Source of the DNA: Anaerocolumna aminovalerica
Lineage (GTDB): Bacteria > Bacillota > Clostridia > Lachnospirales > Lachnospiraceae
Assembly (NCBI RefSeq): GCF_900115365.1
Contig: NZ_FOWD01000016.1
Location: 1-64,000 of the forward strand
Direction of reading: 5' to 3'
DNA length: 64,000 nt
The stretch's first letter is position 1. Each line of letters begins with the position of its first letter. This document shows, in pieces, positions 1-64,000 of the stretch. A program made the position numbers and the translations under genes. The notes beneath the pieces are model-generated. The model had not been told where the DNA came from. It ran no database searches and worked only from the letters and a program-made list of their open reading frames with translations.

Positions 1-93
1 CAAAACTCCACTGCCGTTCCAGCGGTAAAGCTACTTGATTTTCTATCCCATCTGGTCCATACTAAAATCATTCTAAGATGGGAGGCACCGCAA

Positions 94-273
94 ATGGATC
101 CAAAACAACTAGAGGAACTCAGACAAAAATATATCAAAAATCCTCCGGAAGGAATGACTGCTAAGCTTGTTCGGAACATGACTGATTCTGATCTGCTCGA
201 CATGCATTACTTTCTGATCGAGGATGATGACCTTGATGAAGATGAATTGGAAGAAGGTTTTTATATCTTCTAG
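94..273 (+). CDS. small acidic protein, unknown function
   Basis: A 59-codon ORF starts at an ATG 8 nt after GGAGG. The product begins MDPKQLEELRQKY and ends in a strongly acidic stretch (IEDDDLDEDELEEGF). The same frame is open back to the window edge, so it could also be the end of a longer gene, but the well-placed ribosome site favours this start. No catalytic motif, signal peptide or membrane segment is visible and I do not recognise the family. A hairpin follows about 20 nt after the stop. Confidence 0.55.
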   Translation: MDPKQLEELRQKYIKNPPEGMTAKLVRNMTDSDLLDMHYFLIEDDDLDEDELEEGFYIF

Positions 274-293
274 CAATATCGTCTATTCGTTAT

Positions 294-310
294 GCCCGCT
301 TTCAGCGGGC
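294..310 (+). terminator. hairpin after the small acidic ORF
   Basis: GCCCGC, 5-nt loop, GCGGGC, lying 20 nt after the stop of the acidic ORF. The following stretch is T-rich but has no clean T run, so termination is likely rather than certain. Confidence 0.5.
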
Positions 311-360
311 TATTCTAATTCAAGGGTTCTCCAAAGGAGAACTTTCCTATTCAACAAGTA

Positions 361-393
361 AAAACCGCAGTCCTTATATAGGATTGCGGTTTT
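361..393 (-). terminator. terminator of the cystine symporter gene
   Basis: Thirteen-base arms (AAAACCGCAGTCC / GGATTGCGGTTTT, one G-U pair) enclose 7 nt. They sit just past the symporter stop and give a U-rich tail on the minus strand. A diverged copy of the same hairpin and its flank lies at 2542-2568. Confidence 0.8.
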
Positions 394-399
394 ATCATT

Positions 400-1698
400 T
401 TACAAATTATTATATTTTTCTAAATTGATTTCATTTTCACTTTTTGCAACAATTAATGCACTTGTTGCTGCTGCACTTATATTAGTTGCTGTTCGAGCCA
501 TGTCTACAATCGAGCTGATTGGTGTTAACAACACAATAATTTCAATTGGAAGTCCTGCCGCAGCAAAAACTGCAGTTGCGGTAATAGTTGACGTTCCTGG
601 AACACCAACTGTACCAATGCTGACTAAAGTTGTTATCAAAATGAGAATGGCATACTGTCCCATGGAATACTCAATATTTAGCCCTTGTATTGCAAAGACC
701 GCTAATAAAGTAGGCCAAATTCCTGCACAACCAGGCATACCGATATTAGCTCCTAATGGAACAACAAAAGATGAAATACCATCTGAAACACCAGCGTTTT
801 TCAGACATTTCTCTGTCACCGGTATTGTACCCACACTGCTTTGGGTAGTGAATGCAACTACCTGCGCAGGCCAGATGTATTTAAAAAATTTGATAGGGTT
901 TAATTTAGCCACTGCTCCAATAAGAATACTATTTACGCCAAAGGTCTGAATAAAGCACAATAGATAAGCTATAATTAATACCGGCAACAGAGGTAATAAT
1001 TTATCTGCTCCATTATTGGAAACTGCATTAGCCACTAAGGCTAATACTGCATATGGAGTAAATTCAATAATAAATGAAATAGCTGTATTTATAACCTTGG
1101 AAGCGGAATCAACAAAATCTTTAAAAGGCCTGACACCCTCTGAATCTTTAGTGGAAAGTACAACTACAGCTATACCAATAAATAAAGAAAATAATATAAC
1201 TGGTACAATTGTATTAGATGATGCCTGCGCAAAAAAATTCTTTGGAAATAAATCAGTAATTACCTGAGTAATTCCTGGTACTTCCTTAGCTTTATAATCG
1301 GTTGGAAGCGTTATAAAAGTATTTTTACCAACTCCTAAAGCCAATGAAATTATTATTGTTATAGTTGAGGCAATAAATGTGGTTGATGTTAGTAATCCAA
1401 TACTTTTAACGCCTATCTTTTTTAATTTGTGTATATTCTCCAACTGTGAAACACTTGAAATAACACTAAAGAATAAAAGTGGTACTACAAATGCAGAGAT
1501 TATATTTGCATATACAGTTCCAATAAGCTGTACATAATCGGTATGACCTGCAAAAACTATTCCTAATCCTAATCCGAAAATTAAAGCTATAATCGTTCTC
1601 AGTCCAAAATCTACGTTCTTTTTTCTTAAAAATACTAATGCACCAATTAAAAGAATGGCTGCTCCCAATGCACCTAATGCTAAAAAGTCTATACTCAT
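400..1698 (-). CDS. tcyP: dicarboxylate/amino acid:cation symporter, probably L-cystine (TcyP-like)
   Basis: A 432-residue polytopic membrane protein of the DAACS (glutamate/dicarboxylate symporter) family, which couples uptake of amino acids or dicarboxylates to Na+ or H+. The serine-rich re-entrant segment TTQSSVGTIPVT, the segment NIGMPGCAGIWPTLLAVF (matching the GCAGIYP region of Bacillus TcyP) and the C-terminal DMARTATN motif are present. The start follows AGAAGGAGAG. Assignment to cystine rests on the TcyP-like motifs and, independently, on the cysteine-rich leader ORF ending 34 nt upstream; glutamate or another substrate remains possible. Expressed from the consensus promoter at 1896-1925 and ended by the hairpin at 361-393. 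Confidence 0.8.
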   Translation of the reverse strand: MSIDFLALGALGAAILLIGALVFLRKKNVDFGLRTIIALIFGLGLGIVFAGHTDYVQLIGTVYANIISAFVVPLLFFSVISSVSQLENIHKLKKIGVKSIGLLTSTTFIASTITIIISLALGVGKNTFITLPTDYKAKEVPGITQVITDLFPKNFFAQASSNTIVPVILFSLFIGIAVVVLSTKDSEGVRPFKDFVDSASKVINTAISFIIEFTPYAVLALVANAVSNNGADKLLPLLPVLIIAYLLCFIQTFGVNSILIGAVAKLNPIKFFKYIWPAQVVAFTTQSSVGTIPVTEKCLKNAGVSDGISSFVVPLGANIGMPGCAGIWPTLLAVFAIQGLNIEYSMGQYAILILITTLVSIGTVGVPGTSTITATAVFAAAGLPIEIIVLLTPISSIVDMARTATNISAAATSALIVAKSENEINLEKYNNL

Positions 1699-1732
1699 GT
1701 TTTCTCTCCTTCTAATTTTAATATTTATTGTT

Positions 1733-1837
1733 TTATATAGTTAAAGGAATGCAGCAACAGCAACAGGAGCAACAGGAGCAACACATGTAACTATCCTTTT
1801 TATAATTTTTTTGTTTTAATTTAAATATTATTTTCAT
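1733..1837 (-). CDS. cysteine-rich leader peptide upstream of the cystine symporter
   Basis: A 34-codon ORF with a textbook AGGAGG 8 nt before its ATG. Residues 1-18 are lysine-rich; residues 19-29 are CCSCCSCCCCC (nine Cys, two Ser), followed by IPLTI and stop. It lies between a consensus promoter and the symporter, 34 nt before the symporter ATG, in the same direction. Such runs of a pathway amino acid are the hallmark of ribosome-stalling leader peptides; poly-cysteine leader ORFs acting as cysteine-responsive attenuators are known in mycobacteria. The two TCC Ser codons create CTCCT (minus strand, 1774-1778 and 1765-1769), complementary to the AGGAG of the symporter ribosome site (1706-1710). 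Function is inferred; codons, position and complementarity are seen directly. Confidence 0.85.
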   Translation of the reverse strand: MKIIFKLKQKNYKKDSYMCCSCCSCCCCCIPLTI

Positions 1838-1895
1838 AAAAATTACCTCCTGTTATAATATATACCATTCATATATGTTTAGTATGATTAAGATT

Positions 1896-1925
1896 ATTAT
1901 ATGCAAGGACAATATGATTTGTCAA
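1896..1925 (-). promoter_or_regulatory. sigma-A-type promoter for leader ORF and symporter
   Basis: On the minus strand, TTGACA (1920-1925), an 18-nt spacer and TATAAT (1896-1901): both hexamers are perfect consensus. The predicted transcript starts near 1889, about 50 nt before the leader ATG. Because the promoter is so strong, regulation is expected after initiation, which fits the leader peptide. Confidence 0.8.
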
Positions 1926-2255
1926 TCAAAAATTCTAGAAATATGTATCCAACATATGAATTTTTTTACATGCAAAGTCTTTTCAATGTAGGAATTGCGT
2001 CCCCAGACAATGATCTTAATTTTGAGTTTCTGATTATGCCCGATAGAATCTGTATAAAATTCTTATACCTACAAATAATAACTCTATTAATATTAAGGAA
2101 TAATTATGGCAAATTGACAAATAACCCATTCTTAAGAAAAAAACGCCCCACCACAGCTAAAAACGTATCAGATGGAGAAAGCCGAAATATTTAGAAGCAG
2201 TCCGGCAGCTACCTGTAAACAAAAAATAAACTTTTTATGAAAAGGAGTAAATTAT

Positions 2256-2495
2256 ATGAATCGTGATAAACTCATAGAAGAAATAAAAAACGAGTATGCA
2301 CGAATAGCCTCTTCTGAATCACAACAGCATTTTCACCAAACCACAACCGATCTAACACCTGAGGCCTATTACGAAAAACTGCTGAGTAAAGCCATCAACG
2401 AAATTAACAAAGGAACCTTTGATAATTTTAAATCTGGAGAGGAAGTAGTAACTGCTATTGCAAATGACAAAACTTGGATTTCAGATTGGAAGTAA
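2256..2495 (+). CDS. small hypothetical protein
   Basis: A 79-residue ORF preceded by AAAAGGAG with good spacing. The product is charged and predicted mostly helical, with no signal peptide, membrane segment or recognisable catalytic motif. It is followed by a terminator at 2542-2568. The stretch before it (1926-2255) holds no gene I can support: a 97-codon open frame at 1901-2194 has no ribosome site and overlaps the symporter promoter. Family not recognised. Confidence 0.6.
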   Translation: MNRDKLIEEIKNEYARIASSESQQHFHQTTTDLTPEAYYEKLLSKAINEINKGTFDNFKSGEEVVTAIANDKTWISDWK

Positions 2496-2541
2496 CTTTA
2501 GCCGCAGATTTCATAACCTTTATATTGAATAGTTAAAAAAA

Positions 2542-2568
2542 CCGCAGTTCTTTTATATAGGATTGCGG
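2542..2568 (+). terminator. terminator after small hypothetical gene
   Basis: CCGCAGTTCT / AGGATTGCGG arms (two wobble pairs) around an 8-nt loop, then TTTTCATTTT. The hairpin and flanks are a diverged duplicate of the terminator at 361-393, including the shared tail CATTTTACAA. Confidence 0.65.
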
Positions 2569-2621
2569 CCTTTTCATTTTACAACGTACAACGTTTAATT
2601 GATACACTATGTACTGCGACA

Positions 2622-3003
2622 TTACTCTGCCGCAATTTGGCACTCTTTTGGTTCTTTATCATCAATGATTCCTTTAAAGACTGGCAATCTCATGGAGGCT
2701 TTGTCAGTTGGCATGAATTCTACAATACATACTAATTGTGGCTTATCCATACCGCTTCTTTATTTCCCTTGGGCACATATCCAAAGGGAGAATAGTTTAT
2801 AACCTGGTATCCGCGTCGGCTTAAATGCATCATACCGGCTCCCAATGTTACGTGGCCTTTGTAGATAAGTTTATCTCCATTATATTGCCCGATAATGATA
2901 CTAGTCATATTCTTTTCTTTTTTCACGTACCCACAGATAACACAGTCTATGGATTCTAATACTTTACATTTAATCCAGTCCTTAGAGCGTTTTCCCTGCT
3001 TAG
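2622..3003 (-). pseudogene. ATP-dependent DNA ligase, C-terminal remnant, frameshifted
   Basis: Minus-strand reading gives GKRSKDWIKCKVLESIDCVI, then a region with GQYNGDKLIYKGHVTLG and GYVPKGNKEAV, typical of the oligonucleotide-binding domain of bacterial ATP-dependent ligases. Near 2735-2745 the frame breaks; the adjacent frame continues as KPQLVCIVEFMPTDKAS and ends ECQIAAE with a stop at 2622. The adenylation domain with the catalytic lysine is missing: upstream of about 3003 the similarity ends. So this is a truncated and frameshifted remnant, not a functional ligase. Confidence 0.75.
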
Positions 3004-3126
3004 AATTTAAAAACAAAAGCACCAAGATTTTTACATCTCAGTGCTATTGATAATTTAAGCTTGTTTGTTGTAATAAAGTGCATACTTATTTCACTTAACT
3101 TTCCTTTCAACTGTCCGATACTTATG

Positions 3127-6100
3127 TCAATTCGTAGGTTCAAATCCTTTGTTCTGGGTCTGATTACAAAATATCTGAACTTGATTTTTAAATTCGTCTG
3201 CAAGATACTGTATTGTTTTCTGACTATGTATTTTAGAACAATAATGAATCTTTACATATAATTCATTATCTTGTGTTCTTCTAACAACCAAATCTAAAAC
3301 ACGTTTTCTATTTTTTTGCGGATCTTCCATTAATCCTATATTTTGAGATGACTTGGCTATCTTGTAACCTGAGTCTTCAAATAGAGTAGTGTTAGTGTTT
3401 ACCTGATAATAGTTAAATGTTATATTCGGAAGTTCTTTTTTACTTAATTCTTCATCTTTATTAATATACTTTAAGCATACAAAACTGATTCCGCCATGTG
3501 GTATTGATTGTACTGCAGTTTTAACCTGGTGAATAATTTCAAAACTTGTATTTTTGCCCTTTAAGCTTATTTTAACAGGTACATTAAAAGCAATCCAACC
3601 TATAGTTCTTGAAAGATCATAATCGGAGTCGGCTTGTATACCACGACGGCCATTTAAGGTATAGGATAAATTTATTTCATCTTGCTGTGTCCATTTTCTT
3701 ATAGTTTCTGACCATGCTGCCAGAAGTTTATATTGTAGCTCTTTTGCATCTTTTAAATCATCCACTCTGCATAATAAGAATTCGTGTATCTTTTCGTAAA
3801 TCATAATATTATCTTTCGGACTCCAGTCATAATCACTTGGGATTATATTATCTGAATTGCAAGTCTGTTTCCAATAATCAATATCTGCTATGCATTCCTT
3901 ATCGAAGGCGAATTTATTTACGATAGCACTCCATTGTTTCAGGGAAGTAGTCTTTTTTTTCAATATATATTCACTTTTATTCACAACTACTGTTCTGTAA
4001 ATATCCAGGAAATCCTCCATGAACTTACCTATGGAATAAGCATCACCTAAAACATGATGCCACATAACAAGTAATTTTCCGTAATCCTCATCTTCTTTAT
4101 AAAAGGCAACCATCTTAAGAGGGCACCGGGTAATATCCAGAGTCTCCTGATACTTAGCAAAAACAGGCTCCAAGTTCTCTTCATCTTTATATCTGATTGT
4201 TTCAATGCAAACACTCTCTTCAACTTCAGCAATATATTCCCTTATGTTTGAACCTTCAATTTTAAATCTATAACGCAATCCATCATGTTGCATAATAAGA
4301 TATCTCAAGATATTTTTTAAAGTTTCGATGTCGGGTATTGGGCTCAAATCTAATAAACTACTGAAGTTCCATTGATTGATATGCTTATTGTGCAATATAC
4401 TATAATGGAGTGGCAAAGGGTCTACAAAGCCAACAGCCACTTCTTGTTCTGTTATAATAGAATCTCCCTTTGATTCCGCTTTCTTAGCCAACTCAGCTAT
4501 TGTTGGGTGTGAAAAGAAATATTCTGAAGATATGTATAAATTTATTTTATTTAGTTGTATAACACATTCAAATACTCCAAGAGAGTCTCCCCCCATCTTA
4601 AAAAATGAAGTGTGTATATCGTAAACAGGTACATTCAGAACACTTTCCCAAACTTTTGCAATTTGAATCTCCATGTCAGAAGACGGTTTTTCATGTTTTA
4701 CAGTTTCCGGTTCACTTACTTTAATTATTTCTTTAGAAAATTGAACCTGATATCTCTGCTTTTTACCACTTACTGTTTTGGGTATGCTCTCAATAACGAA
4801 TACATCCGACAGCTTACTGCCGGTATATGTCTCAAATGCTTTTTCAATTTCTTTACAAACCATTGGATCCTTTATATATAATTCTTTTAGAACATATAGT
4901 TGTACTAATTCGTTACTTTGGGAATCTAATGTTGAAGTAATTACAAAATAATCTGCAGGTATATGCAGCATTTCTTCTATTTTCATTTCAATATCCTGAG
5001 CATAATAATTTTTTGCATTGATGATAATCATATCTTTTTTACGCCCAAGTATTACTACTCCTTCCTCCATTACAATACCAATATCGCCAGTCTTAAGTTT
5101 TCCATTCTTTACAACGTCCGAACTGTCAATTCCCAGATAACTTTTCATAACACTTTCTGATTCAACAACGAGTTCACCAATTTTTCCATTTTCTTGTCTT
5201 TCTTCCTGATCATTTATAGTATATACATTTACGCCTTCTAAAGCTTGTCCATTCAAAACAATCTCTCTATCATCAATATATATTGTTTTAATACCTTGTT
5301 TTCTTGGCTGAAGACTTACAAGCAGAGAGGATTCTGCTAATCCATAACCACAACAAATTGTATTTTCTTTTAACCCACAAGATTTCATTTGTGTTAAAAA
5401 GTCCCTTACTAGTTTTGGGTTAATATGCTCTGCTCCCATACAGATAGTGTTAATAGTGGAAAAATCTAATGTTTCCAGCTCTTGGCTCTTCATTTTTGCT
5501 AATATCCATCTCATTAAGAAAGTCGGACATGATATCCCGGTTATATTTTGTACTTTAATTTGCCTAAGAATATATGTAGTGTATTGAATTAAACACTGGG
5601 GAGATAAAAGGAATTGTTCCATACCCGCAAAAAGTGGCATAAGATGCATACCAATAAGTCCCATGTTATGGGTTAATGGCAGCCACCCCATCATTCTTTC
5701 CTTTTTAATATCTTCCACACCTCCAAATCTTTCTATCATGGAAGTTATATTTGAGCATATGTTTTTATGAGAGAGACATACCCCCTTTGGATTTGCTGTA
5801 CTACCTGATGAAAATTGTATATAGGCTACATCCTCCCTGGAAGGAATAAGAGGTAAATTTGAACTTTCATTATAACTGATGTTTTCAATTGCATAAATCA
5901 TATTTTTACATTCTAATTGCTGCTTAAGTTCTTTCTCATACTGTCCTTCTGTAATTATAATATAGTTATTTAAATTAGTGATAATATTTTTTAAATTAGT
6001 GGCACTAAAGCCCTTTTCATCATTAACAGTTAGAGGAACAGGAATACAGCCCAGTAAAATGGAACCCCAGAAAGCTTTTATAAATAATTCTGGATCTTTT

Positions 6101-6300
6101 AGCTGTAATATAACATAGGTTCCTTTTCTAATATTTAGATTGTCTAATCCACCTGAAACACTTAATGAATCCATCATTAATTCATTATAAGTTATTTTTT
6201 TAGTTTCCATCCCCTTATAAAAAGTAATTCCACAAGCAGTTCTAATACTTTCTTTTGATGCAGCTAATAAAGCTTCAACTAATGTGCTATACAAATTCAT
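3127..6300 (-). CDS. stand-alone NRPS-like protein: adenylation-carrier-condensation
   Basis: A 1057-residue multidomain protein. Residues 1-520 form an AMP-binding domain: phosphate loop FSSGSTANPKG (163-173), GYGLAESSLL (318-327), LKTGDIG (402-408) and PKTVSGKKQ (508-515), resembling fatty-acyl/aryl-AMP ligases. A carrier domain follows with FFKMGGDSL, pantetheine site Ser573. Residues about 625-1040 are a condensation/epimerisation-type domain; its active-site motif reads HHVLGDA (748-754), an HHxxxDG variant with Ala last, but the catalytic His is kept. No thioesterase or reductase domain and no other synthetase gene are nearby. It probably activates an acyl or amino acid, loads it on the carrier and condenses it with another molecule; substrates unknown. 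Confidence 0.8.
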   Translation of the reverse strand: MNLYSTLVEALLAASKESIRTACGITFYKGMETKKITYNELMMDSLSVSGGLDNLNIRKGTYVILQLKDPELFIKAFWGSILLGCIPVPLTVNDEKGFSATNLKNIITNLNNYIIITEGQYEKELKQQLECKNMIYAIENISYNESSNLPLIPSREDVAYIQFSSGSTANPKGVCLSHKNICSNITSMIERFGGVEDIKKERMMGWLPLTHNMGLIGMHLMPLFAGMEQFLLSPQCLIQYTTYILRQIKVQNITGISCPTFLMRWILAKMKSQELETLDFSTINTICMGAEHINPKLVRDFLTQMKSCGLKENTICCGYGLAESSLLVSLQPRKQGIKTIYIDDREIVLNGQALEGVNVYTINDQEERQENGKIGELVVESESVMKSYLGIDSSDVVKNGKLKTGDIGIVMEEGVVILGRKKDMIIINAKNYYAQDIEMKIEEMLHIPADYFVITSTLDSQSNELVQLYVLKELYIKDPMVCKEIEKAFETYTGSKLSDVFVIESIPKTVSGKKQRYQVQFSKEIIKVSEPETVKHEKPSSDMEIQIAKVWESVLNVPVYDIHTSFFKMGGDSLGVFECVIQLNKINLYISSEYFFSHPTIAELAKKAESKGDSIITEQEVAVGFVDPLPLHYSILHNKHINQWNFSSLLDLSPIPDIETLKNILRYLIMQHDGLRYRFKIEGSNIREYIAEVEESVCIETIRYKDEENLEPVFAKYQETLDITRCPLKMVAFYKEDEDYGKLLVMWHHVLGDAYSIGKFMEDFLDIYRTVVVNKSEYILKKKTTSLKQWSAIVNKFAFDKECIADIDYWKQTCNSDNIIPSDYDWSPKDNIMIYEKIHEFLLCRVDDLKDAKELQYKLLAAWSETIRKWTQQDEINLSYTLNGRRGIQADSDYDLSRTIGWIAFNVPVKISLKGKNTSFEIIHQVKTAVQSIPHGGISFVCLKYINKDEELSKKELPNITFNYYQVNTNTTLFEDSGYKIAKSSQNIGLMEDPQKNRKRVLDLVVRRTQDNELYVKIHYCSKIHSQKTIQYLADEFKNQVQIFCNQTQNKGFEPTN

Positions 6301-6451
6301 ACTTTATCCTCACTTTCTCCACATAAAAACATACTTTTTGATGAATAAAATTAGGTAAATTATGTAACTACCGGACAACTTCCTGTTAATTTCCAGTTAT
6401 TATATCAATAAACACCCAATAAATTCCCAAAATTAGATAGTTTGTTATTTT

Positions 6452-6468
6452 ATGACATTTGTTGTCAT
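6452..6468. promoter_or_regulatory. inverted repeat upstream of the NRPS-like gene
   Basis: Perfect ATGACA-TTTGT-TGTCAT palindrome in the otherwise gene-free stretch 6301-6876, about 150 nt upstream of the NRPS-like start. Size and symmetry suit a dimeric repressor site. No regulator can be assigned. Confidence 0.4.
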
Positions 6469-6477
6469 GATTATATA

Positions 6478-6546
6478 ATATCATATTACATATTAAATTC
6501 AATTAAATATTGCTATGAAATGGTAATATGATTAACTGTGTTGTAT
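6478..6546 (+). repeat. 69-bp dispersed repeat, copy 1
   Basis: Matches 10345-10413 in direct orientation at 63 of 69 positions. Contains ATTGCTA-TGAAA-TGGTAAT, an imperfect version of the perfect inverted repeat in copy 2. The two copies bracket the MATE, hydrolase and GNAT genes. The rest of 6547-6827 holds no supportable gene. Confidence 0.7.
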
Positions 6547-6827
6547 CAGGATACAAAACTGCCATGCTCGTTTGGATAATCCGCTCTGGCGTATTGGTAT
6601 CATTTTATGCCTATAAGGATTTTTGCCTCATACAGAGTGATAAGAAAATATGTTGATTGTTTCGCAATGGGCGATTGCGGTATATGATGAATGTTTAAGA
6701 AAAGTTAAATTGAGTTGAGCCGCTTCTGTTCGGTAAGATTAATGAGCCAGCTTGAGTGATTACCATTCTACAAAGAGTTTTCGGCTTTATATGTTGGGTC
6801 CATTGGTTTAATCCAATTGTATGGATT

Positions 6828-6849
6828 GGCCGACATAATTTTGTCGGCC
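6828..6849 (-). terminator. hairpin after the MATE gene
   Basis: Perfect 8-bp arms GGCCGACA / TGTCGGCC around 6 nt, 27 nt past the MATE stop on the minus strand. There is no U run after it, so it may stabilise the 3' end rather than terminate by itself. Confidence 0.5.
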
Positions 6850-6876
6850 TGTGAAATCGACTTTATCCGCTCTTTT

Positions 6877-8292
6877 TTAATTTGTCGCTTTCTTTGACAA
6901 CCATACTCCTGATTGATATCGTAAATAAAAAATCAACGCCCGTACCGCCCATTCAAATCCCATGCAGATCCAAACGCCCTGGACACCAAAGCCAAGTGTG
7001 ATTGTAAATATATAACCAAGACCTACACGGACAACCCACATAGTAATCAGAGATACCACTGAACTAAACGTTGCATCCCCGGCTGAACGAAGAACACATG
7101 GCATAACATAGGAATATGACCAAAAAAAAGGCATAGGGATTATACCTATAAGCAGTAGCCTATAAATTATAGAAAGGGTTTCTTCCGGTGCCTGATACAA
7201 ATTTAATATTACAGGCATCAACGGAAATAGTACAATGATTGAAGCTAAAGAGAATACAGTTCCTAGCCTAACCATTTTTATACCGTAATATCGTGCCAAT
7301 GCATCGTCATCAGCACCTATACATTGTCCCACAATGGTAGTCGCTAAAATACCTACACCAAGGCCTGCAGAATATAGAATAGAAAATGCTGAATTTGCAA
7401 TGGCATTTGCCGCTATATTTATTGTACCAAGATGCACAATATAGGTTTGTACAATCATACTCCCGCCGTTAAAAAATACCTGCTCCAGTGCAAAAGGAAT
7501 ACCAATTTTGAAAACTGATTTTAAAATCGGTCTGTGGATTTTAAAAATATTCTGAGGATATATTCGTAATATACTCTTGGGGCGCATTAGTATCCAGACA
7601 GCTACAACACTGCCAATTAGCCGAGCTATGTTCAGCGAAAGGGTTGTTCCAAAGATATCAAGATGCATAACATTCAGAAACAACATACTTGCTAACAAAT
7701 GTATCACATTAATAATTATGGTTAGCCTTAAACATATCTTTGTGGCACCCATACCACGAAATACTGCAAATGCCCCCATATAAAGAGAAAGAAAAATTTG
7801 TGATATGGCTACACCAATAAGATAGCCCCGTGCTTTATTAATAACAATTGGATCAGCCGCACCAAACATACGATTCACCAGTACATCTGAAAACCCTACA
7901 AGTATTACACATGATACAATCGCCACTAAAAATGTAGCCAACATGACCTGCCCTGCTGCATCTTTGATTTTTGCTTCATTACCACTTCCCTTATACTGTG
8001 CAACAACTACTGTACCACCTACCGAAATTGCACTAAAAACAGCCCATATTATCAAAGACAATGGGTTTATCATACTGACTGCTGAAACAGATTCCTGACT
8101 GGAAGAACTTATCATAGCAGTTGTCACCAAACCGATTATATTTATGAAAAATTGATCCAATATAAGGGGGATTAACATCATAAAAATCTTTTTATATGTA
8201 AACAGCATACTGCCAAATTGTCGTTCTAAAAAAAGATCAACTTTTGAGCCTTGGATCAATAGCTTCATTTTATGTCTCATATTAATCTGCAT
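6877..8292 (-). CDS. MATE family efflux transporter
   Basis: A 471-residue protein with about twelve hydrophobic segments and the two-fold arrangement of MATE antiporters, which export cationic drugs or metabolites in exchange for Na+ or H+. Family-like stretches include PLILDQFFINIIGLVTTAM, MINPLSLIIWAVFSAISVGG, VAQYKG and, in the second half, GIPFALEQVFFNGG. The start follows AAAGGAGAG. It lies upstream of the NRPS-like gene on the same strand but 575 nt away, so co-transcription is not assured; export of that protein's product is an attractive but unproven role. Confidence 0.88.
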   Translation of the reverse strand: MQINMRHKMKLLIQGSKVDLFLERQFGSMLFTYKKIFMMLIPLILDQFFINIIGLVTTAMISSSSQESVSAVSMINPLSLIIWAVFSAISVGGTVVVAQYKGSGNEAKIKDAAGQVMLATFLVAIVSCVILVGFSDVLVNRMFGAADPIVINKARGYLIGVAISQIFLSLYMGAFAVFRGMGATKICLRLTIIINVIHLLASMLFLNVMHLDIFGTTLSLNIARLIGSVVAVWILMRPKSILRIYPQNIFKIHRPILKSVFKIGIPFALEQVFFNGGSMIVQTYIVHLGTINIAANAIANSAFSILYSAGLGVGILATTIVGQCIGADDDALARYYGIKMVRLGTVFSLASIIVLFPLMPVILNLYQAPEETLSIIYRLLLIGIIPMPFFWSYSYVMPCVLRSAGDATFSSVVSLITMWVVRVGLGYIFTITLGFGVQGVWICMGFEWAVRALIFYLRYQSGVWLSKKATN

Positions 8293-8532
8293 GTGGTATC
8301 TCTCCTTTACGATACCATAATAAGCATTTCAAAATAGGAAAGCAAGCGATATTTTTGTTATTTTTTAATTATTTATAGCTACTTTAAAACCTAGTAACAG
8401 GTTTATTGATTCCAGCAGACAATAATGTAATTTATCTTTTATATTTAACAAATAAGCTTCCTTGTTAATGGATATGTCTGTACATAACCTCAGGTATTCT
8501 TTCTTTTGCGTTATAATCTAAATTCAAAATAA

Positions 8533-9447
8533 TTAAGTAATATTATCACCGACTCCCCGTCGATATACTCTTCTCCAGCCTGCATTCTTATATATTTCTC
8601 CCTGCTCTTCAAAAATCTCTCCCGCCATATTGTCATCCATCAGCCGGTACCGGAACCAGGCTGTCAATATCCCCTTATATTTACCGCCTTCCTCCTGAAT
8701 CTCCGTATGGGAACAATAGCGGGCTTCCAGAAACCAACCTTCAACACCGGTTTCTAATCTGTTAATAGCAGCAAGACAACTTCTGAAGGGTGAGATAATA
8801 AAATCTAGGGTGCCGGTTAAAACCAAAAAAGGAACATTAATTCTTTCCGTTACATATACATCCTCAGGATCACACCATCGCAGAGCTGGAAGTGCAATAG
8901 AAACAATGGTTTTAATATAATTCCCTTCCGTAAAATTCGTATGCAGATTAATCACACCTGTAGAACCCTGGGAATGTCCCCCACAGCCTATCCGCTGCTT
9001 ATCAACATGCATGTAGAAAATACTGTCAGGCTTCGCATTCTCCTCAAGCAGATAGGAAAGAGCCTCCTTTAGGGGCTTCCCGGTTCCAGTCTCACTATTA
9101 TAGGTATTCATAACAATAAAGCCCCAGGAAGCTAGATGCCGATGCAACTCTTCATAATTCTTCGGCAGGGCGGCTGTTCCATTGCCCCAAATAATTACCG
9201 GAAGTGCTCCCTCCAAATTGACAGGAGCATATAGAATAAAGCTTTCTTTATTCTCCCCATCACCTATGATATGAGTCTTTACTTTATGTTCTCCTTCTCC
9301 GCTGAAGAAGTATTCCCGACTTTCTTTGGTAACCGGACTTTTTATCCATCTGCCAAGGAACAGCGGCAGGAATATGGTGCTGCACAATAACAGCATTGCA
9401 GCGAAAATAATCGCCAGTATTAATAATAAAATCCACATGGAATTCAT
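8533..9447 (-). CDS. membrane-anchored alpha/beta hydrolase
   Basis: A 304-residue protein with an N-terminal hydrophobic anchor (residues about 4-32) and an alpha/beta-hydrolase fold. The nucleophile elbow is GHSQGS within IGCGGHSQGSTGVI; a His near the end (CSHTEIQE) and an Asp in TGTLDFIISP complete a plausible triad. The layout resembles dienelactone-hydrolase/cutinase-like esterases. Substrate unknown. The 240 nt separating it from the MATE gene hold no supportable gene. Confidence 0.7.
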   Translation of the reverse strand: MNSMWILLLILAIIFAAMLLLCSTIFLPLFLGRWIKSPVTKESREYFFSGEGEHKVKTHIIGDGENKESFILYAPVNLEGALPVIIWGNGTAALPKNYEELHRHLASWGFIVMNTYNSETGTGKPLKEALSYLLEENAKPDSIFYMHVDKQRIGCGGHSQGSTGVINLHTNFTEGNYIKTIVSIALPALRWCDPEDVYVTERINVPFLVLTGTLDFIISPFRSCLAAINRLETGVEGWFLEARYCSHTEIQEEGGKYKGILTAWFRYRLMDDNMAGEIFEEQGEIYKNAGWRRVYRRGVGDNIT

Positions 9448-9522
9448 CCTATGCCTTTCATTTTTTTCAACAGTTTGTAAATCATCTCCTGCTGCATCTT
9501 CTACAATAGCAATATTACCAAG

Positions 9523-10038
9523 TTAATCATTATTAAAAATAGAGTACAGATAAGTTAATATATTTCTATTTCTGCTATTATTAAACTCTTTTTCTTTTCT
9601 CATGCCAATTTTTTCAGCAACCCTTCTGGATGCCTCATGATTAAAGGGCATATTGGCACACAATTTATCTATCCCTAAATTACTAAAGGCATAGTTCTTA
9701 CACGCCTCTGCTGCCTCAACAGCATATCCATTTCGCCAATATGGTTGATGAATAATATAACCTAAATCCTTTTCTTGTTTACCGTCGATTTCTGAAATCA
9801 TGATTCCACAATCTCCAATTAACATATCAGTATCTTTTAAAATAACAGCCCATCTTCCAAATCCTAATTTATTATATCTCTCAATATTATTATGGACCCA
9901 GTTTTCGGACTGTTGTAGAGTGAATGGTGAAGGCCAAAATCCCATTGTTATAGGATTTGAAAGAATTGTATTTAACGCTGGCACATCATTCACGGAATAT
10001 TCTTTAATAATTAATCGTTTTGTTTCTATTATATTCAT
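9523..10038 (-). CDS. GNAT family N-acetyltransferase (RimJ/RimL type)
   Basis: A 171-residue single-domain protein. It opens with IIETKRLIIKEYSVNDVPAL, typical of the RimJ/RimL/YdaF group, and has the acetyl-CoA-binding region DLGYIIHQPYWRNGYAVEAA followed by SRRVAEKIGMRKE. Such enzymes acetylate N-termini of proteins or small amines with acetyl-CoA. A clear AAGGAG precedes the ATG. The substrate cannot be told from sequence. Confidence 0.82.
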   Translation of the reverse strand: MNIIETKRLIIKEYSVNDVPALNTILSNPITMGFWPSPFTLQQSENWVHNNIERYNKLGFGRWAVILKDTDMLIGDCGIMISEIDGKQEKDLGYIIHQPYWRNGYAVEAAEACKNYAFSNLGIDKLCANMPFNHEASRRVAEKIGMRKEKEFNNSRNRNILTYLYSIFNND

Positions 10039-10344
10039 TTATCAGATATCTCCTTATAAATTAGTAACACGGACAAAAAGCAGTCCGTATCTTTTAGATT
10101 TTTCTTATCTTTTCATCTCTTGAAAACAAGAACTTTAAGTAAACTATTCATATACTTACCTGAGGCTCCTTAAAATTTCTGCCACTTCAAATATTTTTCT
10201 ACAGTATTGCAAATGTATGAATTAGTATCTACAACAGCTTTATTCTATATATCATATTCATTTCCAATTAAGTATTATAACAAATAACACCTAATCAATA
10301 TCTATAAATAGCTGGATTGCTATTTTATTCAGACATGTTATATG

Positions 10345-10413
10345 ATATCACACTACATATTAAATTCAATTAAATATTGCTATAAAATAGCAATATGATT
10401 AACTATGTTGTAT
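10345..10413 (+). repeat. 69-bp dispersed repeat, copy 2
   Basis: Direct copy of 6478-6546 (63/69). Its core is a perfect inverted repeat ATTGCTA-TAAAA-TAGCAAT at 10376-10394. It lies in the 566-nt gene-free gap 10039-10604, about 190 nt before the spore photoproduct lyase start. The remainder of the gap is AT-rich with nothing else I can support. Confidence 0.7.
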
Positions 10414-10604
10414 GTTAGGGCCGATGTTACTGAACCTTCCGTTTTCATGAAAATATCCACCTGTTTTTATGGGAATTTTCTTAAGGTCAATATACGGAAA
10501 CATATCAATACTTTTTTATATATGCTCTAAAATATAAATTTCATAGAATTTTATTAGGCATATTTAAAATATAAAGAGGACAAACTAAAATAGGAGGTGG
10601 TTCA

Positions 10605-11600
10605 TTGAATCCAAATATTGTTTATTATGAAGAAGAAGCATTAAATTACTCACTTGGAAAAACTCTTTTTAAAAAATATAATTCAGCTGAATGGGTTAAA
10701 ATTGAAAATCATAATAATATTCCGGAACTCAGAAACAATCAGAACAGTGAGTTTGCTAGAATGAAGCAGAATCTTGTGATTGGAATCAGAAAAACTCATA
10801 AATATGTACCTAATTCAAAAACCTCTGACTTTTTAGTACCATATACCTCCTCAGGATGTAGTGCTATGTGTCTCTACTGTTATTTAGTATGTAGTTATAA
10901 TAAATGTTCATATATGAGGCTTTTCGTAAATAGGGAACAGATGTTGAACAAACTAATTAAAACTTCCAATCAGAGTAGTTCAGATCTGACGTTTGAGATA
11001 GGAAGCAATAGTGACTTAATACTCGAAAATACCATTACCGGTAACCTTGAATGGACAATAGAGAATTTCGGTAAGAATGACCGGGGATATATAACATTTC
11101 CTTCTAAATTTGATATGGTGAATCCATTATTAAATCTTGAACACAAAGGCAGGACAATAATCAGAATAAGCGTTAATCCCCAGGAAATTATTAAAAAAGT
11201 AGAATTTGGTACTTCTTCTCTGGAAAATAGAATAAAAGCAATAAATAGTTTAAAAGAAGCCGGATACAAAATCGGGATATTAGTAGCTCCTGTGGTTTTA
11301 ATTGAAAACTGGGAAGCTTTATATAGAGAATTATTTAATATTCTGGCTGAAACATTATCTCAAAAGGTAAAGAATGAGCTGTTTTTTGAGGTTATTTTTA
11401 TGACATACAGTTATATTCATAGAATGATTAACACCGAAGCTTTCCCTAATGCAATTGATTTATATGATAAAGATATAATGACAGGTAGAGGAAGGGGGAA
11501 ATACTGCTACAACCCAGCTACAAGAGAAAAAGGAGAAGAATTTTTAAGATATGAAATTACAAAACGTTTTCCCGATAACAAAATTATGTACATTGTATAA
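10605..11600 (+). CDS. splB: spore photoproduct lyase
   Basis: A 331-residue radical SAM enzyme that repairs the UV-induced thymine dimer (spore photoproduct) during germination. The [4Fe-4S]-binding motif is in SGCSAMCLYCYLVC, with the SPL-typical spacing CxxxCxxC and a Cys-rich follow-on (NKCSYMRLFVN). The C-terminal half contains APVVLIENWE and RGRGKYCYNPATRE, as in clostridial SplB. Translation starts at TTG 10605, 5 nt after the strong site AGGAGGTGG. A terminator follows at 11660. This gene is good evidence for an endospore former. Confidence 0.88.
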   Translation: MNPNIVYYEEEALNYSLGKTLFKKYNSAEWVKIENHNNIPELRNNQNSEFARMKQNLVIGIRKTHKYVPNSKTSDFLVPYTSSGCSAMCLYCYLVCSYNKCSYMRLFVNREQMLNKLIKTSNQSSSDLTFEIGSNSDLILENTITGNLEWTIENFGKNDRGYITFPSKFDMVNPLLNLEHKGRTIIRISVNPQEIIKKVEFGTSSLENRIKAINSLKEAGYKIGILVAPVVLIENWEALYRELFNILAETLSQKVKNELFFEVIFMTYSYIHRMINTEAFPNAIDLYDKDIMTGRGRGKYCYNPATREKGEEFLRYEITKRFPDNKIMYIV

Positions 11601-11659
11601 GTTATACAAATGCCGAATCAGTTATAACCATAGTATAGGAATATCACGGTTATCCAATC

Positions 11660-11686
11660 CTCACCTTGTTGTGAGTTTTGTTTTTT
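11660..11686 (+). terminator. terminator of splB
   Basis: CTCAC, 6-nt loop, GTGAG, followed by TTTTGTTTTTT: a compact rho-independent terminator 60 nt past the splB stop. Confidence 0.75.
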
Positions 11687-11744
11687 AATTCCACAAAATA
11701 TAATTATAATAATCTGTATTATGAAAATTACTCCAGGTTACAGC

Positions 11745-11776
11745 AAAAAGCAGGTACCCTGATAGTTACCTGCTTT
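11745..11776 (-). terminator. terminator of azoreductase gene
   Basis: Ten-base arms AAAGCAGGTA / TACCTGCTTT around a 10-nt loop, with a U-rich continuation on the minus strand, located 35 nt past the azoreductase stop. Confidence 0.8.
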
Positions 11777-11810
11777 AATTAACTCCACTGATTTCACATT
11801 AACAAATAAA

Positions 11811-12458
11811 CTAAAACTGAATTTGATCTACAATAGTATCTATTTTGCCTTTTGCTTTTTCTATAGCTTCAGATTTTTCCTTTTCTGTAGTACCTGTACC
11901 ATCTATCAAAAGTTGTTCAAATTTGCTTATACCAATGAACTTCATAATATCTTCCACATAATTTAGACCTTTATCAAGAACAGGCTTCATTAACCATGGA
12001 ATATTGGCACCAGAAGATTGAACATAAATAAATGTACGCGGTCTGTCATTTAAAAGTCCTTCCGGCTTATTGTTTGTAAAAGTTATTGACTTTTCTGCCT
12101 GAACAATACAATCTATATAATCTTTAAGTATCGCTGGAAATGATAGGCTCCACATAGGAGAAGCTATAATATAAACTGATGCAGCTACAAACTGGTCGCA
12201 TAGTTTTATCATTTGCTGTACATCATTCTGTTCTTGAACTGTCAATTTTGAAAGAGCATCTGTACTTGCCAAAGTACTGCGGCTACTAAAATAGCTGTAC
12301 TTTGGGCGTGGAATATGTTCATTATATAAATCCAATTCTTCCAGGGTTAAATCCTTATATTTATCCAGAATGCTGTTAACTAATGCTCGACCTACTGTTT
12401 TACTTGATGATATTTCTTCGGGTTTTGAGTTTGCAACAATATAAAGCAGTTTTTTCAT
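11811..12458 (-). CDS. azoR: FMN-dependent NADH-azoreductase / quinone reductase
   Basis: A 215-residue flavodoxin-fold protein. The N-terminal LLYIVANSKPEEISSSKTVG matches the FMN-phosphate loop of AzoR enzymes, and SPMWSLSFPAILKDYIDCI matches the flavin-ring segment. These FMN proteins use NADH to reduce azo dyes and quinones by two electrons and often respond to quinone or thiol stress. It stands between two terminators and separate from the downstream MFS gene, so is likely its own unit. Confidence 0.82.
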   Translation of the reverse strand: MKKLLYIVANSKPEEISSSKTVGRALVNSILDKYKDLTLEELDLYNEHIPRPKYSYFSSRSTLASTDALSKLTVQEQNDVQQMIKLCDQFVAASVYIIASPMWSLSFPAILKDYIDCIVQAEKSITFTNNKPEGLLNDRPRTFIYVQSSGANIPWLMKPVLDKGLNYVEDIMKFIGISKFEQLLIDGTGTTEKEKSEAIEKAKGKIDTIVDQIQF

Positions 12459-12569
12459 TTTATATTTCCTCCTTCTGAGTTATAACATATTATCTGTACT
12501 AGAATTAGGAAATATTCAAAAATAATTTTATGGTTTTCGGAATAGATAGGGAATAGATTTTCATTAGGT

Positions 12570-13712
12570 TCACTTTTTCAGTTTTTGAGCTTTTAATGCA
12601 ATAAGATACAGAATACCCGCCAATATGGGGAATATAGCCATTAATGCAAACATAGACCCATATCCGGTATAAGATGATATGGTACCTGCCAAAACTGCTC
12701 CGATACCGATTCCACCGTCAAAACCTGTAAAAAATGTGGCGTTTGCAGAACCCATTCTATCTTTTGGTACTTTAATAATTGCCATAGTCTGTAGACTGGA
12801 CTGCGCTGCGCCCACACCAATCCCATAAATCGCCGCGCAGATCAGAAAAAAGATCAGGCTATTACTCACTGAAAGCAACAGCAATGCAGCCGGTATCAAA
12901 AGTACGCCTGACCAGATACCTGTACCAAACCCCATCCGGTCAACGAGTTTTCCAAAGAAAGGACGAGTTATCAGCATACTTATAGCATATACGGTAAAAA
13001 AGGCTCCTACTCCCATAATGGATTTTTGTGCCCCATATAATGCTAAAAATGTGATAATGGCTCCCCATGTAATCATAATCAAAAACATAATAGCAGATGG
13101 TAAAAGGGCTTCTCGGGCATACAACGATGTTTTTTTGGTTCTTACGTCCTCTGCAGCAGGACGATCCTTATAATTAATGAGAAGAGCCAAAAAGATTGTA
13201 ATCGTTAAAAATGCAGATGCCAATATAATATTTTTCTGCATACCAAGTGACAAAGCAATCGCTGGAGCAAGGGCCATGGCAATGCTGCTTGCAAGACTAA
13301 AATATCCCATGCCTTCGGAAAAATGTTTCTTTGGTATATTATCAGAAGCAATTGTACTGCAAGCAGTATTGGCTATTCCCCAAACCATTCCATGTGCGCA
13401 TCTGATAACAATAATCATTCCGATCACGGGAAAAAACCAATATGCCACTGTTGATAATAGCATTCCGGTTACCCCAAAAATAAAAATCCATTTCCGTCCA
13501 TACTTATCAAGCATAATGCCTGCAAAGGGACGCACGAGTAGTATGGCGGCAGTCATGATTCCTTGTAACCATCCAAGAATACTATCAGGGGCTCCAAGTG
13601 ACTTCAGGTAAGGCGGTAATGCTGAAGGAAATAGCTGAAACGCAAAGAACATAAAGAAATTGACAAATGTGATAATAACCAGATTTTTGGTCCAAAGATC
13701 TGTTTTATTCAT
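12570..13712 (-). CDS. MFS transporter
   Basis: A 380-residue protein with twelve predicted membrane helices and the MFS signature LDKYGRKWIF between helices 2 and 3 (residues about 67-76), repeated weakly as LVDRMGFGTG after helix 8. The start codon overlaps the end of the upstream marR (ATGAATAA), so the pair is translationally coupled. Drug or metabolite efflux controlled by the MarR regulator is the natural reading; the substrate is unknown. Confidence 0.85.
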   Translation of the reverse strand: MNKTDLWTKNLVIITFVNFFMFFAFQLFPSALPPYLKSLGAPDSILGWLQGIMTAAILLVRPFAGIMLDKYGRKWIFIFGVTGMLLSTVAYWFFPVIGMIIVIRCAHGMVWGIANTACSTIASDNIPKKHFSEGMGYFSLASSIAMALAPAIALSLGMQKNIILASAFLTITIFLALLINYKDRPAAEDVRTKKTSLYAREALLPSAIMFLIMITWGAIITFLALYGAQKSIMGVGAFFTVYAISMLITRPFFGKLVDRMGFGTGIWSGVLLIPAALLLLSVSNSLIFFLICAAIYGIGVGAAQSSLQTMAIIKVPKDRMGSANATFFTGFDGGIGIGAVLAGTISSYTGYGSMFALMAIFPILAGILYLIALKAQKLKK

Positions 13713-14166
13713 TTTCGTACTCCTTCTCTGACAATAGCATATTCTCAGAAATAATATTATCCAAAACCTTCTGCATGAGAGTTAGAAGTTGTGTAATTTC
13801 AGTCTGAGATAATCCTTTTGTAGATACATCAATAATTTTCTGAAATATACTCTGAACAAAGGGGGACTTTTCCCGTCCTTTTTCTGTCAGATATAAATGC
13901 TCTATTCGACCATCCCTTTCGTCTTTTTGCCTTCTGACATAACCCTTTTCAGTTAGGTTTTTCACTGCTTTTGCAGTAGTAGATTTACTTATGTGCAAAT
14001 GTTCACTTAATTCTTTTTGTGACAGACCTTCCCACAGTGAAATCACAAGAAAGAAGTCATATTGTCCATTTTTTATATCTAAATCATTTAACGTACTACT
14101 AAGGAGCATTTGTATGTTGCGATAAATCGCTGCATTTACCTGCCCTATGGTTACGTTCTTTTCCAT
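13705..14166 (-). CDS. MarR family transcriptional regulator
   Basis: About 153 residues from the ATG at 14166 (MEKNVTIGQVN). A longer open frame reaches 14238 but would begin upstream of the predicted transcription start and run through the operator, whereas 14166 has AAAGGAG 9 nt before it. The winged helix is clear: LSQKELSEHLHISKSTTAKAV, then the wing KDERDGRIEHLYLTEKG. It overlaps the MFS gene by 8 nt. Binding to the 30-bp palindrome over its own start region would make the operon autoregulated and inducible by the transporter's substrate. Confidence 0.87.
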   Translation of the reverse strand: MEKNVTIGQVNAAIYRNIQMLLSSTLNDLDIKNGQYDFFLVISLWEGLSQKELSEHLHISKSTTAKAVKNLTEKGYVRRQKDERDGRIEHLYLTEKGREKSPFVQSIFQKIIDVSTKGLSQTEITQLLTLMQKVLDNIISENMLLSEKEYENE

Positions 14167-14180
14167 ATTAATCACTCCTT

Positions 14181-14238
14181 TTGATATAGTTTCAAGTGAA
14201 ACTATATCAAGTATAGCACATATTAGTTTCCTTTGCAA
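14181..14238 (-). promoter_or_regulatory. promoter plus perfect 30-bp operator of the marR-MFS operon
   Basis: Minus strand: TTGCAA (14233-14238), 17-nt spacer, TATACT (14210-14215), then a perfect palindrome at 14181-14210 with 14-nt arms TTGATATAGTTTCA / TGAAACTATATCAA around CT. The palindrome begins at the last base of the -10 box, covers the start point and abuts the ribosome site, ideal for a dimeric MarR repressor. Confidence 0.85.
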
Positions 14239-14403
14239 CTATTTTCATGCAATGCTATAATAACACTCTTAAGATAAAAGGTAGAGTAGCACTTTGAATG
14301 AATCCCGAAAAAAAGGGCTGAAAACGGCACTTTTTCAGCTCATTTTCGCCCATTTTGTTTTGTTGTCTCTGTTTTGTGTTCTTGATATATAGTTTTGTTG
14401 GAG

Positions 14404-15279
14404 CTAATAGGCTAATATCTCATAGCCATTATTAGTAACTAAAACCATGACTTCCCATTGGGCTGATGGCATTCCATCTCCCGTATAAACTGTCCAGCCA
14501 TCATTATCATCTACAAAAATTTTATCAGTTCCCATGTTGACCATTGGCTCAATAGTAAATACCATGCCCGGGGCTAACAGCATTTCTGTTCCTTTTTTTG
14601 AAACATAGCTTACCCAGGGTTCCTCATGAAATTGCAAACCAATACCATGTCCGCCGATTTCCTGTACTACCGTATATCCATTGCTCATAGCATGTTCATG
14701 CACAGCTTGCCCCATATCGCCTAAAAATCCCCACGGCTTTATTTGCTCCAATCCTAATTCAATGCATTCCTTAGCCACTTCCACCAGTTTCTTTTTTTCA
14801 GGACTTACATTTCCGATACAGAACATTCTTGATGAATCTGAAAAGAACCCATTATATATTGTAGAAACATCAATATTTATAATATCCCCATCTTTCAGCA
14901 AAACATCACTTGATGGTATGCCATGGCATACTTGATCATTGATTGATGTACATACGCTTTTAGGAAAACCTTCAAAATTGAGTGTGGCTGGAATTCCACC
15001 TAAAGCCACCGTTTTTTCATAAATCAAATGATCAATTTGTTCTGTTGCCATTCCTATGTGCAGCTGTTCAGATATGAAATCTAAAACTGCTATATTGATT
15101 TTTCCACTTTCTCTAATCCCAATAATTTGTTCTGGATTTTTTATAATTTTTCTGGGTGGAATAATACAACCTTGGTTTTTGTACCATGATAGCTTTTCAT
15201 CAAATGACTCATGACATTTTTTATACTTAATTCCGCTTCCACACCAACATAAATCATTTCGTCCAATTTTATTTAACAT
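14404..15279 (-). CDS. map: type I methionine aminopeptidase with SEC-C zinc motif
   Basis: About 291 residues from ATG 15279, chosen because AAGGAG sits 8 nt before it (a GTG 9 nt upstream overlaps that site). The N-terminus carries a SEC-C-like zinc motif CWCGSGIKYKKCH (C11, C13, C22, H23). The pita-bread core has the metal ligands Asp137, Asp148, His211, Glu244 and Glu276 and the substrate His in VCHG. It removes initiator methionine from nascent proteins; SEC-C-bearing MetAPs probably use the motif to dock at the ribosome. Usually a second, accessory MetAP in clostridia. Confidence 0.88.
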   Translation of the reverse strand: MLNKIGRNDLCWCGSGIKYKKCHESFDEKLSWYKNQGCIIPPRKIIKNPEQIIGIRESGKINIAVLDFISEQLHIGMATEQIDHLIYEKTVALGGIPATLNFEGFPKSVCTSINDQVCHGIPSSDVLLKDGDIINIDVSTIYNGFFSDSSRMFCIGNVSPEKKKLVEVAKECIELGLEQIKPWGFLGDMGQAVHEHAMSNGYTVVQEIGGHGIGLQFHEEPWVSYVSKKGTEMLLAPGMVFTIEPMVNMGTDKIFVDDNDGWTVYTGDGMPSAQWEVMVLVTNNGYEILAY

Positions 15280-15297
15280 GAAAAACACTCCTTACAT

Positions 15298-15669
15298 TTA
15301 CTGTGGGGTTTTTAAGTCTATTTGAACTTTATCAAAAGTTAAGATTTCAGGCAACAATTTACGATATTGAAAGGGTGTATAACCATAAGCACGTGTAAAA
15401 GCCCTTGTAAATGCTTCATGTGATGAAAATCCATATTGTATAGCAATGTCAATAATTCGTCCCTTCGTTTTCTGTAACGCCACCGCTGCCATACTTAGTT
15501 GCCGCTTCTGAATATAATCTTTAAATGAAACACCGACATATTCATGGAACTTAGTAGAGCAATAACAAGGTGAATACCCTACAAAATCGGACATTTCTTC
15601 TAAAGTTGGACATTCTTCTATATTTTCTTCAACCCAATTAACCATATTTTCAATTGTTTTAATAGACAA
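15298..15669 (-). CDS. short AraC-type DNA-binding regulator
   Basis: A 123-residue protein that is little more than the double helix-turn-helix domain: the first HTH lies about residues 21-46 (PTLEEMSDFVGYSPCYCSTK) and the second about 69-94 (IIDIAIQYGFSSHEAFTRAF), followed by the AraC tail YTPFQYRK. No effector domain is present, as in SoxS/MarA-sized regulators. Start is a TTG after GGAG. It ends 19 nt before map, so the two are probably co-transcribed. Confidence 0.8.
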   Translation of the reverse strand: MSIKTIENMVNWVEENIEECPTLEEMSDFVGYSPCYCSTKFHEYVGVSFKDYIQKRQLSMAAVALQKTKGRIIDIAIQYGFSSHEAFTRAFTRAYGYTPFQYRKLLPEILTFDKVQIDLKTPQ

Positions 15670-15906
15670 TCCTGTTCACTCCTCACAACAATATTATATC
15701 TTCTTTTATATTTTAAAACTTGATTTCAGTTTCAATTATGGTAACATCATATAAATTGGACTTGTATATTCACAAAGATTACAATTTTTATATTATTATA
15801 TCATCACTCTCCATTGTCCAGATAAATTTAGATTCACCCACTTACCTTACGAAGACTCAATAATTTAAAAACGGAATACTCTAATCTCACTAATAACTTT
15901 ATTCTA

Positions 15907-16272
15907 CTATGCCCGTTTCGAAATTTCGTTCTCTATAAAGTCTTTAGAAATATACATTGCACTGATAATAGGGGCGAATCGCCTGTATTGAGCAGTCCCC
16001 ATGTCATACTTCATTTGAGCCTTCTCAGTTTTATTAATGATTGAAAGTACAGGCGGTAATGCTTTTTCTAAATCTGATTGCGTATACATCCCAATATTAT
16101 TATCATTTTCTATCAATGCCTTTGAAATATATAAAGCCTTGATTCTATTCTTTAAGAGAGAATGCTGTGATGTACCTTCTGCAAACTTTACTTGCATTTT
16201 TTCGCACTTACTGATGGTAGAAGATATGAGTTGTAACGCAGCATCCAGCTCTTTTTGCAAATAATTTTTCAT
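15907..16272 (-). CDS. duplicated-domain small protein, unknown function
   Basis: A 121-residue protein with two tandem copies of a unit of about 47 residues. Copy 1 has CEKMQVKFAEGTSQHSLLKN and ALYISKALIEN; copy 2 has TEKAQMKYDMGTAQYRRFAP and AMYISKDFIEN. The copies align without large gaps and are predicted helical. AGGAGG-type spacing precedes the ATG. No family name comes to mind; the conserved K-x-x-x-GT-x-Q/A pattern in both halves suggests a repeated binding surface. Confidence 0.65.
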   Translation of the reverse strand: MKNYLQKELDAALQLISSTISKCEKMQVKFAEGTSQHSLLKNRIKALYISKALIENDNNIGMYTQSDLEKALPPVLSIINKTEKAQMKYDMGTAQYRRFAPIISAMYISKDFIENEISKRA

Positions 16273-16352
16273 GTATTCCTCCTAAAAATTCAGCTATCAT
16301 TTAGTTATTTTTATCCCGTTCCTGCTTAGCATTTCTCATTGTAATTTAGAAT

Positions 16353-16720
16353 TTAGCATTTGATTTGGTATCCTGAATTTTTCAGGCAGGACAATGCCTT
16401 TTCATAATTAGTGGACTTGGTCAGAATATAATCTGTATTATAAGTCGATAAGGCGAAAATTCCGATCTCATTTCAGCAAGGATTGCAGAAATTTCCGACA
16501 AAATTCCAATCAAAGAAAAGTCCAGTTCTCCCTCAATTCTGAACATTTTCCAACCGTCATCCCGCTGGGTTACATTTTCAGGCACTTTGTTCGTTAAGCA
16601 AACGAGAGATATTTCCTCATCGGTTTTGCCAAGAAAACAGAACTTATCAGAAAAATCCACCTGGGAAATGTTCTGCACTTTACAGACGGATAATTCTTCA
16701 GTATAGGTTTTAATTAACAT
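16353..16720 (-). pseudogene. ACT domain protein, frameshifted
   Basis: The first 88 residues follow the family of stand-alone double-ACT proteins (COG3603 type): LGKTDEEISLVCLTNKVPEN and GELDFSLIGILSEISAILAE are typical. The open frame then runs into SEFSPYRLIIQIIF and stops at 16421. In the neighbouring frame, the expected ending appears instead, IGIFALSTYNTDYILTKST, then CLKNSGYQIKC and a stop at 16353. A single-base indel near 16465 explains both. Either a recent frameshift mutation or a sequencing error; the full-length gene would be 16353-16720. Confidence 0.75.
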
Positions 16721-16789
16721 GAGTCACACCTCCATAATTTACAATATACTCTTTTTCAGCCTGATCTCCCTTTGTGCTGCCAATTTTCC

Positions 16790-17824
16790 TTACTGCCGTA
16801 CACACTTATTGCGCAGACTCTTTTCAAATACTTTATAATTAATTTTCTGATCTAGTTTATTTATGGTACTTAAAATCTGCTGGAATCCTTTGTTATTCTT
16901 GCATAAAGTTATCCTTTCGACGCGGTTCGATTCTTCATTCCAAAACTTTATTATAACATTACTTATATTTCTTCGCAATATTTGAGGTGCATCTATACGA
17001 GTTATTAAAAACAAATCCCGGACCTGCTTTCCATTGAGGCATTCTTCAATTTCCTCTTTTGCCTCTTTACTATTTAAAAATGCTTCCTGTGTTCTCTCGG
17101 CTTCACTTATTCTTTGAATTTTCCTGCTATTATAGATAATACTTCCGAGCTTTGTGAGCGGTATCCTGCTATCCTGGTATATACTCAGGTCTATACTAAG
17201 ATAATAGAGAAAACCATCCATTGTTATTACAAAACCCGTTGTCTTTTGCAGCTTAATATTATTCCTGGCTGCTACAAAAATTAGAATACCGCTCCAAAAT
17301 AATACAGTCGCAACCGTTATGTAGTCTAATTCGTAATCTGGCGGCAGCTGATTCGCCAAAATCGGTATGGATAATAAAGTTCCTACCATCATTATAATTC
17401 CTAAGATATACCTTATAATAACTAGGGGATGAATGTTCTCACAAAGGTATAATGACTGAATCCACTGTGGCCGTGACACATTATCAGGCACATTGGGTCT
17501 TTGAAACCGGATTACGGCCGGAATCGGAGCCTTCTGATGCCATATTGATTTTTTTGCCGGTCTTTTCTCTGCCTTCCTTGTCTCCATAGTTAGCTTTATC
17601 TGTCCACTCAATTTTTTTAACTTCTTATAAGCAAAGCAGAAACTACCAACAGCAAAACACAATAAATCAATTTTAACTAAACTATAATAACCATCTGAAA
17701 ACATAATCGGAGAATCATCCATATCATACTGATAAACCAGAATGGTAACAAATACAATAAACAGCATTAATATTATTCCTATAATCGTAAAAACAACACC
17801 TATTTTCTTCATTTTGATGTCCAT
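16790..17824 (-). CDS. hypothetical membrane protein
   Basis: A 344-residue protein with two hydrophobic segments near the N-terminus (about 8-30 and 47-68), a basic linker, a second pair of membrane segments (about 137-158 and 168-188), then a long charged cytosolic-type tail. No catalytic motif is visible. Two start codons are possible: 17824 or the ATG at 17812, the latter better spaced from AAGGGA. Family not recognised. Confidence 0.6.
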   Translation of the reverse strand: MDIKMKKIGVVFTIIGIILMLFIVFVTILVYQYDMDDSPIMFSDGYYSLVKIDLLCFAVGSFCFAYKKLKKLSGQIKLTMETRKAEKRPAKKSIWHQKAPIPAVIRFQRPNVPDNVSRPQWIQSLYLCENIHPLVIIRYILGIIMMVGTLLSIPILANQLPPDYELDYITVATVLFWSGILIFVAARNNIKLQKTTGFVITMDGFLYYLSIDLSIYQDSRIPLTKLGSIIYNSRKIQRISEAERTQEAFLNSKEAKEEIEECLNGKQVRDLFLITRIDAPQILRRNISNVIIKFWNEESNRVERITLCKNNKGFQQILSTINKLDQKINYKVFEKSLRNKCVRQ

Positions 17825-17914
17825 TCCCTTCTCGTTTATTAAGGCATAAAGCAGCTTGCATTATCCTATTAGGTATAAATCCTCAGGTGTTTCGGTGTTG
17901 CAACAGGATTACGG

Positions 17915-17946
17915 TCTCAACGTGCCTTGAGGTGACAATAAAGATG
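17915..17946 (+). repeat. 32-nt repeat, copy 1
   Basis: Shares 31 of 32 positions with 22564-22595 in the same orientation; the core reads ACGTGCCTTGAGGTGACA followed by ATAAAGATG. The downstream flank keeps weaker likeness (CCC...TTGGTGG vs CCCTGGTGG). The rest of the gene-free gap 17825-18331 shows nothing else I can name. Confidence 0.7.
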
Positions 17947-18331
17947 TCATAAACTGATACTCCCCCCTTGGTGGCCAGTTTAAAAAGTGGCTGGTTATGA
18001 TATAAGCGATATTATTACTATAATTTTATAGCATACTCCAATATTTCTCAACACGGAATTATGTTATTTGCTAATTTTTAATTATCTCGTTTATTTGCAT
18101 TTTGGTATACAACTCTATCGTGTATTTTCACTTGATTTTCCGCTTTCCTCTTAGACTCAACTGCTATTCCTCCTAATGGACAGGATAATTTCTCATAATG
18201 AAGAACGTGCTTCTGGATTTAATCCATAATCCATTAGTGGGTTCATCTAAAAACAGATACTAATGAAGGAAATCCACCCTGATATACCATCCCTTTTACA
18301 AATTTTGATATATGCCAAATAAAAAAGATAT

Positions 18332-18511
18332 ATGTATGCTAAGAAAATATTATATTTAGAAATTCCACGCCAAAACAGTTTTTCAAGCATAGGCAGTGAC
18401 AAAACCTGGAATCCTACTACTGGAGCAAAATTCTACACTAAAAAAAGTAGCTATACAGGGCATAAGCGCTATCAGATACCATTTGATATTGTCTTAGAAA
18501 AAAAAGGTTAA
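18332..18511 (+). CDS. possible small peptide or gene fragment
   Basis: A 59-codon frame from ATG 18332. The product is basic and rich in Ser, Thr, Tyr and Lys, with TWNPTTGAKFYTKKSSYTGH and a C-terminus KRYQIPFDIVLEKKG. Its stop lies in the 5' arm of a strong terminator. The ribosome site is weak (AAAAAAG), so it may be the tail of a degraded larger gene rather than an independent peptide. Family not recognised. Confidence 0.35.
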   Translation: MYAKKILYLEIPRQNSFSSIGSDKTWNPTTGAKFYTKKSSYTGHKRYQIPFDIVLEKKG

Positions 18512-18544
18512 TTACTGATTTGATTGTCAGTAGTTAACCTTTTA
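18502..18544. terminator. bidirectional terminator
   Basis: Seventeen-base arms AAAAGGTTAATTACTGA / TCAGTAGTTAACCTTTT (one G-U pair) around a 9-nt loop, with A and T runs on either side. It serves the pyridoxamine-oxidase-like gene on the minus strand and any transcript arriving on the plus strand. Confidence 0.8.
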
Positions 18545-18564
18545 AATTAAAGTAATATTTTATT

Positions 18565-19041
18565 CTACTTTACTGTCTTGTTGATAAAATTAATTTCATA
18601 CTGCTTTTCGCCATATTTTTCTTCGTTGTCAATAATCACTCCTTCTGTGAGGGTGATACGCAGAACGATTGAGTTCGGATTGTCCTCATCACCAACTTCA
18701 TCAAACCAGTTAAAGATTTTTTTAAATTTGGCTCTGATTTCCGCATTCTTCTCGTCCTTGACCCAACCGAGATTTTCAGCCCTGCCCTGGAAAGTGTACC
18801 AACCTAACCCGGCGACAGAAACCTCGTTGTTCTTCTCAATTTGTAGCATTTTATTCTTTTTTGCATCCGTAGAAACATAAAATATGCCGTTTTCATAATA
18901 GGCGCTAACCATACGGACAGCAGGGCGAGGGCTGCCAGCATCATTCGGGGATAATGATATTGTGGCAAGTGCAATAACTTCCTCTTTACCATTTCCGCAA
19001 AGTTCCTCCATAAGTTTCATCGCATTTTCGTATTTGCTCAT
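18565..19041 (-). CDS. pyridoxamine 5'-phosphate oxidase family protein
   Basis: A 158-residue split-barrel flavin-binding protein. The stretch PRPAVRMVSAYYENGIFYVS with the following KKNKMLQIEKNNEVSVAG matches the FMN/F420-binding split-barrel family. These small members reduce or bind flavin-linked substrates and are distinct from true PdxH. An AAGGAGAAG site precedes the ATG. Function unknown beyond the fold. Confidence 0.78.
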   Translation of the reverse strand: MSKYENAMKLMEELCGNGKEEVIALATISLSPNDAGSPRPAVRMVSAYYENGIFYVSTDAKKNKMLQIEKNNEVSVAGLGWYTFQGRAENLGWVKDEKNAEIRAKFKKIFNWFDEVGDEDNPNSIVLRITLTEGVIIDNEEKYGEKQYEINFINKTVK

Positions 19042-19103
19042 TTAAACTTCTCCTTTATATTTAATGCTGTAACTATAGTCAAACATTGAAACGTGCCCAA
19101 GTC

Positions 19104-19285
19104 CTACAATTCTAATCTTAGCCACAAAGCAGGACGAACGCCACCTGTACATTTTCCATCGCTGATGTTGCCTTTCAATATATTGTTTCCTTGGATACCT
19201 ATATTACCGTCACCATGGATGTACACGGCTTTTACATTAACGCGGCCAGGTGACCTAAGCCACCACCACCAAATCCCCCCTTTAT
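19104..19285 (-). pseudogene. DUF6273-type C-terminal remnant
   Basis: Minus-strand frame ending at 19104 reads WWWWLRSPGRVNVKAVYIHG, then DGNIGIQGNN and GGVRPALWLRLEL. The WWLRSPG...GVRPALWL signature closes the DUF6273 domain of many clostridial cell-surface proteins. No start codon, ribosome site or N-terminal part is present, so this is a gene tail left by rearrangement. Confidence 0.7.
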
Positions 19286-19383
19286 TAGCCTCAAGTCTTT
19301 CTACTCGATTTATGTTATTTTCATCCTTTCTTTCAAACTAATATCGTTGATTTTTACCTCGGTTATGTAATTTTGAACTGCTA

Positions 19384-19716
19384 TCACCGAAGTATTTGCA
19401 TACTTCCTCCATGCTTAATAAAAATACTTCTCTCATATAATTTCGTATATTCCGAACCATATTCTGCAAATACGGCATTTCTAAATTCTTTGGGATAATA
19501 ATACATATACATAAAGTCTAAAGCCGGGTCCTCAATTGCTGCTTCACTAAAATCTATAACTCCAAGTCGGTTTCTATTCTCATCCCACAAAATATTATCA
19601 TAGTGGAAGTCACCATGTACAATTACTGTCTGAACAGATGCTGAAATTTCATAATAACTGTTTAGAAATTCTTTTACCTTTTCCATCTCAGATTGCGAGA
19701 GTTCAAAGTGCAGTTC
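19384..19716 (-). pseudogene. aminoglycoside phosphotransferase-family fragment
   Basis: About 110 residues carry the catalytic heart of an APH/choline-kinase-like enzyme: VIVHGDFHYDNILW (Brenner motif with the catalytic Asp) and LGVIDFSEAAIEDPALDF (metal-binding DxD-like). The ATP-binding N-terminal lobe is missing; the frame instead runs back into the end of ogt. The C-terminus is also short. So the gene is a remnant, not a working resistance determinant. Confidence 0.7.
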
Positions 19717-20242
19717 CTTTTTTGGGTATAAACAGGCGGGACATATCAACACCCTCTAATTCAAGCAACTTTACTTTTGTATAAACGCCTCCGGCGTACC
19801 CTGTCAAACTACCGTTTGAGCCTACAACCCGGTGGCAGGGAATAATGATAGATATGGGATTATGGCCAACTGCTCCCCCTACCGCTTGACTTGACATGCG
19901 GTCTTTGTTCATCTTTGCCGCCATCTTCTTGGCAATGTCGCCATAAGTAATAACCTCTCCGTATGGTATTTCACATAAAATAGCCCATACGTTTTGCCGG
20001 AATTCGCTACCGATTGGAGCCAGCGGCAATTGGGAAATGGCGGGCTTCTCACCGGCGAAGTATCCATCCAGCCATTTTTTAGCCGCGTCAAATACCGGCA
20101 TATCGTCCTTTTCAGTCATTTGCTCGGATATAGCCGCACCATGATACTTTTGCCCTTCGTTCCATACACCAACGAGATTATCACCCTCACATGCAAGCGT
20201 AATCCTCCCTAAGGGTGACAGGTATGTTGTTGAATAATACAT
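19703..20242 (-). CDS. ogt: methylated-DNA--protein-cysteine methyltransferase
   Basis: A 179-residue suicide repair protein that transfers the methyl group of O6-methylguanine to its own cysteine. The active site IIIPCHRVVGSNGSLTGYAGG and the recognition helix region VITYGDIAKKMA are intact; the C-terminus DMSRLFIPKKGTAL is typical. An AGGAGG site precedes the ATG. It lies 11 nt after ada-alkA in the same direction, forming an alkylation-repair operon. Confidence 0.9.
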   Translation of the reverse strand: MYYSTTYLSPLGRITLACEGDNLVGVWNEGQKYHGAAISEQMTEKDDMPVFDAAKKWLDGYFAGEKPAISQLPLAPIGSEFRQNVWAILCEIPYGEVITYGDIAKKMAAKMNKDRMSSQAVGGAVGHNPISIIIPCHRVVGSNGSLTGYAGGVYTKVKLLELEGVDMSRLFIPKKGTAL

Positions 20243-20253
20243 ATTTTACCTCC

Positions 20254-21714
20254 TTATAACGAGTTCCAAAGATTGACGGTGGCATAGCTGCGCCACGGCC
20301 GCCAGCTTTCAGCCATTTTCAATAATTCTTTTGATGTATAAGGCTGTAATGCTTTTTTGATGCCGGCGTCTGTTTCAAGAAAAGCGTCAGGCCATTCCAT
20401 AGCACGCATTGCGATATATTGTGCTGTCCAGCTTCCAATACCGTGAATAGTCATCAGCTTTTTCATTTCCTCCTCCGGTTGGGTACAAAGGTCAAAATCA
20501 ATTTCCCCCTGTACGATTGTCCGTGCCAGTTCATAAATCGTTCTTGAACGTGCTGCGATAACACCTAAACGGCCAAAATGATTTTCAATTGGGCCATCCA
20601 GAGCTAATATAGCTTCAGGAGAGGGGAAAATGTGGGTTAATCCCTCAATACCTGTTTGAACCGGCGTACCGTAGGCATCAACAATCCTTGCAGCCAATGT
20701 ACTCGCCGCCTTGACGGTAATTTGCTGTCCAAGCACCGCCCGTACTGCCATTTCAAAGGCGTTGAAGCACCCTGGCACACGGGTTCCCAAAACGCAAAGA
20801 TTAGGGCGAATGTGGTTCATTACCCGGAGTGTTTCATACACCACGTCCGGATTGCAATATAAGTCAAATAAGTGTCGTATCCGTGCCAATACTTGCGGAA
20901 GTACAGATAGCAAAGTTTCACTCACGGTAACGCTCAATACGTTCTTTTTGGGCTTATGGCCCACCCGTACCCAACCGTACACATGCTTTCCCTCTGTATT
21001 TTCTAAATGTACAGTACGCATATATTCATCATCTTTTACCACTTCAATTCCTGTTATTGCACGTCCGGCAAGGAAGTTCAACATTTCTTCCCAACAATAG
21101 GGTGGGCGATAGCCTAAAGCTAACGTAATATTACCATCCTTTTCCTTTCCTGCTACACTTTGTTTTCTTAATGTTGTCGGCGTAAGATTATAATGCTTTT
21201 TGAAAAGATCATTAAAGCGTCTTAAACTTCCAAAGCCCGCCGACATAGCAACATCAATGACATTTAAATTCGTATCTGTAAGTAAATTTTTAGCAAGTAG
21301 TAAACGGCATGTTTGAAGATACTGTACTGGAGATACGTTGTATTCTGCTGTGAATACTCGACGTAAATGTCTATCAGTGCAACCAAGCCGTTTGGCAAGT
21401 TCCTCTATGCTCTGTCCCATTCCGCAGTTCTTCTCTAACATTCTTGCGGCCTTATGAGCCAATACCGTAGACGCGTCAGTTATGGAAGTGCCAGGTGCAA
21501 GTTCCGGTCTACACAAAAGGCAAGGGCGATATCCCGCTAGTTCGGCTTCCGCTGCAGTAGAATAGAACGTACAGTTTTCAGCTTTCGGTTGCCGCGCCCG
21601 ACATACAGGACGACAGTAAATCCCGGTGGATGATATACCTACAAAGAAGCGTCCGTCAAACCGTGGGTCTTTTGCTACAAACGCGGCGTACAGGCCATTA
21701 TCCTTTGCTATCAT
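20254..21714 (-). CDS. Ada-type regulator fused to AlkA 3-methyladenine DNA glycosylase
   Basis: A 486-residue three-part protein. Residues 1-75 are the Ada zinc/methyl-acceptor domain with YCRPVC and CLLCRPE. Residues about 85-185 are AraC-type DNA-binding (LAKRLGCTDRHLRRVFTAEY, VIDVAMSAGFGSLRRFNDLF). Residues about 190-480 are AlkA: N-terminal beta domain, then helix-hairpin-helix with MTIHGIGSWTAQYIAMRAM and the catalytic Asp in DAFLETDAG. It senses methyl phosphotriesters, activates its operon and excises alkylated bases. Operon with ogt. Visibly richer in GC than the flanks, hinting at acquisition. Confidence 0.9.
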   Translation of the reverse strand: MIAKDNGLYAAFVAKDPRFDGRFFVGISSTGIYCRPVCRARQPKAENCTFYSTAAEAELAGYRPCLLCRPELAPGTSITDASTVLAHKAARMLEKNCGMGQSIEELAKRLGCTDRHLRRVFTAEYNVSPVQYLQTCRLLLAKNLLTDTNLNVIDVAMSAGFGSLRRFNDLFKKHYNLTPTTLRKQSVAGKEKDGNITLALGYRPPYCWEEMLNFLAGRAITGIEVVKDDEYMRTVHLENTEGKHVYGWVRVGHKPKKNVLSVTVSETLLSVLPQVLARIRHLFDLYCNPDVVYETLRVMNHIRPNLCVLGTRVPGCFNAFEMAVRAVLGQQITVKAASTLAARIVDAYGTPVQTGIEGLTHIFPSPEAILALDGPIENHFGRLGVIAARSRTIYELARTIVQGEIDFDLCTQPEEEMKKLMTIHGIGSWTAQYIAMRAMEWPDAFLETDAGIKKALQPYTSKELLKMAESWRPWRSYATVNLWNSL

Positions 21715-22030
21715 TATTTTCGCCTCCTTGTCTAATTTTTATTTATTATAGCATATTCCTTAAAATTATCTAGCTATTTTCGGACATGCCTTTCTAGGCA
21801 GAACTAAAATCCGTCATTTCTAATTTGTTTAAATAAACCATAACTTGAAATCACAAGCGAACTCAAAACCATAATCAACCATTAAAGTCATTCATATACA
21901 CTTATTGAATATTGAACACATGTATTTAATACTTATTAATAATTTTTGCATCAATCGGCAATCACAGCGATAGTATATATGAACACGTATTATGAAGCGT
22001 ACACGGAAAGGATACTGTTATGGATGATAG
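21715..22030. other. gene-free stretch upstream of ada-alkA
   Basis: AT-rich DNA between ada-alkA and the TetR remnant. It must hold the ada-alkA promoter, but I could not pick out a convincing -35/-10 pair or an Ada box by eye. Nothing else is visible. Confidence 0.4.
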
Positions 22031-22324
22031 CGCTCTTTAAAGACAAAACGAGCTATTCGCGAAGCTTTTTTAGAACTGTTAAAGCACAAAAGTATTAACT
22101 GGATTCGTGTTGTAAAAATCACGGAAACTATTGAATCTAATCGAGAGGCTTTTCTTTTTCTTGCCCGTATAGAAAACGGATACTGGATACTGGAAAAGCT
22201 AAAGCATTTTTTTATTAAAAAGCTGCTTTCAGATAATGAAGATGTTACAGAAACAGATATGGTAGAAGCTGTCTCTCTAAAATATATTTCTGAAAACAAA
22301 AAGAGACCATCCATTCTCAATTAG
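22031..22324 (+). pseudogene. TetR-family regulator remnant
   Basis: An open frame without start codon reads KTKRAIREAFLELLKHKSIN, the usual opening of TetR regulators, then a degenerate helix-turn-helix (VVKITETIESNREAFLFLAR in place of the VKDIxxxAxxxRxTFYxHF pattern) and helical remainder, ending KKRPSILN at 22324. A stop lies directly before the homology and the DNA-recognition helix has decayed. Interpreted as a dead regulator. Confidence 0.5.
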
Positions 22325-22563
22325 CTTGAAAATGAACGGTCTCACGGCATGTTCTTGTTTAGTTGAATAACGAAAAATAGTAAAAATGTTAACCTTACTC
22401 AGATGTGTTCCCGGATACCATATCTAATACCACTGACACGTTCACCCCGTCAGAAATTGCTTTTTTCTTCCCTTTTCGGTCACTTTATGAAAACTGAAAA
22501 AACCTCTCAAAGTGCCTAAAATCATGGATTCTTAGATATTTTTCCGATGTAGTAGTATCACAC

Positions 22564-22595
22564 TCTCCACGTGCCTTGAGGTGACAATAAAGATG
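22564..22595 (+). repeat. 32-nt repeat, copy 2
   Basis: Same-direction copy of 17915-17946 (31/32). It lies in the gene-free stretch 22325-22662 before the MerR fragment. Together the two copies bracket about 4.6 kb of remnants and alkylation-repair genes. Confidence 0.7.
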
Positions 22596-22662
22596 ACGTG
22601 AGTACCTAGTAATTCCCTGGTGGAAAGTATTTATCTTAAACAGTAATTAACAAACCGTCATT

Positions 22663-23166
22663 TTAATTATTCATGAAACTCATTAAATACTTAAATAATT
22701 CATCAGTAAGCCCATATCTCATCTGCATATTATTTTGAGAAGCATGAAATTCAAATATTGAATTTTTCATTTGCTCATCTTCTCCTATTAACTGACTTGT
22801 AATGCTTTTCCAATACTCAATACATTCTATTGCTGTTATATCCGTCTTAGATAATTTATTTTTATAGCAATACTTTAATTTAGAAATGAATTCAAACCAC
22901 TCTGAACCAGCTTCTTTTTCTGAATTAAAACTACTAAGGCGATCTTTTAATTCTACAAGTTGTTCCTTGGTAAAAAATTTATCTGCTGATAAATTAATAA
23001 ATGGTACAATTTCTTGAATATCTTCTAAAGATAAATTTTTATTATCTTTAATCCTTTCCTTTAATTTAAGCAACTTGCCAAAAAGTTGCTGCTTCTGAAC
23101 AATTTCCTCTTGTACATTAGAAAGTTGGATTTCAATTAAACTAAGAATATCAATATCCTTAGGCTT
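22663..23166 (-). pseudogene. MerR-family regulator, C-terminal (TipAS-like) part only
   Basis: About 168 residues from KPKDIDILSLIEIQLSNVQE to the stop. The helical region with ADKFFTKEQLVELKDRL and EWFEFISKLK, ending YLMSFMNN, fits the effector-binding TipAS domain of MerR regulators. The N-terminal DNA-binding half is missing: at about 23165 the sequence changes to phage DNA, and the apparent 28-residue N-terminus is antisense to a capsid gene tail. The gene was cut by the prophage or a linked deletion. Confidence 0.7.
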
Positions 23167-23167
23167 T

Positions 23168-23239
23168 ATGGCTACCCAGCGTGTAGACGGCAAATTGATT
23201 CTGCCGGAGGCTATCAAGGTTCTCCAACAGAAAGCGTGA
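23168..23239 (+). pseudogene. C-terminal tail of phage major capsid protein
   Basis: The last 23 codons, MATQRVDGKLILPEAIKVLQ then QKA and stop, resemble the closing residues of HK97-like or phi29-like capsid proteins and are followed after 12 nt by the head fibre gene. Everything upstream is host DNA, marking a truncation point. Confidence 0.5.
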
Positions 23240-23251
23240 TGGAGGTGCAAT

Positions 23252-23875
23252 ATGAGCTATAACACTAAGAATTACACCGAACAAGGTGGAGAGAAAACTG
23301 TTATAGGCGGAACGCTTGAAATTAAGGAAGGAGCTTCGGTAACGGGGCTTCCTTCTGCACCGAATCAAGCCGCAAGTACTGCTACAAATGTTGCCGGACT
23401 CAAGGACGACCTCAACGCGCTGCTTTTGAAACTGAAGGACACAGGACTGATGAAACCCGATACATGGAATGTCTCAGTTGCTAATGTCACCACTGCTCTG
23501 AGCGAAGATATGACAGCCAATCAAGACAAAGTCGAATCCATCACTATCGAGGACAATGTCATTACAGTCACTGTTCCGGTTGACGGGCTAATTGCGTATG
23601 AAAGCTCGACCCCCGCACAAGGAACCCACAAATGGGTTGCCATCCTCATAACCACAGGACTTCCTGCCATCACGGCAGTTAAGTATAACGGTAGTCAGCT
23701 GACCTCAGCCGATGCAGATGAAGCTGCTGCTGTCGGCGGGCAGGCCGGAGATATTGTGATGTGGCTGAAGTGCGACGAAATCGTAAATCAGCCGAAGTCG
23801 TTCACTCTCTGGTCATCCGGTTATCCCGAAGCCACATTCACTGTTGTCATCGCGGAACCGGAAACAGAAGAATAA
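23252..23875 (+). CDS. phage head fibre protein
   Basis: A 207-residue protein starting after GGAGG. The N-terminus NYTEQGGEKTVIGGTLEIKE matches the opening of head fibre proteins of phages of Gram-positive hosts (phi29 gp8.5-like Pfam family); the rest is a beta-rich domain (TVPVDGLIAYESSTPAQGTH). It would decorate the capsid, but no capsid gene survives here, so it probably has no partner now. Confidence 0.65.
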   Translation: MSYNTKNYTEQGGEKTVIGGTLEIKEGASVTGLPSAPNQAASTATNVAGLKDDLNALLLKLKDTGLMKPDTWNVSVANVTTALSEDMTANQDKVESITIEDNVITVTVPVDGLIAYESSTPAQGTHKWVAILITTGLPAITAVKYNGSQLTSADADEAAAVGGQAGDIVMWLKCDEIVNQPKSFTLWSSGYPEATFTVVIAEPETEE

Positions 23876-23893
23876 GGAAAGGACGGTGGCGGA

Positions 23894-24202
23894 ATGACGC
23901 TGATTGAAAAAGTAAAGGCAAATCTTATTCTTGAGCATACGGCGGACGATGAACTCCTGCAGATGTACATCACCGCCGCCGTATCCTATGCCGAAAGCTA
24001 TCAGCACCTTCCGGAGAAATTCTACAAGGACCATCCTATGCCGCCTACCACAGAGCAGGCCGTCATTATGCTGTCGTCCCATTTTTATGAGAGCCGGGAC
24101 GGCAGCACCGGCGGCTTTTTCGCCGACAACGTTCAGGCCGGACAGCAGGTATGGAATACGGTCAACCTTCTTCTTAAACTTGACCGGGATTGGAAGGTGT
24201 GA
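23894..24202 (+). CDS. phage head-tail connector protein (gp6-like)
   Basis: A 102-residue helical protein. MTLIEKVKANLILEHTADDE followed by LLQMYITAAVSYAESYQHLP is the usual form of HK97 gp6/SPP1 gp15-type adaptor proteins, which form a ring between portal and tail. It sits first in a run of small morphogenesis genes in the conserved siphovirus order. Confidence 0.75.
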   Translation: MTLIEKVKANLILEHTADDELLQMYITAAVSYAESYQHLPEKFYKDHPMPPTTEQAVIMLSSHFYESRDGSTGGFFADNVQAGQQVWNTVNLLLKLDRDWKV

Positions 24203-24204
24203 GT

Positions 24205-24531
24205 ATGAGTTTTGGAAAAATAAACACATTCATCGATATTATCTCAACCGACCCCACGAAGGATGCTGACGGTTTTGTTAGTCATGGTGATACTGCTCTT
24301 GCGTCAGTCAGGGCATATTTTGAGCAGAAAAACTCTACGGAAAAGTGGCGTAACATGGCGCAATCAGATGAAGTGAATGCCTTGTTCCGTCTCCGCACGA
24401 TTCCAGGACTTGCTCTTCACAACCGCCATGTTATCGTCTGCGAAGGCAAACGCTACAACATATACTCGGTTGAAAATGTAAAGGGCCGAGGAATGTATCT
24501 TGAAGTATTGGCGGTGAGCGCTGATGGCTAA
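24205..24531 (+). CDS. phage head closure protein
   Basis: About 108 residues from ATG 24205 (a TTG 15 nt upstream is a less likely start; GGAAGGTG precedes the ATG). The small beta-barrel pattern, with FRLRTIPGLALHNRHVIVCE near the C-terminus, fits the SPP1 gp16-like head-closure family. Its last codons overlap the start of the next gene by 8 nt, implying coupled translation. Confidence 0.7.
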   Translation: MSFGKINTFIDIISTDPTKDADGFVSHGDTALASVRAYFEQKNSTEKWRNMAQSDEVNALFRLRTIPGLALHNRHVIVCEGKRYNIYSVENVKGRGMYLEVLAVSADG

Positions 24532-24955
24532 GGTCGATTTCAAGATGCCGGAGGAATTCCTGCTCAAAGTGTCAAGGTTGGCTGAAAAGACCGATGAGAT
24601 TATACCGAAGGTTCTTGAAGCCGGTGCTGAAGTCGTATATGACAAGGTAAAAAGCAATCTTTCTTCTGTGGTCGGTAAAAACACAAAGGTTAAAAGCCGC
24701 TCCACCGGAGAACTTGAATCTGCGCTTGGTGTATCTCCGGCGAAGCAGGACAGAAACGGTAATTTCAACGTGAAAATAGGCTTTGCAGAGCCGCGCTCTG
24801 ACGGCGGCAGCAATGCCAAACTTGCCAACATCCTCGAATACGGAAAACATGGACAGCCTCCGAAGCCTTTTCTGAAACCTGCCAAAAGCAGATCAAGAGG
24901 TGCTTGCATTGAGGCTATGACCAATAAGCTGGAAAGTGAGATTGAGAAGCTATGA
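24524..24955 (+). CDS. HK97 gp10-family phage protein
   Basis: A 143-residue tail-completion protein. The internal region LEYGKHGQPPKPFLKPAKSR is the family hallmark (gp10-like proteins have a conserved E-x-G...P-x-P-F-L/M-x-P). It joins connector and tail tube. It overlaps both neighbours by a few nucleotides (ATG of the next gene at 24952), so translation is coupled. Confidence 0.8.
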   Translation: MAKVDFKMPEEFLLKVSRLAEKTDEIIPKVLEAGAEVVYDKVKSNLSSVVGKNTKVKSRSTGELESALGVSPAKQDRNGNFNVKIGFAEPRSDGGSNAKLANILEYGKHGQPPKPFLKPAKSRSRGACIEAMTNKLESEIEKL

Positions 24956-25296
24956 GCATATTATCTGAACTGAACACACTGTTTGAAGCCGCAAATATCC
25001 CTGTCGAAACAGGCGTCTTCAGCGGAGTAGCTCCTGATGAATACCTGGTACTGACCCCGCTTACTGACACCTTTGCCGTTTACGGAGATAATAAGCCGCT
25101 GGCGGATGTAAGCGAAGTCAGAATCTCGCTGTTCAGTAAAAACAACTATTTGCAAAGAAAGAATCAGCTTGTGAGGATGCTCCTCCAAGCTGATTTTGTT
25201 ATTACCGACCGCCGGTATATCGGACACGAGGATGACACCGGCTATCACCACTACGCCATCGATGTGGCGAAAGAATACGAAACGGAGGAAATTTAA
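24952..25296 (+). CDS. phage tail terminator-like protein
   Basis: A 114-residue protein placed exactly between the gp10-like protein and the major tail protein, where the tail terminator is encoded in siphoviruses. YLVLTPLTDTFAVYGDNKPL and ISLFSKNNYLQRKNQL are consistent with the family seen in Clostridia prophages. It would cap tail tube growth and join the tail to the head. Confidence 0.65.
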   Translation: MSILSELNTLFEAANIPVETGVFSGVAPDEYLVLTPLTDTFAVYGDNKPLADVSEVRISLFSKNNYLQRKNQLVRMLLQADFVITDRRYIGHEDDTGYHHYAIDVAKEYETEEI

Positions 25297-25297
25297 C

Positions 25298-25897
25298 ATG
25301 GCTACAATTGGGCTTGATAAACTCTACTACGCACCAATCACCGAAGCGCCTACTACGGGTTACGAAACCTACGGCGCTCCGGTAATGCTAGCAAAGGCAA
25401 TCTCAGCTGAACTATCAATCGAACTTGCGGAAGCGACACTTTGGGCGGATGACGGTGCCGCCGAAATTATCAAGGAATTCAAGAACGGCAAACTGACCCT
25501 TGGTGTGGACGACATTGGTAAAACCGTCGCCGCAAAACTGACGGGCGCGACCACAGATGAAAACGGTGTTCTTATCTCTGCTTCAGAGGATGGTGGCGAG
25601 CCTGTCGCTATTGGATTTCGAGCGAAAAAAGCGAATGGTAAGTATCGCTACTTCTGGCTTTACCGCGTCAAGTTCGGCATTCCGTCCACCAATCTTGCCA
25701 CCAAGGGTGATAGTATCACCTTTTCAACGCCAAGTATTGAAGGCACTGTTTCCCGACGCAATAAACCGGACGGTAATGGTCGTCATCCATGGAAAGCGGA
25801 AGTTAACGAAGATGATGTGGATGTACTACCGGTTGTGACCAGTGATTGGTATACGGAAGTATACGAACCTGAATTTGACACGGATTTGGAGGTTTAA
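25298..25897 (+). CDS. phage major tail tube protein (phi13-type)
   Basis: About 199 residues from ATG 25298, which has GGAGG 7 nt before it; the longer open frame from 25196 only overlaps the previous gene. MATIGLDKLYYAPITEAPTT is the typical opening of phi13/TP901-1-like major tail proteins, and EVNEDDVDVLPVVTSDWYTE typifies their end. It forms the tail tube. Confidence 0.85.
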   Translation: MATIGLDKLYYAPITEAPTTGYETYGAPVMLAKAISAELSIELAEATLWADDGAAEIIKEFKNGKLTLGVDDIGKTVAAKLTGATTDENGVLISASEDGGEPVAIGFRAKKANGKYRYFWLYRVKFGIPSTNLATKGDSITFSTPSIEGTVSRRNKPDGNGRHPWKAEVNEDDVDVLPVVTSDWYTEVYEPEFDTDLEV

Positions 25898-25900
25898 TGC

Positions 25901-26287
25901 ATGGATAACGAACGAAGCGCCGTTATCAAAATCGGCGACAAAGAATATGAGCTAATTTTATCCACTCGCGCCACAAAGGAAATCGCCAAACGATACGGCG
26001 GGCTGGACAACTTGGGAGAGAAGTTAATGAGGTCAGAAAACTTCGAGATGGCTCTGGATGAGATTATTTGGCTGATTACGCTACTTGCCAATCAGTCCAT
26101 CCTCATCAACAACCTACACAACCAGGAAAAACCAAAAGATTTGCTGACCGAGGAAGAAGTGGAATTGCTCACCTCGCCACTTGAACTGGCGGTATATAAG
26201 TCGGCAATTACTGAGGCGATGTTTAAAGGAACGGCTCGTAACATCGAAAGCGAGGATAGTGAGTCAAAAAACGCCGAGGTCGGGTAA
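25901..26287 (+). CDS. tail assembly chaperone, short form (gpG-like)
   Basis: A 128-residue acidic protein directly after the major tail protein and before the tape measure, the conserved place of the gpG chaperone. KIGDKEYELILSTRATKEIA fits the family. Near the end, the in-frame codons TCA AAA AAC contain the slippery heptamer A AAA AAC (26266-26272), allowing a -1 shift into the next frame. The short form ends at 26287. Confidence 0.8.
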   Translation: MDNERSAVIKIGDKEYELILSTRATKEIAKRYGGLDNLGEKLMRSENFEMALDEIIWLITLLANQSILINNLHNQEKPKDLLTEEEVELLTSPLELAVYKSAITEAMFKGTARNIESEDSESKNAEVG

Positions 26288-26475
26288 GCGACGATGAGTT
26301 GTTTACCCGACTTTTATATTACGGTACGGTTCATCTGAATCGCTCCGAAGAGGAAACGTGGCTTACCCCAATTGGACAATTGCTGGACCTGTGGGAATGC
26401 CATCGCCAATTCCTCGGAATGGTCAAGCCAAAGCGCGAACTGTTTATTGAAGATGTCATCCCTGATGGCATCTGA
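26272..26475 (+). CDS. frameshift extension of the tail chaperone (gpT-like)
   Basis: Read in the -1 frame after the heptamer at 26266-26272, this open frame gives about 67 residues (SDDELFTRLLYYGTVHLNRS ... KRELFIEDVIPDGI) and ends 25 nt before the tape measure start. It has no start of its own with a ribosome site. The fusion, about 191 residues, matches the gpG-T arrangement of lambda and most siphophages, in which a few percent of ribosomes shift to make the long chaperone that recruits the tape measure protein. Confidence 0.78.
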   Translation, partial: RRGRVSDDELFTRLLYYGTVHLNRSEEETWLTPIGQLLDLWECHRQFLGMVKPKRELFIEDVIPDGI

Positions 26476-26500
26476 TTTTTTACGGAGGGAGGTGTTTTAA

Positions 26501-28969
26501 GTGGCTGACAATTTTGGATTAAAAATAGGCGTCGAGGGCGAAAAGGAATTTAAAAACGCATTGCGTGATATAAACCAGTCATTCAAAGTGCTCGGTAGTG
26601 AAATGAAGCTGGTAACGAGCGAATTCGACAAACAGGACAAATCCATAGCGGCTACTGCTGCCCGTAACGAAGTCCTTAATAAAGCAATCGATGCCCAGAA
26701 GGAGAAAATCTCCACCCTTGAAGCCGCTCTTCGAAATGCATCCGAAAGCTTTGGTGAAAATGATCGCCGCACTCAAAACTGGCAGATTGCCCTCAATAAT
26801 GCCAACGCAGAACTTAACAACATGGAGCGAGAATTAGAAGAATCCGCGGAAGAAGCCGACGACCTTGGTGAGGAACTTGAGGACGCTGGTGACAGCGCCG
26901 AAAAGTCTGGTGGAAAGTTCGAGAAACTGGGCGGCATCCTAAAAGGCATTGGTGTGGCAATGGGCGCTGTGGCTGTGGCTGCCGGAGCCGCTGCCATTAA
27001 ACTTGGCAAAGAAGTCATATCCGCCTATGCGGACTACGAACAACTGGTCGGCGGTGTTGATACACTCTTTGGTGAAGCGTCGCAGTCTGTTCAGAAGTAT
27101 GCTGAAAATGCTTTCAAGACCGCCGGTATGTCCGCCAACGAATATATGGAAACTGTCACGGGCTTTTCGGCAAGTCTTATCCAGTCCCTCGGCGGTGATA
27201 CTGCAAAAGCGGCGCAGGTTGCGGACATGGCGATTACTGATATGGCGGATAATGCCAATAAAATGGGGACGGATCTGTCAGCTATTCAGACGGCCTATCA
27301 GGGTTTTGCCAAGCAAAACTATACGATGCTCGACAATCTGAAGCTGGGATATGGCGGCACAAAATCTGAAATGGAGCGACTCTTGGCTGATGCCGAAAAA
27401 ATATCCGGCATTAAATACGACCTCTCTTCATTTTCCGATTTGACGGAAGCGATCCATGTCATTCAGACCGAAATGGGAATCACAGGAACGACTGCTTTGG
27501 AAGCCACGGAAACAATAGCTGGCTCTATGGCGGGGATGCAATCAGCTATAGGAAACTTGATGGCAGGTTTGGGTAATGCCAATGCTGATGTCGGACTTTT
27601 GATTGGTAATGTGGTCGAAGCGTTCCAGAACGTCGTGAAAAACATTGTTCCAGTTATTGAGAATATAGTAAGGGCATTGCCGCCTGCCCTCGACGGGATA
27701 CTACAGGCAATCGGTGATTTGCTTCCGACTCTGCTCTCTACGGTAGTCGATCTTTTCACACAGGTGCTGACAACGATTTTGACGCTTTTGCCCGAACTCA
27801 TCCCCGCCGCCGTGGATGCCGTTATGACCATTGTGGGTGCGCTGATTGATAACCTTCCATTACTTATTGATGCAGCGGTTCAATTAGTGGCCACTCTCGT
27901 TACAGGCATCGCCGATGCACTTCCAAAGTTGATACCGGCAGCAGTGAACGCTGTGATCACAATTGTTCAAGGCTTAATTGAAAGCCTGCCTATGATACTT
28001 GATGCCGCCCTTCAACTGATTCTCGGATTAGCACAGGGCATCCTGGATGCACTACCTCAATTGATCGCTGCTCTGCCAGCAATTATCCTCGGCATTGTAG
28101 ATTTTATCATTGGGGCTATTCCGCAAATTATTGATGCTGGAATTCAACTTCTCGTGTCTTTAGTAGATGCCTTGCCTGAAATCATCACGGCAATTGTGGC
28201 GGCAATCCCACAAATCATAGAGGGATTGATTTCTGCGATCCTCGGATCTATTCCACAGCTTATTGACGCAGGGATTCAGCTGTTAGTATCGTTGGTTCAA
28301 AATCTACCGCAGATAATAACAGCTATCGTGGCGGCGATACCACAAATCATCACGTCGCTTATTACCGCAATTATCGGGAGTATTCCGCAACTTGTGGCGG
28401 CGGGCATCCAGCTTTTCGTGTCCTTGATAAAGAACCTGCCAACCATCATCGTGGAAATCGTAAAAGCTATACCCCAGATTATTACCGCCATCGTGAAAGG
28501 ATTCACCGGTAACATCGGTAAAATCGTGCAAGTCGGCAGCGACCTAATCAAGGGTCTGTGGCAGGGTATTTCAAATGTCGCCGATTGGATTTGGGGTAAA
28601 ATCTCCGGTTTCTTCGGAGGGATCGTCGACGGCATCAAAAACTTCTTCGGTATCCATTCTCCATCTACCTTATTTGCCGGACTTGGCGAGAACATGGGTC
28701 AAGGTATCGGTGTAGGCTTCGAACGGGCGATGGATGAAGTCGCAGAAGATATGCAGAACGCTATCCCCACCTCTTTTGATACGCCTGGCATAAATATGGG
28801 TGATGTGACAGGAAGTCATGGCGGCTTGGCGGTATCAGGTATGCCTTCGCTCATCAACATACAGCAGATGATTGTCCGCAGCGAGGATGACATCCGAAGA
28901 ATATCACAGGAACTTTATAACCTGATGCAGACCGGCTCGCGGGCGCAGGGACGGTTTAGCCCGGCATAA
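26501..28969 (+). CDS. phage tail tape measure protein
   Basis: An 822-residue protein starting at GTG after GGAGGGAGG. The N-terminal 140 residues are coiled-coil; a Gly/Ala hydrophobic segment follows (GGILKGIGVAMGAVAVAAGA). Residues about 405-690 are tandem units near 40 residues long (AAIPQIIEGLISAILGSIPQ, LIDAGIQLLVSLV). It sets tail length; at about 1.5 angstrom per residue this predicts a tail near 120 nm, an inference from other siphophages. The end has FGIHSPSTLFAGLGENMGQG, typical of the family. Confidence 0.9.
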   Translation: MADNFGLKIGVEGEKEFKNALRDINQSFKVLGSEMKLVTSEFDKQDKSIAATAARNEVLNKAIDAQKEKISTLEAALRNASESFGENDRRTQNWQIALNNANAELNNMERELEESAEEADDLGEELEDAGDSAEKSGGKFEKLGGILKGIGVAMGAVAVAAGAAAIKLGKEVISAYADYEQLVGGVDTLFGEASQSVQKYAENAFKTAGMSANEYMETVTGFSASLIQSLGGDTAKAAQVADMAITDMADNANKMGTDLSAIQTAYQGFAKQNYTMLDNLKLGYGGTKSEMERLLADAEKISGIKYDLSSFSDLTEAIHVIQTEMGITGTTALEATETIAGSMAGMQSAIGNLMAGLGNANADVGLLIGNVVEAFQNVVKNIVPVIENIVRALPPALDGILQAIGDLLPTLLSTVVDLFTQVLTTILTLLPELIPAAVDAVMTIVGALIDNLPLLIDAAVQLVATLVTGIADALPKLIPAAVNAVITIVQGLIESLPMILDAALQLILGLAQGILDALPQLIAALPAIILGIVDFIIGAIPQIIDAGIQLLVSLVDALPEIITAIVAAIPQIIEGLISAILGSIPQLIDAGIQLLVSLVQNLPQIITAIVAAIPQIITSLITAIIGSIPQLVAAGIQLFVSLIKNLPTIIVEIVKAIPQIITAIVKGFTGNIGKIVQVGSDLIKGLWQGISNVADWIWGKISGFFGGIVDGIKNFFGIHSPSTLFAGLGENMGQGIGVGFERAMDEVAEDMQNAIPTSFDTPGINMGDVTGSHGGLAVSGMPSLINIQQMIVRSEDDIRRISQELYNLMQTGSRAQGRFSPA

Positions 28970-28981
28970 GGAGGTGTTGGC

Positions 28982-29755
28982 ATGGGCTTTATTTTCAACG
29001 GAATTTCATCACAAAGCATGAACGTCAAGGCTCGTCTGACCTCTTGGCAGGCTTCGCCTCCCTTGCGTAATTCCTTTGTTTCCATACCCGGCAAGCCAGG
29101 TGTGGCAGACTTTGGCAGTGATAGCGCAGAGCGGGTCATAACTGTGAGCTGTAATATTGCTCCAATGCACAATCTTGCTTCTCTGGTTGGAGTGTTAGAC
29201 GGCCTTGCCGAGTGGTTAGATCCCCAAAAAGGGCTGAAACAGCTTGTGTTTGACGATGTCCCCGACCGCTATTTCACAGCGAGACTGCAGGATGCCGTGA
29301 ACTGTGAACGACTTATTCGCTCGGCAGGTGCATTTGACTTAAACTTCGTCTGTCCCGACCCACATGCCTACGCTTTGACGGACGAGAGTTTTACGTTAAC
29401 CCAGGAAGGTGCAAATACAGTCACGAGGAGTAAAGGAAATACAGACTCATTGCCTGTCTTCCTTTTGAAAGGCATCATTCCGTCAGGGTCATCAACCTAT
29501 GTGTCGTTGAAAACAAATGACGAAGAACTTCGTGTTGTCGGGCCTTTGGCTGCCGGAGAAACCCTCATCATCGACAGCGGATTAGTTACTGCCAAGGTGG
29601 TAGACAGCACTGGCGAAACGCTCCGTAATGGTCTGCCTCTGCTTCAAGAGTTGAATTTTCCAATTCTCCGCAAAGGAACGAACATCATAACCATTACGGC
29701 AATCGGTGCGACATTTACAGAACTGCAAATACAGGCGAAGAGCCGTTGGAGGTGA
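28982..29755 (+). CDS. distal tail protein (Dit-like)
   Basis: A 257-residue protein next to the tape measure. The N-terminal half (PPLRNSFVSIPGKPGVADFG, VLDGLAEWLDPQKGLKQLVF, DDVPDRYFTARLQD) is the Dit/phage tail family pattern. The C-terminal half is a beta-rich domain as in evolved Dit proteins that carry carbohydrate-binding modules. It would form the hub of the baseplate or tail tip. The ribosome site AAGGAGG lies over the tape-measure stop region. Confidence 0.8.
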   Translation: MGFIFNGISSQSMNVKARLTSWQASPPLRNSFVSIPGKPGVADFGSDSAERVITVSCNIAPMHNLASLVGVLDGLAEWLDPQKGLKQLVFDDVPDRYFTARLQDAVNCERLIRSAGAFDLNFVCPDPHAYALTDESFTLTQEGANTVTRSKGNTDSLPVFLLKGIIPSGSSTYVSLKTNDEELRVVGPLAAGETLIIDSGLVTAKVVDSTGETLRNGLPLLQELNFPILRKGTNIITITAIGATFTELQIQAKSRWR

Positions 29756-29759
29756 GGAC

Positions 29760-32279
29760 ATGGCGGTAAAATCCATATTGACTTCTCAAACAGACTTTAC
29801 GGGCGAGATTCCTGCAACCGTAAAAACATCAGCACTCTGGCGTTTCAACGAATCCACGCCGGATAGTAATACTCGCCTTGCAGACTCTTCCGCCAACGGA
29901 CGGCATTTTACTGTCTCTGGATGGAGCGGCACAACCGCTTCTTTACCAAACGGCAGATTTGGGCGGTATTTCCGAATGAACATCAACAATCCGACCACAG
30001 AAAAAACGCACCTTGTCGCCACCAACGACGGTACGTTCTTTTCTGATCTCGGTGAGAAAATTGCCGTCGGCGGTTGGATTAACCCGACCACCTATTCTGT
30101 AGGGCAGAACTACATTCCGCTTTTCAATACAAGGCAAGGACCCGGTCAGCCTATTTTTTATATCTCCCTCTATCAAGGGCGGCCGCGAATGATGCTCTAT
30201 AATTCATCAGGAACGCTTATCCTTGACCAAACCGAAACACCTGGATTCAACATGGTCAATGGTGGTTGGTATTTTCTCTCTGCGATCATAAATGTGACGG
30301 AAAAAACATCTCAGATAGTTCTGTGTAACCGTGCCGACGGTGTAGTTTGGACAGCCCCTTTGCGAACATTTACTGGTACATTGAATCCATCCTGTGTAGC
30401 GGATATCGTTATGGGAATGCACGCAAACCAGTATTACTACGCAGGTGGCTTGGATGAGTGGTTCTTTGAAACAGACAGCAATTTAGCTATTGATGACTTG
30501 ATTCACTACTTCCGTCAAGCAATGCTTGCAAATGGAGGAGACACTTCGGGTGACGTGGATGCGTTAACTGAGCCGGGGGTTGTCACCCTACGTAAGGGAA
30601 TTGGTAATCTCTACCCCGAAAGCGGCCAACTGACGACTATTGCCACCGAATGCAGCCTTGCCGGGAGCGGTCGAGTATCTGCAACAAGTGAATACACCTC
30701 GGGTGTCACGTCCATTTCACTGATAGAAACATCAACCTCAGATGATATGCAGAACTGGTCGGCATGGCAGGCAGTTAGCACAAACGGCGAACTGACCTCG
30801 CCGAATCGTTCATATATCCGCTACAGGGTAACGCTCACCACCAGCGATACAACGGTTACACCAAAGCTACTCGATATAACGCTTCATGATATCCCCAAAT
30901 CTCCGTATGAGAAACTGGGGTTTGCCCGCCCTGTTATTTTGGATGAGAACGGAGCGTGGGAAACGGTTCTGGAGAATGCTTATGACATCATTGTTACGGG
31001 CGAGATCAACGGAGCGGACACCCTGGAATTCAAGTTGCCTTACAGTGACCCGAAGCGCATAATGCTCGACAACGAGAAGCAGGTACAAATTGCTGAGGAT
31101 GTTTATCGTATTCGGACAATGACTGATGAAAAAGGCTCGGATGGCAATAGTATACTCACAACGGTCTATGCGGAAGCGGCATTCTATGACCTGACTTTTT
31201 CTGCAGAGAAACAACCAGTTGAATTTAACGCTGACCTGCCCGCTGTCCCGATGGCATTTGCACTTGAAGGTACAGGCTGGGAAGTCGGTACAGTAAATGT
31301 AACCACCCTGAGAACATGGACCTGCCAAGAAAAAAACGCACTCTCCATACTTCGAATGGTACAGAACATCCATGGCGGCGATTTGGTATTCCACAGTCGG
31401 GACAGACGTGTGGATTTACTGACATTCAGCGGAACAGACAGTGGAGCGCTCTTTGCCTACCGTAAAAACCTGACCGGGATTAAGCGTGTAGTCGATACCC
31501 GATCCCTTGTCACGAGGCTCTATGCTATCGGTAAGGACGGCATGACGTTCGCTGCAATCAATGGTGGCAAGGACTACGTGGAGGACTTCAGCTATTCAAG
31601 CGAGGTTCGGGTAGCTACCCTTGACTGTTCTAATTTTACAAACCCCTATCAGATGCTTGAATTTACCAATATGCGGCTTGCCGAATATGCAAAGCCCCGC
31701 GTATCCTATGTCCTATCGGCGATGGATTTGTCCGTGCTGACGGGCTATGAGCATGAGCGATGGGATTTAGGTGACATTGTAACCGTTGATGACAGGGATT
31801 TGAATCTGACCATTAAAACACGAATTGTACGCCGCCAGTACAACCTTCAAGAGCCATGGAAAACCGTACTGGAACTCTCCACCAAACTTAGAGAACTGGG
31901 CGACTCTTCCTCCTCGACGATTGCTGACCAGTTCGACCAAAGCAACCTCATTGGGCAGGAAATTAAAGATATGGTTCCCTTTAATCATTTGCGAAATTCC
32001 CGAGCCGACGACGGCTTCGCCTATTGGCAAAATAGCGGTTTTGAAGTGGATACTGAAAACGGTGTGTCCGGTACAGCTTCCTTTAAGGCAGTTGGCGTGG
32101 CGAATATGACCAAAAGTATGGCACAAACAGTTTATCCGGCATCAAGACGCAACTACACCATATCGGCGCAAATAGGATCGAATAACCTAAGCAAGAGAAC
32201 GAACGGACAGGTCGGTATCGAGGTGGTATTTGAATACGAGGACGGGACAACCGAAACACGATTTATTGATTTGTATTGA
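29760..32279 (+). CDS. tail tip protein with LamG-like domain (Tal-like)
   Basis: About 839 residues from ATG 29760 (GGAGGTGAGG before it); a longer frame from 29706 overlaps the Dit gene. Residues about 15-260 form a concanavalin/LamG-like sandwich (SALWRFNESTPDSNTRLADS, GGLDEWFFETD), a likely glycan binder. Residues about 400-720 resemble the phage endopeptidase/Tal tail domain (ENAYDIIVTGEINGADTLEF, YERWDLGDIV-type segments). A carbohydrate-binding-like C-terminus follows. Probably the receptor-contacting tip protein. Confidence 0.75.
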   Translation: MAVKSILTSQTDFTGEIPATVKTSALWRFNESTPDSNTRLADSSANGRHFTVSGWSGTTASLPNGRFGRYFRMNINNPTTEKTHLVATNDGTFFSDLGEKIAVGGWINPTTYSVGQNYIPLFNTRQGPGQPIFYISLYQGRPRMMLYNSSGTLILDQTETPGFNMVNGGWYFLSAIINVTEKTSQIVLCNRADGVVWTAPLRTFTGTLNPSCVADIVMGMHANQYYYAGGLDEWFFETDSNLAIDDLIHYFRQAMLANGGDTSGDVDALTEPGVVTLRKGIGNLYPESGQLTTIATECSLAGSGRVSATSEYTSGVTSISLIETSTSDDMQNWSAWQAVSTNGELTSPNRSYIRYRVTLTTSDTTVTPKLLDITLHDIPKSPYEKLGFARPVILDENGAWETVLENAYDIIVTGEINGADTLEFKLPYSDPKRIMLDNEKQVQIAEDVYRIRTMTDEKGSDGNSILTTVYAEAAFYDLTFSAEKQPVEFNADLPAVPMAFALEGTGWEVGTVNVTTLRTWTCQEKNALSILRMVQNIHGGDLVFHSRDRRVDLLTFSGTDSGALFAYRKNLTGIKRVVDTRSLVTRLYAIGKDGMTFAAINGGKDYVEDFSYSSEVRVATLDCSNFTNPYQMLEFTNMRLAEYAKPRVSYVLSAMDLSVLTGYEHERWDLGDIVTVDDRDLNLTIKTRIVRRQYNLQEPWKTVLELSTKLRELGDSSSSTIADQFDQSNLIGQEIKDMVPFNHLRNSRADDGFAYWQNSGFEVDTENGVSGTASFKAVGVANMTKSMAQTVYPASRRNYTISAQIGSNNLSKRTNGQVGIEVVFEYEDGTTETRFIDLY

Positions 32280-32296
32280 GAGGACGGTGAATTTGC

Positions 32297-32491
32297 ATGG
32301 TATCTTTTCAACAAGTGGCGCGGGATGCATCACCCAGAGGTTATGGCAGGCTGCGCTCCATCACCATTCGACTCGTTATACAGAATTGCACGGGAGAAGT
32401 ATTCTTCACTGATCTAATGCTTCAAGCAGGTGTCGTTGCCACGGGCTGGGTCGGCCATGTCTGTGAAATTCAATGGACTCTCGATGGGTAG
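32297..32491 (+). CDS. small phage tail-associated protein
   Basis: A 64-residue ORF with GAGAGGACGG upstream. Its core CTGEVFFTDLMLQAG mirrors CTGEIYYTDLQLQEGDKLTG in the next gene, so the two are paralogous: this one is nearly just that motif. It sits between tail-tip genes and ends 10 nt before the next start. Role unknown, perhaps a tip accessory. Confidence 0.6.
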   Translation: MVSFQQVARDASPRGYGRLRSITIRLVIQNCTGEVFFTDLMLQAGVVATGWVGHVCEIQWTLDG

Positions 32492-32500
32492 GTGGTACTT

Positions 32501-33070
32501 ATGGTCATTAACAACTTCATCCGATTTGCAGAGGTAATTAAGCTCAAAGAGGAAAAACGAATCGTGAACGTCACCCTCCGTCCTCTCATTGCCGACTGTA
32601 CTGGCGAGATTTACTATACCGACCTTCAACTTCAAGAAGGCGACAAACTGACAGGCTATACGCCCCACAACAACGTTATGCTCCGAAATAGCGGAAATAC
32701 TCCTCGCTACCAAAATGCCGTGGTGCGTGGCAGTGCGACTCTTGTCCTTTTTAACACCGGAGAAACCTCAGCGGGTCTTGATTTATATATCTATCCGAAA
32801 CAGCCAATGTCGGCGGGAAGCATTGAAATTTCACAGGGCATGGGTTCACATAAGTGCAAATTTACATCGGCGGTGAATGCGGGTGATGAATTTGCCTTAA
32901 AAGCTGTGGCAAGGGAATGTCTGCGAAATGGCAGTCCCACATCCAAGGATGGATTTTATCAATATACCGCAGCTTATGACAGTAAGCATCAGATTAAGCT
33001 GGAAAGTGGAAAATCGGCGAGGGTCTACCTTGAATATGTAGAAATGATGGAAGGAGATCCGCGCTTATGA
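32501..33070 (+). CDS. phage tail-associated protein
   Basis: About 189 residues from ATG 32501 (GTG 32492 is possible). The N-terminus shares the CTGEIYYTDLQLQEG segment with the preceding small gene. The rest is predicted beta (AVVRGSATLVLFNTGETSAG, ISQGMGSHKCKFTSAVNAGD). It overlaps the GH18-like gene by 4 nt. Probably part of the tail tip or fibre; family not named. Confidence 0.6.
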   Translation: MVINNFIRFAEVIKLKEEKRIVNVTLRPLIADCTGEIYYTDLQLQEGDKLTGYTPHNNVMLRNSGNTPRYQNAVVRGSATLVLFNTGETSAGLDLYIYPKQPMSAGSIEISQGMGSHKCKFTSAVNAGDEFALKAVARECLRNGSPTSKDGFYQYTAAYDSKHQIKLESGKSARVYLEYVEMMEGDPRL

Positions 33071-35538
33071 GCAGGGATTATCTTAAGGGAAAGAAATGCA
33101 TGGTATGGTCGTTCATGGGCAACACCCGAATGCACCAAGCCTTGAATAATTACGGAGACCGTTTTGAAGCCGTCGGCATTTTCACCTTTGAGGTGGACAT
33201 ATCAGGAACGATAACCGAAACAGGTACACCGATATCCAGCATGATGCCATACATCAACAAATGGCCCAAAGTGCGTTGGTTTCTTACCGTGATGAATCAC
33301 GGAACAGCTTCTATATTCACTGCTCTGCGGAATAACGAAAATGGTGCAAAGACTAAGTTTCTATCTGAGTTAGTGCGGATCATGCAGAAATACCCGTGGT
33401 GCGCTGGTGTGGATATCGACTTGGAGCGCGGCGGTGGGTATGAGAACAAGGACGCAGCAAATATCCTCTTTCGCGATATATACCAAACCGTCAAAGCGTA
33501 CAATCCCACAAAACTGGTCAATATCTGTTTACCCGGTATGACTGGCGTCCAAGGCTCTGTCGGCGGTGAGAACTGGTGTGTCTATGCCGATCTCGATGCG
33601 TACTGCGACACGGCAGCGATTATGTCCTACGGTATGGCTTGGGCTGGCAGTGCACCGGGTCCTGTCTCTCCGCGGGACTGGCTTGTCGGTGTGTATGATT
33701 ATGCCGCAAGAGTAATGAAACCGCAAAAGATCTATATGGGTTTGCCGGGTTACGGTTGGGAGTGGCAGATATATGCAAACCCTGCAGACCTCGGCAAGAC
33801 ATATCGTGGCGTGTCGCTTACCTACTATGCCGCTAAAATATGGGCGGAAGGCGGGTATAACTTCACGGGTAATGCTCCTCCGCAGCCGATGATACCGTGG
33901 CTTGCCTACTGGGACGATTACGATCAGGTACCGTATATGCTCCCTCAGGTATACGATTATGCTGAGGGCGGCGATGCAACCGACCGAGAAGCCCCTATCA
34001 TCGGGGAAACCTACAACCGCCGACGATACTTAACTTGCTACGGAAAAACACAAAAGGCAGAGTTTGGCACAATCTATATTGACCGGGACGGTGTGCCGGA
34101 TAGTTATACAGAGGGTGTGGTTATTGGTAACGGCATGATTACGCTCTCATCAGAAACGGGTACAGCCACCTACGAATTTACCGTTCCGCAATCGGGAGTT
34201 TATGATGTTGCCGTCCGTATCTGCTTTCCGTATTGGGATAAGAACGGTATCAACATTTCACTTGACGGTTCCTCGGTCGGATTTTACGAAAGCCGCCTAT
34301 GGTGGCCATATTGGAGAAGCACCTTCTGGGTGGCTCTTGCCAAAGAGCACAGCTTGTCGGCAGGAGAACACACCATCACCGTTGACGGAGGTGTGATTGG
34401 CGCACAATTATATGGCTTTCGTCTTTGCTCATCGTTTTCAGAACGGCCCTCAGCGGGTTCAGCTACCTTTGAACTCTCACCGCGCAGTTTCAAGGACGTG
34501 AACGGGAGTATGGCTGTTCCGGACAAAGGCTTCAAGCTGACCACCGAGATTCTTCGAAGAAAACCCGACTCGGCTTTAGTGTGGTATGAGGACTTCCGGG
34601 ACCCCATCACACTGCAAAGCACTTACTGGACTACGCTTTCAGGCAATTGGGCAGTCTGGCGAAGCGATGAATATGCAACCGGCAGGGTTTACTCACAGCT
34701 GGAAGGTAGTGGCCAGCTTGCCTGGAGATATGACAGTTTCTCTGATGTTCATCTTCGAGCTCGGCTTGCTTTCCCTCATAACGGAAGCGGGCGCGCTGGG
34801 GTATTTATTGGCAACATCTTCTGTTGTATCAACATTGACACGCAGCAAGTGGAACTCTATCAAGGATCTGTTTTGCTCGGCAGTTATGGATCAGCTTACT
34901 CTAAAACACCCGTCTCCGATATCCGAACAAACCCCAATATGTATCTCATCGAAATGAGGAAACGCGGCAACCGCGTGAGGGTTTATTCCGGAAACAGCAA
35001 CACCCTCCGCTTCACAGCCACGGTATCACCGACAAGCGGTTATTGTGGTATTCGGTCGGACAATGAAATCAAGTGTGAACTTCTGCGTTTAGGCGATGCC
35101 TGGACTTACGAGCCGTATGAAGCTTTTGATGTGACGATGCCAAACGGTACTACCGAAACTTACGGCAGGATCGCCCGGAATAACGTTACATGGGACAATG
35201 AATTCGAGGTATTTACGATTACCTCAGATGTGGAGGAATCCTCTACCAGAAGTGAGGATATCTCGATGGATTACGACTTTGTGCATTCAGCGATGCTATA
35301 CATTCCCTGCAACGCTGACTATACTGCAAAATTCACACCACGTGATATCAATGTCTGGTGCTCGAGGATATTCCTCGGCGATGGGGATGGTTTTGGTATC
35401 GTCTACTACCAAGACGTAGATTCGATCGTATACTGGGCAAATGAAGCTGCATACCGATGGGGTTTGCGTGGGTTTGCCTTATGGTCACTCGGTCAGGAAG
35501 ACTTGCGGCTTTGGGAGGCACTCCCGAAACAGAGTTAA
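33067..35538 (+). CDS. phage tail protein with GH18-like glycosidase domain split by an insertion
   Basis: An 823-residue protein. Residues 1-330 form most of a GH18 barrel: CAGVDIDLE (112-120) is the DxxDxDxE strand with Glu120 as acid, and MSYGMAWAGSAPGPVSP the next strands. The last 90 residues (SIVYWANEAAYRWGLRGFAL, WSLGQED) look like the final GH18 strands. Between lie about 390 residues with a carbohydrate-binding-like domain (GINISLDGSSVGFYESRLWW) and a concanavalin-like domain (YEDFRDPITLQSTYW). GH18 enzymes cleave chitin or N-acetylglucosamine-containing polymers, so this may digest cell-wall glycan during entry. Ends at a strong terminator. Confidence 0.8.
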   Translation: MSRDYLKGKKCMVWSFMGNTRMHQALNNYGDRFEAVGIFTFEVDISGTITETGTPISSMMPYINKWPKVRWFLTVMNHGTASIFTALRNNENGAKTKFLSELVRIMQKYPWCAGVDIDLERGGGYENKDAANILFRDIYQTVKAYNPTKLVNICLPGMTGVQGSVGGENWCVYADLDAYCDTAAIMSYGMAWAGSAPGPVSPRDWLVGVYDYAARVMKPQKIYMGLPGYGWEWQIYANPADLGKTYRGVSLTYYAAKIWAEGGYNFTGNAPPQPMIPWLAYWDDYDQVPYMLPQVYDYAEGGDATDREAPIIGETYNRRRYLTCYGKTQKAEFGTIYIDRDGVPDSYTEGVVIGNGMITLSSETGTATYEFTVPQSGVYDVAVRICFPYWDKNGINISLDGSSVGFYESRLWWPYWRSTFWVALAKEHSLSAGEHTITVDGGVIGAQLYGFRLCSSFSERPSAGSATFELSPRSFKDVNGSMAVPDKGFKLTTEILRRKPDSALVWYEDFRDPITLQSTYWTTLSGNWAVWRSDEYATGRVYSQLEGSGQLAWRYDSFSDVHLRARLAFPHNGSGRAGVFIGNIFCCINIDTQQVELYQGSVLLGSYGSAYSKTPVSDIRTNPNMYLIEMRKRGNRVRVYSGNSNTLRFTATVSPTSGYCGIRSDNEIKCELLRLGDAWTYEPYEAFDVTMPNGTTETYGRIARNNVTWDNEFEVFTITSDVEESSTRSEDISMDYDFVHSAMLYIPCNADYTAKFTPRDINVWCSRIFLGDGDGFGIVYYQDVDSIVYWANEAAYRWGLRGFALWSLGQEDLRLWEALPKQS

Positions 35539-35564
35539 AGAATAATCATTAATATCGGCATTCG

Positions 35565-35592
35565 CGCCTGCTTATTTTAGCAGGCGTTTTTT
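35565..35592 (+). terminator. terminator after the tail module
   Basis: CGCCTGC, 8-nt loop, GCAGGCG and TTTTTT: a clean rho-independent terminator 27 nt after the GH18-like gene, separating tail and lysis genes. Confidence 0.85.
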
Positions 35593-35620
35593 ATGCGAAA
35601 AAACAGGAGGTAAAAGGAAA

Positions 35621-36034
35621 ATGAAAGAGATTTGGACTTGGGTTCAGGTTGTGTTTACAGCCATTGGAGGAACCCTTGGCTGGTATTTAGGCGGATTAGA
35701 CGGTTTCCTTTACGCACTCATTGCCTTTGTGGTTGTCGACTACATCACTGGTGTGCTTCGTGCAATTGTGGAGAAGAAGCTTTCCAGCCGAATCGGAGCA
35801 CAGGGTATCGCCAAGAAGGTAGCGCTATTCCTTGTGGTCGGTATTGGTCATCTCATTGACACTTACCTGCTCGGCGGCACGGGAGCACCGCTTCGTACAG
35901 CGATTATCTTCTTCTACATTGCTAATGAGGGTATTTCTCTTGTTGAGAATGCCACGGCTATTGGGCTACCTGTGCCTGAAAAGTTAAAAGGTGTGCTGGC
36001 ACAGCTTCATGGAAAGGACGGCGAAACGAAATGA
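35621..36034 (+). CDS. phage holin (holin 4/TcdE-like family)
   Basis: A 137-residue membrane protein with three hydrophobic segments. GWYLGGLDGFLYALIAFVVV, DYITGVLRAI and FFYIANEGISLVENATAIGL are hallmarks of the phi-Cp24R/TcdE holin family. It forms membrane pores that let the amidase reach the wall. It overlaps the amidase gene by 4 nt and starts after AGGAGG. Confidence 0.9.
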   Translation: MKEIWTWVQVVFTAIGGTLGWYLGGLDGFLYALIAFVVVDYITGVLRAIVEKKLSSRIGAQGIAKKVALFLVVGIGHLIDTYLLGGTGAPLRTAIIFFYIANEGISLVENATAIGLPVPEKLKGVLAQLHGKDGETK

Positions 36035-36753
36035 ACCTCCATAAACTCATTTTGACCAACAATGCTTGCTACAAAGCAGGCCGAACTATCACTCCTAAGG
36101 GTATCATGGTGCATTCTACCGGGGCAAATAACCCAAACCTCAAACGCTATGTGGGTCCAGATGACGGTCTGTTGGGCAAGAACCAGTATAATAACCATTG
36201 GAATCAGGATAAGCCGGATGGGCGGCAGGTCTGTGTACATGCCTTTATTGGCAAACTGGCGGATGGCAGTATCGCAACATACCAAACCCTCCCGTGGAAT
36301 CATCGAGGTTGGCATGGTGGCTCCGGTTCAAAAGGCTCAGTCAACGATACTCATATCAGTTTTGAAATTTGTGAAGATGGACTGACCGATGCCGCCTACT
36401 TCAATGCTGTGTATAAAGAAGCAACTGAATTATGCGCCTATCTTTGCAAAGAGTACAAGCTCGACCCAATGGCAGATGACGTGATCATTGGGCATTACGA
36501 AGGGCATAAGCGCGGTATCGCCAGTAACCATGCCGACCCCGGGCACTGGTTTCCTAAACACGGGAAGTCAATGGATACTTTCCGTGCCGAAGTTAAAAAG
36601 TTGCTGTCAGCAATAGAAGCGCCTACCTCCACCGATCCAAAGAAACTGTACCGAGTTCAAGTCGGTGCATACTCTGTCAAAGCAAATGCTGACGCCATGC
36701 TTAAGAAAGTTAAGGCGGCAGGATTTAAGGATGCTTTCATTAAATATTCGTGA
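36031..36753 (+). CDS. N-acetylmuramoyl-L-alanine amidase (endolysin) with SPOR domain
   Basis: A 240-residue endolysin. Residues about 20-165 are an amidase_2 fold: zinc ligands in IMVHSTG, a catalytic region NHRGWHGG and the later HADPGHWFP. After a short linker, residues about 198-240 form a SPOR-like repeat (KLYRVQVGAYSVKANADAML) that binds denuded peptidoglycan. It cleaves the lactyl-peptide amide bond of the host wall. No signal peptide, so it depends on the holin. Confidence 0.9.
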   Translation: MNLHKLILTNNACYKAGRTITPKGIMVHSTGANNPNLKRYVGPDDGLLGKNQYNNHWNQDKPDGRQVCVHAFIGKLADGSIATYQTLPWNHRGWHGGSGSKGSVNDTHISFEICEDGLTDAAYFNAVYKEATELCAYLCKEYKLDPMADDVIIGHYEGHKRGIASNHADPGHWFPKHGKSMDTFRAEVKKLLSAIEAPTSTDPKKLYRVQVGAYSVKANADAMLKKVKAAGFKDAFIKYS

Positions 36754-36766
36754 TAACTATTATCAT

Positions 36767-36801
36767 GCCCGCGGAGCATAAAAACTCTGCGGGCTTTTTT
36801 T
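36767..36801 (+). terminator. terminator of lysis genes
   Basis: GCCCGCGGAG / CTCTGCGGGC around 8 nt, then a run of T: strong rho-independent terminator 14 nt past the amidase stop. Confidence 0.88.
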
Positions 36802-36858
36802 ATTTATAGGTGTATAAAACGCTCCACTTTTCTCCGTATAGCGAGGAGGTGGTTTCTC

Positions 36859-37098
36859 GTGTTCAATGAACAGAAACTTGAGTTAATGCGTTGCCCTATT
36901 GGCGAAGGGCAGAAAATCGATGGTGAAGTGAACTCTACTCCGCATGAGCAAATGCAGCGCGAAGTTGATTATGTGAGAGCGCAGCAAATACTCACTTCTA
37001 TGCTTGAGAAAGATTTAATTACCTTGTCGGAATTCAACAAGATAACCGAATTAAATCGCAAAACTTTCTCGCCGCTATTAGCCGAGATTATGCCTTGA
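36859..37098 (+). CDS. SHOCT domain protein preceding recombinase genes
   Basis: A 79-residue protein starting at GTG after GAGGAGGTGG. The C-terminal half QQILTSMLEKDLITLSEFNK followed by ITELNRKTFSP is a SHOCT-type short helical motif. In many clostridial elements a gene like this precedes a serine-recombinase cluster, as here. It might act as a recombination directionality or DNA-bridging factor, but that is inference. Confidence 0.7.
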   Translation: MFNEQKLELMRCPIGEGQKIDGEVNSTPHEQMQREVDYVRAQQILTSMLEKDLITLSEFNKITELNRKTFSPLLAEIMP

Positions 37099-37158
37099 AA
37101 TCGTTGATATAACTTCGTTTCAGAGGTAATATGTCACACTGACTAAGGAGGTGAGAAT

Positions 37159-38721
37159 TTGAAAAAGGTAACGAAAATTGCTCAAAACACGGCCAATTTA
37201 ACCGAACAGACTAAGTTGCGGGTTGCGGCCTACTGCCGTGTATCTACCGACAGCGATGAACAACTCGAAAGTCTGGATGCTCAAATAAAGCATTATGAAT
37301 CCTACGTCAATGCAAATCCTGAGTGGGAGTTCGCCGGGCTCTATTATGATGAGGGCATCTCCGGAACAAAAAAGGAAAAGCGGCCTGAATTGCTTCGAAT
37401 GATTGCAGACTGTGAAAACAGAAAAATAGACCTCATTGTAACGAAGTCTATCAGCAGATTTGCTCGAAATACAACCGATTGTCTTGAACTGGTCAGAAAG
37501 CTACTTGATCTTGATGTTTTCATTTATTTTGAGAAAGAAAATATCAACACCGGGTCAATGGAAAGCGAACTCATGCTGTCAATCCTGTCTGGACTGGCCG
37601 AAAGCGAATCGGTCTCCATCTCCGAGAACAACAAATGGTCGATTAAGCGCAGATTCCAAAATGGTACATATAAAATATCTTATCCGCCTTACGGCTATGA
37701 CAATGTAAACGGTGAAATGGTTATCAATAAGTCTCAAGCTAAAATTGTCCGCTTCATCTTTGCCGAGATTTTGTCCGGCAAGGGTACCCACAAAATTGCT
37801 AATGAGTTGAACAGACGAAAGGTACCAACCAAAAAAGGCGGTCGTTGGACATCAACGACTATACGCGGGATGGTTAGTAATGAAAAGTACACAGGTGATG
37901 TCATTTTTCAAAAGACCTATACTGATGAGTACTTCAACCGCCATAACAACAATGGAGAAAAAGACCAATATCTAATTCGAAATCATCACGAGCCGATTAT
38001 CAGTCATGAAGATTTTGAGGCCACACAGGATATTATTGATCAGCGTGGTAAGGAAAAGGGGCTGGAAAAGCAAAACACAAAGTATCAGAACCGTTATTCC
38101 TTTTCAGGCAAAATCATCTGTGGCCAGTGCGGTGGCACATTTAAACGCAGAAGTCACTCAAGCGGAAGGCATCGAATTGCTTGGTGCTGCTCCACTCATA
38201 TTGCAGATATCAAGAAATGCTCTATGAAATATGTGCCGGAGTCTGATTTTGAATATGCGTTTGTTACCATGATGAACAAGCTCATTTTCGGGCATGCAGT
38301 TGTTCTAAAACAATTGTTAGTCAGTCTGCGTGGGATGAGTTCCGATGATACTTTGGAGAGCATTCAAGCGATTGACAAGAAACTCGAAGAAAATGTGGAA
38401 CAGCGAAATGTTCTGGTTGGGCTGATGACCAAAAAATATCTTGAGCCTGCCGTTTACAATAAGAGCAATAACGAATTGTTGCAAGAGGCAGAACGGCTAC
38501 GCCGCCAAAAAGAATCCATAACGCGATTCCTGAATAATGACTTTCAAAACCTAAGTGAGGTCAGCGCTTTGCTGCAGTATGCTACCAAAGCATCAATGCT
38601 AACGGGTTTTGACGGTGAACTGTTTAAACGTTATGTGGAGAAAGTTCTTGTTTATTCTCGTGAAGAAATCGGATTCGAACTAAAATGCGGCATTACGCTA
38701 AAAGAAAGGTTGGTGAGATAA
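37159..38721 (+). CDS. large serine recombinase 1
   Basis: A 520-residue large serine recombinase starting at TTG after AAGGAGGTGAG. Catalytic domain residues 20-160: YCRVST with Ser29, [19 protein letters not shown]. The recombinase domain follows (PPYGYDNVNGEMVINKSQAK, RGMVSNEKYTGDVIF), a zinc ribbon (ICGQCGGTFKRR ... WCC ... KKC) and a coiled-coil. It makes double-strand breaks at att sites through a Ser-DNA link. It abuts the next gene with no gap. Confidence 0.9.
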   Translation: MKKVTKIAQNTANLTEQTKLRVAAYCRVSTDSDEQLESLDAQIKHYESYVNANPEWEFAGLYYDEGISGTKKEKRPELLRMIADCENRKIDLIVTKSISRFARNTTDCLELVRKLLDLDVFIYFEKENINTGSMESELMLSILSGLAESESVSISENNKWSIKRRFQNGTYKISYPPYGYDNVNGEMVINKSQAKIVRFIFAEILSGKGTHKIANELNRRKVPTKKGGRWTSTTIRGMVSNEKYTGDVIFQKTYTDEYFNRHNNNGEKDQYLIRNHHEPIISHEDFEATQDIIDQRGKEKGLEKQNTKYQNRYSFSGKIICGQCGGTFKRRSHSSGRHRIAWCCSTHIADIKKCSMKYVPESDFEYAFVTMMNKLIFGHAVVLKQLLVSLRGMSSDDTLESIQAIDKKLEENVEQRNVLVGLMTKKYLEPAVYNKSNNELLQEAERLRRQKESITRFLNNDFQNLSEVSALLQYATKASMLTGFDGELFKRYVEKVLVYSREEIGFELKCGITLKERLVR

Positions 38722-39153
38722 ATGAGCCATATACCATTTGGCTACCGTATTGAAAACGGAAAAGCCGTAATTGATAAAGAGGCTGCAGAGCAGATAAAAA
38801 CATTGTTCCAATCTTACCTGAGCGGCGAATCCTTGGCGACAGCAGCTAAGAAAGCAGGTATTAAAGCTTTCCATTCCGGTATCGGCAGGATGCTACGAAA
38901 TACCCGATACCTCGGTGATGAGTTTTATCCGCCGATTATTGACAAAGACACTTTCAACACTGCCGAGGCGGAACGAATTATGCGGGCGGAAAGACTCGGC
39001 CGTACCAAAAAGCCCAAACAAGTAAAGGAGGTCGTCTATCCTACCACCTTCCGCATGAAAGAAGGTACAGAGGAACTCGACGACCCCTTCGGGCAGGCGG
39101 AATACGCCTACAGTTTAATTGAAATGGAGGTGAACAAGAATGGCGGTCAGTAA
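38722..39153 (+). CDS. recombinase-domain protein lacking the catalytic domain
   Basis: A 143-residue protein between two full serine recombinases. [20 protein letters not shown] and [20 protein letters not shown] match the recombinase (DNA-binding) domain, but the N-terminal Ser catalytic domain is absent and no earlier frame supplies it. The ATG immediately follows the previous stop. It may be an accessory DNA-binding subunit acting with the neighbouring enzymes. Such trios recur in clostridial mobile elements. Confidence 0.8.
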
Positions 39154-40708
39154 AAATGTCACCGTAATTCCGGCAAGAAAGCATACTCGCAAGAGCAAAG
39201 ACGAGGAAAAACCGAAACTCCGCGTTGCTGCTTACTGCCGTGTTTCCACAGACAGCGAGGAGCAGGCTACCAGCTATGACACACAGATTGAGCATTACAC
39301 CGCCTACATACAAGGGCACCCCGACTGGATGCTGGCGGGGATTTTTGCGGACGACGGTATTTCCGGTACCAATACTAAGAAGCGTGAAGAATTCAACCGC
39401 ATGATTGACGAGTGTATGGCCGGTAATATCGATATGATCATTACAAAGTCCATCAGCCGCTTTGCGCGAAACACGCTGGACTGTTTGAAGTATATCCGCC
39501 AACTAAAGGACAAGAACATTCCGGTCTATTTTGAGAAAGAAAACATAAACACCATGGATTCCAAGGGCGAGGTTATGCTCACAATTATGGCATCCCTTGC
39601 TCAACAGGAAAGCCAGTCCTTAAGTCAGAATGTGAAACTGGGTTTACAGTATCGTTACCAACAAGGTGAAATACAAGTCAACTGCGCACGGTTCCTCGGT
39701 TATACCAAGGATGAGAATAAGCGCCTTGTGGTTGTACCCGAAGAAGCCGAAATCGTAAAGCGCATTTATCGAGAATACCTTGAGGGTGCAAGTATGCTGA
39801 AGATTGCCCGGGGGTTAGAGGCCGACGGTATTCTGAACGGTGCAGGCAATGAGCGCTGGCACACCAGTAACATTAATAATATTCTACGAAACGAAAAGTA
39901 CATCGGAGATGCGCTCTTGCAGAAAACCTATACGGTTGATTTTCTTACAAAGAAGCGGGTCAAGAACACCGGTATTGTTCCGCAGTACTATGTAGAAAAC
40001 AGCCATGAAGCCATCATCCCGCGTGAAGTTTTCATGCAGGTGCAGGAAGAGCTTATCCGCCGCCGTATTGTGCACACAAGCCCAAACGGAAAGACCAGAA
40101 CTTTCAGCAGCAACCACGTGTTTGCTCAAATAATTATCTGCGGCAAATGCGGTGAGGTTTTTCGCAGGGTACATTGGAACAACAGAGGTAAAAAGTCCAT
40201 CGTCTGGCGCTGTGTCAGCCGGTTAGAAAACACCGGCCTATTCTGCGATGCCCGCACGGTACTGGAGAGCACCATCGAGCAAGTGCTAGTCACCGCCATT
40301 AATCAGACGCTTTGCGACAAAGACTCTTTCCTCACAACTCTACGGGATAACATCGCCACCGTCATAAATCGTGAAAGCGACAAGGCCTTAGCGGATATCG
40401 ATAAGCGGCTGGAGGAGTTGCAAACGGAACTTCTAAAATTGGCCACTTCCAATGCGGATTATGAAAAGGTTGGCGATGAGATTCACAGCCTGCGCGATCA
40501 GAAGCAAAAGCTGCAGGTTGAAAATGCCAACCGTGATGAACTTAAAAAGCGCATTGCTGATATGAGCACATTCCTAAAGAAACAACCCACCGCTCTCACC
40601 GAATATGATGAGCAACTTGTCCGACGGCTGATTGAAAAGGTCACCATCTATGAGGACAAATTCACTGTAGAGTTTAAGTCTGGGTTGATGGTGGATGTAA
40701 ATGAGTAA
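39140..40708 (+). CDS. large serine recombinase 2
   Basis: A 522-residue large serine recombinase with [12 protein letters not shown] (Ser36), [20 protein letters not shown] and [20 protein letters not shown], a recombinase domain ([19 protein letters not shown]), zinc ribbon ([12 protein letters not shown] ... WRC) and a long coiled-coil near residues 420-490. It overlaps the middle gene by 14 nt. With recombinase 1 it may act as a heteromeric pair, or each may recognise its own site. Confidence 0.9.
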
Positions 40709-40724
40709 GCCCCAAAACGAGCAA

Positions 40725-40753
40725 GGCACTCTACGGAATAAACGTAGGGTGCC
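40725..40753 (+). terminator. terminator after the recombinase cluster
   Basis: GGCACTCTACG / CGTAGGGTGCC arms (one wobble) around 7 nt, followed by ATGTTTTGTTT. It lies 17 nt past recombinase 2 and is the last feature that clearly belongs to the element. Confidence 0.75.
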
Positions 40754-40823
40754 ATGTTTTGTTTCGAAAATCAAACGCTATCGGGAAATATTGAACTAAG
40801 TTTGTGCAGCATATCGTGCTTTT

Positions 40824-42284
40824 TTATTTCCTGAACTGGACTATCTCTCCGGTTTTTTCTTGACTGATGATTTTGCCATTGCTATCAAAAGCATACTTAT
40901 ATACATAGCTTACCCCTCCTATGGAGAAAGAATTTGTCATGGGTGAAAAGAAAGAATCGGTTATGCTTTCGACATTCCACAAAAGACTACCTTCTTCACT
41001 GATTGATAGTTTTGCACCGAATGAACCTTTTACAGTATAGAATGTTTGCGGAATTCCACTTGCAGGATCGCAAACAAGCAGTGCGGCAGTGAAATTGTTT
41101 CGCATAAGTTCTGTCAGTTCAGCGTTCGGGATGTCCAAGACCGTACGATTGTATATTTCGTTTAGAACACGTGCTATATCATACCTGCCTCCTGCGTTGC
41201 TTTGTTCGGGATCGAGTTTAGGAACAGAGTTAGCACTGAGATAAATATTGCCATTGTATTCTATCATGTCGGTAATAAAATACAGATCTTTATCTGATGT
41301 ATACGTAAACGAATCCTCTGCAGTACCGTCTGCTGCAATCTTCATTAGCAAATCGCCGGTATTTGAATGATTTAACTGAACGAGGAAACCGTCGCCAAGC
41401 TTTGCAGTCGCTCGAATACCATAATTTCCTACTTCGGTTTTTGTGAACCCTATGGAATTTCCGTCCATATCAAGTTTTGTGAAACAGAGATATTTCAAGT
41501 CGCCACGGCTGAAAACCGCAAGAGAATTTTCGCTGTAAACAACGGATGAAACGTATTCACTTTTAAAACCGTTTGAAGTTGTTTTATCCCATATAAGTTT
41601 TCCGTCTTTGCTTATCATCGCTATACGGCCATATGTCGTATTCGCCGATGACCACGAAGGCGTTGAGCCGAAAACTATGACGAAATCATCACTTTCGAGG
41701 TATCCTTCATGCACCATATTAGGAATGTCAACGCTCCAGGCTACTTTCCCGTCAACAGATTTTGTGAAAATGACTTTATCATATACGTCAAACTTAAGCT
41801 CATTGTCATATTTCAATACGTAATCAAATTGATATAAAGCACCTTTGGCATTGGGGTTGTGGTTAAAAAGTTTCTTGCTGCTGTTACGGTAATTCCAAAG
41901 ATTTTCCAAATCTTCTGGGGTTGGATTATCTTGAAAAATCTCATATCCGCCGACACTCTTTTGTAAAACTTCAGTAGTTTTTCCGTACGAAAACGAGTTT
42001 GTGGTTATATCGCGGTAAATGCTCTTAATCTCTCCTCTTGAAAGCCCTTCTGTGGTTAAACTGTATTCATTAAAGAAAGAGATTGCTGCTTTGTATTCTT
42101 TAGCCTCCGCATATATGGTTAACCCGGAAACAGTGCTAATAAGCAGTACAAGACAGGCGGCAACTGCTACCCACTTGCTGCGCAAAAACCTGCTTGTGCT
42201 TTTTTTAGGTTTATAGTTCGTTGCTTCCTCAACAATGTCAGAATCAATATTTGATATTATCGAGTACATTTTTTCGCCCTTCAT
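40824..42284 (-). CDS. anti-sigma-factor-like membrane protein with extracytoplasmic sensor region
   Basis: A 486-residue protein with a short cytoplasmic N-terminus, a single membrane segment at about 38-58 (WVAVAACLVLLISTVSGLTI) and a large exported part with repeated beta-strand patterns (GKLIWDKTTSNG, GKVAWSVDIPN, GSLLWNVESI) suggestive of a PQQ-like beta-propeller. It overlaps the sigma-factor gene by 4 nt, the usual pairing of an ECF sigma with its inhibitor. The signal it senses is unknown. Confidence 0.72.
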   Translation of the reverse strand: MKGEKMYSIISNIDSDIVEEATNYKPKKSTSRFLRSKWVAVAACLVLLISTVSGLTIYAEAKEYKAAISFFNEYSLTTEGLSRGEIKSIYRDITTNSFSYGKTTEVLQKSVGGYEIFQDNPTPEDLENLWNYRNSSKKLFNHNPNAKGALYQFDYVLKYDNELKFDVYDKVIFTKSVDGKVAWSVDIPNMVHEGYLESDDFVIVFGSTPSWSSANTTYGRIAMISKDGKLIWDKTTSNGFKSEYVSSVVYSENSLAVFSRGDLKYLCFTKLDMDGNSIGFTKTEVGNYGIRATAKLGDGFLVQLNHSNTGDLLMKIAADGTAEDSFTYTSDKDLYFITDMIEYNGNIYLSANSVPKLDPEQSNAGGRYDIARVLNEIYNRTVLDIPNAELTELMRNNFTAALLVCDPASGIPQTFYTVKGSFGAKLSISEEGSLLWNVESITDSFFSPMTNSFSIGGVSYVYKYAFDSNGKIISQEKTGEIVQFRK

Positions 42285-42838
42285 ATAGAAATGCCCTCCT
42301 TTTCAAGGTAATCATGTAAATTGTTCCTGAGCCTCAGCATCATTGAAGCCAATTTGCTATAACTTATACCGAATTCTTTTGCTAATGTGTTCAGCGGTTG
42401 ACCATGCCAATATCTGCGCACAAACAACACACGCTTCTCCGTATCCAAGCTACGTAACCAACAATTCAAAGCTTCTCCAATCTCATTATCACTCGATGCA
42501 ACCGTCATGTCGGGTATTTCGGACATACATTCTTCGAGTTCGCTGAGCAGCATTGTCAATCCACTATATCGTTTCTGTGCTCTGCTTTTACGAAAATAAT
42601 CAATAGAGATACAACGCACAATTCGACCAAGATATGCAGATAATGATGTCGGTCTATCCGGCGGGATTTGATTCCACGCAGCAAGATATGTATCGTTAAG
42701 ACATTCTTCGCAATCTTCATTATTGCCAAGTACATTCATTGCAATAGTTTTTAAATAGGGATTGTACTTCTGCCGTGTTTCATTCAATGCGTTTTCAGAT
42801 CTCGACCAGAAAAGCTCTATAATCTGCTTGTCATCCAT
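42281..42838 (-). CDS. ECF-type RNA polymerase sigma factor
   Basis: About 185 residues from ATG 42838 (GAAGGAG just before; the upstream ATG 42856 sits in front of the ribosome site). Region 2 includes CEECLNDTYLAAWNQIPPDR and YLGRIVRCISIDYFRKSRAQ; region 4 includes LNTLAKEFGISYSKLASMML. It redirects RNA polymerase to its own regulon. Stop and start overlap with the membrane partner gene shows coupling. Confidence 0.85.
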   Translation of the reverse strand: MDDKQIIELFWSRSENALNETRQKYNPYLKTIAMNVLGNNEDCEECLNDTYLAAWNQIPPDRPTSLSAYLGRIVRCISIDYFRKSRAQKRYSGLTMLLSELEECMSEIPDMTVASSDNEIGEALNCWLRSLDTEKRVLFVRRYWHGQPLNTLAKEFGISYSKLASMMLRLRNNLHDYLEKEGISI

Positions 42839-42934
42839 ATAACTCTCCTTCCCCATGTTTTAAGGCCTTCACTAGTATAGTCGTAAAACATGTACTGAAT
42901 ATTGCATGAATTTTTGATTTTCGTAAAATAAATC

Positions 42935-42958
42935 AGCCAGAATGAACCAATTCTGGCT
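42935..42958 (-). promoter_or_regulatory. hairpin upstream of the sigma factor gene
   Basis: Perfect AGCCAGAAT / ATTCTGGCT arms around 6 nt, about 100 nt upstream of the sigma start, with a T-rich downstream side on the minus strand. It could be the terminator of a lost upstream gene or an attenuator in the sigma leader. Confidence 0.45.
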
Positions 42959-43042
42959 AAATACAAAATGATAATAATATCACCTTTTGGTTTATATCCA
43001 TAATTTACATTGTTGCCATAATGTAACATGTTGATAACTCTG

Positions 43043-43159
43043 CATCCAACCTGACCACACAACCTCAAAAACTTCCGAAAAAACATCTAACCTGACCACT
43101 CACGACCCCTGACATCTAACCCGACCACTCGCGGGGCTATGACATCTAACCTGACCACT
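43043..43159. repeat. four short direct repeats, IS21-like terminal array
   Basis: CATCTAACCTGACCACT or a near copy occurs at 43043-43058, 43084-43100, 43113-43129 and 43143-43159, spaced about 30-41 nt. Several copies of a short sequence just inside an end is characteristic of IS21-family elements. No istA/istB genes are within the window, so this would be an orphan end. The surrounding gap 42839-43280 has no gene. Confidence 0.6.
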
Positions 43160-43280
43160 TGACTATCAAAAACCGCTCTTATGGACTTGTTCCCGCGAAG
43201 CAAAAAAATCTCATTTTTGTTTGATGGATTTTACACCCATATGTGCTAAAAGCCTTGATATATAAGCCTTTCTCACATAC

Positions 43281-44678
43281 TCACTCTTTTACCCTCGACA
43301 TCAATGTCACGCACTCAATGTGCGTCGTTCCCGGAAACATATCCACCGGAACCGCCTTTTGAACTTTATATCCTTTTTTCGTTAAGAACATTAAGTCCCT
43401 TTCTAACGTAACAGGATTACACGAAATGTAAACCACCTTCTTCGGATTTAATGAACATAAGGAACTTAAGAACTTTTCATCACTTCCTGCTCTGGGTGGA
43501 TCCATAAATACGAAATCAACTGTTTGATTCTGAGCGGCCATTTGACTCATGAATTCACCGGCATCTTTGTTATAAAAGTCAATATTAGATATATTATTTC
43601 TCTTCGCATTTAGAACGGCATCACGAACCGCATCCTTATTCATTTCTACACCAATGATCTTTTTTACATATTCACTTGCAATAATTCCAATAGTTCCGAT
43701 TCCGCAATAAGCATCTATAATTGTTTCATTACCGGTAAACTCTGCATATTCAATTGCTTTATTGTACAGTACTTCTGTCTGTACCGGGTTTACCTGATAA
43801 AATGATTTGGGTGATATACGAAATACTTTGCCGCACAAAGTATCTTCTATATAGCCTTTTCCATAGATAACTTGTTCTTTTTCTCCCAATACCATACTGG
43901 TTTTTTTATTATTTACATTAATTATGATAGTTGTTATTTCCGGATGTAATTTTCGTAATGCTTTTACGAAATTATTTTTAGAAGGCATTATTGGGGAACC
44001 TAAAACTAGAACAACCATGATTTCACCACTGGTATATCCAATTCTAACTAGTACATGGCGGAGTAAACCATAACCGGTGTCTTCATCATAGGTTTTAATT
44101 TTAAAGGATTTTAACAATCCCCGGATAGAACTGATGATTTCATCTGCCTTTTTATTTTCAATCAGGCAGTTTTCTACAGGAACAACACGGTGAGTACCTG
44201 CTTCGTAAACACCGGATATAGGATTTCCCTTTCTATCATGGTCAAATACAGCATGAACTTTATTCCGATAATGATAGGGATTATCCATACCAATGATTTT
44301 GTCTACTTTGCAGAATTTACTTAGAAGACCATCTACTAGTTTTTGTTTATCCTTTAATTGCTGCTCATAACTTTGATGAAGCAATTGACAGCCTCCACAC
44401 TTTTTTACAATTGGGCAAATGGATTCATTTTTCTTTCCTTTTTTGCCTTGATCATATTTTTCATTTTTATGATTTTGTTTTTTTTGGAATTTTTTCTCTA
44501 TACTTTTAGCACTTCTTTCTGCATTTCTATCAGAACTTTTTATTATATTTTTCATTAATAACTTGCCTTTTTCTTTTGCTTCCGCTTTTTCACTTGCCCT
44601 TCCCATTTCTTTTTGATTCACTCCAATTTGTTTACGTGATGTAATTTTATAAGGCATCGCCCCTTTTTCTTTTCCCAT
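43281..44678 (-). CDS. rlmD: 23S rRNA (uracil-5-)-methyltransferase, RlmD/RumA family
   Basis: A 465-residue SAM-dependent methyltransferase. Iron-sulphur cysteines lie in CPIVKKCGGCQ with a fourth at NCLIENKK. The methyltransferase core has IIDAYCGIGTIGI (SAM motif I), MDPPRAG and the catalytic YISCNPVTLERD; the end is DMFPGTTHIECVTL. It forms 5-methyluridine in 23S rRNA. A Lys-rich N-terminal extension of about 85 residues precedes the core; a later start inside it (MKNIIKSS) is possible. Typical paralogues of this family abound in clostridia, so exact target position is uncertain. Confidence 0.87.
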   Translation of the reverse strand: MGKEKGAMPYKITSRKQIGVNQKEMGRASEKAEAKEKGKLLMKNIIKSSDRNAERSAKSIEKKFQKKQNHKNEKYDQGKKGKKNESICPIVKKCGGCQLLHQSYEQQLKDKQKLVDGLLSKFCKVDKIIGMDNPYHYRNKVHAVFDHDRKGNPISGVYEAGTHRVVPVENCLIENKKADEIISSIRGLLKSFKIKTYDEDTGYGLLRHVLVRIGYTSGEIMVVLVLGSPIMPSKNNFVKALRKLHPEITTIIINVNNKKTSMVLGEKEQVIYGKGYIEDTLCGKVFRISPKSFYQVNPVQTEVLYNKAIEYAEFTGNETIIDAYCGIGTIGIIASEYVKKIIGVEMNKDAVRDAVLNAKRNNISNIDFYNKDAGEFMSQMAAQNQTVDFVFMDPPRAGSDEKFLSSLCSLNPKKVVYISCNPVTLERDLMFLTKKGYKVQKAVPVDMFPGTTHIECVTLMSRVKE

Positions 44679-44787
44679 GTTATGTTCCTTTCTATGTCCC
44701 TCACATTACCTTTCACTCTTGAAGGTCTATTACTTATATTTAAAATCAAATACCTTTAGTCGAATTTTCCAATATTATAGCTTTAAA

Positions 44788-45702
44788 TCAAACTCCCTCA
44801 TTATTAAATTCCGGTATGAAGCTTTCCAAAGCAGTTTCTCCTTCTTGTATAAAGCCATTTTCAACTCCGGTTTCTATTGCATAATCCACCAGTTCATCAT
44901 ACTCTTCCTGGGTAATTTTTCGGTTCAGTTCCGGATATTGTTCCACCTGCGGAAGGGGTGTATACTGATTCATAATGCTTATATATACAGTATCTCCGAA
45001 TGTCTCATACAAATACTTAATAATGTTCTTGGAATCCTCCAAATACCCTGGTAATGTTAAATGTCTTACAATAACTCCTTTTTTCATCATTCCTAATTGG
45101 TCAAATTCAGGTTCCCCCACTTGACGGACCATTTCAGCAACGGCTTTTGAAGTTACCTCAAAATAATTACTGCAATTGGAATACTTCTTTGCAATGTCAC
45201 TGGACATATACTTAAAATCCGGAAGATAAACAGAAATGGTTCCCTCTAATAATTCCAAAGTCTCAACTTTCTCATAACCGCTGCTATTATACACGATAGG
45301 CAAGGTCAATCCACTCTCTCTGGCAATGGATATTCCTTTTATAATCTGCGGAACATAATGGCTGGGGGTAACCAGATTTATATTATTGGCACCTTTCTCC
45401 TGTAATTCTAAGAAAATTTCCGATAAACGCTGTATGGTAATTTTTTTGCCAGCCCTTGCAGCCGCTATATTATTATTCTGGCAGTACACGCATCCCATAG
45501 AACAACCGGAAAAGAAAACTGTTCCCGAACCAGCTTCCCCTGATATACACGGCTCCTCCCACATATGGAGTGCAGCTCTTGCAACAACTAGTTCTTCGGT
45601 CACTTTACAGTATCCAACTTGTCCATTCCCACGATCTGCCTTACAATTTCTTGGACATAATGTGCAATTACTTAGTAAATTCATTATTCTTCTTACACCC
45701 AT
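44788..45702 (-). CDS. radical SAM protein, PflX-like (COG1313)
   Basis: A 304-residue radical SAM protein. An N-terminal Cys cluster (CTLCPRNCKADRGNGQVGYC) precedes the cluster motif VFFSGCSMGCVYCQNN (CxxxCxxC). GANNINLVTPSHYVPQIIKG, YNSSGYE and LTLPGYLEDSKNIIKYL fit the PflX/YgiQ-like activator group, related to pyruvate-formate-lyase activase. The target protein is not known. It lies about 110 nt from rlmD, same direction. Confidence 0.82.
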   Translation of the reverse strand: MGVRRIMNLLSNCTLCPRNCKADRGNGQVGYCKVTEELVVARAALHMWEEPCISGEAGSGTVFFSGCSMGCVYCQNNNIAAARAGKKITIQRLSEIFLELQEKGANNINLVTPSHYVPQIIKGISIARESGLTLPIVYNSSGYEKVETLELLEGTISVYLPDFKYMSSDIAKKYSNCSNYFEVTSKAVAEMVRQVGEPEFDQLGMMKKGVIVRHLTLPGYLEDSKNIIKYLYETFGDTVYISIMNQYTPLPQVEQYPELNRKITQEEYDELVDYAIETGVENGFIQEGETALESFIPEFNNEGV

Positions 45703-45814
45703 TTCTTATCACACCTGCATGTAAATATGCTGTTCTTGTTTTTCGAATCTCATGCTTTATTGTATTCTTTCTAAAAAACAGTGTCAAGGTAAAGTAAATA
45801 AACCTAACAATTGA

Positions 45815-45866
45815 CAAAAAAATTCCCCATCCTGAACTTGAATAGCTTCTGTCCGGCAGGGAATTT
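45815..45866 (-). terminator. terminator of the small basic ORF
   Basis: Minus-strand AAATTCCC ... GGGGAATTTTTTT closes a long stem-loop immediately after the small ORF stop. The rest of the gap to the PflX-like gene contains nothing I can support. Confidence 0.6.
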
Positions 45867-45872
45867 TTTAAA

Positions 45873-45956
45873 CTATTTTTTTTTCGATGAGTTAGTTGCA
45901 CTTGAACCTTTGTCGCCCTTCTTTTTAGGTGCTTTTTTTGGATTTTTATCTCCCAT
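45873..45956 (-). CDS. 27-residue lysine-rich peptide
   Basis: Short ORF with an excellent AAAGGAGTGAG before the ATG. The product is MGDKNPKKAPKKKGDKGSSA plus TNSSKKK, almost all Lys, Ser, Gly and Pro. Very small MxDKNPKKPxKK-type proteins recur in Lachnospiraceae genomes without known function. It is followed at once by a terminator, which supports expression as its own unit. Confidence 0.6.
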   Translation of the reverse strand: MGDKNPKKAPKKKGDKGSSATNSSKKK

Positions 45957-46188
45957 GAAACTCACTCCTTTATTTTTTCTAGTACTTCTATTGTATATTT
46001 AATTCTAAATTATGTCAAATAGGTTTTTGAATTCTTCTCGATATTTTTCTAATTGTTTCGACAATTTTCAATATCCCACAGTTTATTCTCACAAGTCAGA
46101 TTAAAAATCCAATTATTATTCACAACAAATTATATATTACTATTTTATTGATTACAGTACACTATTAAACTATTTTAAATCCATCTAT

Positions 46189-47640
46189 TTATTGGTTTGC
46201 AGGTTCATCGCTGTTACTGATTTCATTGCAGTTACTTTCCTTGCAATTATTATCATTACATATGTTCTCACCGTATTGGCAGCCCTTGCATTTACTGCAC
46301 TGGGACTGTTCCCATATATGTTCTGCCACTACTGCCCATTTATCAGCTGCTTCCTTACATTTATCAGAAAGGTCTTTTACTTCCTCAGGATTCTGCAAAT
46401 CTGTTGAATGGGCTCCCGACTGTTCAACAGCCTGTGTAAGAGCACCGGGATTGTCTAACAACGGACATGGCCGCAAATGATTATGATTAAAAGGCTGACC
46501 TTTTCTATATGCTTGGAATAAGGGAGATTGTAACGTTTCCAGTAAAGTTTTATCCTTAATATTAGAATCTGAATAATGGATGAAAGCACATGGTTCTATA
46601 TCCCCATTCGCATTGATATGCAAGTAACGTCTTCCTCCTGCCACACAACCTTCGGAGTGTGCTCCATCATTCCAAAAATCCAGGGTAAACAAAGGCTTGG
46701 TTTCCCTGAACTTGTTGACCCTTTCATACATAAATTGGCGTTGTTGTGCAGTAACCATAAGTTCCGGTACAGCCTTTTTCCCTACAGGCATGTAAGTAAA
46801 GAACCAGCAAAATTTAGCACCCCAATTGATCATCTGGTCAAAGTATTCCTCCGAACCGATTACATCTACATTTTTGCTTGTATAACAACAAGAAATACCA
46901 AATGGTATCTTCTTCTCTTTTAATATTTTCATAGCTTTTTCCACCTTAGCAAATACACCATTGCCACGTCGAAAATCCGTTGCTTCTTCAAATCCTTCCA
47001 CACTTATGACCGGAACAAAATTTTTCACACGAAGTAATTCATCAGCAAATTCCTCATCAATTAATGTTCCATTGGTAAATGCTGCAAACTGACAATCCGA
47101 ATGGGCTTCACACAGTTTGATAATATCTTTCTTTCTTACCAGTGGCTCTCCGCCGGAATATAAAAAGAAATAGGCTGCTAATTCATTGGCCTGATTAATA
47201 ATATTATCAAGTGTTTCATAAGACATATTTAACTTATTTCCATACTCTGCTGCCCAACAGCCTGTACAATGAAGGTTACATGCACTTGTAGGATCCATCA
47301 GGATTGCCCATGGAATATTACAATTATGTTTCTTCTCCAGTTCCCTCTGTTTTGGATACCCGATCATACTTGCATTAACTATGAAATTCTTAAAGATCGT
47401 TTTTAAAATATCATTATCAACATCTTCAAATAAGTTCATAATATACTTGTTCCAATTATTGTCGGGATTTTCAATGACCTCATGAAATATCTTTCTCTGA
47501 CTTTCCCAAGTTCCTGACCGGTCAAATTCATCTGCCCATTTCAACAATTTAGGAAGATTTTCTTTAGGATTTCCTGATATAAATTTTATTGCCTGATTCA
47601 TTGCTGTGGATATTGCCTTTTCCTTTATACTTTTCTTCAT
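46189..47640 (-). CDS. radical SAM/SPASM protein with Cys-rich tail
   Basis: A 483-residue protein. The radical SAM cluster motif is SACNLHCTGCW (CxxxCxxC) with SGGEPLVRK next; a SPASM-like auxiliary region follows (GCVAGGRRYLHINANGDIEP, C, CPLLDNP). The last 50 residues add many cysteines: CSKCKGCQYGENIC and NDNNCKESNCNE. A leading region of about 110 residues precedes the core. It probably modifies a protein or peptide, but none is encoded nearby; the Cys-rich tail may bind extra clusters or metal. Confidence 0.8.
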   Translation of the reverse strand: MKKSIKEKAISTAMNQAIKFISGNPKENLPKLLKWADEFDRSGTWESQRKIFHEVIENPDNNWNKYIMNLFEDVDNDILKTIFKNFIVNASMIGYPKQRELEKKHNCNIPWAILMDPTSACNLHCTGCWAAEYGNKLNMSYETLDNIINQANELAAYFFLYSGGEPLVRKKDIIKLCEAHSDCQFAAFTNGTLIDEEFADELLRVKNFVPVISVEGFEEATDFRRGNGVFAKVEKAMKILKEKKIPFGISCCYTSKNVDVIGSEEYFDQMINWGAKFCWFFTYMPVGKKAVPELMVTAQQRQFMYERVNKFRETKPLFTLDFWNDGAHSEGCVAGGRRYLHINANGDIEPCAFIHYSDSNIKDKTLLETLQSPLFQAYRKGQPFNHNHLRPCPLLDNPGALTQAVEQSGAHSTDLQNPEEVKDLSDKCKEAADKWAVVAEHIWEQSQCSKCKGCQYGENICNDNNCKESNCNEISNSDEPANQ

Positions 47641-47853
47641 TTCCCTGTTTCCCCTTTATTATTATCTGCTTTATATATGTTTATTAAATACCTCTTACTA
47701 ATATAAGTTCTTTATACAAAATCAGTCTAATCCTGTTTATATTCCTCCTATTAATGTAGGAATAATTCAAATCAGAATCTATGAATATGGTAAAAAAACT
47801 CCTTAATAAATAGTAAACCGCATGTCGTAAAATAGATAATTTTACATACATAC

Positions 47854-47915
47854 AAAAATCCATGAAATGCTGACAAAGATAAAGGTTTATCTTATACCGT
47901 ATTTCATGGATTTTT
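47854..47915. repeat. compound inverted repeat between genes
   Basis: Perfect 15-nt arms AAAAATCCATGAAAT / ATTTCATGGATTTTT enclose 32 nt that contain a second stem GATAAA-GG-TTTATC. A and T runs flank it on both sides. It fits a bidirectional terminator or a MITE-like insertion. The rest of the gap 47641-48088 holds no supportable gene. Confidence 0.6.
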
Positions 47916-48088
47916 AGATAATAATAGTTTAAAAATAATAGTTTAATAGGGATGGCTTCATACAAGTTGTAGAAAGAAGTAATTCAAGGCTGTCTAACTG
48001 TACAAAAAGGTTCACCCATAGATTTATATTAAGATTATCTATATGACATAATTAAATAGCGTATTGTGCTCACTTGGCTGGATCAAGC

Positions 48089-48475
48089 TTATACAAAGAG
48101 GCACCAGCGAATTCCGAATTTATCAATGAAATCTGTCATTAGCGGACTGAAGTCACATGGACTTAATGTATAAAAAATTTCTGCTCCATCTTTAAGTACA
48201 TCAAATGCCCTTTGAACGACGTCTTCCTCACCCTCTCCAAAATGCAAACAAAACTGCATGGTATTACCTGTAGTTACGGTATCTTCTTTACCTTCATCCA
48301 TAGAACCTAATTCGGATACTGCTAATATTTGCCCATAGACGTCCAGTTCGGCATGATAAAATGTTCCGTCCGAATTTGGATAGCTTGAAACCAATTTGGC
48401 ATCAAAAGCTTTTTGATAGAGTTCAACCGCTTTATCGCTTCCTTTAACATAAGCTTGCATCATTGACCTTTTCAT
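48089..48475 (-). CDS. VOC family protein (PhnB/glyoxalase-like)
   Basis: A 128-residue small VOC-fold protein. YVKGSDKAVELYQKAFDAKL, DGTFYHAELDVYGQILAVSE and MQFCLHFGEGEEDVVQRAFD followed by FIDKFGIRWCLFV are typical of PhnB-like proteins. The metal ligands of glyoxalase I are only partly present, so it may bind rather than convert a small molecule. Function unassigned. Confidence 0.8.
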   Translation of the reverse strand: MKRSMMQAYVKGSDKAVELYQKAFDAKLVSSYPNSDGTFYHAELDVYGQILAVSELGSMDEGKEDTVTTGNTMQFCLHFGEGEEDVVQRAFDVLKDGAEIFYTLSPCDFSPLMTDFIDKFGIRWCLFV

Positions 48476-48784
48476 TAAGTGTACCTCCTATTATTAAATT
48501 TTTCTCCTGTAATATTCTGACAGGAGAGTAAAAGCCTTTCTAGCATACTTTACCATATATTTTCATTAATACAAAATAAAATCTTATTAGTTCTTGATAC
48601 TATTCTTTCGTGTAAATTTCGCTTTTTTACACATGGAGGTACCTGGCGGATTGTCGCCAAAACTTTCGTCCACAATTATTGCAATAAGTTCTTACATTTA
48701 TGATTAAAAATAACTTGTATTTTAACTCAATATTAGATAATATTATCCTAATTATCTACAAATGAATTATGTTAATAAAGTTTA

Positions 48785-48814
48785 TTGCTTATTACCAATG
48801 CTTTAAAATATAAT
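48785..48814 (+). promoter_or_regulatory. promoter of the EamA transporter gene
   Basis: TTGCTT (48785-48790), 18-nt spacer, TATAAT (48809-48814), about 60 nt before the transporter ATG. This is the only recognisable signal in the 401-nt gap 48476-48876. Confidence 0.55.
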
Positions 48815-48876
48815 CAAGTACAGTAACAATTAAGCATTGAATTTTTTAATACAAATACTAGAAAAGGAAATTTAAA

Positions 48877-49761
48877 ATGAAAAATTCTAAAATCACGCTT
48901 ATATTTGCCATGCTCATATTCGGAAGTATTGGACTCTTTGTCCGTAATATAAACCTGCCATCCACCCAAATAGCTTTAGCCAGAGGAGCCATAGGCAGTA
49001 TTTTTTTAATCCTAATTAGTTATGTAACCAAGAAAAAAATATCCTGGAAATCCATCAAAAGTAATCTTATAATATTACTTATATCGGGGATTGCTATTGG
49101 TTTTAACTGGATCTTTTTATTTGAATCCTATAAATATACCACCATTGCAAATGCTACATTAAGCTATTATTTTGCTCCTGTCATTATTACCTTTTTATCA
49201 CCCTTTGTCCTAAAGGAAAGGCTGACTTATCAAAAGGTTTTATGTACAATAGCTGCTATGGCAGGCATGTTTTTCATAGTAGGGGTAGGACCTGGATCAA
49301 GTGAAACGAATCATGTACTAGGTATTGGATTTGGTCTAGCTGCTGCTGCCTTTTATGCTGGGGTTGTATTAATGAATAAATTCATTAAGAATTTGACCGG
49401 TTTAGAAACTACTCTAATGCAGTTATCAATTGCCTCCGTTGTATTACTACCATATATACTAGCTACAGAAACTATAAAATATACTGGTCTTGATATAAAA
49501 TCTCTAATATTCATGATGTTTGTTGGTATTATTAATACTGGATTGGCTTATCTTTTGTATTTCTCAACCATACCAAAATTAAATGCCCAAACACTTGCTG
49601 TTTATAGTTATATTGATCCTATCTTTGCAATTATATTGTCCAGTATTTTCTTAAGAGAGAAAATGACATTGCTTCAGGTAATTGGCGGAGTTTTAATATT
49701 AGGTTCTACTTTTTTTAGTGAATTGATAAGTGCAAAAAGTAAAAATACAGAAAAAGTTTGA
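48877..49761 (+). CDS. EamA/DMT family transporter
   Basis: A 294-residue protein with ten predicted membrane helices in two EamA repeats. Family-like stretches: PSTQIALARGAIGSIFLILI, FNWIFLFESYKYTTIANATL and FLSPFVLKERLTYQKVLC in repeat one, YIDPIFAIILSSIFLREKMT in repeat two. Drug/metabolite exporters of this kind move amino acids or other small metabolites. Ribosome site AAAAGGAAA. The substrate cannot be told. Confidence 0.87.
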   Translation: MKNSKITLIFAMLIFGSIGLFVRNINLPSTQIALARGAIGSIFLILISYVTKKKISWKSIKSNLIILLISGIAIGFNWIFLFESYKYTTIANATLSYYFAPVIITFLSPFVLKERLTYQKVLCTIAAMAGMFFIVGVGPGSSETNHVLGIGFGLAAAAFYAGVVLMNKFIKNLTGLETTLMQLSIASVVLLPYILATETIKYTGLDIKSLIFMMFVGIINTGLAYLLYFSTIPKLNAQTLAVYSYIDPIFAIILSSIFLREKMTLLQVIGGVLILGSTFFSELISAKSKNTEKV

Positions 49762-49859
49762 AGCTGTTTTACCAAATAGTCAGATTTAATAGTTATACCT
49801 GAGGAATAATGAGTTGGGCTATTTTACTGGCGGGGGTATTCCAAAAGGAATAAAAAGTC

Positions 49860-49900
49860 ATTGCATTTGAGCAGATATTCCAGCTCTGCTCAAATGCAAT
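49860..49900 (+). terminator. inverted repeat after the EamA gene
   Basis: Perfect 15-nt arms ATTGCATTTGAGCAG / CTGCTCAAATGCAAT with an 11-nt loop, between convergent genes. The stem is strong but the T run is weak, so termination is probable rather than certain. Confidence 0.6.
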
Positions 49901-49985
49901 CAAATTGACCTCTATATTGTGACAGCACTTACTTTTATATAGAATATTCCTTTTTATAAAGTTACAGCATAGCTATCCTGTCATT

Positions 49986-51020
49986 TTACCCTTTGAAAGT
50001 TCCACGTTCTTCTACTGTTCCATCAGGGTATTTGGCAAATCTGCTGTCTCCACATGAATGTACTGGGTCATAACGATTAAAAGGCCATCCTCCAAATTCT
50101 GTTTTTTGAAAATCCATAAAAGCTTCCTGAATTTCCTTTTGAGTATTCATTACAAATGGGCCATATTGAACAACAGGTTCTTGAATAGGCTCTCCTTCTA
50201 AAACTAACATATAACTTTCTTTCCTGCCATTTGTTATGGTTATCTCTTCATTTCCTGCTAATTTTGCTTTATAGTTTACCTTTATAGTTGTTTCCCCTAT
50301 GTTTATAGATTCACCCATATAATAATACAGATTTCTTGATAAAGTTTCTGATACGGCTGGAAGCTTAATCATTGCTCCTGGCTCCATTTTTATCAGTTCA
50401 ATTCCTACATGATTGTCAGGATTAGCAGCCCATGAGTCAGGTGAGGGAGCTGGACTTTTTACACCGTCAAATGTACCTGCTATTAATCTTACCTCACTCT
50501 TCTTACCATTATTATTAACAACATCTATAACAGGGATATCTTCAAACCAAAGCATTTTATAATAAGGGTCCGTAAATTTGCTCTTCTTGGGAAGGTTAAG
50601 CCATATCTGGAATAATTCCATTGGATTTTCTTTCTCTTTATAAACCAGTGGAAACATTTCTGCATGCTGTAATCCGCTTCCTGCAGTCATCCACTGAACA
50701 TCACCATTACCATATCTGCCTGATGATCCATTGCCATCCGTATGGTCTACAAAACCTTCTAAAACAATAGTTATAGTTTCAAAACCTCTGTGTGGATGAG
50801 CCGGAAAACCTGGTACTTTATCTCCATGATACATTCTGAACCCATCTTTTATCTGAAAGTCATTTCCTATATTTCTGCCTGACAAATGTTTGGAATCCAC
50901 ACCTTGTTCATCATTTCCTTTCGGAAATGCATCTTTGTGATGTGCACAGAATAAAAATGGGTTATCTGTTTCCCATAAAAAGTCTAACTTTTCTATATTT
51001 AATATTTGTTTGTCTTTCAT
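49986..51020 (-). CDS. pirin family protein
   Basis: About 344 residues from ATG 51020 (AAGAGG just upstream; a TTG 21 nt earlier is less likely). A bicupin protein with the pirin metal motif in FPAHPHRGFETITIVLEG and GDVQWMTAGSGLQHAEMFP in the first cupin; the second half is a pirin C-terminal cupin. Bacterial pirins can act as iron-containing quercetinases or redox sensors. Third gene of the marR-pirin-pirin group. Confidence 0.85.
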   Translation of the reverse strand: MKDKQILNIEKLDFLWETDNPFLFCAHHKDAFPKGNDEQGVDSKHLSGRNIGNDFQIKDGFRMYHGDKVPGFPAHPHRGFETITIVLEGFVDHTDGNGSSGRYGNGDVQWMTAGSGLQHAEMFPLVYKEKENPMELFQIWLNLPKKSKFTDPYYKMLWFEDIPVIDVVNNNGKKSEVRLIAGTFDGVKSPAPSPDSWAANPDNHVGIELIKMEPGAMIKLPAVSETLSRNLYYYMGESINIGETTIKVNYKAKLAGNEEITITNGRKESYMLVLEGEPIQEPVVQYGPFVMNTQKEIQEAFMDFQKTEFGGWPFNRYDPVHSCGDSRFAKYPDGTVEERGTFKG

Positions 51021-51125
51021 ACCATACCTCTTTTCTAACAAAGAATATTTACTACGCCACTTTTAATGAAAGTTATAAAGTCTTTCATATGAATCCAAAT
51101 CAATGAATTTGAATTTTTCTTCTAA

Positions 51126-51827
51126 CTAAGCTTTTTTCATTTCAATTACTAAAATGTGAGATGAATTTTCAGTTGCCTTAATATTAATATTCTCTTCTAC
51201 AATCTCTAAACCATCCTTAGCATTCATATTAATATCGTTAATCTGGGATTCCCCTTCAATTTGTACGAGATAGGCTTGCCGGTCTTTATTTACTTCAAAA
51301 GTGATTTCATTTCCTTTTTCCAGTTCAACTACATAAAAATTCGCATCCTGGTTTATTTTAATAGGTGCATTTCCCTGCTGTCCGGACACAATAGGCAACC
51401 ACTTGTTTTTTCTTAGCTCCCATGGAAACCGGTAGTCACCATAATTTGGTTCATAGCCTTTTTTATCCGGATAAACCCATATCTGAAGAAGTCTAAGAAG
51501 TTTATTACCAAAATTATGTTCACTGTGGAAAACTCCGGTTCCCGCACTCATGTACTGAACCTCTCCTCTTGACAGGGTTCTTTTATTTCCCATACTGTCT
51601 TGGTGAGTCAGCTCACCATCTATCACATAGGATATAATCTCCATATCCTGATGTGGGTGAGTGTCGAATCCTTCCATTGACTCAATTAAATCATCATTAA
51701 TTACTCTTAATGCTCCGAAATTAATATTTGTTGGGTTAAAATATTCCGCAAAGGAAAAATGAAAGATACTCCTTAACCAACCTAAATTACTTTTACCCAT
51801 GTTCTTATGATCTAATTTTCTTAACAT
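51126..51827 (-). CDS. pirin family protein (YhaK/YhhW-like)
   Basis: A 233-residue bicupin protein. NPTNINFGALRVINDDLIES, FDTHPHQDMEIISYVIDGEL and GEVQYMSAGTGVFHSEHNF hold the metal-binding His and Glu residues. Close to the YhhW/YhaK group, which have quercetinase activity or respond to oxidative stress. AGGAGG before its ATG; a promoter with an operator-like palindrome lies about 80 nt upstream. Second in the marR-pirin-pirin group. Confidence 0.85.
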   Translation of the reverse strand: MLRKLDHKNMGKSNLGWLRSIFHFSFAEYFNPTNINFGALRVINDDLIESMEGFDTHPHQDMEIISYVIDGELTHQDSMGNKRTLSRGEVQYMSAGTGVFHSEHNFGNKLLRLLQIWVYPDKKGYEPNYGDYRFPWELRKNKWLPIVSGQQGNAPIKINQDANFYVVELEKGNEITFEVNKDRQAYLVQIEGESQINDINMNAKDGLEIVEENINIKATENSSHILVIEMKKA

Positions 51828-51897
51828 ATTATTACCTCCATAAATAAAATTTGTAAATGCTCGATTCTCGAAACTTATTATTTACCTGACTCTATAT

Positions 51898-51913
51898 ATT
51901 ATAACTAATTAGT
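51898..51913 (-). promoter_or_regulatory. promoter -10 with MarR-type palindrome, pirin gene
   Basis: Minus strand: ACTAATTAGT (51904-51913) directly followed by TATAAT (51898-51903). The same ACTAATTAGT core is inside the longer palindrome at the marR promoter (52394-52411). The likely start is near 51891, about 64 nt before the pirin ATG. Confidence 0.65.
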
Positions 51914-51939
51914 AGTATATTATTTAAATAAAAGTACTA

Positions 51940-52383
51940 TTATCTAGTACTTAATTTTTTTAATATAGTTATTAAATCTTGTTTTTCTTCTATCGTTAAA
52001 ACTTTGAATTCTTCCTTTAAACTTTGTAAATGATTTGGAAAAATTTCTTCAATGATTTTTTTTCCCTTCTGGGTGATTTCAATTAAACTTGATCTTTTGT
52101 CTTCAGGATTTACATGCCTTTCTATCAGTTCTTCTTTCTCCAGATTATTAATTACTACTGTCATATTGCCGCCTGTTGAAAGAATACTTTTTATAATTTC
52201 TTGGATTGTTAAAGTTCCCTTATGGTATAAAGCTTCTAAAACAGCAAATTGGGCTGTAGTTAACCCTCCTTCCTTAAAAGTCACAGCTGATTGTTTTTGA
52301 ATTGCTTGATTTGCTCTGCTTATTCCAATAACAACTTTTAGATTTAAATCATTTTCTTCACCATAATGTTTTTTATTCTTCAT
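51940..52383 (-). CDS. MarR family transcriptional regulator
   Basis: A 147-residue MarR protein. The winged helix: TIQEIIKSILSTGGNMTVVI, then the wing HVNPEDKRSSLIEITQKGKK. No good Shine-Dalgarno precedes the ATG; the -10 box lies only 6 nt before it, implying a leaderless mRNA. The 16-18-nt palindrome at its own promoter and the matching core before the pirin genes suggest that it controls both. Redox or quinone sensing is a natural guess given the pirins, unproven. There is no Cys in the sequence, so it is not a thiol switch. Confidence 0.83.
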   Translation of the reverse strand: MKNKKHYGEENDLNLKVVIGISRANQAIQKQSAVTFKEGGLTTAQFAVLEALYHKGTLTIQEIIKSILSTGGNMTVVINNLEKEELIERHVNPEDKRSSLIEITQKGKKIIEEIFPNHLQSLKEEFKVLTIEEKQDLITILKKLSTR

Positions 52384-52389
52384 ACCAAT

Positions 52390-52418
52390 AATATATTACT
52401 AATTAGTAATAATGTCAA
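52390..52418 (-). promoter_or_regulatory. marR promoter with operator palindrome in the spacer; leaderless start predicted
   Basis: TTGACA (52413-52418), 17-nt spacer, TATATT (52390-52395). The spacer and first -10 base contain the perfect palindrome TATTACTAATTAGTAATA (52394-52411). Transcription is predicted to begin at or next to the A of the marR ATG at 52383. Confidence 0.7.
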
Positions 52419-52619
52419 TGCCTAATTTATTTTTTAAACTTTTACTTTACATTTTACTTTAATTTTTCATTTTATTTTTTACTTATTCTTTTGCTTTTTC
52501 TTTCATACCTTTTTAACTACATGTTCTAGTATGTGTTCTTTCTTTTTCTGTGTTCCCCTTTCTCATACTTTCTCCCCTGTTATCTAATATTTTCCCTCTT
52601 GGATATTTTTTCCCTTTTA

Positions 52620-52972
52620 TATTTATTTCTCCTTTTAGTATTTATTTCTCCCTTTAGTATTTATTTCTCCCTTTAGTATTTATTTCTCCCTTTTATATTT
52701 ATTTCTTACTTTAATATTTATTTCTCCTTTTAATATTTATTTCTTCTTTTATATTTATTTCTTACTTTAATGTTTATTTCTTCTTTTATATTTATTTCTT
52801 ACTTTAATATTTATTTCTCCTTTAATATTTATTTCTTCTTTTATATTTATTTCTTACTTTAATATTTATTTCTTCTTTTATATTTATTTCTTCCTTTAAT
52901 GTTTATTTCTTCTTTTATATTTATTTCTTCCTTTATATTTATTTCTCCCTTTAATATTTATTTCTCCCTTTA
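52620..52972. repeat. minisatellite of about 19 units of 18-19 nt
   Basis: Units of TATTTATTTCT (twice TGTTTATTTCT) plus a variable 7-8-nt tail (CCCTTTAG, TACTTTAA, TCTTTTA, CCTTTTAA, TCCTTTAA, ...). In the middle, two unit types alternate to give a 37-nt higher-order repeat. It fills the space between divergent marR and SIMPL genes. The purine-rich minus strand repeats AAAGGAG-like words. A short open frame through it on the minus strand is a by-product of the repeat. Confidence 0.88.
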
Positions 52973-53092
52973 ATATTTTCCTTTTCTCCCCACCACTAAT
53001 TTCTATGTACTTTCCTTTATTATAAAAGTATATAGCAGCATATCCCATAAGAATGCCATCATATATTATAAATAAAAAAGGAGTTTCCATCC

Positions 53093-53725
53093 ATGAGTGA
53101 ATATTTACATAACAATTATCCTAATAGGCAGACCATGTCTTTAACCGGCAGAGGTCAAACCTCACCAACTCCTGATATTGCAGTCATTCGGTTAGGTGTA
53201 CAGACCCAAGGTGAGGATCTGATAAAAGTGCAGACAGAAAATGCAAGTTTAAGCCAGGCTGTTATAGATTCTTTGAGGCAATTAGGAATTACAAATATTA
53301 AAACCTTTCAATATACCATTGATAAGATTTATGAATACGTAAATGGGACTAGAATTGATAAAGGATATTCTGTCCGAAATATCCTTGAGATTAATTTACA
53401 TGATATAAGCCAGACAGGGTTGGTAATTGATACTGCTGTAGATCATGGCGCTAATGTTGTTGATTTAGTATCATTTGAAGTATCCCAAAGAGATATGTAT
53501 TATCAAGAGGCGTTGAATCTGGCTATTAGCAATGCAATTGATAAAGCGAATTCTATTTCCCGTCATCTTGGTATAACTGTGGATCCAATTCCAATCCGAA
53601 TTGTAGAAAGTAGTGCACCTCCAGTTCCCCTTTTACGTAATGTGGCGGAACGTACTTTTGCCACTCCAATCGAACCTGGAGAACAATTAATAGAGGCTTT
53701 TGTAACTGCAGTATTTCAATATTAA
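53093..53725 (+). CDS. SIMPL domain (DUF541) protein
   Basis: A 210-residue protein starting after AAAGGAG. The SIMPL/DUF541 pattern: MSLTGRGQTSPTPDIAVIRL, LRQLGITNIKTFQYTIDKIY, GYSVRNILEIN and the helix ALNLAISNAIDKANSISRHL followed by VDPIPIRIVE. No signal peptide, unlike many members. The family includes BP26/Omp28-like and IRAK-binding SIMPL; its molecular role in clostridia is unknown. Preceded by the minisatellite. Confidence 0.85.
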   Translation: MSEYLHNNYPNRQTMSLTGRGQTSPTPDIAVIRLGVQTQGEDLIKVQTENASLSQAVIDSLRQLGITNIKTFQYTIDKIYEYVNGTRIDKGYSVRNILEINLHDISQTGLVIDTAVDHGANVVDLVSFEVSQRDMYYQEALNLAISNAIDKANSISRHLGITVDPIPIRIVESSAPPVPLLRNVAERTFATPIEPGEQLIEAFVTAVFQY

Positions 53726-53785
53726 GAAGGTTTTGTCCGAAGTAATCAACTTTGAAACAACAGTTTGACATCATAAACTAAGAAA

Positions 53786-53830
53786 GACCATGGAGAGTAA
53801 TATACGGATAATTCCATACTCTCCATGGTC
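53786..53830. terminator. terminator between convergent genes
   Basis: Perfect 14-nt arms GACCATGGAGAGTA / TACTCTCCATGGTC around a 17-nt loop, midway between the SIMPL and CofE-domain genes, serving both directions. Confidence 0.75.
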
Positions 53831-53862
53831 ATTATTATAAGCATAAAAAAGTGCTCTAATTA

Positions 53863-55053
53863 TTATTTTGTATAATTATCAAAGTAACCCTGAACTAATA
53901 TGATAGGTGTTCCTTTGTCTCCGCTTCCGGAGGTTAAATCGCAAAGAGAGCCGATTAAGTCTGTCAGTCGGCGGGGAGTTGTTCCCTGTGATACCATTTG
54001 ACCTACTAAATCATTATCTTTGTTTCGGATATAATCAGAGATTGCTTGTTTTAGCTCTTCTCCTTTAAGATCAGCAAAATCATTATCTGCTAAATATTTT
54101 AATTTAATTTCATTAGGCTGTCCTTCTAATCCATCGGTGTATGCCGGAGATACAACTGGATCTGCAAGTTCCCATATCTTTCCGATTGGATCTTTGAATG
54201 CTCCGTCACCGTATACCATAACTTCTACATGTTTGCCGGTTAATTCAAGGATTCTTTTTTGAACTGTCTCAACTACGGACTTACAACTGCGTGGAAATAG
54301 TTTAACAGTATCTTCAGTTGCTTTATTGCTGCCCAGTAAACCGTAATTTTCATTGAATCCGCTTCCATTAACAGATGTGGTAAGAACGTCATCAAGGCCA
54401 TATACTTTCTCTGCGCCGGCAGCTTTCAGTAAACGTTTGGTACGGGCTCTTGAATGAATATCACAGCATAATACATTCTTGGTATATTGTAAGATGGTTC
54501 TGCAGTCATTTGCAAAGATGATCTCAATTTCACATCCTTCATTCTGAACTACTTCTTTGTAATACTCAATATAATCAACACCAGTGAAAGTATGTTTTTG
54601 ATAACCAAAGAGCTCACGGTATTTTGCTTCTGTCAGTACATCCGTCCATGGGTTGATTCCTTTTTCATCTAATAGATCAATATCAACTAAATGATTACCA
54701 ACTTCATCAGATGGAAAACTTAACATTAATACAATCTTCTTAGCTCCTCTTGCAATTCCTTTTAAACAATTAGCAAAACGGTTACGGCTTAAAATCGGGA
54801 AAATAACTCCGAAGGTTTCATTTCCAAATTTACCAGTAATATCACTGGCAATTTGATCGGTAGTAGCATAGTTTCCTTGAGCTCTTGCTACAACTGCTTC
54901 TGTTACAGCAATTATATCTCTGTCATATAACTGAAAATTTTCGCTTTTTGCAGCCTCTATTACACTATTTACAACGATTTCTGCAATATCGTCTCCTTCT
55001 CTGATAATGGGAGCACGCAATCCTCTTGAAATTGTTCCAACTAATCTTTCCAT
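53863..55053 (-). CDS. CofE-domain protein (coenzyme F420-0:L-glutamate ligase-like)
   Basis: About 396 residues counted from ATG 55053 (MERLVGTISRGL); earlier in-frame ATGs exist but lack a better ribosome site. IREGDDIAEIVVNSVIEAAK, DIIAVTEAVVARAQGN and, later, VMVYGDGAFKDPIGKIWELA match the CofE-like domain, including acidic metal ligands. True CofE adds glutamate to F420-0; clostridia of this kind lack F420, so these longer relatives presumably ligate an amino acid to something else. Function open. Confidence 0.75.
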   Translation of the reverse strand: MERLVGTISRGLRAPIIREGDDIAEIVVNSVIEAAKSENFQLYDRDIIAVTEAVVARAQGNYATTDQIASDITGKFGNETFGVIFPILSRNRFANCLKGIARGAKKIVLMLSFPSDEVGNHLVDIDLLDEKGINPWTDVLTEAKYRELFGYQKHTFTGVDYIEYYKEVVQNEGCEIEIIFANDCRTILQYTKNVLCCDIHSRARTKRLLKAAGAEKVYGLDDVLTTSVNGSGFNENYGLLGSNKATEDTVKLFPRSCKSVVETVQKRILELTGKHVEVMVYGDGAFKDPIGKIWELADPVVSPAYTDGLEGQPNEIKLKYLADNDFADLKGEELKQAISDYIRNKDNDLVGQMVSQGTTPRRLTDLIGSLCDLTSGSGDKGTPIILVQGYFDNYTK

Positions 55054-55369
55054 TATTACACCCATTGCATACCACATCTGCAAGCAGATTTGATACAGCC
55101 ACAAAAATTAAGCTGAAAGAATTATTTTGTGGCACCTTTCTTTCTATATTTTCTTTCAACGGTTTTCTTAGAAACTCATATTTTGTTAATTATATTATAG
55201 CACTCAAATAGTCTCCAGTAAAACTAATAGTCCTTATACAGGTTATAACCAGAGCTTATATTAAATCTATATTAACCTGAACTTCTGACCAAATAAACAT
55301 TTCTATTGTATATCTCCATAATTTCCTTTAAAATATCCTTAGTTATATAGGAAAGTAAAGGTGGAACCT

Positions 55370-56335
55370 ATGATTAAAGTATCTGAAAAACTAAAGGAAC
55401 AGCTACATACCCTTCCGGAACTTCCCGGTGTTTATAAAATGCTGGATTCCCTGGGAAATATAATATATATTGGTAAAAGCAAATGTCTTAAAAAACGTGT
55501 AAAATCTTATTTTGTCAATTCTCCAAAGTGGGAAAAGGTCAATAAATTAGTTTTATTTATTGATAATATTGAATATGAAGTAACAGATACCCATTTGGAA
55601 GCAAGACTTCTTGAATGTGAATTAATTAAAAGTATTAAGCCAAGTTTTAATTCCCAGATGAAGCATGATAAGAATTATGTCTATTTAAAGGTTAATGACT
55701 TCAATAATTATAACTCACTTTCCATTATCCTTGACAGAGAAGATAATTGTTACGGCCCCTTCAGGAGAAAACACTCCATTTATGACATCATTGATTCTCT
55801 AAAGCATATATTTCCTATGGAAAAAACTGCTGAAGGGTTTGAATTTGATTATCACATTTTACCTATTCCCTTAAATAGGGATACCTTTGAAATAAATAGA
55901 ACAGCACTTTTAGAATTATTTTCTGATAATGTAAATATGGAAATATTAACAAAACAGTTGGAATCTAAAATGAAAGAAGCCGCATCCTGCTATAAATTTG
56001 AAACAGCTTCAAAATACAGGGATATGATGGAAGGTATCAAATATCTGAATAATGGTATCTTTCGATATGACCATATGTTTTTCAAAGATATTGTATTAAA
56101 AATCCCCGCCTCCACCGGATATAAACTTTTCTTTGTTTCAAAAGGGCAGATAATACATAAAGAATTTTTCCCCATCCTAAATAGCAGACAGATGAATTCT
56201 TTTATAAAGAAAAGCAAAAAACAAAAAATCCTCCTATCCCATAATTTTGATGATAAAGCAGGCATGGATTTTCGCGATATTATATACTCAGAAATACTAT
56301 CTTTACCAAAGGAATGTATTTTGGAAACTATTTAG
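55370..56335 (+). CDS. UvrC-like GIY-YIG nuclease, short form
   Basis: About 321 residues from ATG 55370, with AAAGGTGG 6 nt before (the GTG at 55361 lies in that site). N-terminus LPELPGVYKMLDSLGNIIYI then GKSKCLKKRVKSYF is the GIY-YIG domain as in UvrC. A UVR-type motif, KMKEAASCYKFETASKYRDM, lies at residues about 195-215. The RNase H-like second nuclease and HhH domains of UvrC are absent, so it is Cho-like: likely a single-incision repair nuclease. Confidence 0.82.
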   Translation: MIKVSEKLKEQLHTLPELPGVYKMLDSLGNIIYIGKSKCLKKRVKSYFVNSPKWEKVNKLVLFIDNIEYEVTDTHLEARLLECELIKSIKPSFNSQMKHDKNYVYLKVNDFNNYNSLSIILDREDNCYGPFRRKHSIYDIIDSLKHIFPMEKTAEGFEFDYHILPIPLNRDTFEINRTALLELFSDNVNMEILTKQLESKMKEAASCYKFETASKYRDMMEGIKYLNNGIFRYDHMFFKDIVLKIPASTGYKLFFVSKGQIIHKEFFPILNSRQMNSFIKKSKKQKILLSHNFDDKAGMDFRDIIYSEILSLPKECILETI

Positions 56336-56456
56336 AGTTTTTATACCCCTTTTAATATTTTATATAGTAATAATAATATTTCTATATTTGTCAAATAATA
56401 TAAATAGAAAATCATAAGATGTAATATTTTAAGGAAAAACAAATGGGGTGTTCACT

Positions 56457-57350
56457 ATGTTTACGGATAAAAGACTGACCGATGCTTACAAAAAAGCAAG
56501 AGTAGAATACTTTGATAAAAATTCTAAATATATATTCTTTAGTGATATTCATCGTGGAGACGACAGTGTATCCGATGAATTTGCAAGAAATCAAAATGTA
56601 TTATTACATGCCTTGGATCATTATTATAACAATGGTTACACCTATGTTGAAGCAGGTGATGGAGATGAGCTTTGGGAATATAAAGAGTTCAGATATATTC
56701 GCTTAGCCCACAGTGATATATTTACAGTGATCAAAAAATACTTTGATGACAACCGGTTAATAATGATTTATGGCAATCACAATATCTATTTAAAGAATAA
56801 AAGGTATGTGAAGAAAAATTACTTTCAATTTTATGACGAATATACTCAGGATATGCATGAATTATATTACGGCCTTACTCCCCAGGAAGCACTGATTTTA
56901 AAAAACAAGGAATCCGGTCAGGAGATACTGATTGTTCACGGACATCAGGGTGACTTAATGAACGATCAATTGTGGTTTATTTCTATGCTTACCTTACGGT
57001 ATTTCTGGAGGTTCATGCATGTAGTAGGATTTCATAATCCTTCCAGTCCTGCCAGGAATCATTTTAAACGCCATAAAATAGAGAAGAATTATAAAAAGTG
57101 GATCAGGCGGCACAAAATGATGCTTATTTGCGGCCATACCCACAGGCCAAAATTCCCCAAAAGGAAAGAACTCCCCTATTTTAATACCGGCTGCTGTATC
57201 CATACAAGAGGTATTAACGGCATAGAAATAGCAAACGGTAAAATTATGATGGTAGACTGGCGAATCCGTGCAGACAAGGACGGATCACTTCATGTAATCA
57301 GAACTGTAGTAAGAGGTCCGGTTCCCATTGAAAAATACCTTCCCACATAA
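56457..57350 (+). CDS. metallophosphoesterase
   Basis: About 297 residues from ATG 56457 (a GTG at 56448 is also possible). The calcineurin-like motifs are all present: FFSDIHRGDD, GDGDELW, YGNHN, VHGHQGD and CGHTHRP. The substrate could be a nucleotide, protein or lipid-linked phosphate; the large form with an inserted helical region (residues about 170-220, RYFWRFMHVVGFHNPSSPAR) is common in Lachnospiraceae but uncharacterised. Confidence 0.85.
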   Translation: MFTDKRLTDAYKKARVEYFDKNSKYIFFSDIHRGDDSVSDEFARNQNVLLHALDHYYNNGYTYVEAGDGDELWEYKEFRYIRLAHSDIFTVIKKYFDDNRLIMIYGNHNIYLKNKRYVKKNYFQFYDEYTQDMHELYYGLTPQEALILKNKESGQEILIVHGHQGDLMNDQLWFISMLTLRYFWRFMHVVGFHNPSSPARNHFKRHKIEKNYKKWIRRHKMMLICGHTHRPKFPKRKELPYFNTGCCIHTRGINGIEIANGKIMMVDWRIRADKDGSLHVIRTVVRGPVPIEKYLPT

Positions 57351-57375
57351 ATAATAATTACAATATGAACAGAAA

Positions 57376-57483
57376 AGAGACTGCCGCAAACATAAACTGT
57401 TATTCTTAGTTTTTTCATTCTCCCCTCAAATTCAGCTATGCTGAATTTGTACTAAAAAATGTCAGTTTATTAATTTGCAGCAG
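57376..57483. repeat. nested inverted-repeat element
   Basis: Outer stretch CTGCCGCAAACATAAACTG pairs with CAGTTTATTAATTTGCAGCAG (imperfect). Inside, ATTCAGC-TAT-GCTGAAT is perfect. The whole fits a MITE-like or bidirectional terminator structure between convergent genes. Confidence 0.5.
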
Positions 57484-57586
57484 CCCCTTCTGAGGATATC
57501 TATGGAAGGAGGTATAAGATAATAATCTGTTATTAAATCATTGTACGTTTCATTTTCTTTAATTTTGTTTTTGTTTCTTGATCCAC

Positions 57587-58219
57587 TCATAAAGACTCAA
57601 TGATCTTTTGAATTGCTTTATTATAAGTAAAATCATCCAATTCATTCTCCTCTAAAAAATGAATAGTTTTTACCTCATATTTTACAAAACACATAGATAC
57701 GGCCCATGCAACAGCCATTTTAACATAATAGTCTTCCCGGTTGATTTCGTTGAATATGTTTAATATTCTGTCTATGTAATCATCTTCAATATAATAATCA
57801 AGAAGCATTACAACACCAAAACGTATTTGAAACTCTTCCTTTGAAAACAGATAGGGTTGTAAAAAGTCCCATACTCTGCTTTTGTTTAATTTTGTAAACT
57901 TTAATCCGGCACAAAAGCTATCACAGACAGCCCAATTATCTATTTGAGGAACAAATTCTCCAACATACTTTAATATTTCTTCCATATCCGTTTTTACACA
58001 GCCAATTACCATGCCTGTTAACATAATTTCTTCAAAGTATTGGTTATTTCCATTCTTAAGATATGTTCTCCAATCTCCTTTAGCTATTTCTTTGGCAAGT
58101 TTTCTTAAAACAGGTAACCTGACACCTATAATTCCATCTGTATCGGGGCATAACCCCATTTGAAATAGTCTGTACTTTTCATCTGCTAAATTAAATAATT
58201 CTTCTCTTATCCTATTCAA
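57587..58219 (-). CDS. DNA alkylation repair protein (AlkD-like)
   Basis: A 210-residue HEAT-repeat protein. Opening NLADEKYRLFQMGLCPDTDG with GVRLPVLRKLAKEIAKGDWR, the catalytic region FVPQIDNWAVCDSFCAGLKF and the later YYVKMAVAWAVSMCFVKYE match the AlkD superfamily. The W and D residues (NWAVCD) that grip the flipped or distorted backbone are present. It excises positively charged alkylated purines. It ends 17 nt after the lipoprotein gene, same direction. Confidence 0.85.
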   Translation of the reverse strand: MNRIREELFNLADEKYRLFQMGLCPDTDGIIGVRLPVLRKLAKEIAKGDWRTYLKNGNNQYFEEIMLTGMVIGCVKTDMEEILKYVGEFVPQIDNWAVCDSFCAGLKFTKLNKSRVWDFLQPYLFSKEEFQIRFGVVMLLDYYIEDDYIDRILNIFNEINREDYYVKMAVAWAVSMCFVKYEVKTIHFLEENELDDFTYNKAIQKIIESL

Positions 58220-58236
58220 TTTCTTTCCTCACAAAG

Positions 58237-59340
58237 TTACGGATTCGGTATAAAAGTGAAATTTTCTATTTCCCAATCAATTACAGATGGGTAAGGTACT
58301 TCAAACTTTTCTTCCGATATACCCGAATCTAAATTATATTTATGAATATACATTTTATAATCATTGCCATATAGTGCAGTAAATACATAATTATCTTTAA
58401 AATAGATTTTTCTTATGACATCCTCTATCTTAAGATTGTAATCAGCAATGATCTGATAATTTGAATCATATATTTTAATCATACCACCATCGCCAAACAA
58501 ATACAAATTGTTATCATGTACATAGGACTCAAGGATATTAAAATTTTCCACCACTAATTCTTTTATCTGTCTGCCCTCTTTATATGCTGCTATGTAAGAT
58601 TTATCCGTAGGAATTCCTTCTTCCGTAAGTTCCTGGGAATAGACAATAATGGCACCGTCAAATCCAACAATTGGTCTGTCAGGTTCTACCCTGTATTGAT
58701 TTGGTAACAAAGTATCTGCTATTATTCTTTTGCTCTCCATATCCAGTGTCATAATCCCGCTGCTGCCTATGGAATTTTGATCCGGTTTTTCAGTTTTTAA
58801 ATCTATATATGCTATATGAAGCAAATCACCCTCTGTAGTTACAGAACAGGCTAACTTATTTTCTAAATTATATATTAATTCCTCCATATCATTACTGGTT
58901 CTAACTATGTCCGTAACATAGACCCCATCTTTTACGCCTATGTTTAAGATTTGGATACAGCCATTTTTTGTTGGATATGCATTTAATACTCCATAATATC
59001 CATCGGAATATACATCCTCCATAATTGAAAATTGCTCTATCCGGCCATCCTTCATCCGGTAATGAATATTTTTTTGTCTGGAATAAAAATAATACTCTCC
59101 CTGATTTTCAATGGCATTTTCCAATACCATAGAGGTATTTACAGGTATTTCTTTCACGCTGCCATCTTCATATAAAACAGATATGGAATTACTAAATTGG
59201 TTCATATCACTTCCGCTAAAAGAAATCAAGTATTTAGCATCCTTTAACGGAACATTTTTCGCTGTAAATTTTGCTGCTTTTTCACAGGAGATTAAGATAA
59301 TACTGCAAATAATGAGGATTATTATGAATCGTTTTTTCAT
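58237..59340 (-). CDS. putative lipoprotein, unknown function
   Basis: About 367 residues from ATG 59340. A basic start and hydrophobic stretch end in the lipobox LISC, so Cys is lipid-modified and the protein anchored outside the membrane. The rest shows repeated beta patterns (GSVKEIPVNTSMVLE, DMESKRIIADTLLPNQYRVE, DLKIEDVIRKIYFKDNYVFT) suggestive of a beta-propeller. Family not recognised. Co-oriented with the AlkD gene downstream. Confidence 0.7.
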   Translation of the reverse strand: MKKRFIIILIICSIILISCEKAAKFTAKNVPLKDAKYLISFSGSDMNQFSNSISVLYEDGSVKEIPVNTSMVLENAIENQGEYYFYSRQKNIHYRMKDGRIEQFSIMEDVYSDGYYGVLNAYPTKNGCIQILNIGVKDGVYVTDIVRTSNDMEELIYNLENKLACSVTTEGDLLHIAYIDLKTEKPDQNSIGSSGIMTLDMESKRIIADTLLPNQYRVEPDRPIVGFDGAIIVYSQELTEEGIPTDKSYIAAYKEGRQIKELVVENFNILESYVHDNNLYLFGDGGMIKIYDSNYQIIADYNLKIEDVIRKIYFKDNYVFTALYGNDYKMYIHKYNLDSGISEEKFEVPYPSVIDWEIENFTFIPNP

Positions 59341-59472
59341 CATTTACCTCTTTCTGCATTTAAGACTATTATAATGCCTTAAAACCATGCTTTTATAATT
59401 TTAACAGTTGGTTCCTGCCTAATTCATACCTTTGTAATAACAATATATAAAGTTTACTTAACTCTGTATACA

Positions 59473-59536
59473 GCAGGGCCTGCTGTACTAGATATATAAA
59501 AGGGATCAAATATTTCAGTATTTCAACAGGCCCTGC
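59473..59536 (-). terminator. long-range inverted repeat after the papain-like gene
   Basis: GCAGGGCCTG and CAGGCCCTGC pair perfectly across 44 nt, straddling the end of the secreted-protein gene (stop at 59547). Could close a terminator or 3'-end structure. Confidence 0.4.
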
Positions 59537-59546
59537 AATGATAAGT

Positions 59547-60278
59547 TTAATCATTTACATAAAATAGCACCGTCATGTTAGATCCTGTAAGTTCTGCCGG
59601 TGATACTACCGTATCGTAAGGGAATCTATCAATGTCAATTCCGGCTGTTTTCCAGCATCTCCATACAAGCTGGGAGCAATAGAAACTGCTTGTTGTAAAT
59701 TTATTTAGGAAATTCCAGTTATAAGGAATTCTTGGACTTGTATTTACATAATCTCTTGCTGCTTTTACTGCTGCTGCTCTGGAAGCAGAGGTACCCTCTG
59801 TTACTCTTAATCCGTAGATTTTATTACGGCCCGGCCAATAATTATATTCATACTGAACTCCATTTACATGACCGTCTTTCTCAGGCCAGGAAGAGATACA
59901 CCATACTCCGCCGGAGGTTTCCACCAAAGAAGCATGTCCAACCAACGCAAAGTCAATTCCGGAGGTGGTTCCGGTAAAGGATACATATACATCACCCGGA
60001 ATGGTATTATGTGTTGCACTTAACTGCATTTCTCTTTGGAGAACTGATTTGGTTATAGAATTTTTATTCTTATAAGTAAACTCATTTATTAATTTCTGCT
60101 GAAGATTTTCATAATATGCACCATCCACTTTACCATCGGGAGTGTAAACAATAGAATCAGAATAAGGTAAGTTTTTAAATCCATCTAATGCATCCTGCTC
60201 TGCAGAAACCATAATGCTCATTGAGGCAAACATTGCTACAATAACTATCACGGATAATAATCTTCTAAATTTTTTCAT
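59547..60278 (-). CDS. secreted YiiX/NlpC-P60-like permuted papain protein
   Basis: A 243-residue protein with signal peptide (MKKFRRLLSVIVIVAMFASM, cut near SAEQD). The fold hallmarks: GDVYVSFTGT, then LVGHASLVE with the catalytic His, and FYCSQLVWRCWKTAGID with the catalytic Cys, the permuted order seen in YiiX/YycO-like enzymes. These act on peptide or acyl bonds at the cell wall. The exact substrate is unknown. Confidence 0.8.
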   Translation of the reverse strand: MKKFRRLLSVIVIVAMFASMSIMVSAEQDALDGFKNLPYSDSIVYTPDGKVDGAYYENLQQKLINEFTYKNKNSITKSVLQREMQLSATHNTIPGDVYVSFTGTTSGIDFALVGHASLVETSGGVWCISSWPEKDGHVNGVQYEYNYWPGRNKIYGLRVTEGTSASRAAAVKAARDYVNTSPRIPYNWNFLNKFTTSSFYCSQLVWRCWKTAGIDIDRFPYDTVVSPAELTGSNMTVLFYVND

Positions 60279-60476
60279 ATTAACCTCGATTCTGGCGTTT
60301 TAACGCCTTCTGAATAATGATAACAACTTTGTGCATCAGCATTATTACCTTTTCATTTTTCTACGCTCTCATAGCAATTACCCCCTTTACTTTGTATCTT
60401 CCGGTAATTGCATATTAGCATAATTTTCCTATTTGTGCGGACTCTTGCAGAAATTAATATACTCTTTTGAAGTAAA

Positions 60477-61196
60477 CTAAAAAACTCCTGTTTCATGTTC
60501 CATAAATAGTTCTCTTATTATTTTTCTTCTTGACTGACTGATTGGTAAACAGTCGGTATTAGACATGACTACCTCATTATAATTAAGCATGCTTGCATGG
60601 GCATAATTAATAATATAAGATTTATGTATCTTTACAAACTGATATTTTGCTACCTGATTATATACATTTTCCAATTTACCATAAAAAATTTCTTCTCCTG
60701 TTGTGGTTACCATCCTGATTTCACGGTCTTCGCTTTCAAAATATAGAATATTCTTTAAAGGAACCTTATGAATATCATATCCCTTTTTATAGCTGAAGAC
60801 TGCTCCTAGGCTATCCGTTAATTTCATGGCTAAACGTATATCATTAATTATTTTGTAGGATTCAATTGGTTTTTCAATAAAGTGCATAGGCCTTATATTG
60901 AATAATTCCATTAAATATTTATCCGTTTTGGACATATATACTATCTGAACCCTTTGGTAATCCAATAAGTCACGAATAATTTTCCCAACTGTTATTCCAT
61001 TGATATGTTTTAAATTCATTTCAATAAATATCAAGTCAAAACAGTACTCCTTCAGAATAAATTTCAGTAATTCTCCCCCTGAATAAAACACTTCAATTTC
61101 CATTTTTTCATTTATTCTTTTACTGTAACTTAAGATAATATTCTCAATGTTAGCACAACTAATCTGATCTTCATCACATATTGCTATTCGAAACAT
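60477..61196 (-). CDS. LytTR response regulator with Glu at the phosphoacceptor site
   Basis: A 239-residue regulator. The receiver domain has the acidic pocket CDED (7-10), but the expected Asp in DLIFxD is Glu59 (DLIFIEMNLKHINGI). The switch Ser/Thr (VYMSKTD) and Lys (FIEKPIES) remain. The C-terminal LytTR domain (residues about 135-235) includes YFESEDREIRMVTTTGEEIF and FVKIHKSYIINYAHASML. No histidine kinase is adjacent. Glu may mimic constant phosphorylation, so activity could be independent of a kinase. Confidence 0.85.
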   Translation of the reverse strand: MFRIAICDEDQISCANIENIILSYSKRINEKMEIEVFYSGGELLKFILKEYCFDLIFIEMNLKHINGITVGKIIRDLLDYQRVQIVYMSKTDKYLMELFNIRPMHFIEKPIESYKIINDIRLAMKLTDSLGAVFSYKKGYDIHKVPLKNILYFESEDREIRMVTTTGEEIFYGKLENVYNQVAKYQFVKIHKSYIINYAHASMLNYNEVVMSNTDCLPISQSRRKIIRELFMEHETGVF

Positions 61197-61543
61197 TACC
61201 TATCACCCCTCCATAGAAGATTCAAGTGTTACATTATTTATGGTTTAAATCTCTACTTTACTTATTATTTCTTCTAAAAATAGTTTTTGTCTCATCTAGC
61301 GTTACTCTTTGTATTCTAAATCCGCTACTTAAATCCTCTCCAGTCCACCCCCATTTCGGTAATCAGTATTTACATTTTTTAACGTTATACTGATATTTTA
61401 CTATATTCTTACATAAATTACAAATGTTTCTTGTTTGGTTTGTCTATAGTGATTTTTTACTACTTATCAGGCACAAAAAATATTGTAATTCTACTTCTAT
61501 CTCAAGGCTTCTATGCTATAATTCTTGTATAGGAGGTTTCAGA

Positions 61544-62653
61544 ATGTTAAATAAAATTTTCAAATCCTTAGGTTGGGTATGCAGTATATTCCTTCTGATT
61601 TTATCCATTATATTTATAACAAAAGAAGTACCAAAGGAAACTATGAATAATGTTTCAACTAATGCATCTTCTTTCAGTAAAGTCCATTTTATTAATGTTG
61701 GGCAAGGAGATGCTATTTTAATTGAAGCAGATGAGCACTATATGTTAATAGACGCAGGTGAAAATAACCAAGGGATTACAGTAGTAAATTATTTAAAGGA
61801 ACTGGGGATTAAGAAATTAGATTATGTAATAGGAACTCATCCTCACAGTGACCATATTGGAGGATTGGATAATGTAATTCATTCTTTTGACATTGGAAAA
61901 GTAATTATGCCCGATGTTACACATACTACCAAAACCTTTGAAGATGTTTTGGATGCCATTGCTGAGAAAGGCTTAAGAATCACAAAAGCCGTTGCAGGTA
62001 ATACATATACTTTAGGTGCATCCTCCTTTACTATCATAGCTCCCAATGCTTCCGGTTATAAGGAATTAAATGATTATAGTGTAGGAATTAAATTCACCAA
62101 CGGTGAGAATTCCTTTCTGCTAACAGGGGATGCAGAAGAATTATCTGAAGCTGAGATGCTTAACAATGGCATTGATTTATCCGCAGATGTGTTAAAGCTT
62201 GGACATCATGGTTCTTCAACCAGCAGCCATGACAATTTCCTAGATGAAGTTGATCCTGACTATGGAGTAATTACTGCAGGTGCTGATAATTCATATGGAC
62301 ACCCCCATGTGGAAACCTTACAAAAATTAAAAGACAGGAACATAAAAGTTTTTCGAACGGATATACAAAATACTATTATATTTACTTCCGATGGGGAACA
62401 TATTACTGTTAATAAAGAACCCTACTCTATTAACCAGTCAGATTTGTCAGGAACAGCAAAGAATAACAGCACCACAGCAGTAAAGGATAAGAGTAAAGAT
62501 TCCGGTAAGACTATTGTCCATATTACCAGTACCGGACGCAAATATCACGTTACAAGCTGCCGTTTTCTGACTGTTGACATAGAGGTCACCTTAGATGAAG
62601 CTCTTGCTAAGGGATTAGAACCATGCGGAACCTGTAAACCGCCTACGAAATAG
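61544..62653 (+). CDS. exported ComEC/Rec2-like metallo-beta-lactamase-fold hydrolase
   Basis: About 369 residues from ATG 61544 with AGGAGG before it (longer frames upstream lack a ribosome site). A single N-terminal anchor (SLGWVCSIFLLILSIIFITK) is followed by the MBL domain: VHFINVGQGDAILIE, THPHSDHIGG, LLTGDAE, LGHHGS. This domain in ComEC-like proteins is a nuclease or cyclic-dinucleotide-type phosphodiesterase. A C-terminal Cys motif, SCRFL ... EPCGTCKPP, resembles the Ada metal-binding tail. DUF3006 gene follows. Confidence 0.82.
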   Translation: MLNKIFKSLGWVCSIFLLILSIIFITKEVPKETMNNVSTNASSFSKVHFINVGQGDAILIEADEHYMLIDAGENNQGITVVNYLKELGIKKLDYVIGTHPHSDHIGGLDNVIHSFDIGKVIMPDVTHTTKTFEDVLDAIAEKGLRITKAVAGNTYTLGASSFTIIAPNASGYKELNDYSVGIKFTNGENSFLLTGDAEELSEAEMLNNGIDLSADVLKLGHHGSSTSSHDNFLDEVDPDYGVITAGADNSYGHPHVETLQKLKDRNIKVFRTDIQNTIIFTSDGEHITVNKEPYSINQSDLSGTAKNNSTTAVKDKSKDSGKTIVHITSTGRKYHVTSCRFLTVDIEVTLDEALAKGLEPCGTCKPPTK

Positions 62654-62679
62654 CATCTACAATCAGATAGGAGGAACCT

Positions 62680-62898
62680 ATGAAAAAATACATTATTGAC
62701 CGTTTTGAGGATATATATGCCATATGTGAGCAAGAGGATCAATCCTTCCTTCATATTCTAAGATCCAAATTGCCTGAATGTATTAAGGAAGGAGATTGTA
62801 TCATCGAAAAAGAAGATGGTACCTTTTCTATTGACGTTAATGAAAAACTGGAAAGAGAACATAGAATTCGGGAAAAGATGAACCATTTGTTTGAATAA
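62680..62898 (+). CDS. DUF3006 domain protein
   Basis: A 72-residue protein with AGGAGG before its ATG. KKYIIDRFEDIYAICEQEDQ and CIIEKEDGTFSIDVNE fit the DUF3006 family of small beta proteins often found next to ComEC-like MBL hydrolases. It follows that gene by 26 nt and they end together at the hairpin 62954. Role unknown; possibly an accessory to the hydrolase. Confidence 0.8.
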   Translation: MKKYIIDRFEDIYAICEQEDQSFLHILRSKLPECIKEGDCIIEKEDGTFSIDVNEKLEREHRIREKMNHLFE

Positions 62899-62953
62899 TT
62901 AATGTCAACCGGGCTGACCATTTAATGTATGAAGAAAAGCCTGAATCAAAAAT

Positions 62954-63001
62954 GGAAAGTGAGTTTTTTAAGTAAAAGCACTTAATCATAACTCACTTTC
63001 C
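62954..63001. terminator. terminator between convergent genes
   Basis: Twelve-base arms GGAAAGTGAGTT / AACTCACTTTCC enclosing an inner stem TTAAGT / ACTTAA. Lies between the DUF3006 gene and xpt, usable in both directions. Confidence 0.75.
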
Positions 63002-63032
63002 ATATATTACGTTACGGAACAAATCCTTTTAT

Positions 63033-63602
63033 TTATCTGAAAATAAGCTCACCTTTTTCATTTAAATCAACAATTGCCAGTGATTGAAGGTCGATTCCCA
63101 TTCCTCTAATATAATCTCCCCCATTCTGGAAGCCTTTTTCTATACAGATTCCACATCCTGCCAAGGTAGCTCCGGCTTGCTTTAATATCTCCATAAGCCC
63201 GATTAAGGCTTTTCCATTTGCTAAAAAGTCATCAATAACTAAAACACGATCTTCTGAAGTTATAAATTTTTTAGACACACGAATGGTATAATCTTTATTA
63301 TGTGTAAAGGAATGTACTTCCGTTGTATAAATTTCTCCATCCAAATTTTTGGATTGTGCTTTCTTTGCAAAAACTACAGGCACTCCGAAGTATTGTGCCG
63401 TAATACATGCGATACCTATTCCGGAGGCTTCTACGGTCAGTATTTTAGTAATATTTTTATGTTTAAAAAGCCTTAGAAATTCTTTTCCGATTTCGTTTAT
63501 TAATTCAATGTCCATCTGATGATTTAAAAAACTGTCAACTTTAAGAACTCCACCCTCTTTTAGTACTCCATCCTTTATAATGCGTTCTTCTAATAACTTC
63601 AT
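63033..63602 (-). CDS. xpt: xanthine phosphoribosyltransferase
   Basis: About 189 residues from ATG 63602, which has GGGAGG immediately upstream; a longer frame from 63695 lacks such a site. [20 protein letters not shown] opens the Xpt family, and [20 protein letters not shown] is the PRPP-binding loop. It salvages xanthine (and guanine poorly) to XMP. Many Xpt genes carry a purine riboswitch; I saw no candidate in the 150 nt upstream. Confidence 0.88.
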
Positions 63603-63752
63603 TTTTCCTCCCATTCTTAACCAGCTCACTGTAATGTATTTACTTATCCTTAAATGTATTATTTTTATTCTACTAAAATACAGCGGTTTAATCAATATAT
63701 AAATTCTTACATAATAGAAAAGCTGCTAAAATTGGAGGACCATTTTATTTAT

Positions 63753-64000
63753 TTAATTTAAGGCATTTACAAATCTTTCTATATTTATATTTGACAAATT
63801 ATATACATCCTTATCTGTTTTAGCTACTTTTTTTAAGATAAAACGGTGGAAAAAGTTCATTTTATTAAATACCGCCTGACCGCCAAGATATTCTTTTGCT
63901 GCCGCATGTTCCAGTAATGTTTCCGGATATGCATTTCTTAACTGTGTCTCTGCTTCTTCTCCTTCCATCAGACAGCAGATGAACAAGCCCAATTTTTTAT
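63753..64000 (-). CDS. flavodoxin-domain protein, 5' end beyond the window
   Basis: The visible C-terminal 79+ residues (GLFICCLMEGEEAETQLRNA, AYPETLLEHAAAKEYLGGQA, FNKMNFFHRFILKKVAKTDK) match flavodoxin-domain proteins related to HemG-type protoporphyrinogen oxidase. The frame remains open through 64000 (LGLFICC preceded by KK), so a TTG at 63992 is not the real start. The gene continues outside the window. Confidence 0.75.
   Translation of the reverse strand, partial: KKLGLFICCLMEGEEAETQLRNAYPETLLEHAAAKEYLGGQAVFNKMNFFHRFILKKVAKTDKDVYNLSNINIERFVNALN

Follow-up and report, generated by a model that had tools for sequence, protein, structure and literature searches.

A conserved cysteine-rich leader ORF in front of a probable cyst(e)ine symporter gene of Lachnospiraceae: a putative ribosome-mediated cysteine sensor

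A probable cyst(e)ine uptake gene lies in the window (the whole 64-kb stretch of DNA analysed here), and its mRNA leader probably acts as a cis-acting, ribosome-mediated cysteine sensor, which would be layered on a putative CymR-like operator. In the mechanism that we favour, a ribosome stalled for want of cysteine would keep the starts of both the leader ORF and the transporter gene available, and once it clears the leader, an anti-Shine-Dalgarno (anti-SD) word would fold mainly onto the leader start, with a fall of output. This reading is supported by the presence of such leaders in all ten orthologous loci and by two further ones, found before a cysteine-synthesis gene.

All elements of the leader and the transporter lie on the minus strand (Table 1). 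The preliminary description of this region had listed a 34-codon ORF preceded by AGGAGG, Cys at nine of eleven consecutive codons, a promoter, CTCCT words and a short gap to the transporter gene, and each of these elements was found on that strand, the gap between the leader stop and the symporter ATG being 34 nt. The transcription start is a prediction made from the sequence on the assumption that it lies ~6 nt downstream of the -10 box, which places it ~50 nt upstream of the leader ATG. It had also been stated that no terminator fits into the 34-nt gap, and our search of the gap for a terminator-like hairpin with a T-run indeed returned none.

Table 1. Positions of the leader elements and the symporter gene in the window, and of the two sulfhydrylase genes preceded by poly-Cys leaders
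Feature	Position	Strand	Remark
-35 box TTGACA	1920..1925	-	sequence
-10 box TATAAT	1896..1901	-	18-nt spacer from -35 box
Putative operator ATCATACTAAACATATATGAATG, inverted repeat at the predicted transcription start	1866..1888	-	CymR/Rrf2-like role inferred
Leader ORF Shine-Dalgarno AGGAGG	1846..1851	-	SD energy -9.8; predicted partner: anti-SD word of the Cys run
Cys-rich leader ORF, 34 codons, peptide MKIIFKLKQKNYKKDSYMCCSCCSCCCCCIPLTI	1733..1837	-	counterparts in 10/10 orthologous loci
Internal Shine-Dalgarno AAAAGGATA	1792..1800	-	ends 5 nt before the codon preceding the first Cys codon
Nested in-frame ATG abutting the Cys run; possible second start	1784..1786	-	
Cys run CCSCCSCCCCC, 9 Cys in 11 codons	1751..1783	-	
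Two anti-SD words CTCCT, formed via TCC Ser codons	1778-1774 and 1769-1765	-	first copy is the conserved one
Symporter Shine-Dalgarno AAGGAG	1706..1711	-	
SDF-family symporter, TcyP-like, 432 aa	400..1698	-	PF00375
Sulfhydrylase gene behind the L107 leader	L107:134-1417	-	
Sulfhydrylase gene behind the L113 leader	L113:126-1433	-	

Cysteine accounts for 172 of the 11,528 codons in the 27 ORFs of the window. A chance origin of the Cys run was rejected, as at least 9 Cys in 11 codons would be expected ~2e-8 times per 4.6-Mb genome when both strands are counted. A stronger test of the reality of the leader than this figure is its conservation. None of the Rfam RNA families, T-box included, matched the 64-kb window at the gathering score, and the leader peptide matched no known protein family up to E 0.1.

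Loci for comparison were collected by whole-genome searches and by one scan of named genomes. The orthologous set comprises 10 distinct loci with a transporter identity of at least 73% and usable upstream sequence, i.e. L001 (the window), L002 (=L031), L003 (=L036), L032, L033, L034, L035, L037, L040 and L047, the last of which is an N-terminal fragment (78% identity over 112 residues) that was counted; L041 and L051, both C-terminal fragments, lack upstream sequence, and L041 was left uncounted. As the loci are related, all pooled and naive probabilities given below overstate their independence. The preliminary description had made its reading depend on the presence of a Cys-rich ORF at this position in related genomes, and such an ORF does lie between the promoter and the transporter gene in 10 of the 10 loci. 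These leader ORFs are 23-43 codons long, all are SD-led, their runs contain 4 to 9 Cys, and they are separated from the transporter gene by 34 to 167 nt. Every one of them has in front of it a TTGACA box and, at a spacing of 17-18 nt, TATAAT (TAAAAT in L040). Several leaders have more than one in-frame ATG, and the one with a good SD before it was chosen as the start; counted from this SD-led ATG, the first Cys codon follows after 51-57 nt in all ten loci, the run thus beginning after 17-19 leader codons. Judged by eye, the only conserved parts are the Cys run, a single Ser codon and features at the RNA level, and the N-terminal 17-19 codons diverge.

Among those examined of the more distant relatives, with no more than 58% identity (L004-L030, L042-L045, L050), no such leader was found; three members of this set (L009, L017 and L018) have merely 118-234 nt of upstream sequence. 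Short Cys-containing frames were noticed upstream of two distant SDF relatives, L006 (CQLCCSQC) and L021 (CCFC), and were judged unlike the leader, with no clear leader architecture around them. Two pattern searches were set aside: a generic leader pattern, TGYTGYNNNTGYTGY (four genomes), gave 47 matches in the genome of the window, 3 of them in the leader, against 5 for the reversed control pattern, and a narrower one, ATGTGYTGYTCNTGYTGYTGYTGY, which by construction misses the window's own leader, matched in 1 of 397 genomes. In L003, a member of the orthologous set, no SD can be recognised near the start of the transporter gene; an AAAGGA is located ~45-50 nt upstream, and the initiation of its transporter may differ from that at the other loci.

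A sequence-only leader model was built on ten sequences (the underlying alignment has L034 shifted at its 5' end; in a second leader alignment L034 is partly misaligned, and no count is based on it) and run on 397 genomes of the family, 64 of which contained a match at E <=0.01. Among the 72 matches listed, 30 were taken as loci, including 27 non-training ones. The three training members present in the 397-genome set scored E 3.7e-16 or better, and the next match 1.4e-5. Poly-Cys leaders on the matching strand were recovered at two of the 27 non-training loci, namely L107 (leader MAKILIDFDRHNFRNGRMRCCCCCR, E 1.4e-5, 76 nt from the gene) and L113 (leader MNLVNSKRKFIHKDDRMCMCCCCRENI, E 8.4e-4, 53 nt from the gene). 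Both directly precede a gene for O-acetylhomoserine/O-acetylserine sulfhydrylase (TIGR01326, 628.4 and 630.1 bits, respectively; cut-off 495.1), a cysteine-synthesis gene, in two other genomes of the family. The model favours TGY repeats and is blind to the identity of the downstream gene. The distance from the SD-led ATG to the first Cys codon is 57 nt in L107 and 51 nt in L113. The weak matches L109, L119, L121 and L129, where Cys-rich frames overlap or adjoin other genes, were judged to be chance. The sulfhydrylase genes of the window's own genome, G397 and G127 (L096, L097, L057) showed no Cys-run ORF in the 330 nt checked. By eye, the L107 promoter also carries a TCCTA...TAGGA dyad.

A second conserved feature is an SD-like element inside the leader ORF. 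In each of the ten orthologous leaders the strongest SD-like stretch within the ORF ends 3-10 nt before the codon preceding the first Cys codon, and the pooled energy of these ten elements is -69.6, compared with -17.8 +/- 6.3 for a codon-shuffle null, none of 400 shuffles being as strong. Taken singly, the element of the window is significant (P 0.005), and those of L040 (P 0.26) and L035 (P 0.085) miss the 0.05 level; in the two sulfhydrylase leaders, which are outside the ten-leader pool, it is weak (P 0.165 for L107 and 0.125 for L113). An ATG is located directly before the Cys run, or one codon before it, in 8 of the 10 leaders, L035 and L040 having none. From its position, the internal SD would be suited to park a ribosome whose A site is occupied by the first Cys codon.

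The symporter had been described as a TcyP-like cystine transporter. The SDF domain is present (PF00375, 359.8 bits; cut-off 27.9). In a comparison with four proteins of E. coli, TcyP scores best (167 bits, versus 132 for GltP, 106 for DctA and 57 for SstT), but at an identity of 30%. Cystine as its substrate is a likely assignment drawn from distant similarity and context. No NCBIfam model scored above its cut-off on the symporter. In the tree, which omits copies (L001, L031, L036, L038, L039) and fragments (L041, L047, L051) and in which the Herbinix relatives are labelled Lachnospiraceae, the symporter groups with the TcyP of E. coli (96/98, subject to a warning of long branches), and the nine leader-bearing transporters form one clade (99/99). 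The label of the Herbinix relatives and G127, a genome of the same family that carries the locus of Lachnoclostridium phytofermentans KNHs2131 at matching coordinates, point to Lachnospiraceae as the family of the window's genome. Leader, operator and tree, taken together, make cyst(e)ine the likely substrate.

A further layer of control is suggested by a dyad with the consensus TTCATACTAAACATATATGAATA, which overlaps the predicted transcription start in all ten orthologous loci with 0-6 mismatches to a consensus drawn from the same loci on which it was scored. The observed match was reached in 0 of 500 shuffles for nine loci and in 1 of 500 for L034. At up to 3 mismatches the motif has one match in the window's own genome and six in five genomes, three of the six at the transporter promoter, with none for the reversed control. 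In G127 a copy with 2 mismatches precedes an O-acetylhomoserine sulfhydrylase gene lying after an Rrf2 gene, and the best specific NCBIfam score of this Rrf2 regulator is to CymR (135.6 bits, below the cut-off of 195). The sulfhydrylase gene of the window's own genome is likewise found beside an Rrf2 gene, with a weaker operator match (8 of 23 positions mismatched). We refer to the conserved dyad as a putative CymR-like operator. Two more copies, each with 3 mismatches, were noted before a ThiF/MoeB-like gene (L060, G127:C3:845363-845385) and near an HTH-type gene (L058, G397:C1:1081577-1081599); both genes were named by eye, are not known as sulfur genes, and may or may not belong to the same regulon. 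The 58% relative L050 has a promoter and an operator-like site, which matches the motif with 7 mismatches, and no leader ORF. The operator may therefore be older than the leader, and the arrangement suggests either that one clade gained the leader by insertion between the operator and the gene, or that L050 lost it.

The serine codons of the Cys run are distinctive as well. In all nine leaders having one, the first Ser codon within the run is TCC, compared with 1 of 7 among the other Ser codons of the blocks (Fisher P 0.0009, for related loci that are not independent); TCC makes up 17.3% of the 768 Ser codons in the 27 ORFs of the window. This codon yields a CTCCT or TTCCT anti-SD word in 9 of the 10 tcyP leaders, and L037, L107 and L113 contain no TCC. 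If the footprint of a ribosome is assumed to reach 14 nt upstream and 15 nt downstream from the first base of the P site, the word would be covered when the first Cys codon is in the A site.

As to the pairing partner of this word, whole-leader unconstrained folds place it on the leader's own SD in six loci (L001, L002, L003, L032, L033, L047); in L034 it pairs with the transporter SD, and in L035 and L040 it has other partners. Local folds give the leader-SD pairing in 9 of 9 TCC leaders, L001 using the second copy for part of it; the local leader fold beats mononucleotide shuffles (z < -2) in only 3 of 10 leaders, i.e. L001, L003 and L033. In a duplex test with the SD core fixed, the flanks shuffled 2000 times and L037 excluded for lack of TCC, the Cys blocks paired with the leaders' own start regions at a pooled -118.5 kcal/mol, compared with -95.8 +/- 6.7 for the null, a value reached by 1 of 2000 shuffles; singly, P <=0.05 was obtained at 3 of 9 loci only (L001, L002 and L003, two of which are close relatives). 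Against the transporter start regions the pooled value was -89.3 versus -87.5 for the null, reached by 768 of 2000 shuffles; L003, having no transporter SD, was shuffled whole in this arm, with P 0.016 there alone. The idea that the anti-SD word co-varies locus by locus with one or the other ribosome site was considered and dropped, none of this being detectable when start regions and Cys blocks were swapped between loci (0.30 and 0.73); the Cys blocks are nearly identical. The preliminary description had proposed that the CTCCT words are complementary to the SD of the transporter. The words are indeed present, but their complementarity to that site does not extend beyond the SD core, and the additional complementarity is to the site of the leader itself. 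On the other hand, when leader stretches that start at least 47 nt upstream of the gene are compared for pairing with the transporter start region, the best one overlaps the Cys block in 9 of 9 TCC loci (in L040 via the CCCC after the block and in L035 mostly via bases before TTCC), so that pairing with either ribosome site is possible. The pooled evidence makes the start of the leader itself the first candidate for the partner of the anti-SD word.

The sensor that we propose would operate as follows. With charged tRNA-Cys scarce, a ribosome would park at the first Cys codon and mask the anti-SD word, and the leader start and the transporter start would stay available. With cysteine ample, the ribosome would clear the run and the refolded word would pair chiefly with the ribosome site of the leader itself, which would close the leader; in some species it would pair with the transporter ribosome site as well. 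Output of the transporter would then fall, whether via translation initiation, via Rho or another termination route, or via RNA decay. Of the translation-level attenuation originally suggested, a cysteine-codon leader before a sulfur-uptake gene, the lack of a convincing terminator and a conserved anti-SD word within reach of a ribosome parked at the first Cys codon are retained, but the predicted release of the transporter site is not general.

How far a stalled ribosome would free the transporter site, as the preliminary description assumed, was modelled with the leader start occupied and a ribosome added at the first Cys codon, and the openness of the transporter SD was read at nine tcyP loci having one (L003 is absent). 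Openness rose from 0.05 to 0.52 in L002, from 0.21 to 0.53 in L035, from 0.35 to 0.53 in L037, from 0.18 to 0.34 in L034, from 0.38 to 0.53 in L047 and from 0.75 to 0.80 in L033, and did not change in the window (0.09 to 0.09), L032 and L040. The gain is thus at least 0.15 in 5 of the 9 loci, with a decrease in 0 of 9, but there is none in the window with the ribosome at the first Cys codon; at one position further along the Cys run of the window the SD reaches 0.59, with 0.17-0.25 at its neighbours. The direction of the model mostly agrees with release of the transporter site, and the predicted effect is not general. In the strict form of the model, after clearing the CTCCT words would sequester the transporter ribosome site, which a stalled ribosome would free by translation attenuation. 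This form, one of two main rivals of the sensor proposed here, is conceivable, though we would sooner expect it not to hold. In its favour are the five loci that open on stalling, the overlap of the best partners of the transporter start with the Cys block, and a similar effect of changing TCC to AGT in silico, which raises the openness of the transporter SD by over 0.1 in three (L002, L034, L047) of the 8 loci tested. In the mycobacterial polycysteine precedent, moreover, the downstream ribosome site is reportedly sequestered by mRNA structure, which is blocked by a ribosome in the Cys tract. Against it stand the missing complementarity past the SD core of the transporter, the missing effect in the window, L040 and L032, and the second CTCCT of the window, which a ribosome parked at the first Cys codon would leave exposed. 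Opening is predicted for L037, where CTCCT is missing altogether. In L035 the parked ribosome opens the site but the change of TCC does not, and this change has no opening effect in L040 or L032 either. Without an initiating ribosome, stalling lowers L033 from 0.80 to values down to 0.61, and when the stall is late, the transporter AUG becomes closed in both L001 (0.59 to 0.01) and L002 (0.84 to 0.26). The variable gap of 34 to 167 nt also speaks against strict sequestration, as do the sulfhydrylase leaders, which are almost unaffected by stalling (0.41 to 0.43 in L107, 0.67 to 0.69 in L113).

The leader ribosome might instead act on transcription or RNA stability, i.e. on Rho-dependent termination or on protection of the 5' end from decay, and the CTCCT hairpin would then only close the leader start. 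The extra complementarity of the anti-SD word to the leader's own start and the variable gap length both suit this possibility, which we nevertheless regard as rather doubtful. It also agrees with the scarcity of terminators: 10 of 12 leaders, the window included, have no terminator-like match, and the two weak matches, in L032 (-8.3 kcal/mol, three bases before TATTTGT) and L107 (-6.3, nine bases before ATATTTT), were judged unconvincing, so that the intrinsic terminator between leader and gene typical of trp/his-type attenuators was not found in the 12 leaders. A Rho route was suggested in 2005 for mycobacterial cys leaders as well, according to an excerpt of PMC1262725. The 34-nt gap of the window, however, leaves little room before the transporter, and there is no positive evidence for Rho sites, the count of C being low (4-32 in the 79-212 nt stretches counted). 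A different role for the conserved TCC, as a second sensory codon for serine, the precursor of cysteine, and not as an RNA-pairing element, appears improbable. Serine starvation of B. subtilis does raise ribosome density at UCN Ser and Cys codons and not at AGC/AGU (extracts of PMC3862929), but only TCC among the TCN codons occupies this position in the 9 of 9 leaders, its flanks complement the leader start in the pooled test, and three leaders lack it. It is very unlikely that the signal is a metal or redox one, sensed by a Cys-rich nascent peptide in the manner of CruR/CutF and not by charged tRNA-Cys. Copper genes controlled by Cys-containing upstream ORFs exist, as excerpts of PMC9973294 indicate, and CCSCC also fits a CxxxC pattern. 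However, the run lies at or near the C-terminal end of the peptide and would be largely still inside the ribosome, its number of Cys varies from 4 to 9, and neither of the two kinds of gene downstream is a metal gene, one encoding a probable cyst(e)ine transporter and the other an enzyme of cysteine synthesis. Hardly credible, finally, is a functional Cys-rich microprotein (e.g. a thiol or metal chelator) with no regulatory role, which an SD-led and conserved ORF could encode, as the conserved part is restricted to the run, one Ser codon and RNA-level features, the N-terminal codons diverge, and poly-Cys leaders recur before a different cysteine gene.

The ribosome-mediated sensor favoured here has relatives in other bacteria. 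Canestrari et al. 2020 reportedly described polycysteine leaderless short ORFs in mycobacteria that respond to cysteine. Excerpts of PMC9031893 and PMC9094748, which describe such cysteine-responsive ORFs, bear out the earlier statement that poly-Cys leaders are known in mycobacteria. The window leader resembles them in being a short ORF with contiguous Cys codons ahead of a cysteine-metabolism gene, and the speed of the ribosome on Cys codons is here proposed as the signal, too. The mycobacterial ORFs are leaderless and belong to Actinomycetota, whereas the leader described here is SD-led, with a predicted 5' UTR of ~50 nt, and belongs to Bacillota. It also differs in the internal SD and nested ATG at the Cys run, in the anti-SD word directed toward its own start, in the putative CymR-like operator and in having an SDF-type transporter as its target. 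On its sequence features, the window leader is a Bacillota variant of the mycobacterial polycysteine attenuators. A literature search, covering few subscription papers, found no report of poly-Cys leaders in Bacillota.

Cys-codon leaders before cys and cbs operons were predicted in 2005 in Mycobacterium, Propionibacterium acnes and Bifidobacterium longum (excerpt of PMC1262725); like the present leaders they have Cys runs near the leader stop and no terminator was found, and they differ in phylum and target genes. The uORFC-8-2 before cysS in Rhodobacterales, with two tandem Cys codons and an intrinsic terminator, shares the Cys-codon leader before a cysteine-related gene, but uses transcription attenuation according to PMC8632094, whereas no convincing terminator is seen here. 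For Bacillota, excerpts of PMC2940859 and PMC3828012 name T-boxes, S-boxes, CymR and LysR-type regulators in cysteine control. The T-box(Cys) of Clostridium perfringens, located before cysP1, cysP2 and cysKE, likewise couples tRNA-Cys charging to cyst(e)ine symporters in Bacillota (excerpt of PMC2940859); it is a structured tRNA-binding RNA with a terminator, whereas here the ribosome would be the sensor and no T-box was matched by Rfam. In the Bacillus CymR regulon, which in the extract of PMC3828012 includes tcyP and cysK, an Rrf2 repressor acts on a tcyP-type gene, and a similar site is inferred here at the transporter promoter and the G127 sulfhydrylase promoter; the difference is that the site is a prediction and that the G127 regulator scores below the CymR cut-off.

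If the proposed sensor is real, ribosome-based cysteine sensing would extend to another phylum, for genes of both uptake and synthesis, and the leader would add regulatory evidence for cyst(e)ine import by this SDF clade. It would also offer a compact, easily mutated system for studying how an in-frame SD and a hungry codon park a ribosome. A more elaborate version, which we consider unlikely as a whole, would have the Cys run serve as sensory codons and as an anti-SD for its own start at the same time. Such a leader would be self-gating, a pioneer ribosome, which the internal SD would keep at the first Cys codon, testing tRNA-Cys charging once: if it clears, the leader would shut itself and the transporter would be silenced without a terminator, and if it stalls, both starts would be open. 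Uptake and synthesis genes would then form a cysteine ribosome-regulon of Lachnospiraceae, alongside a CymR-like repressor.

Elsewhere in the window, positions 3127-6300 of the minus strand encode an NRPS-like protein with AMP-binding, carrier and condensation domains, adjoined by a MatE exporter at 6877-8292; no link of these genes to the leader was seen.
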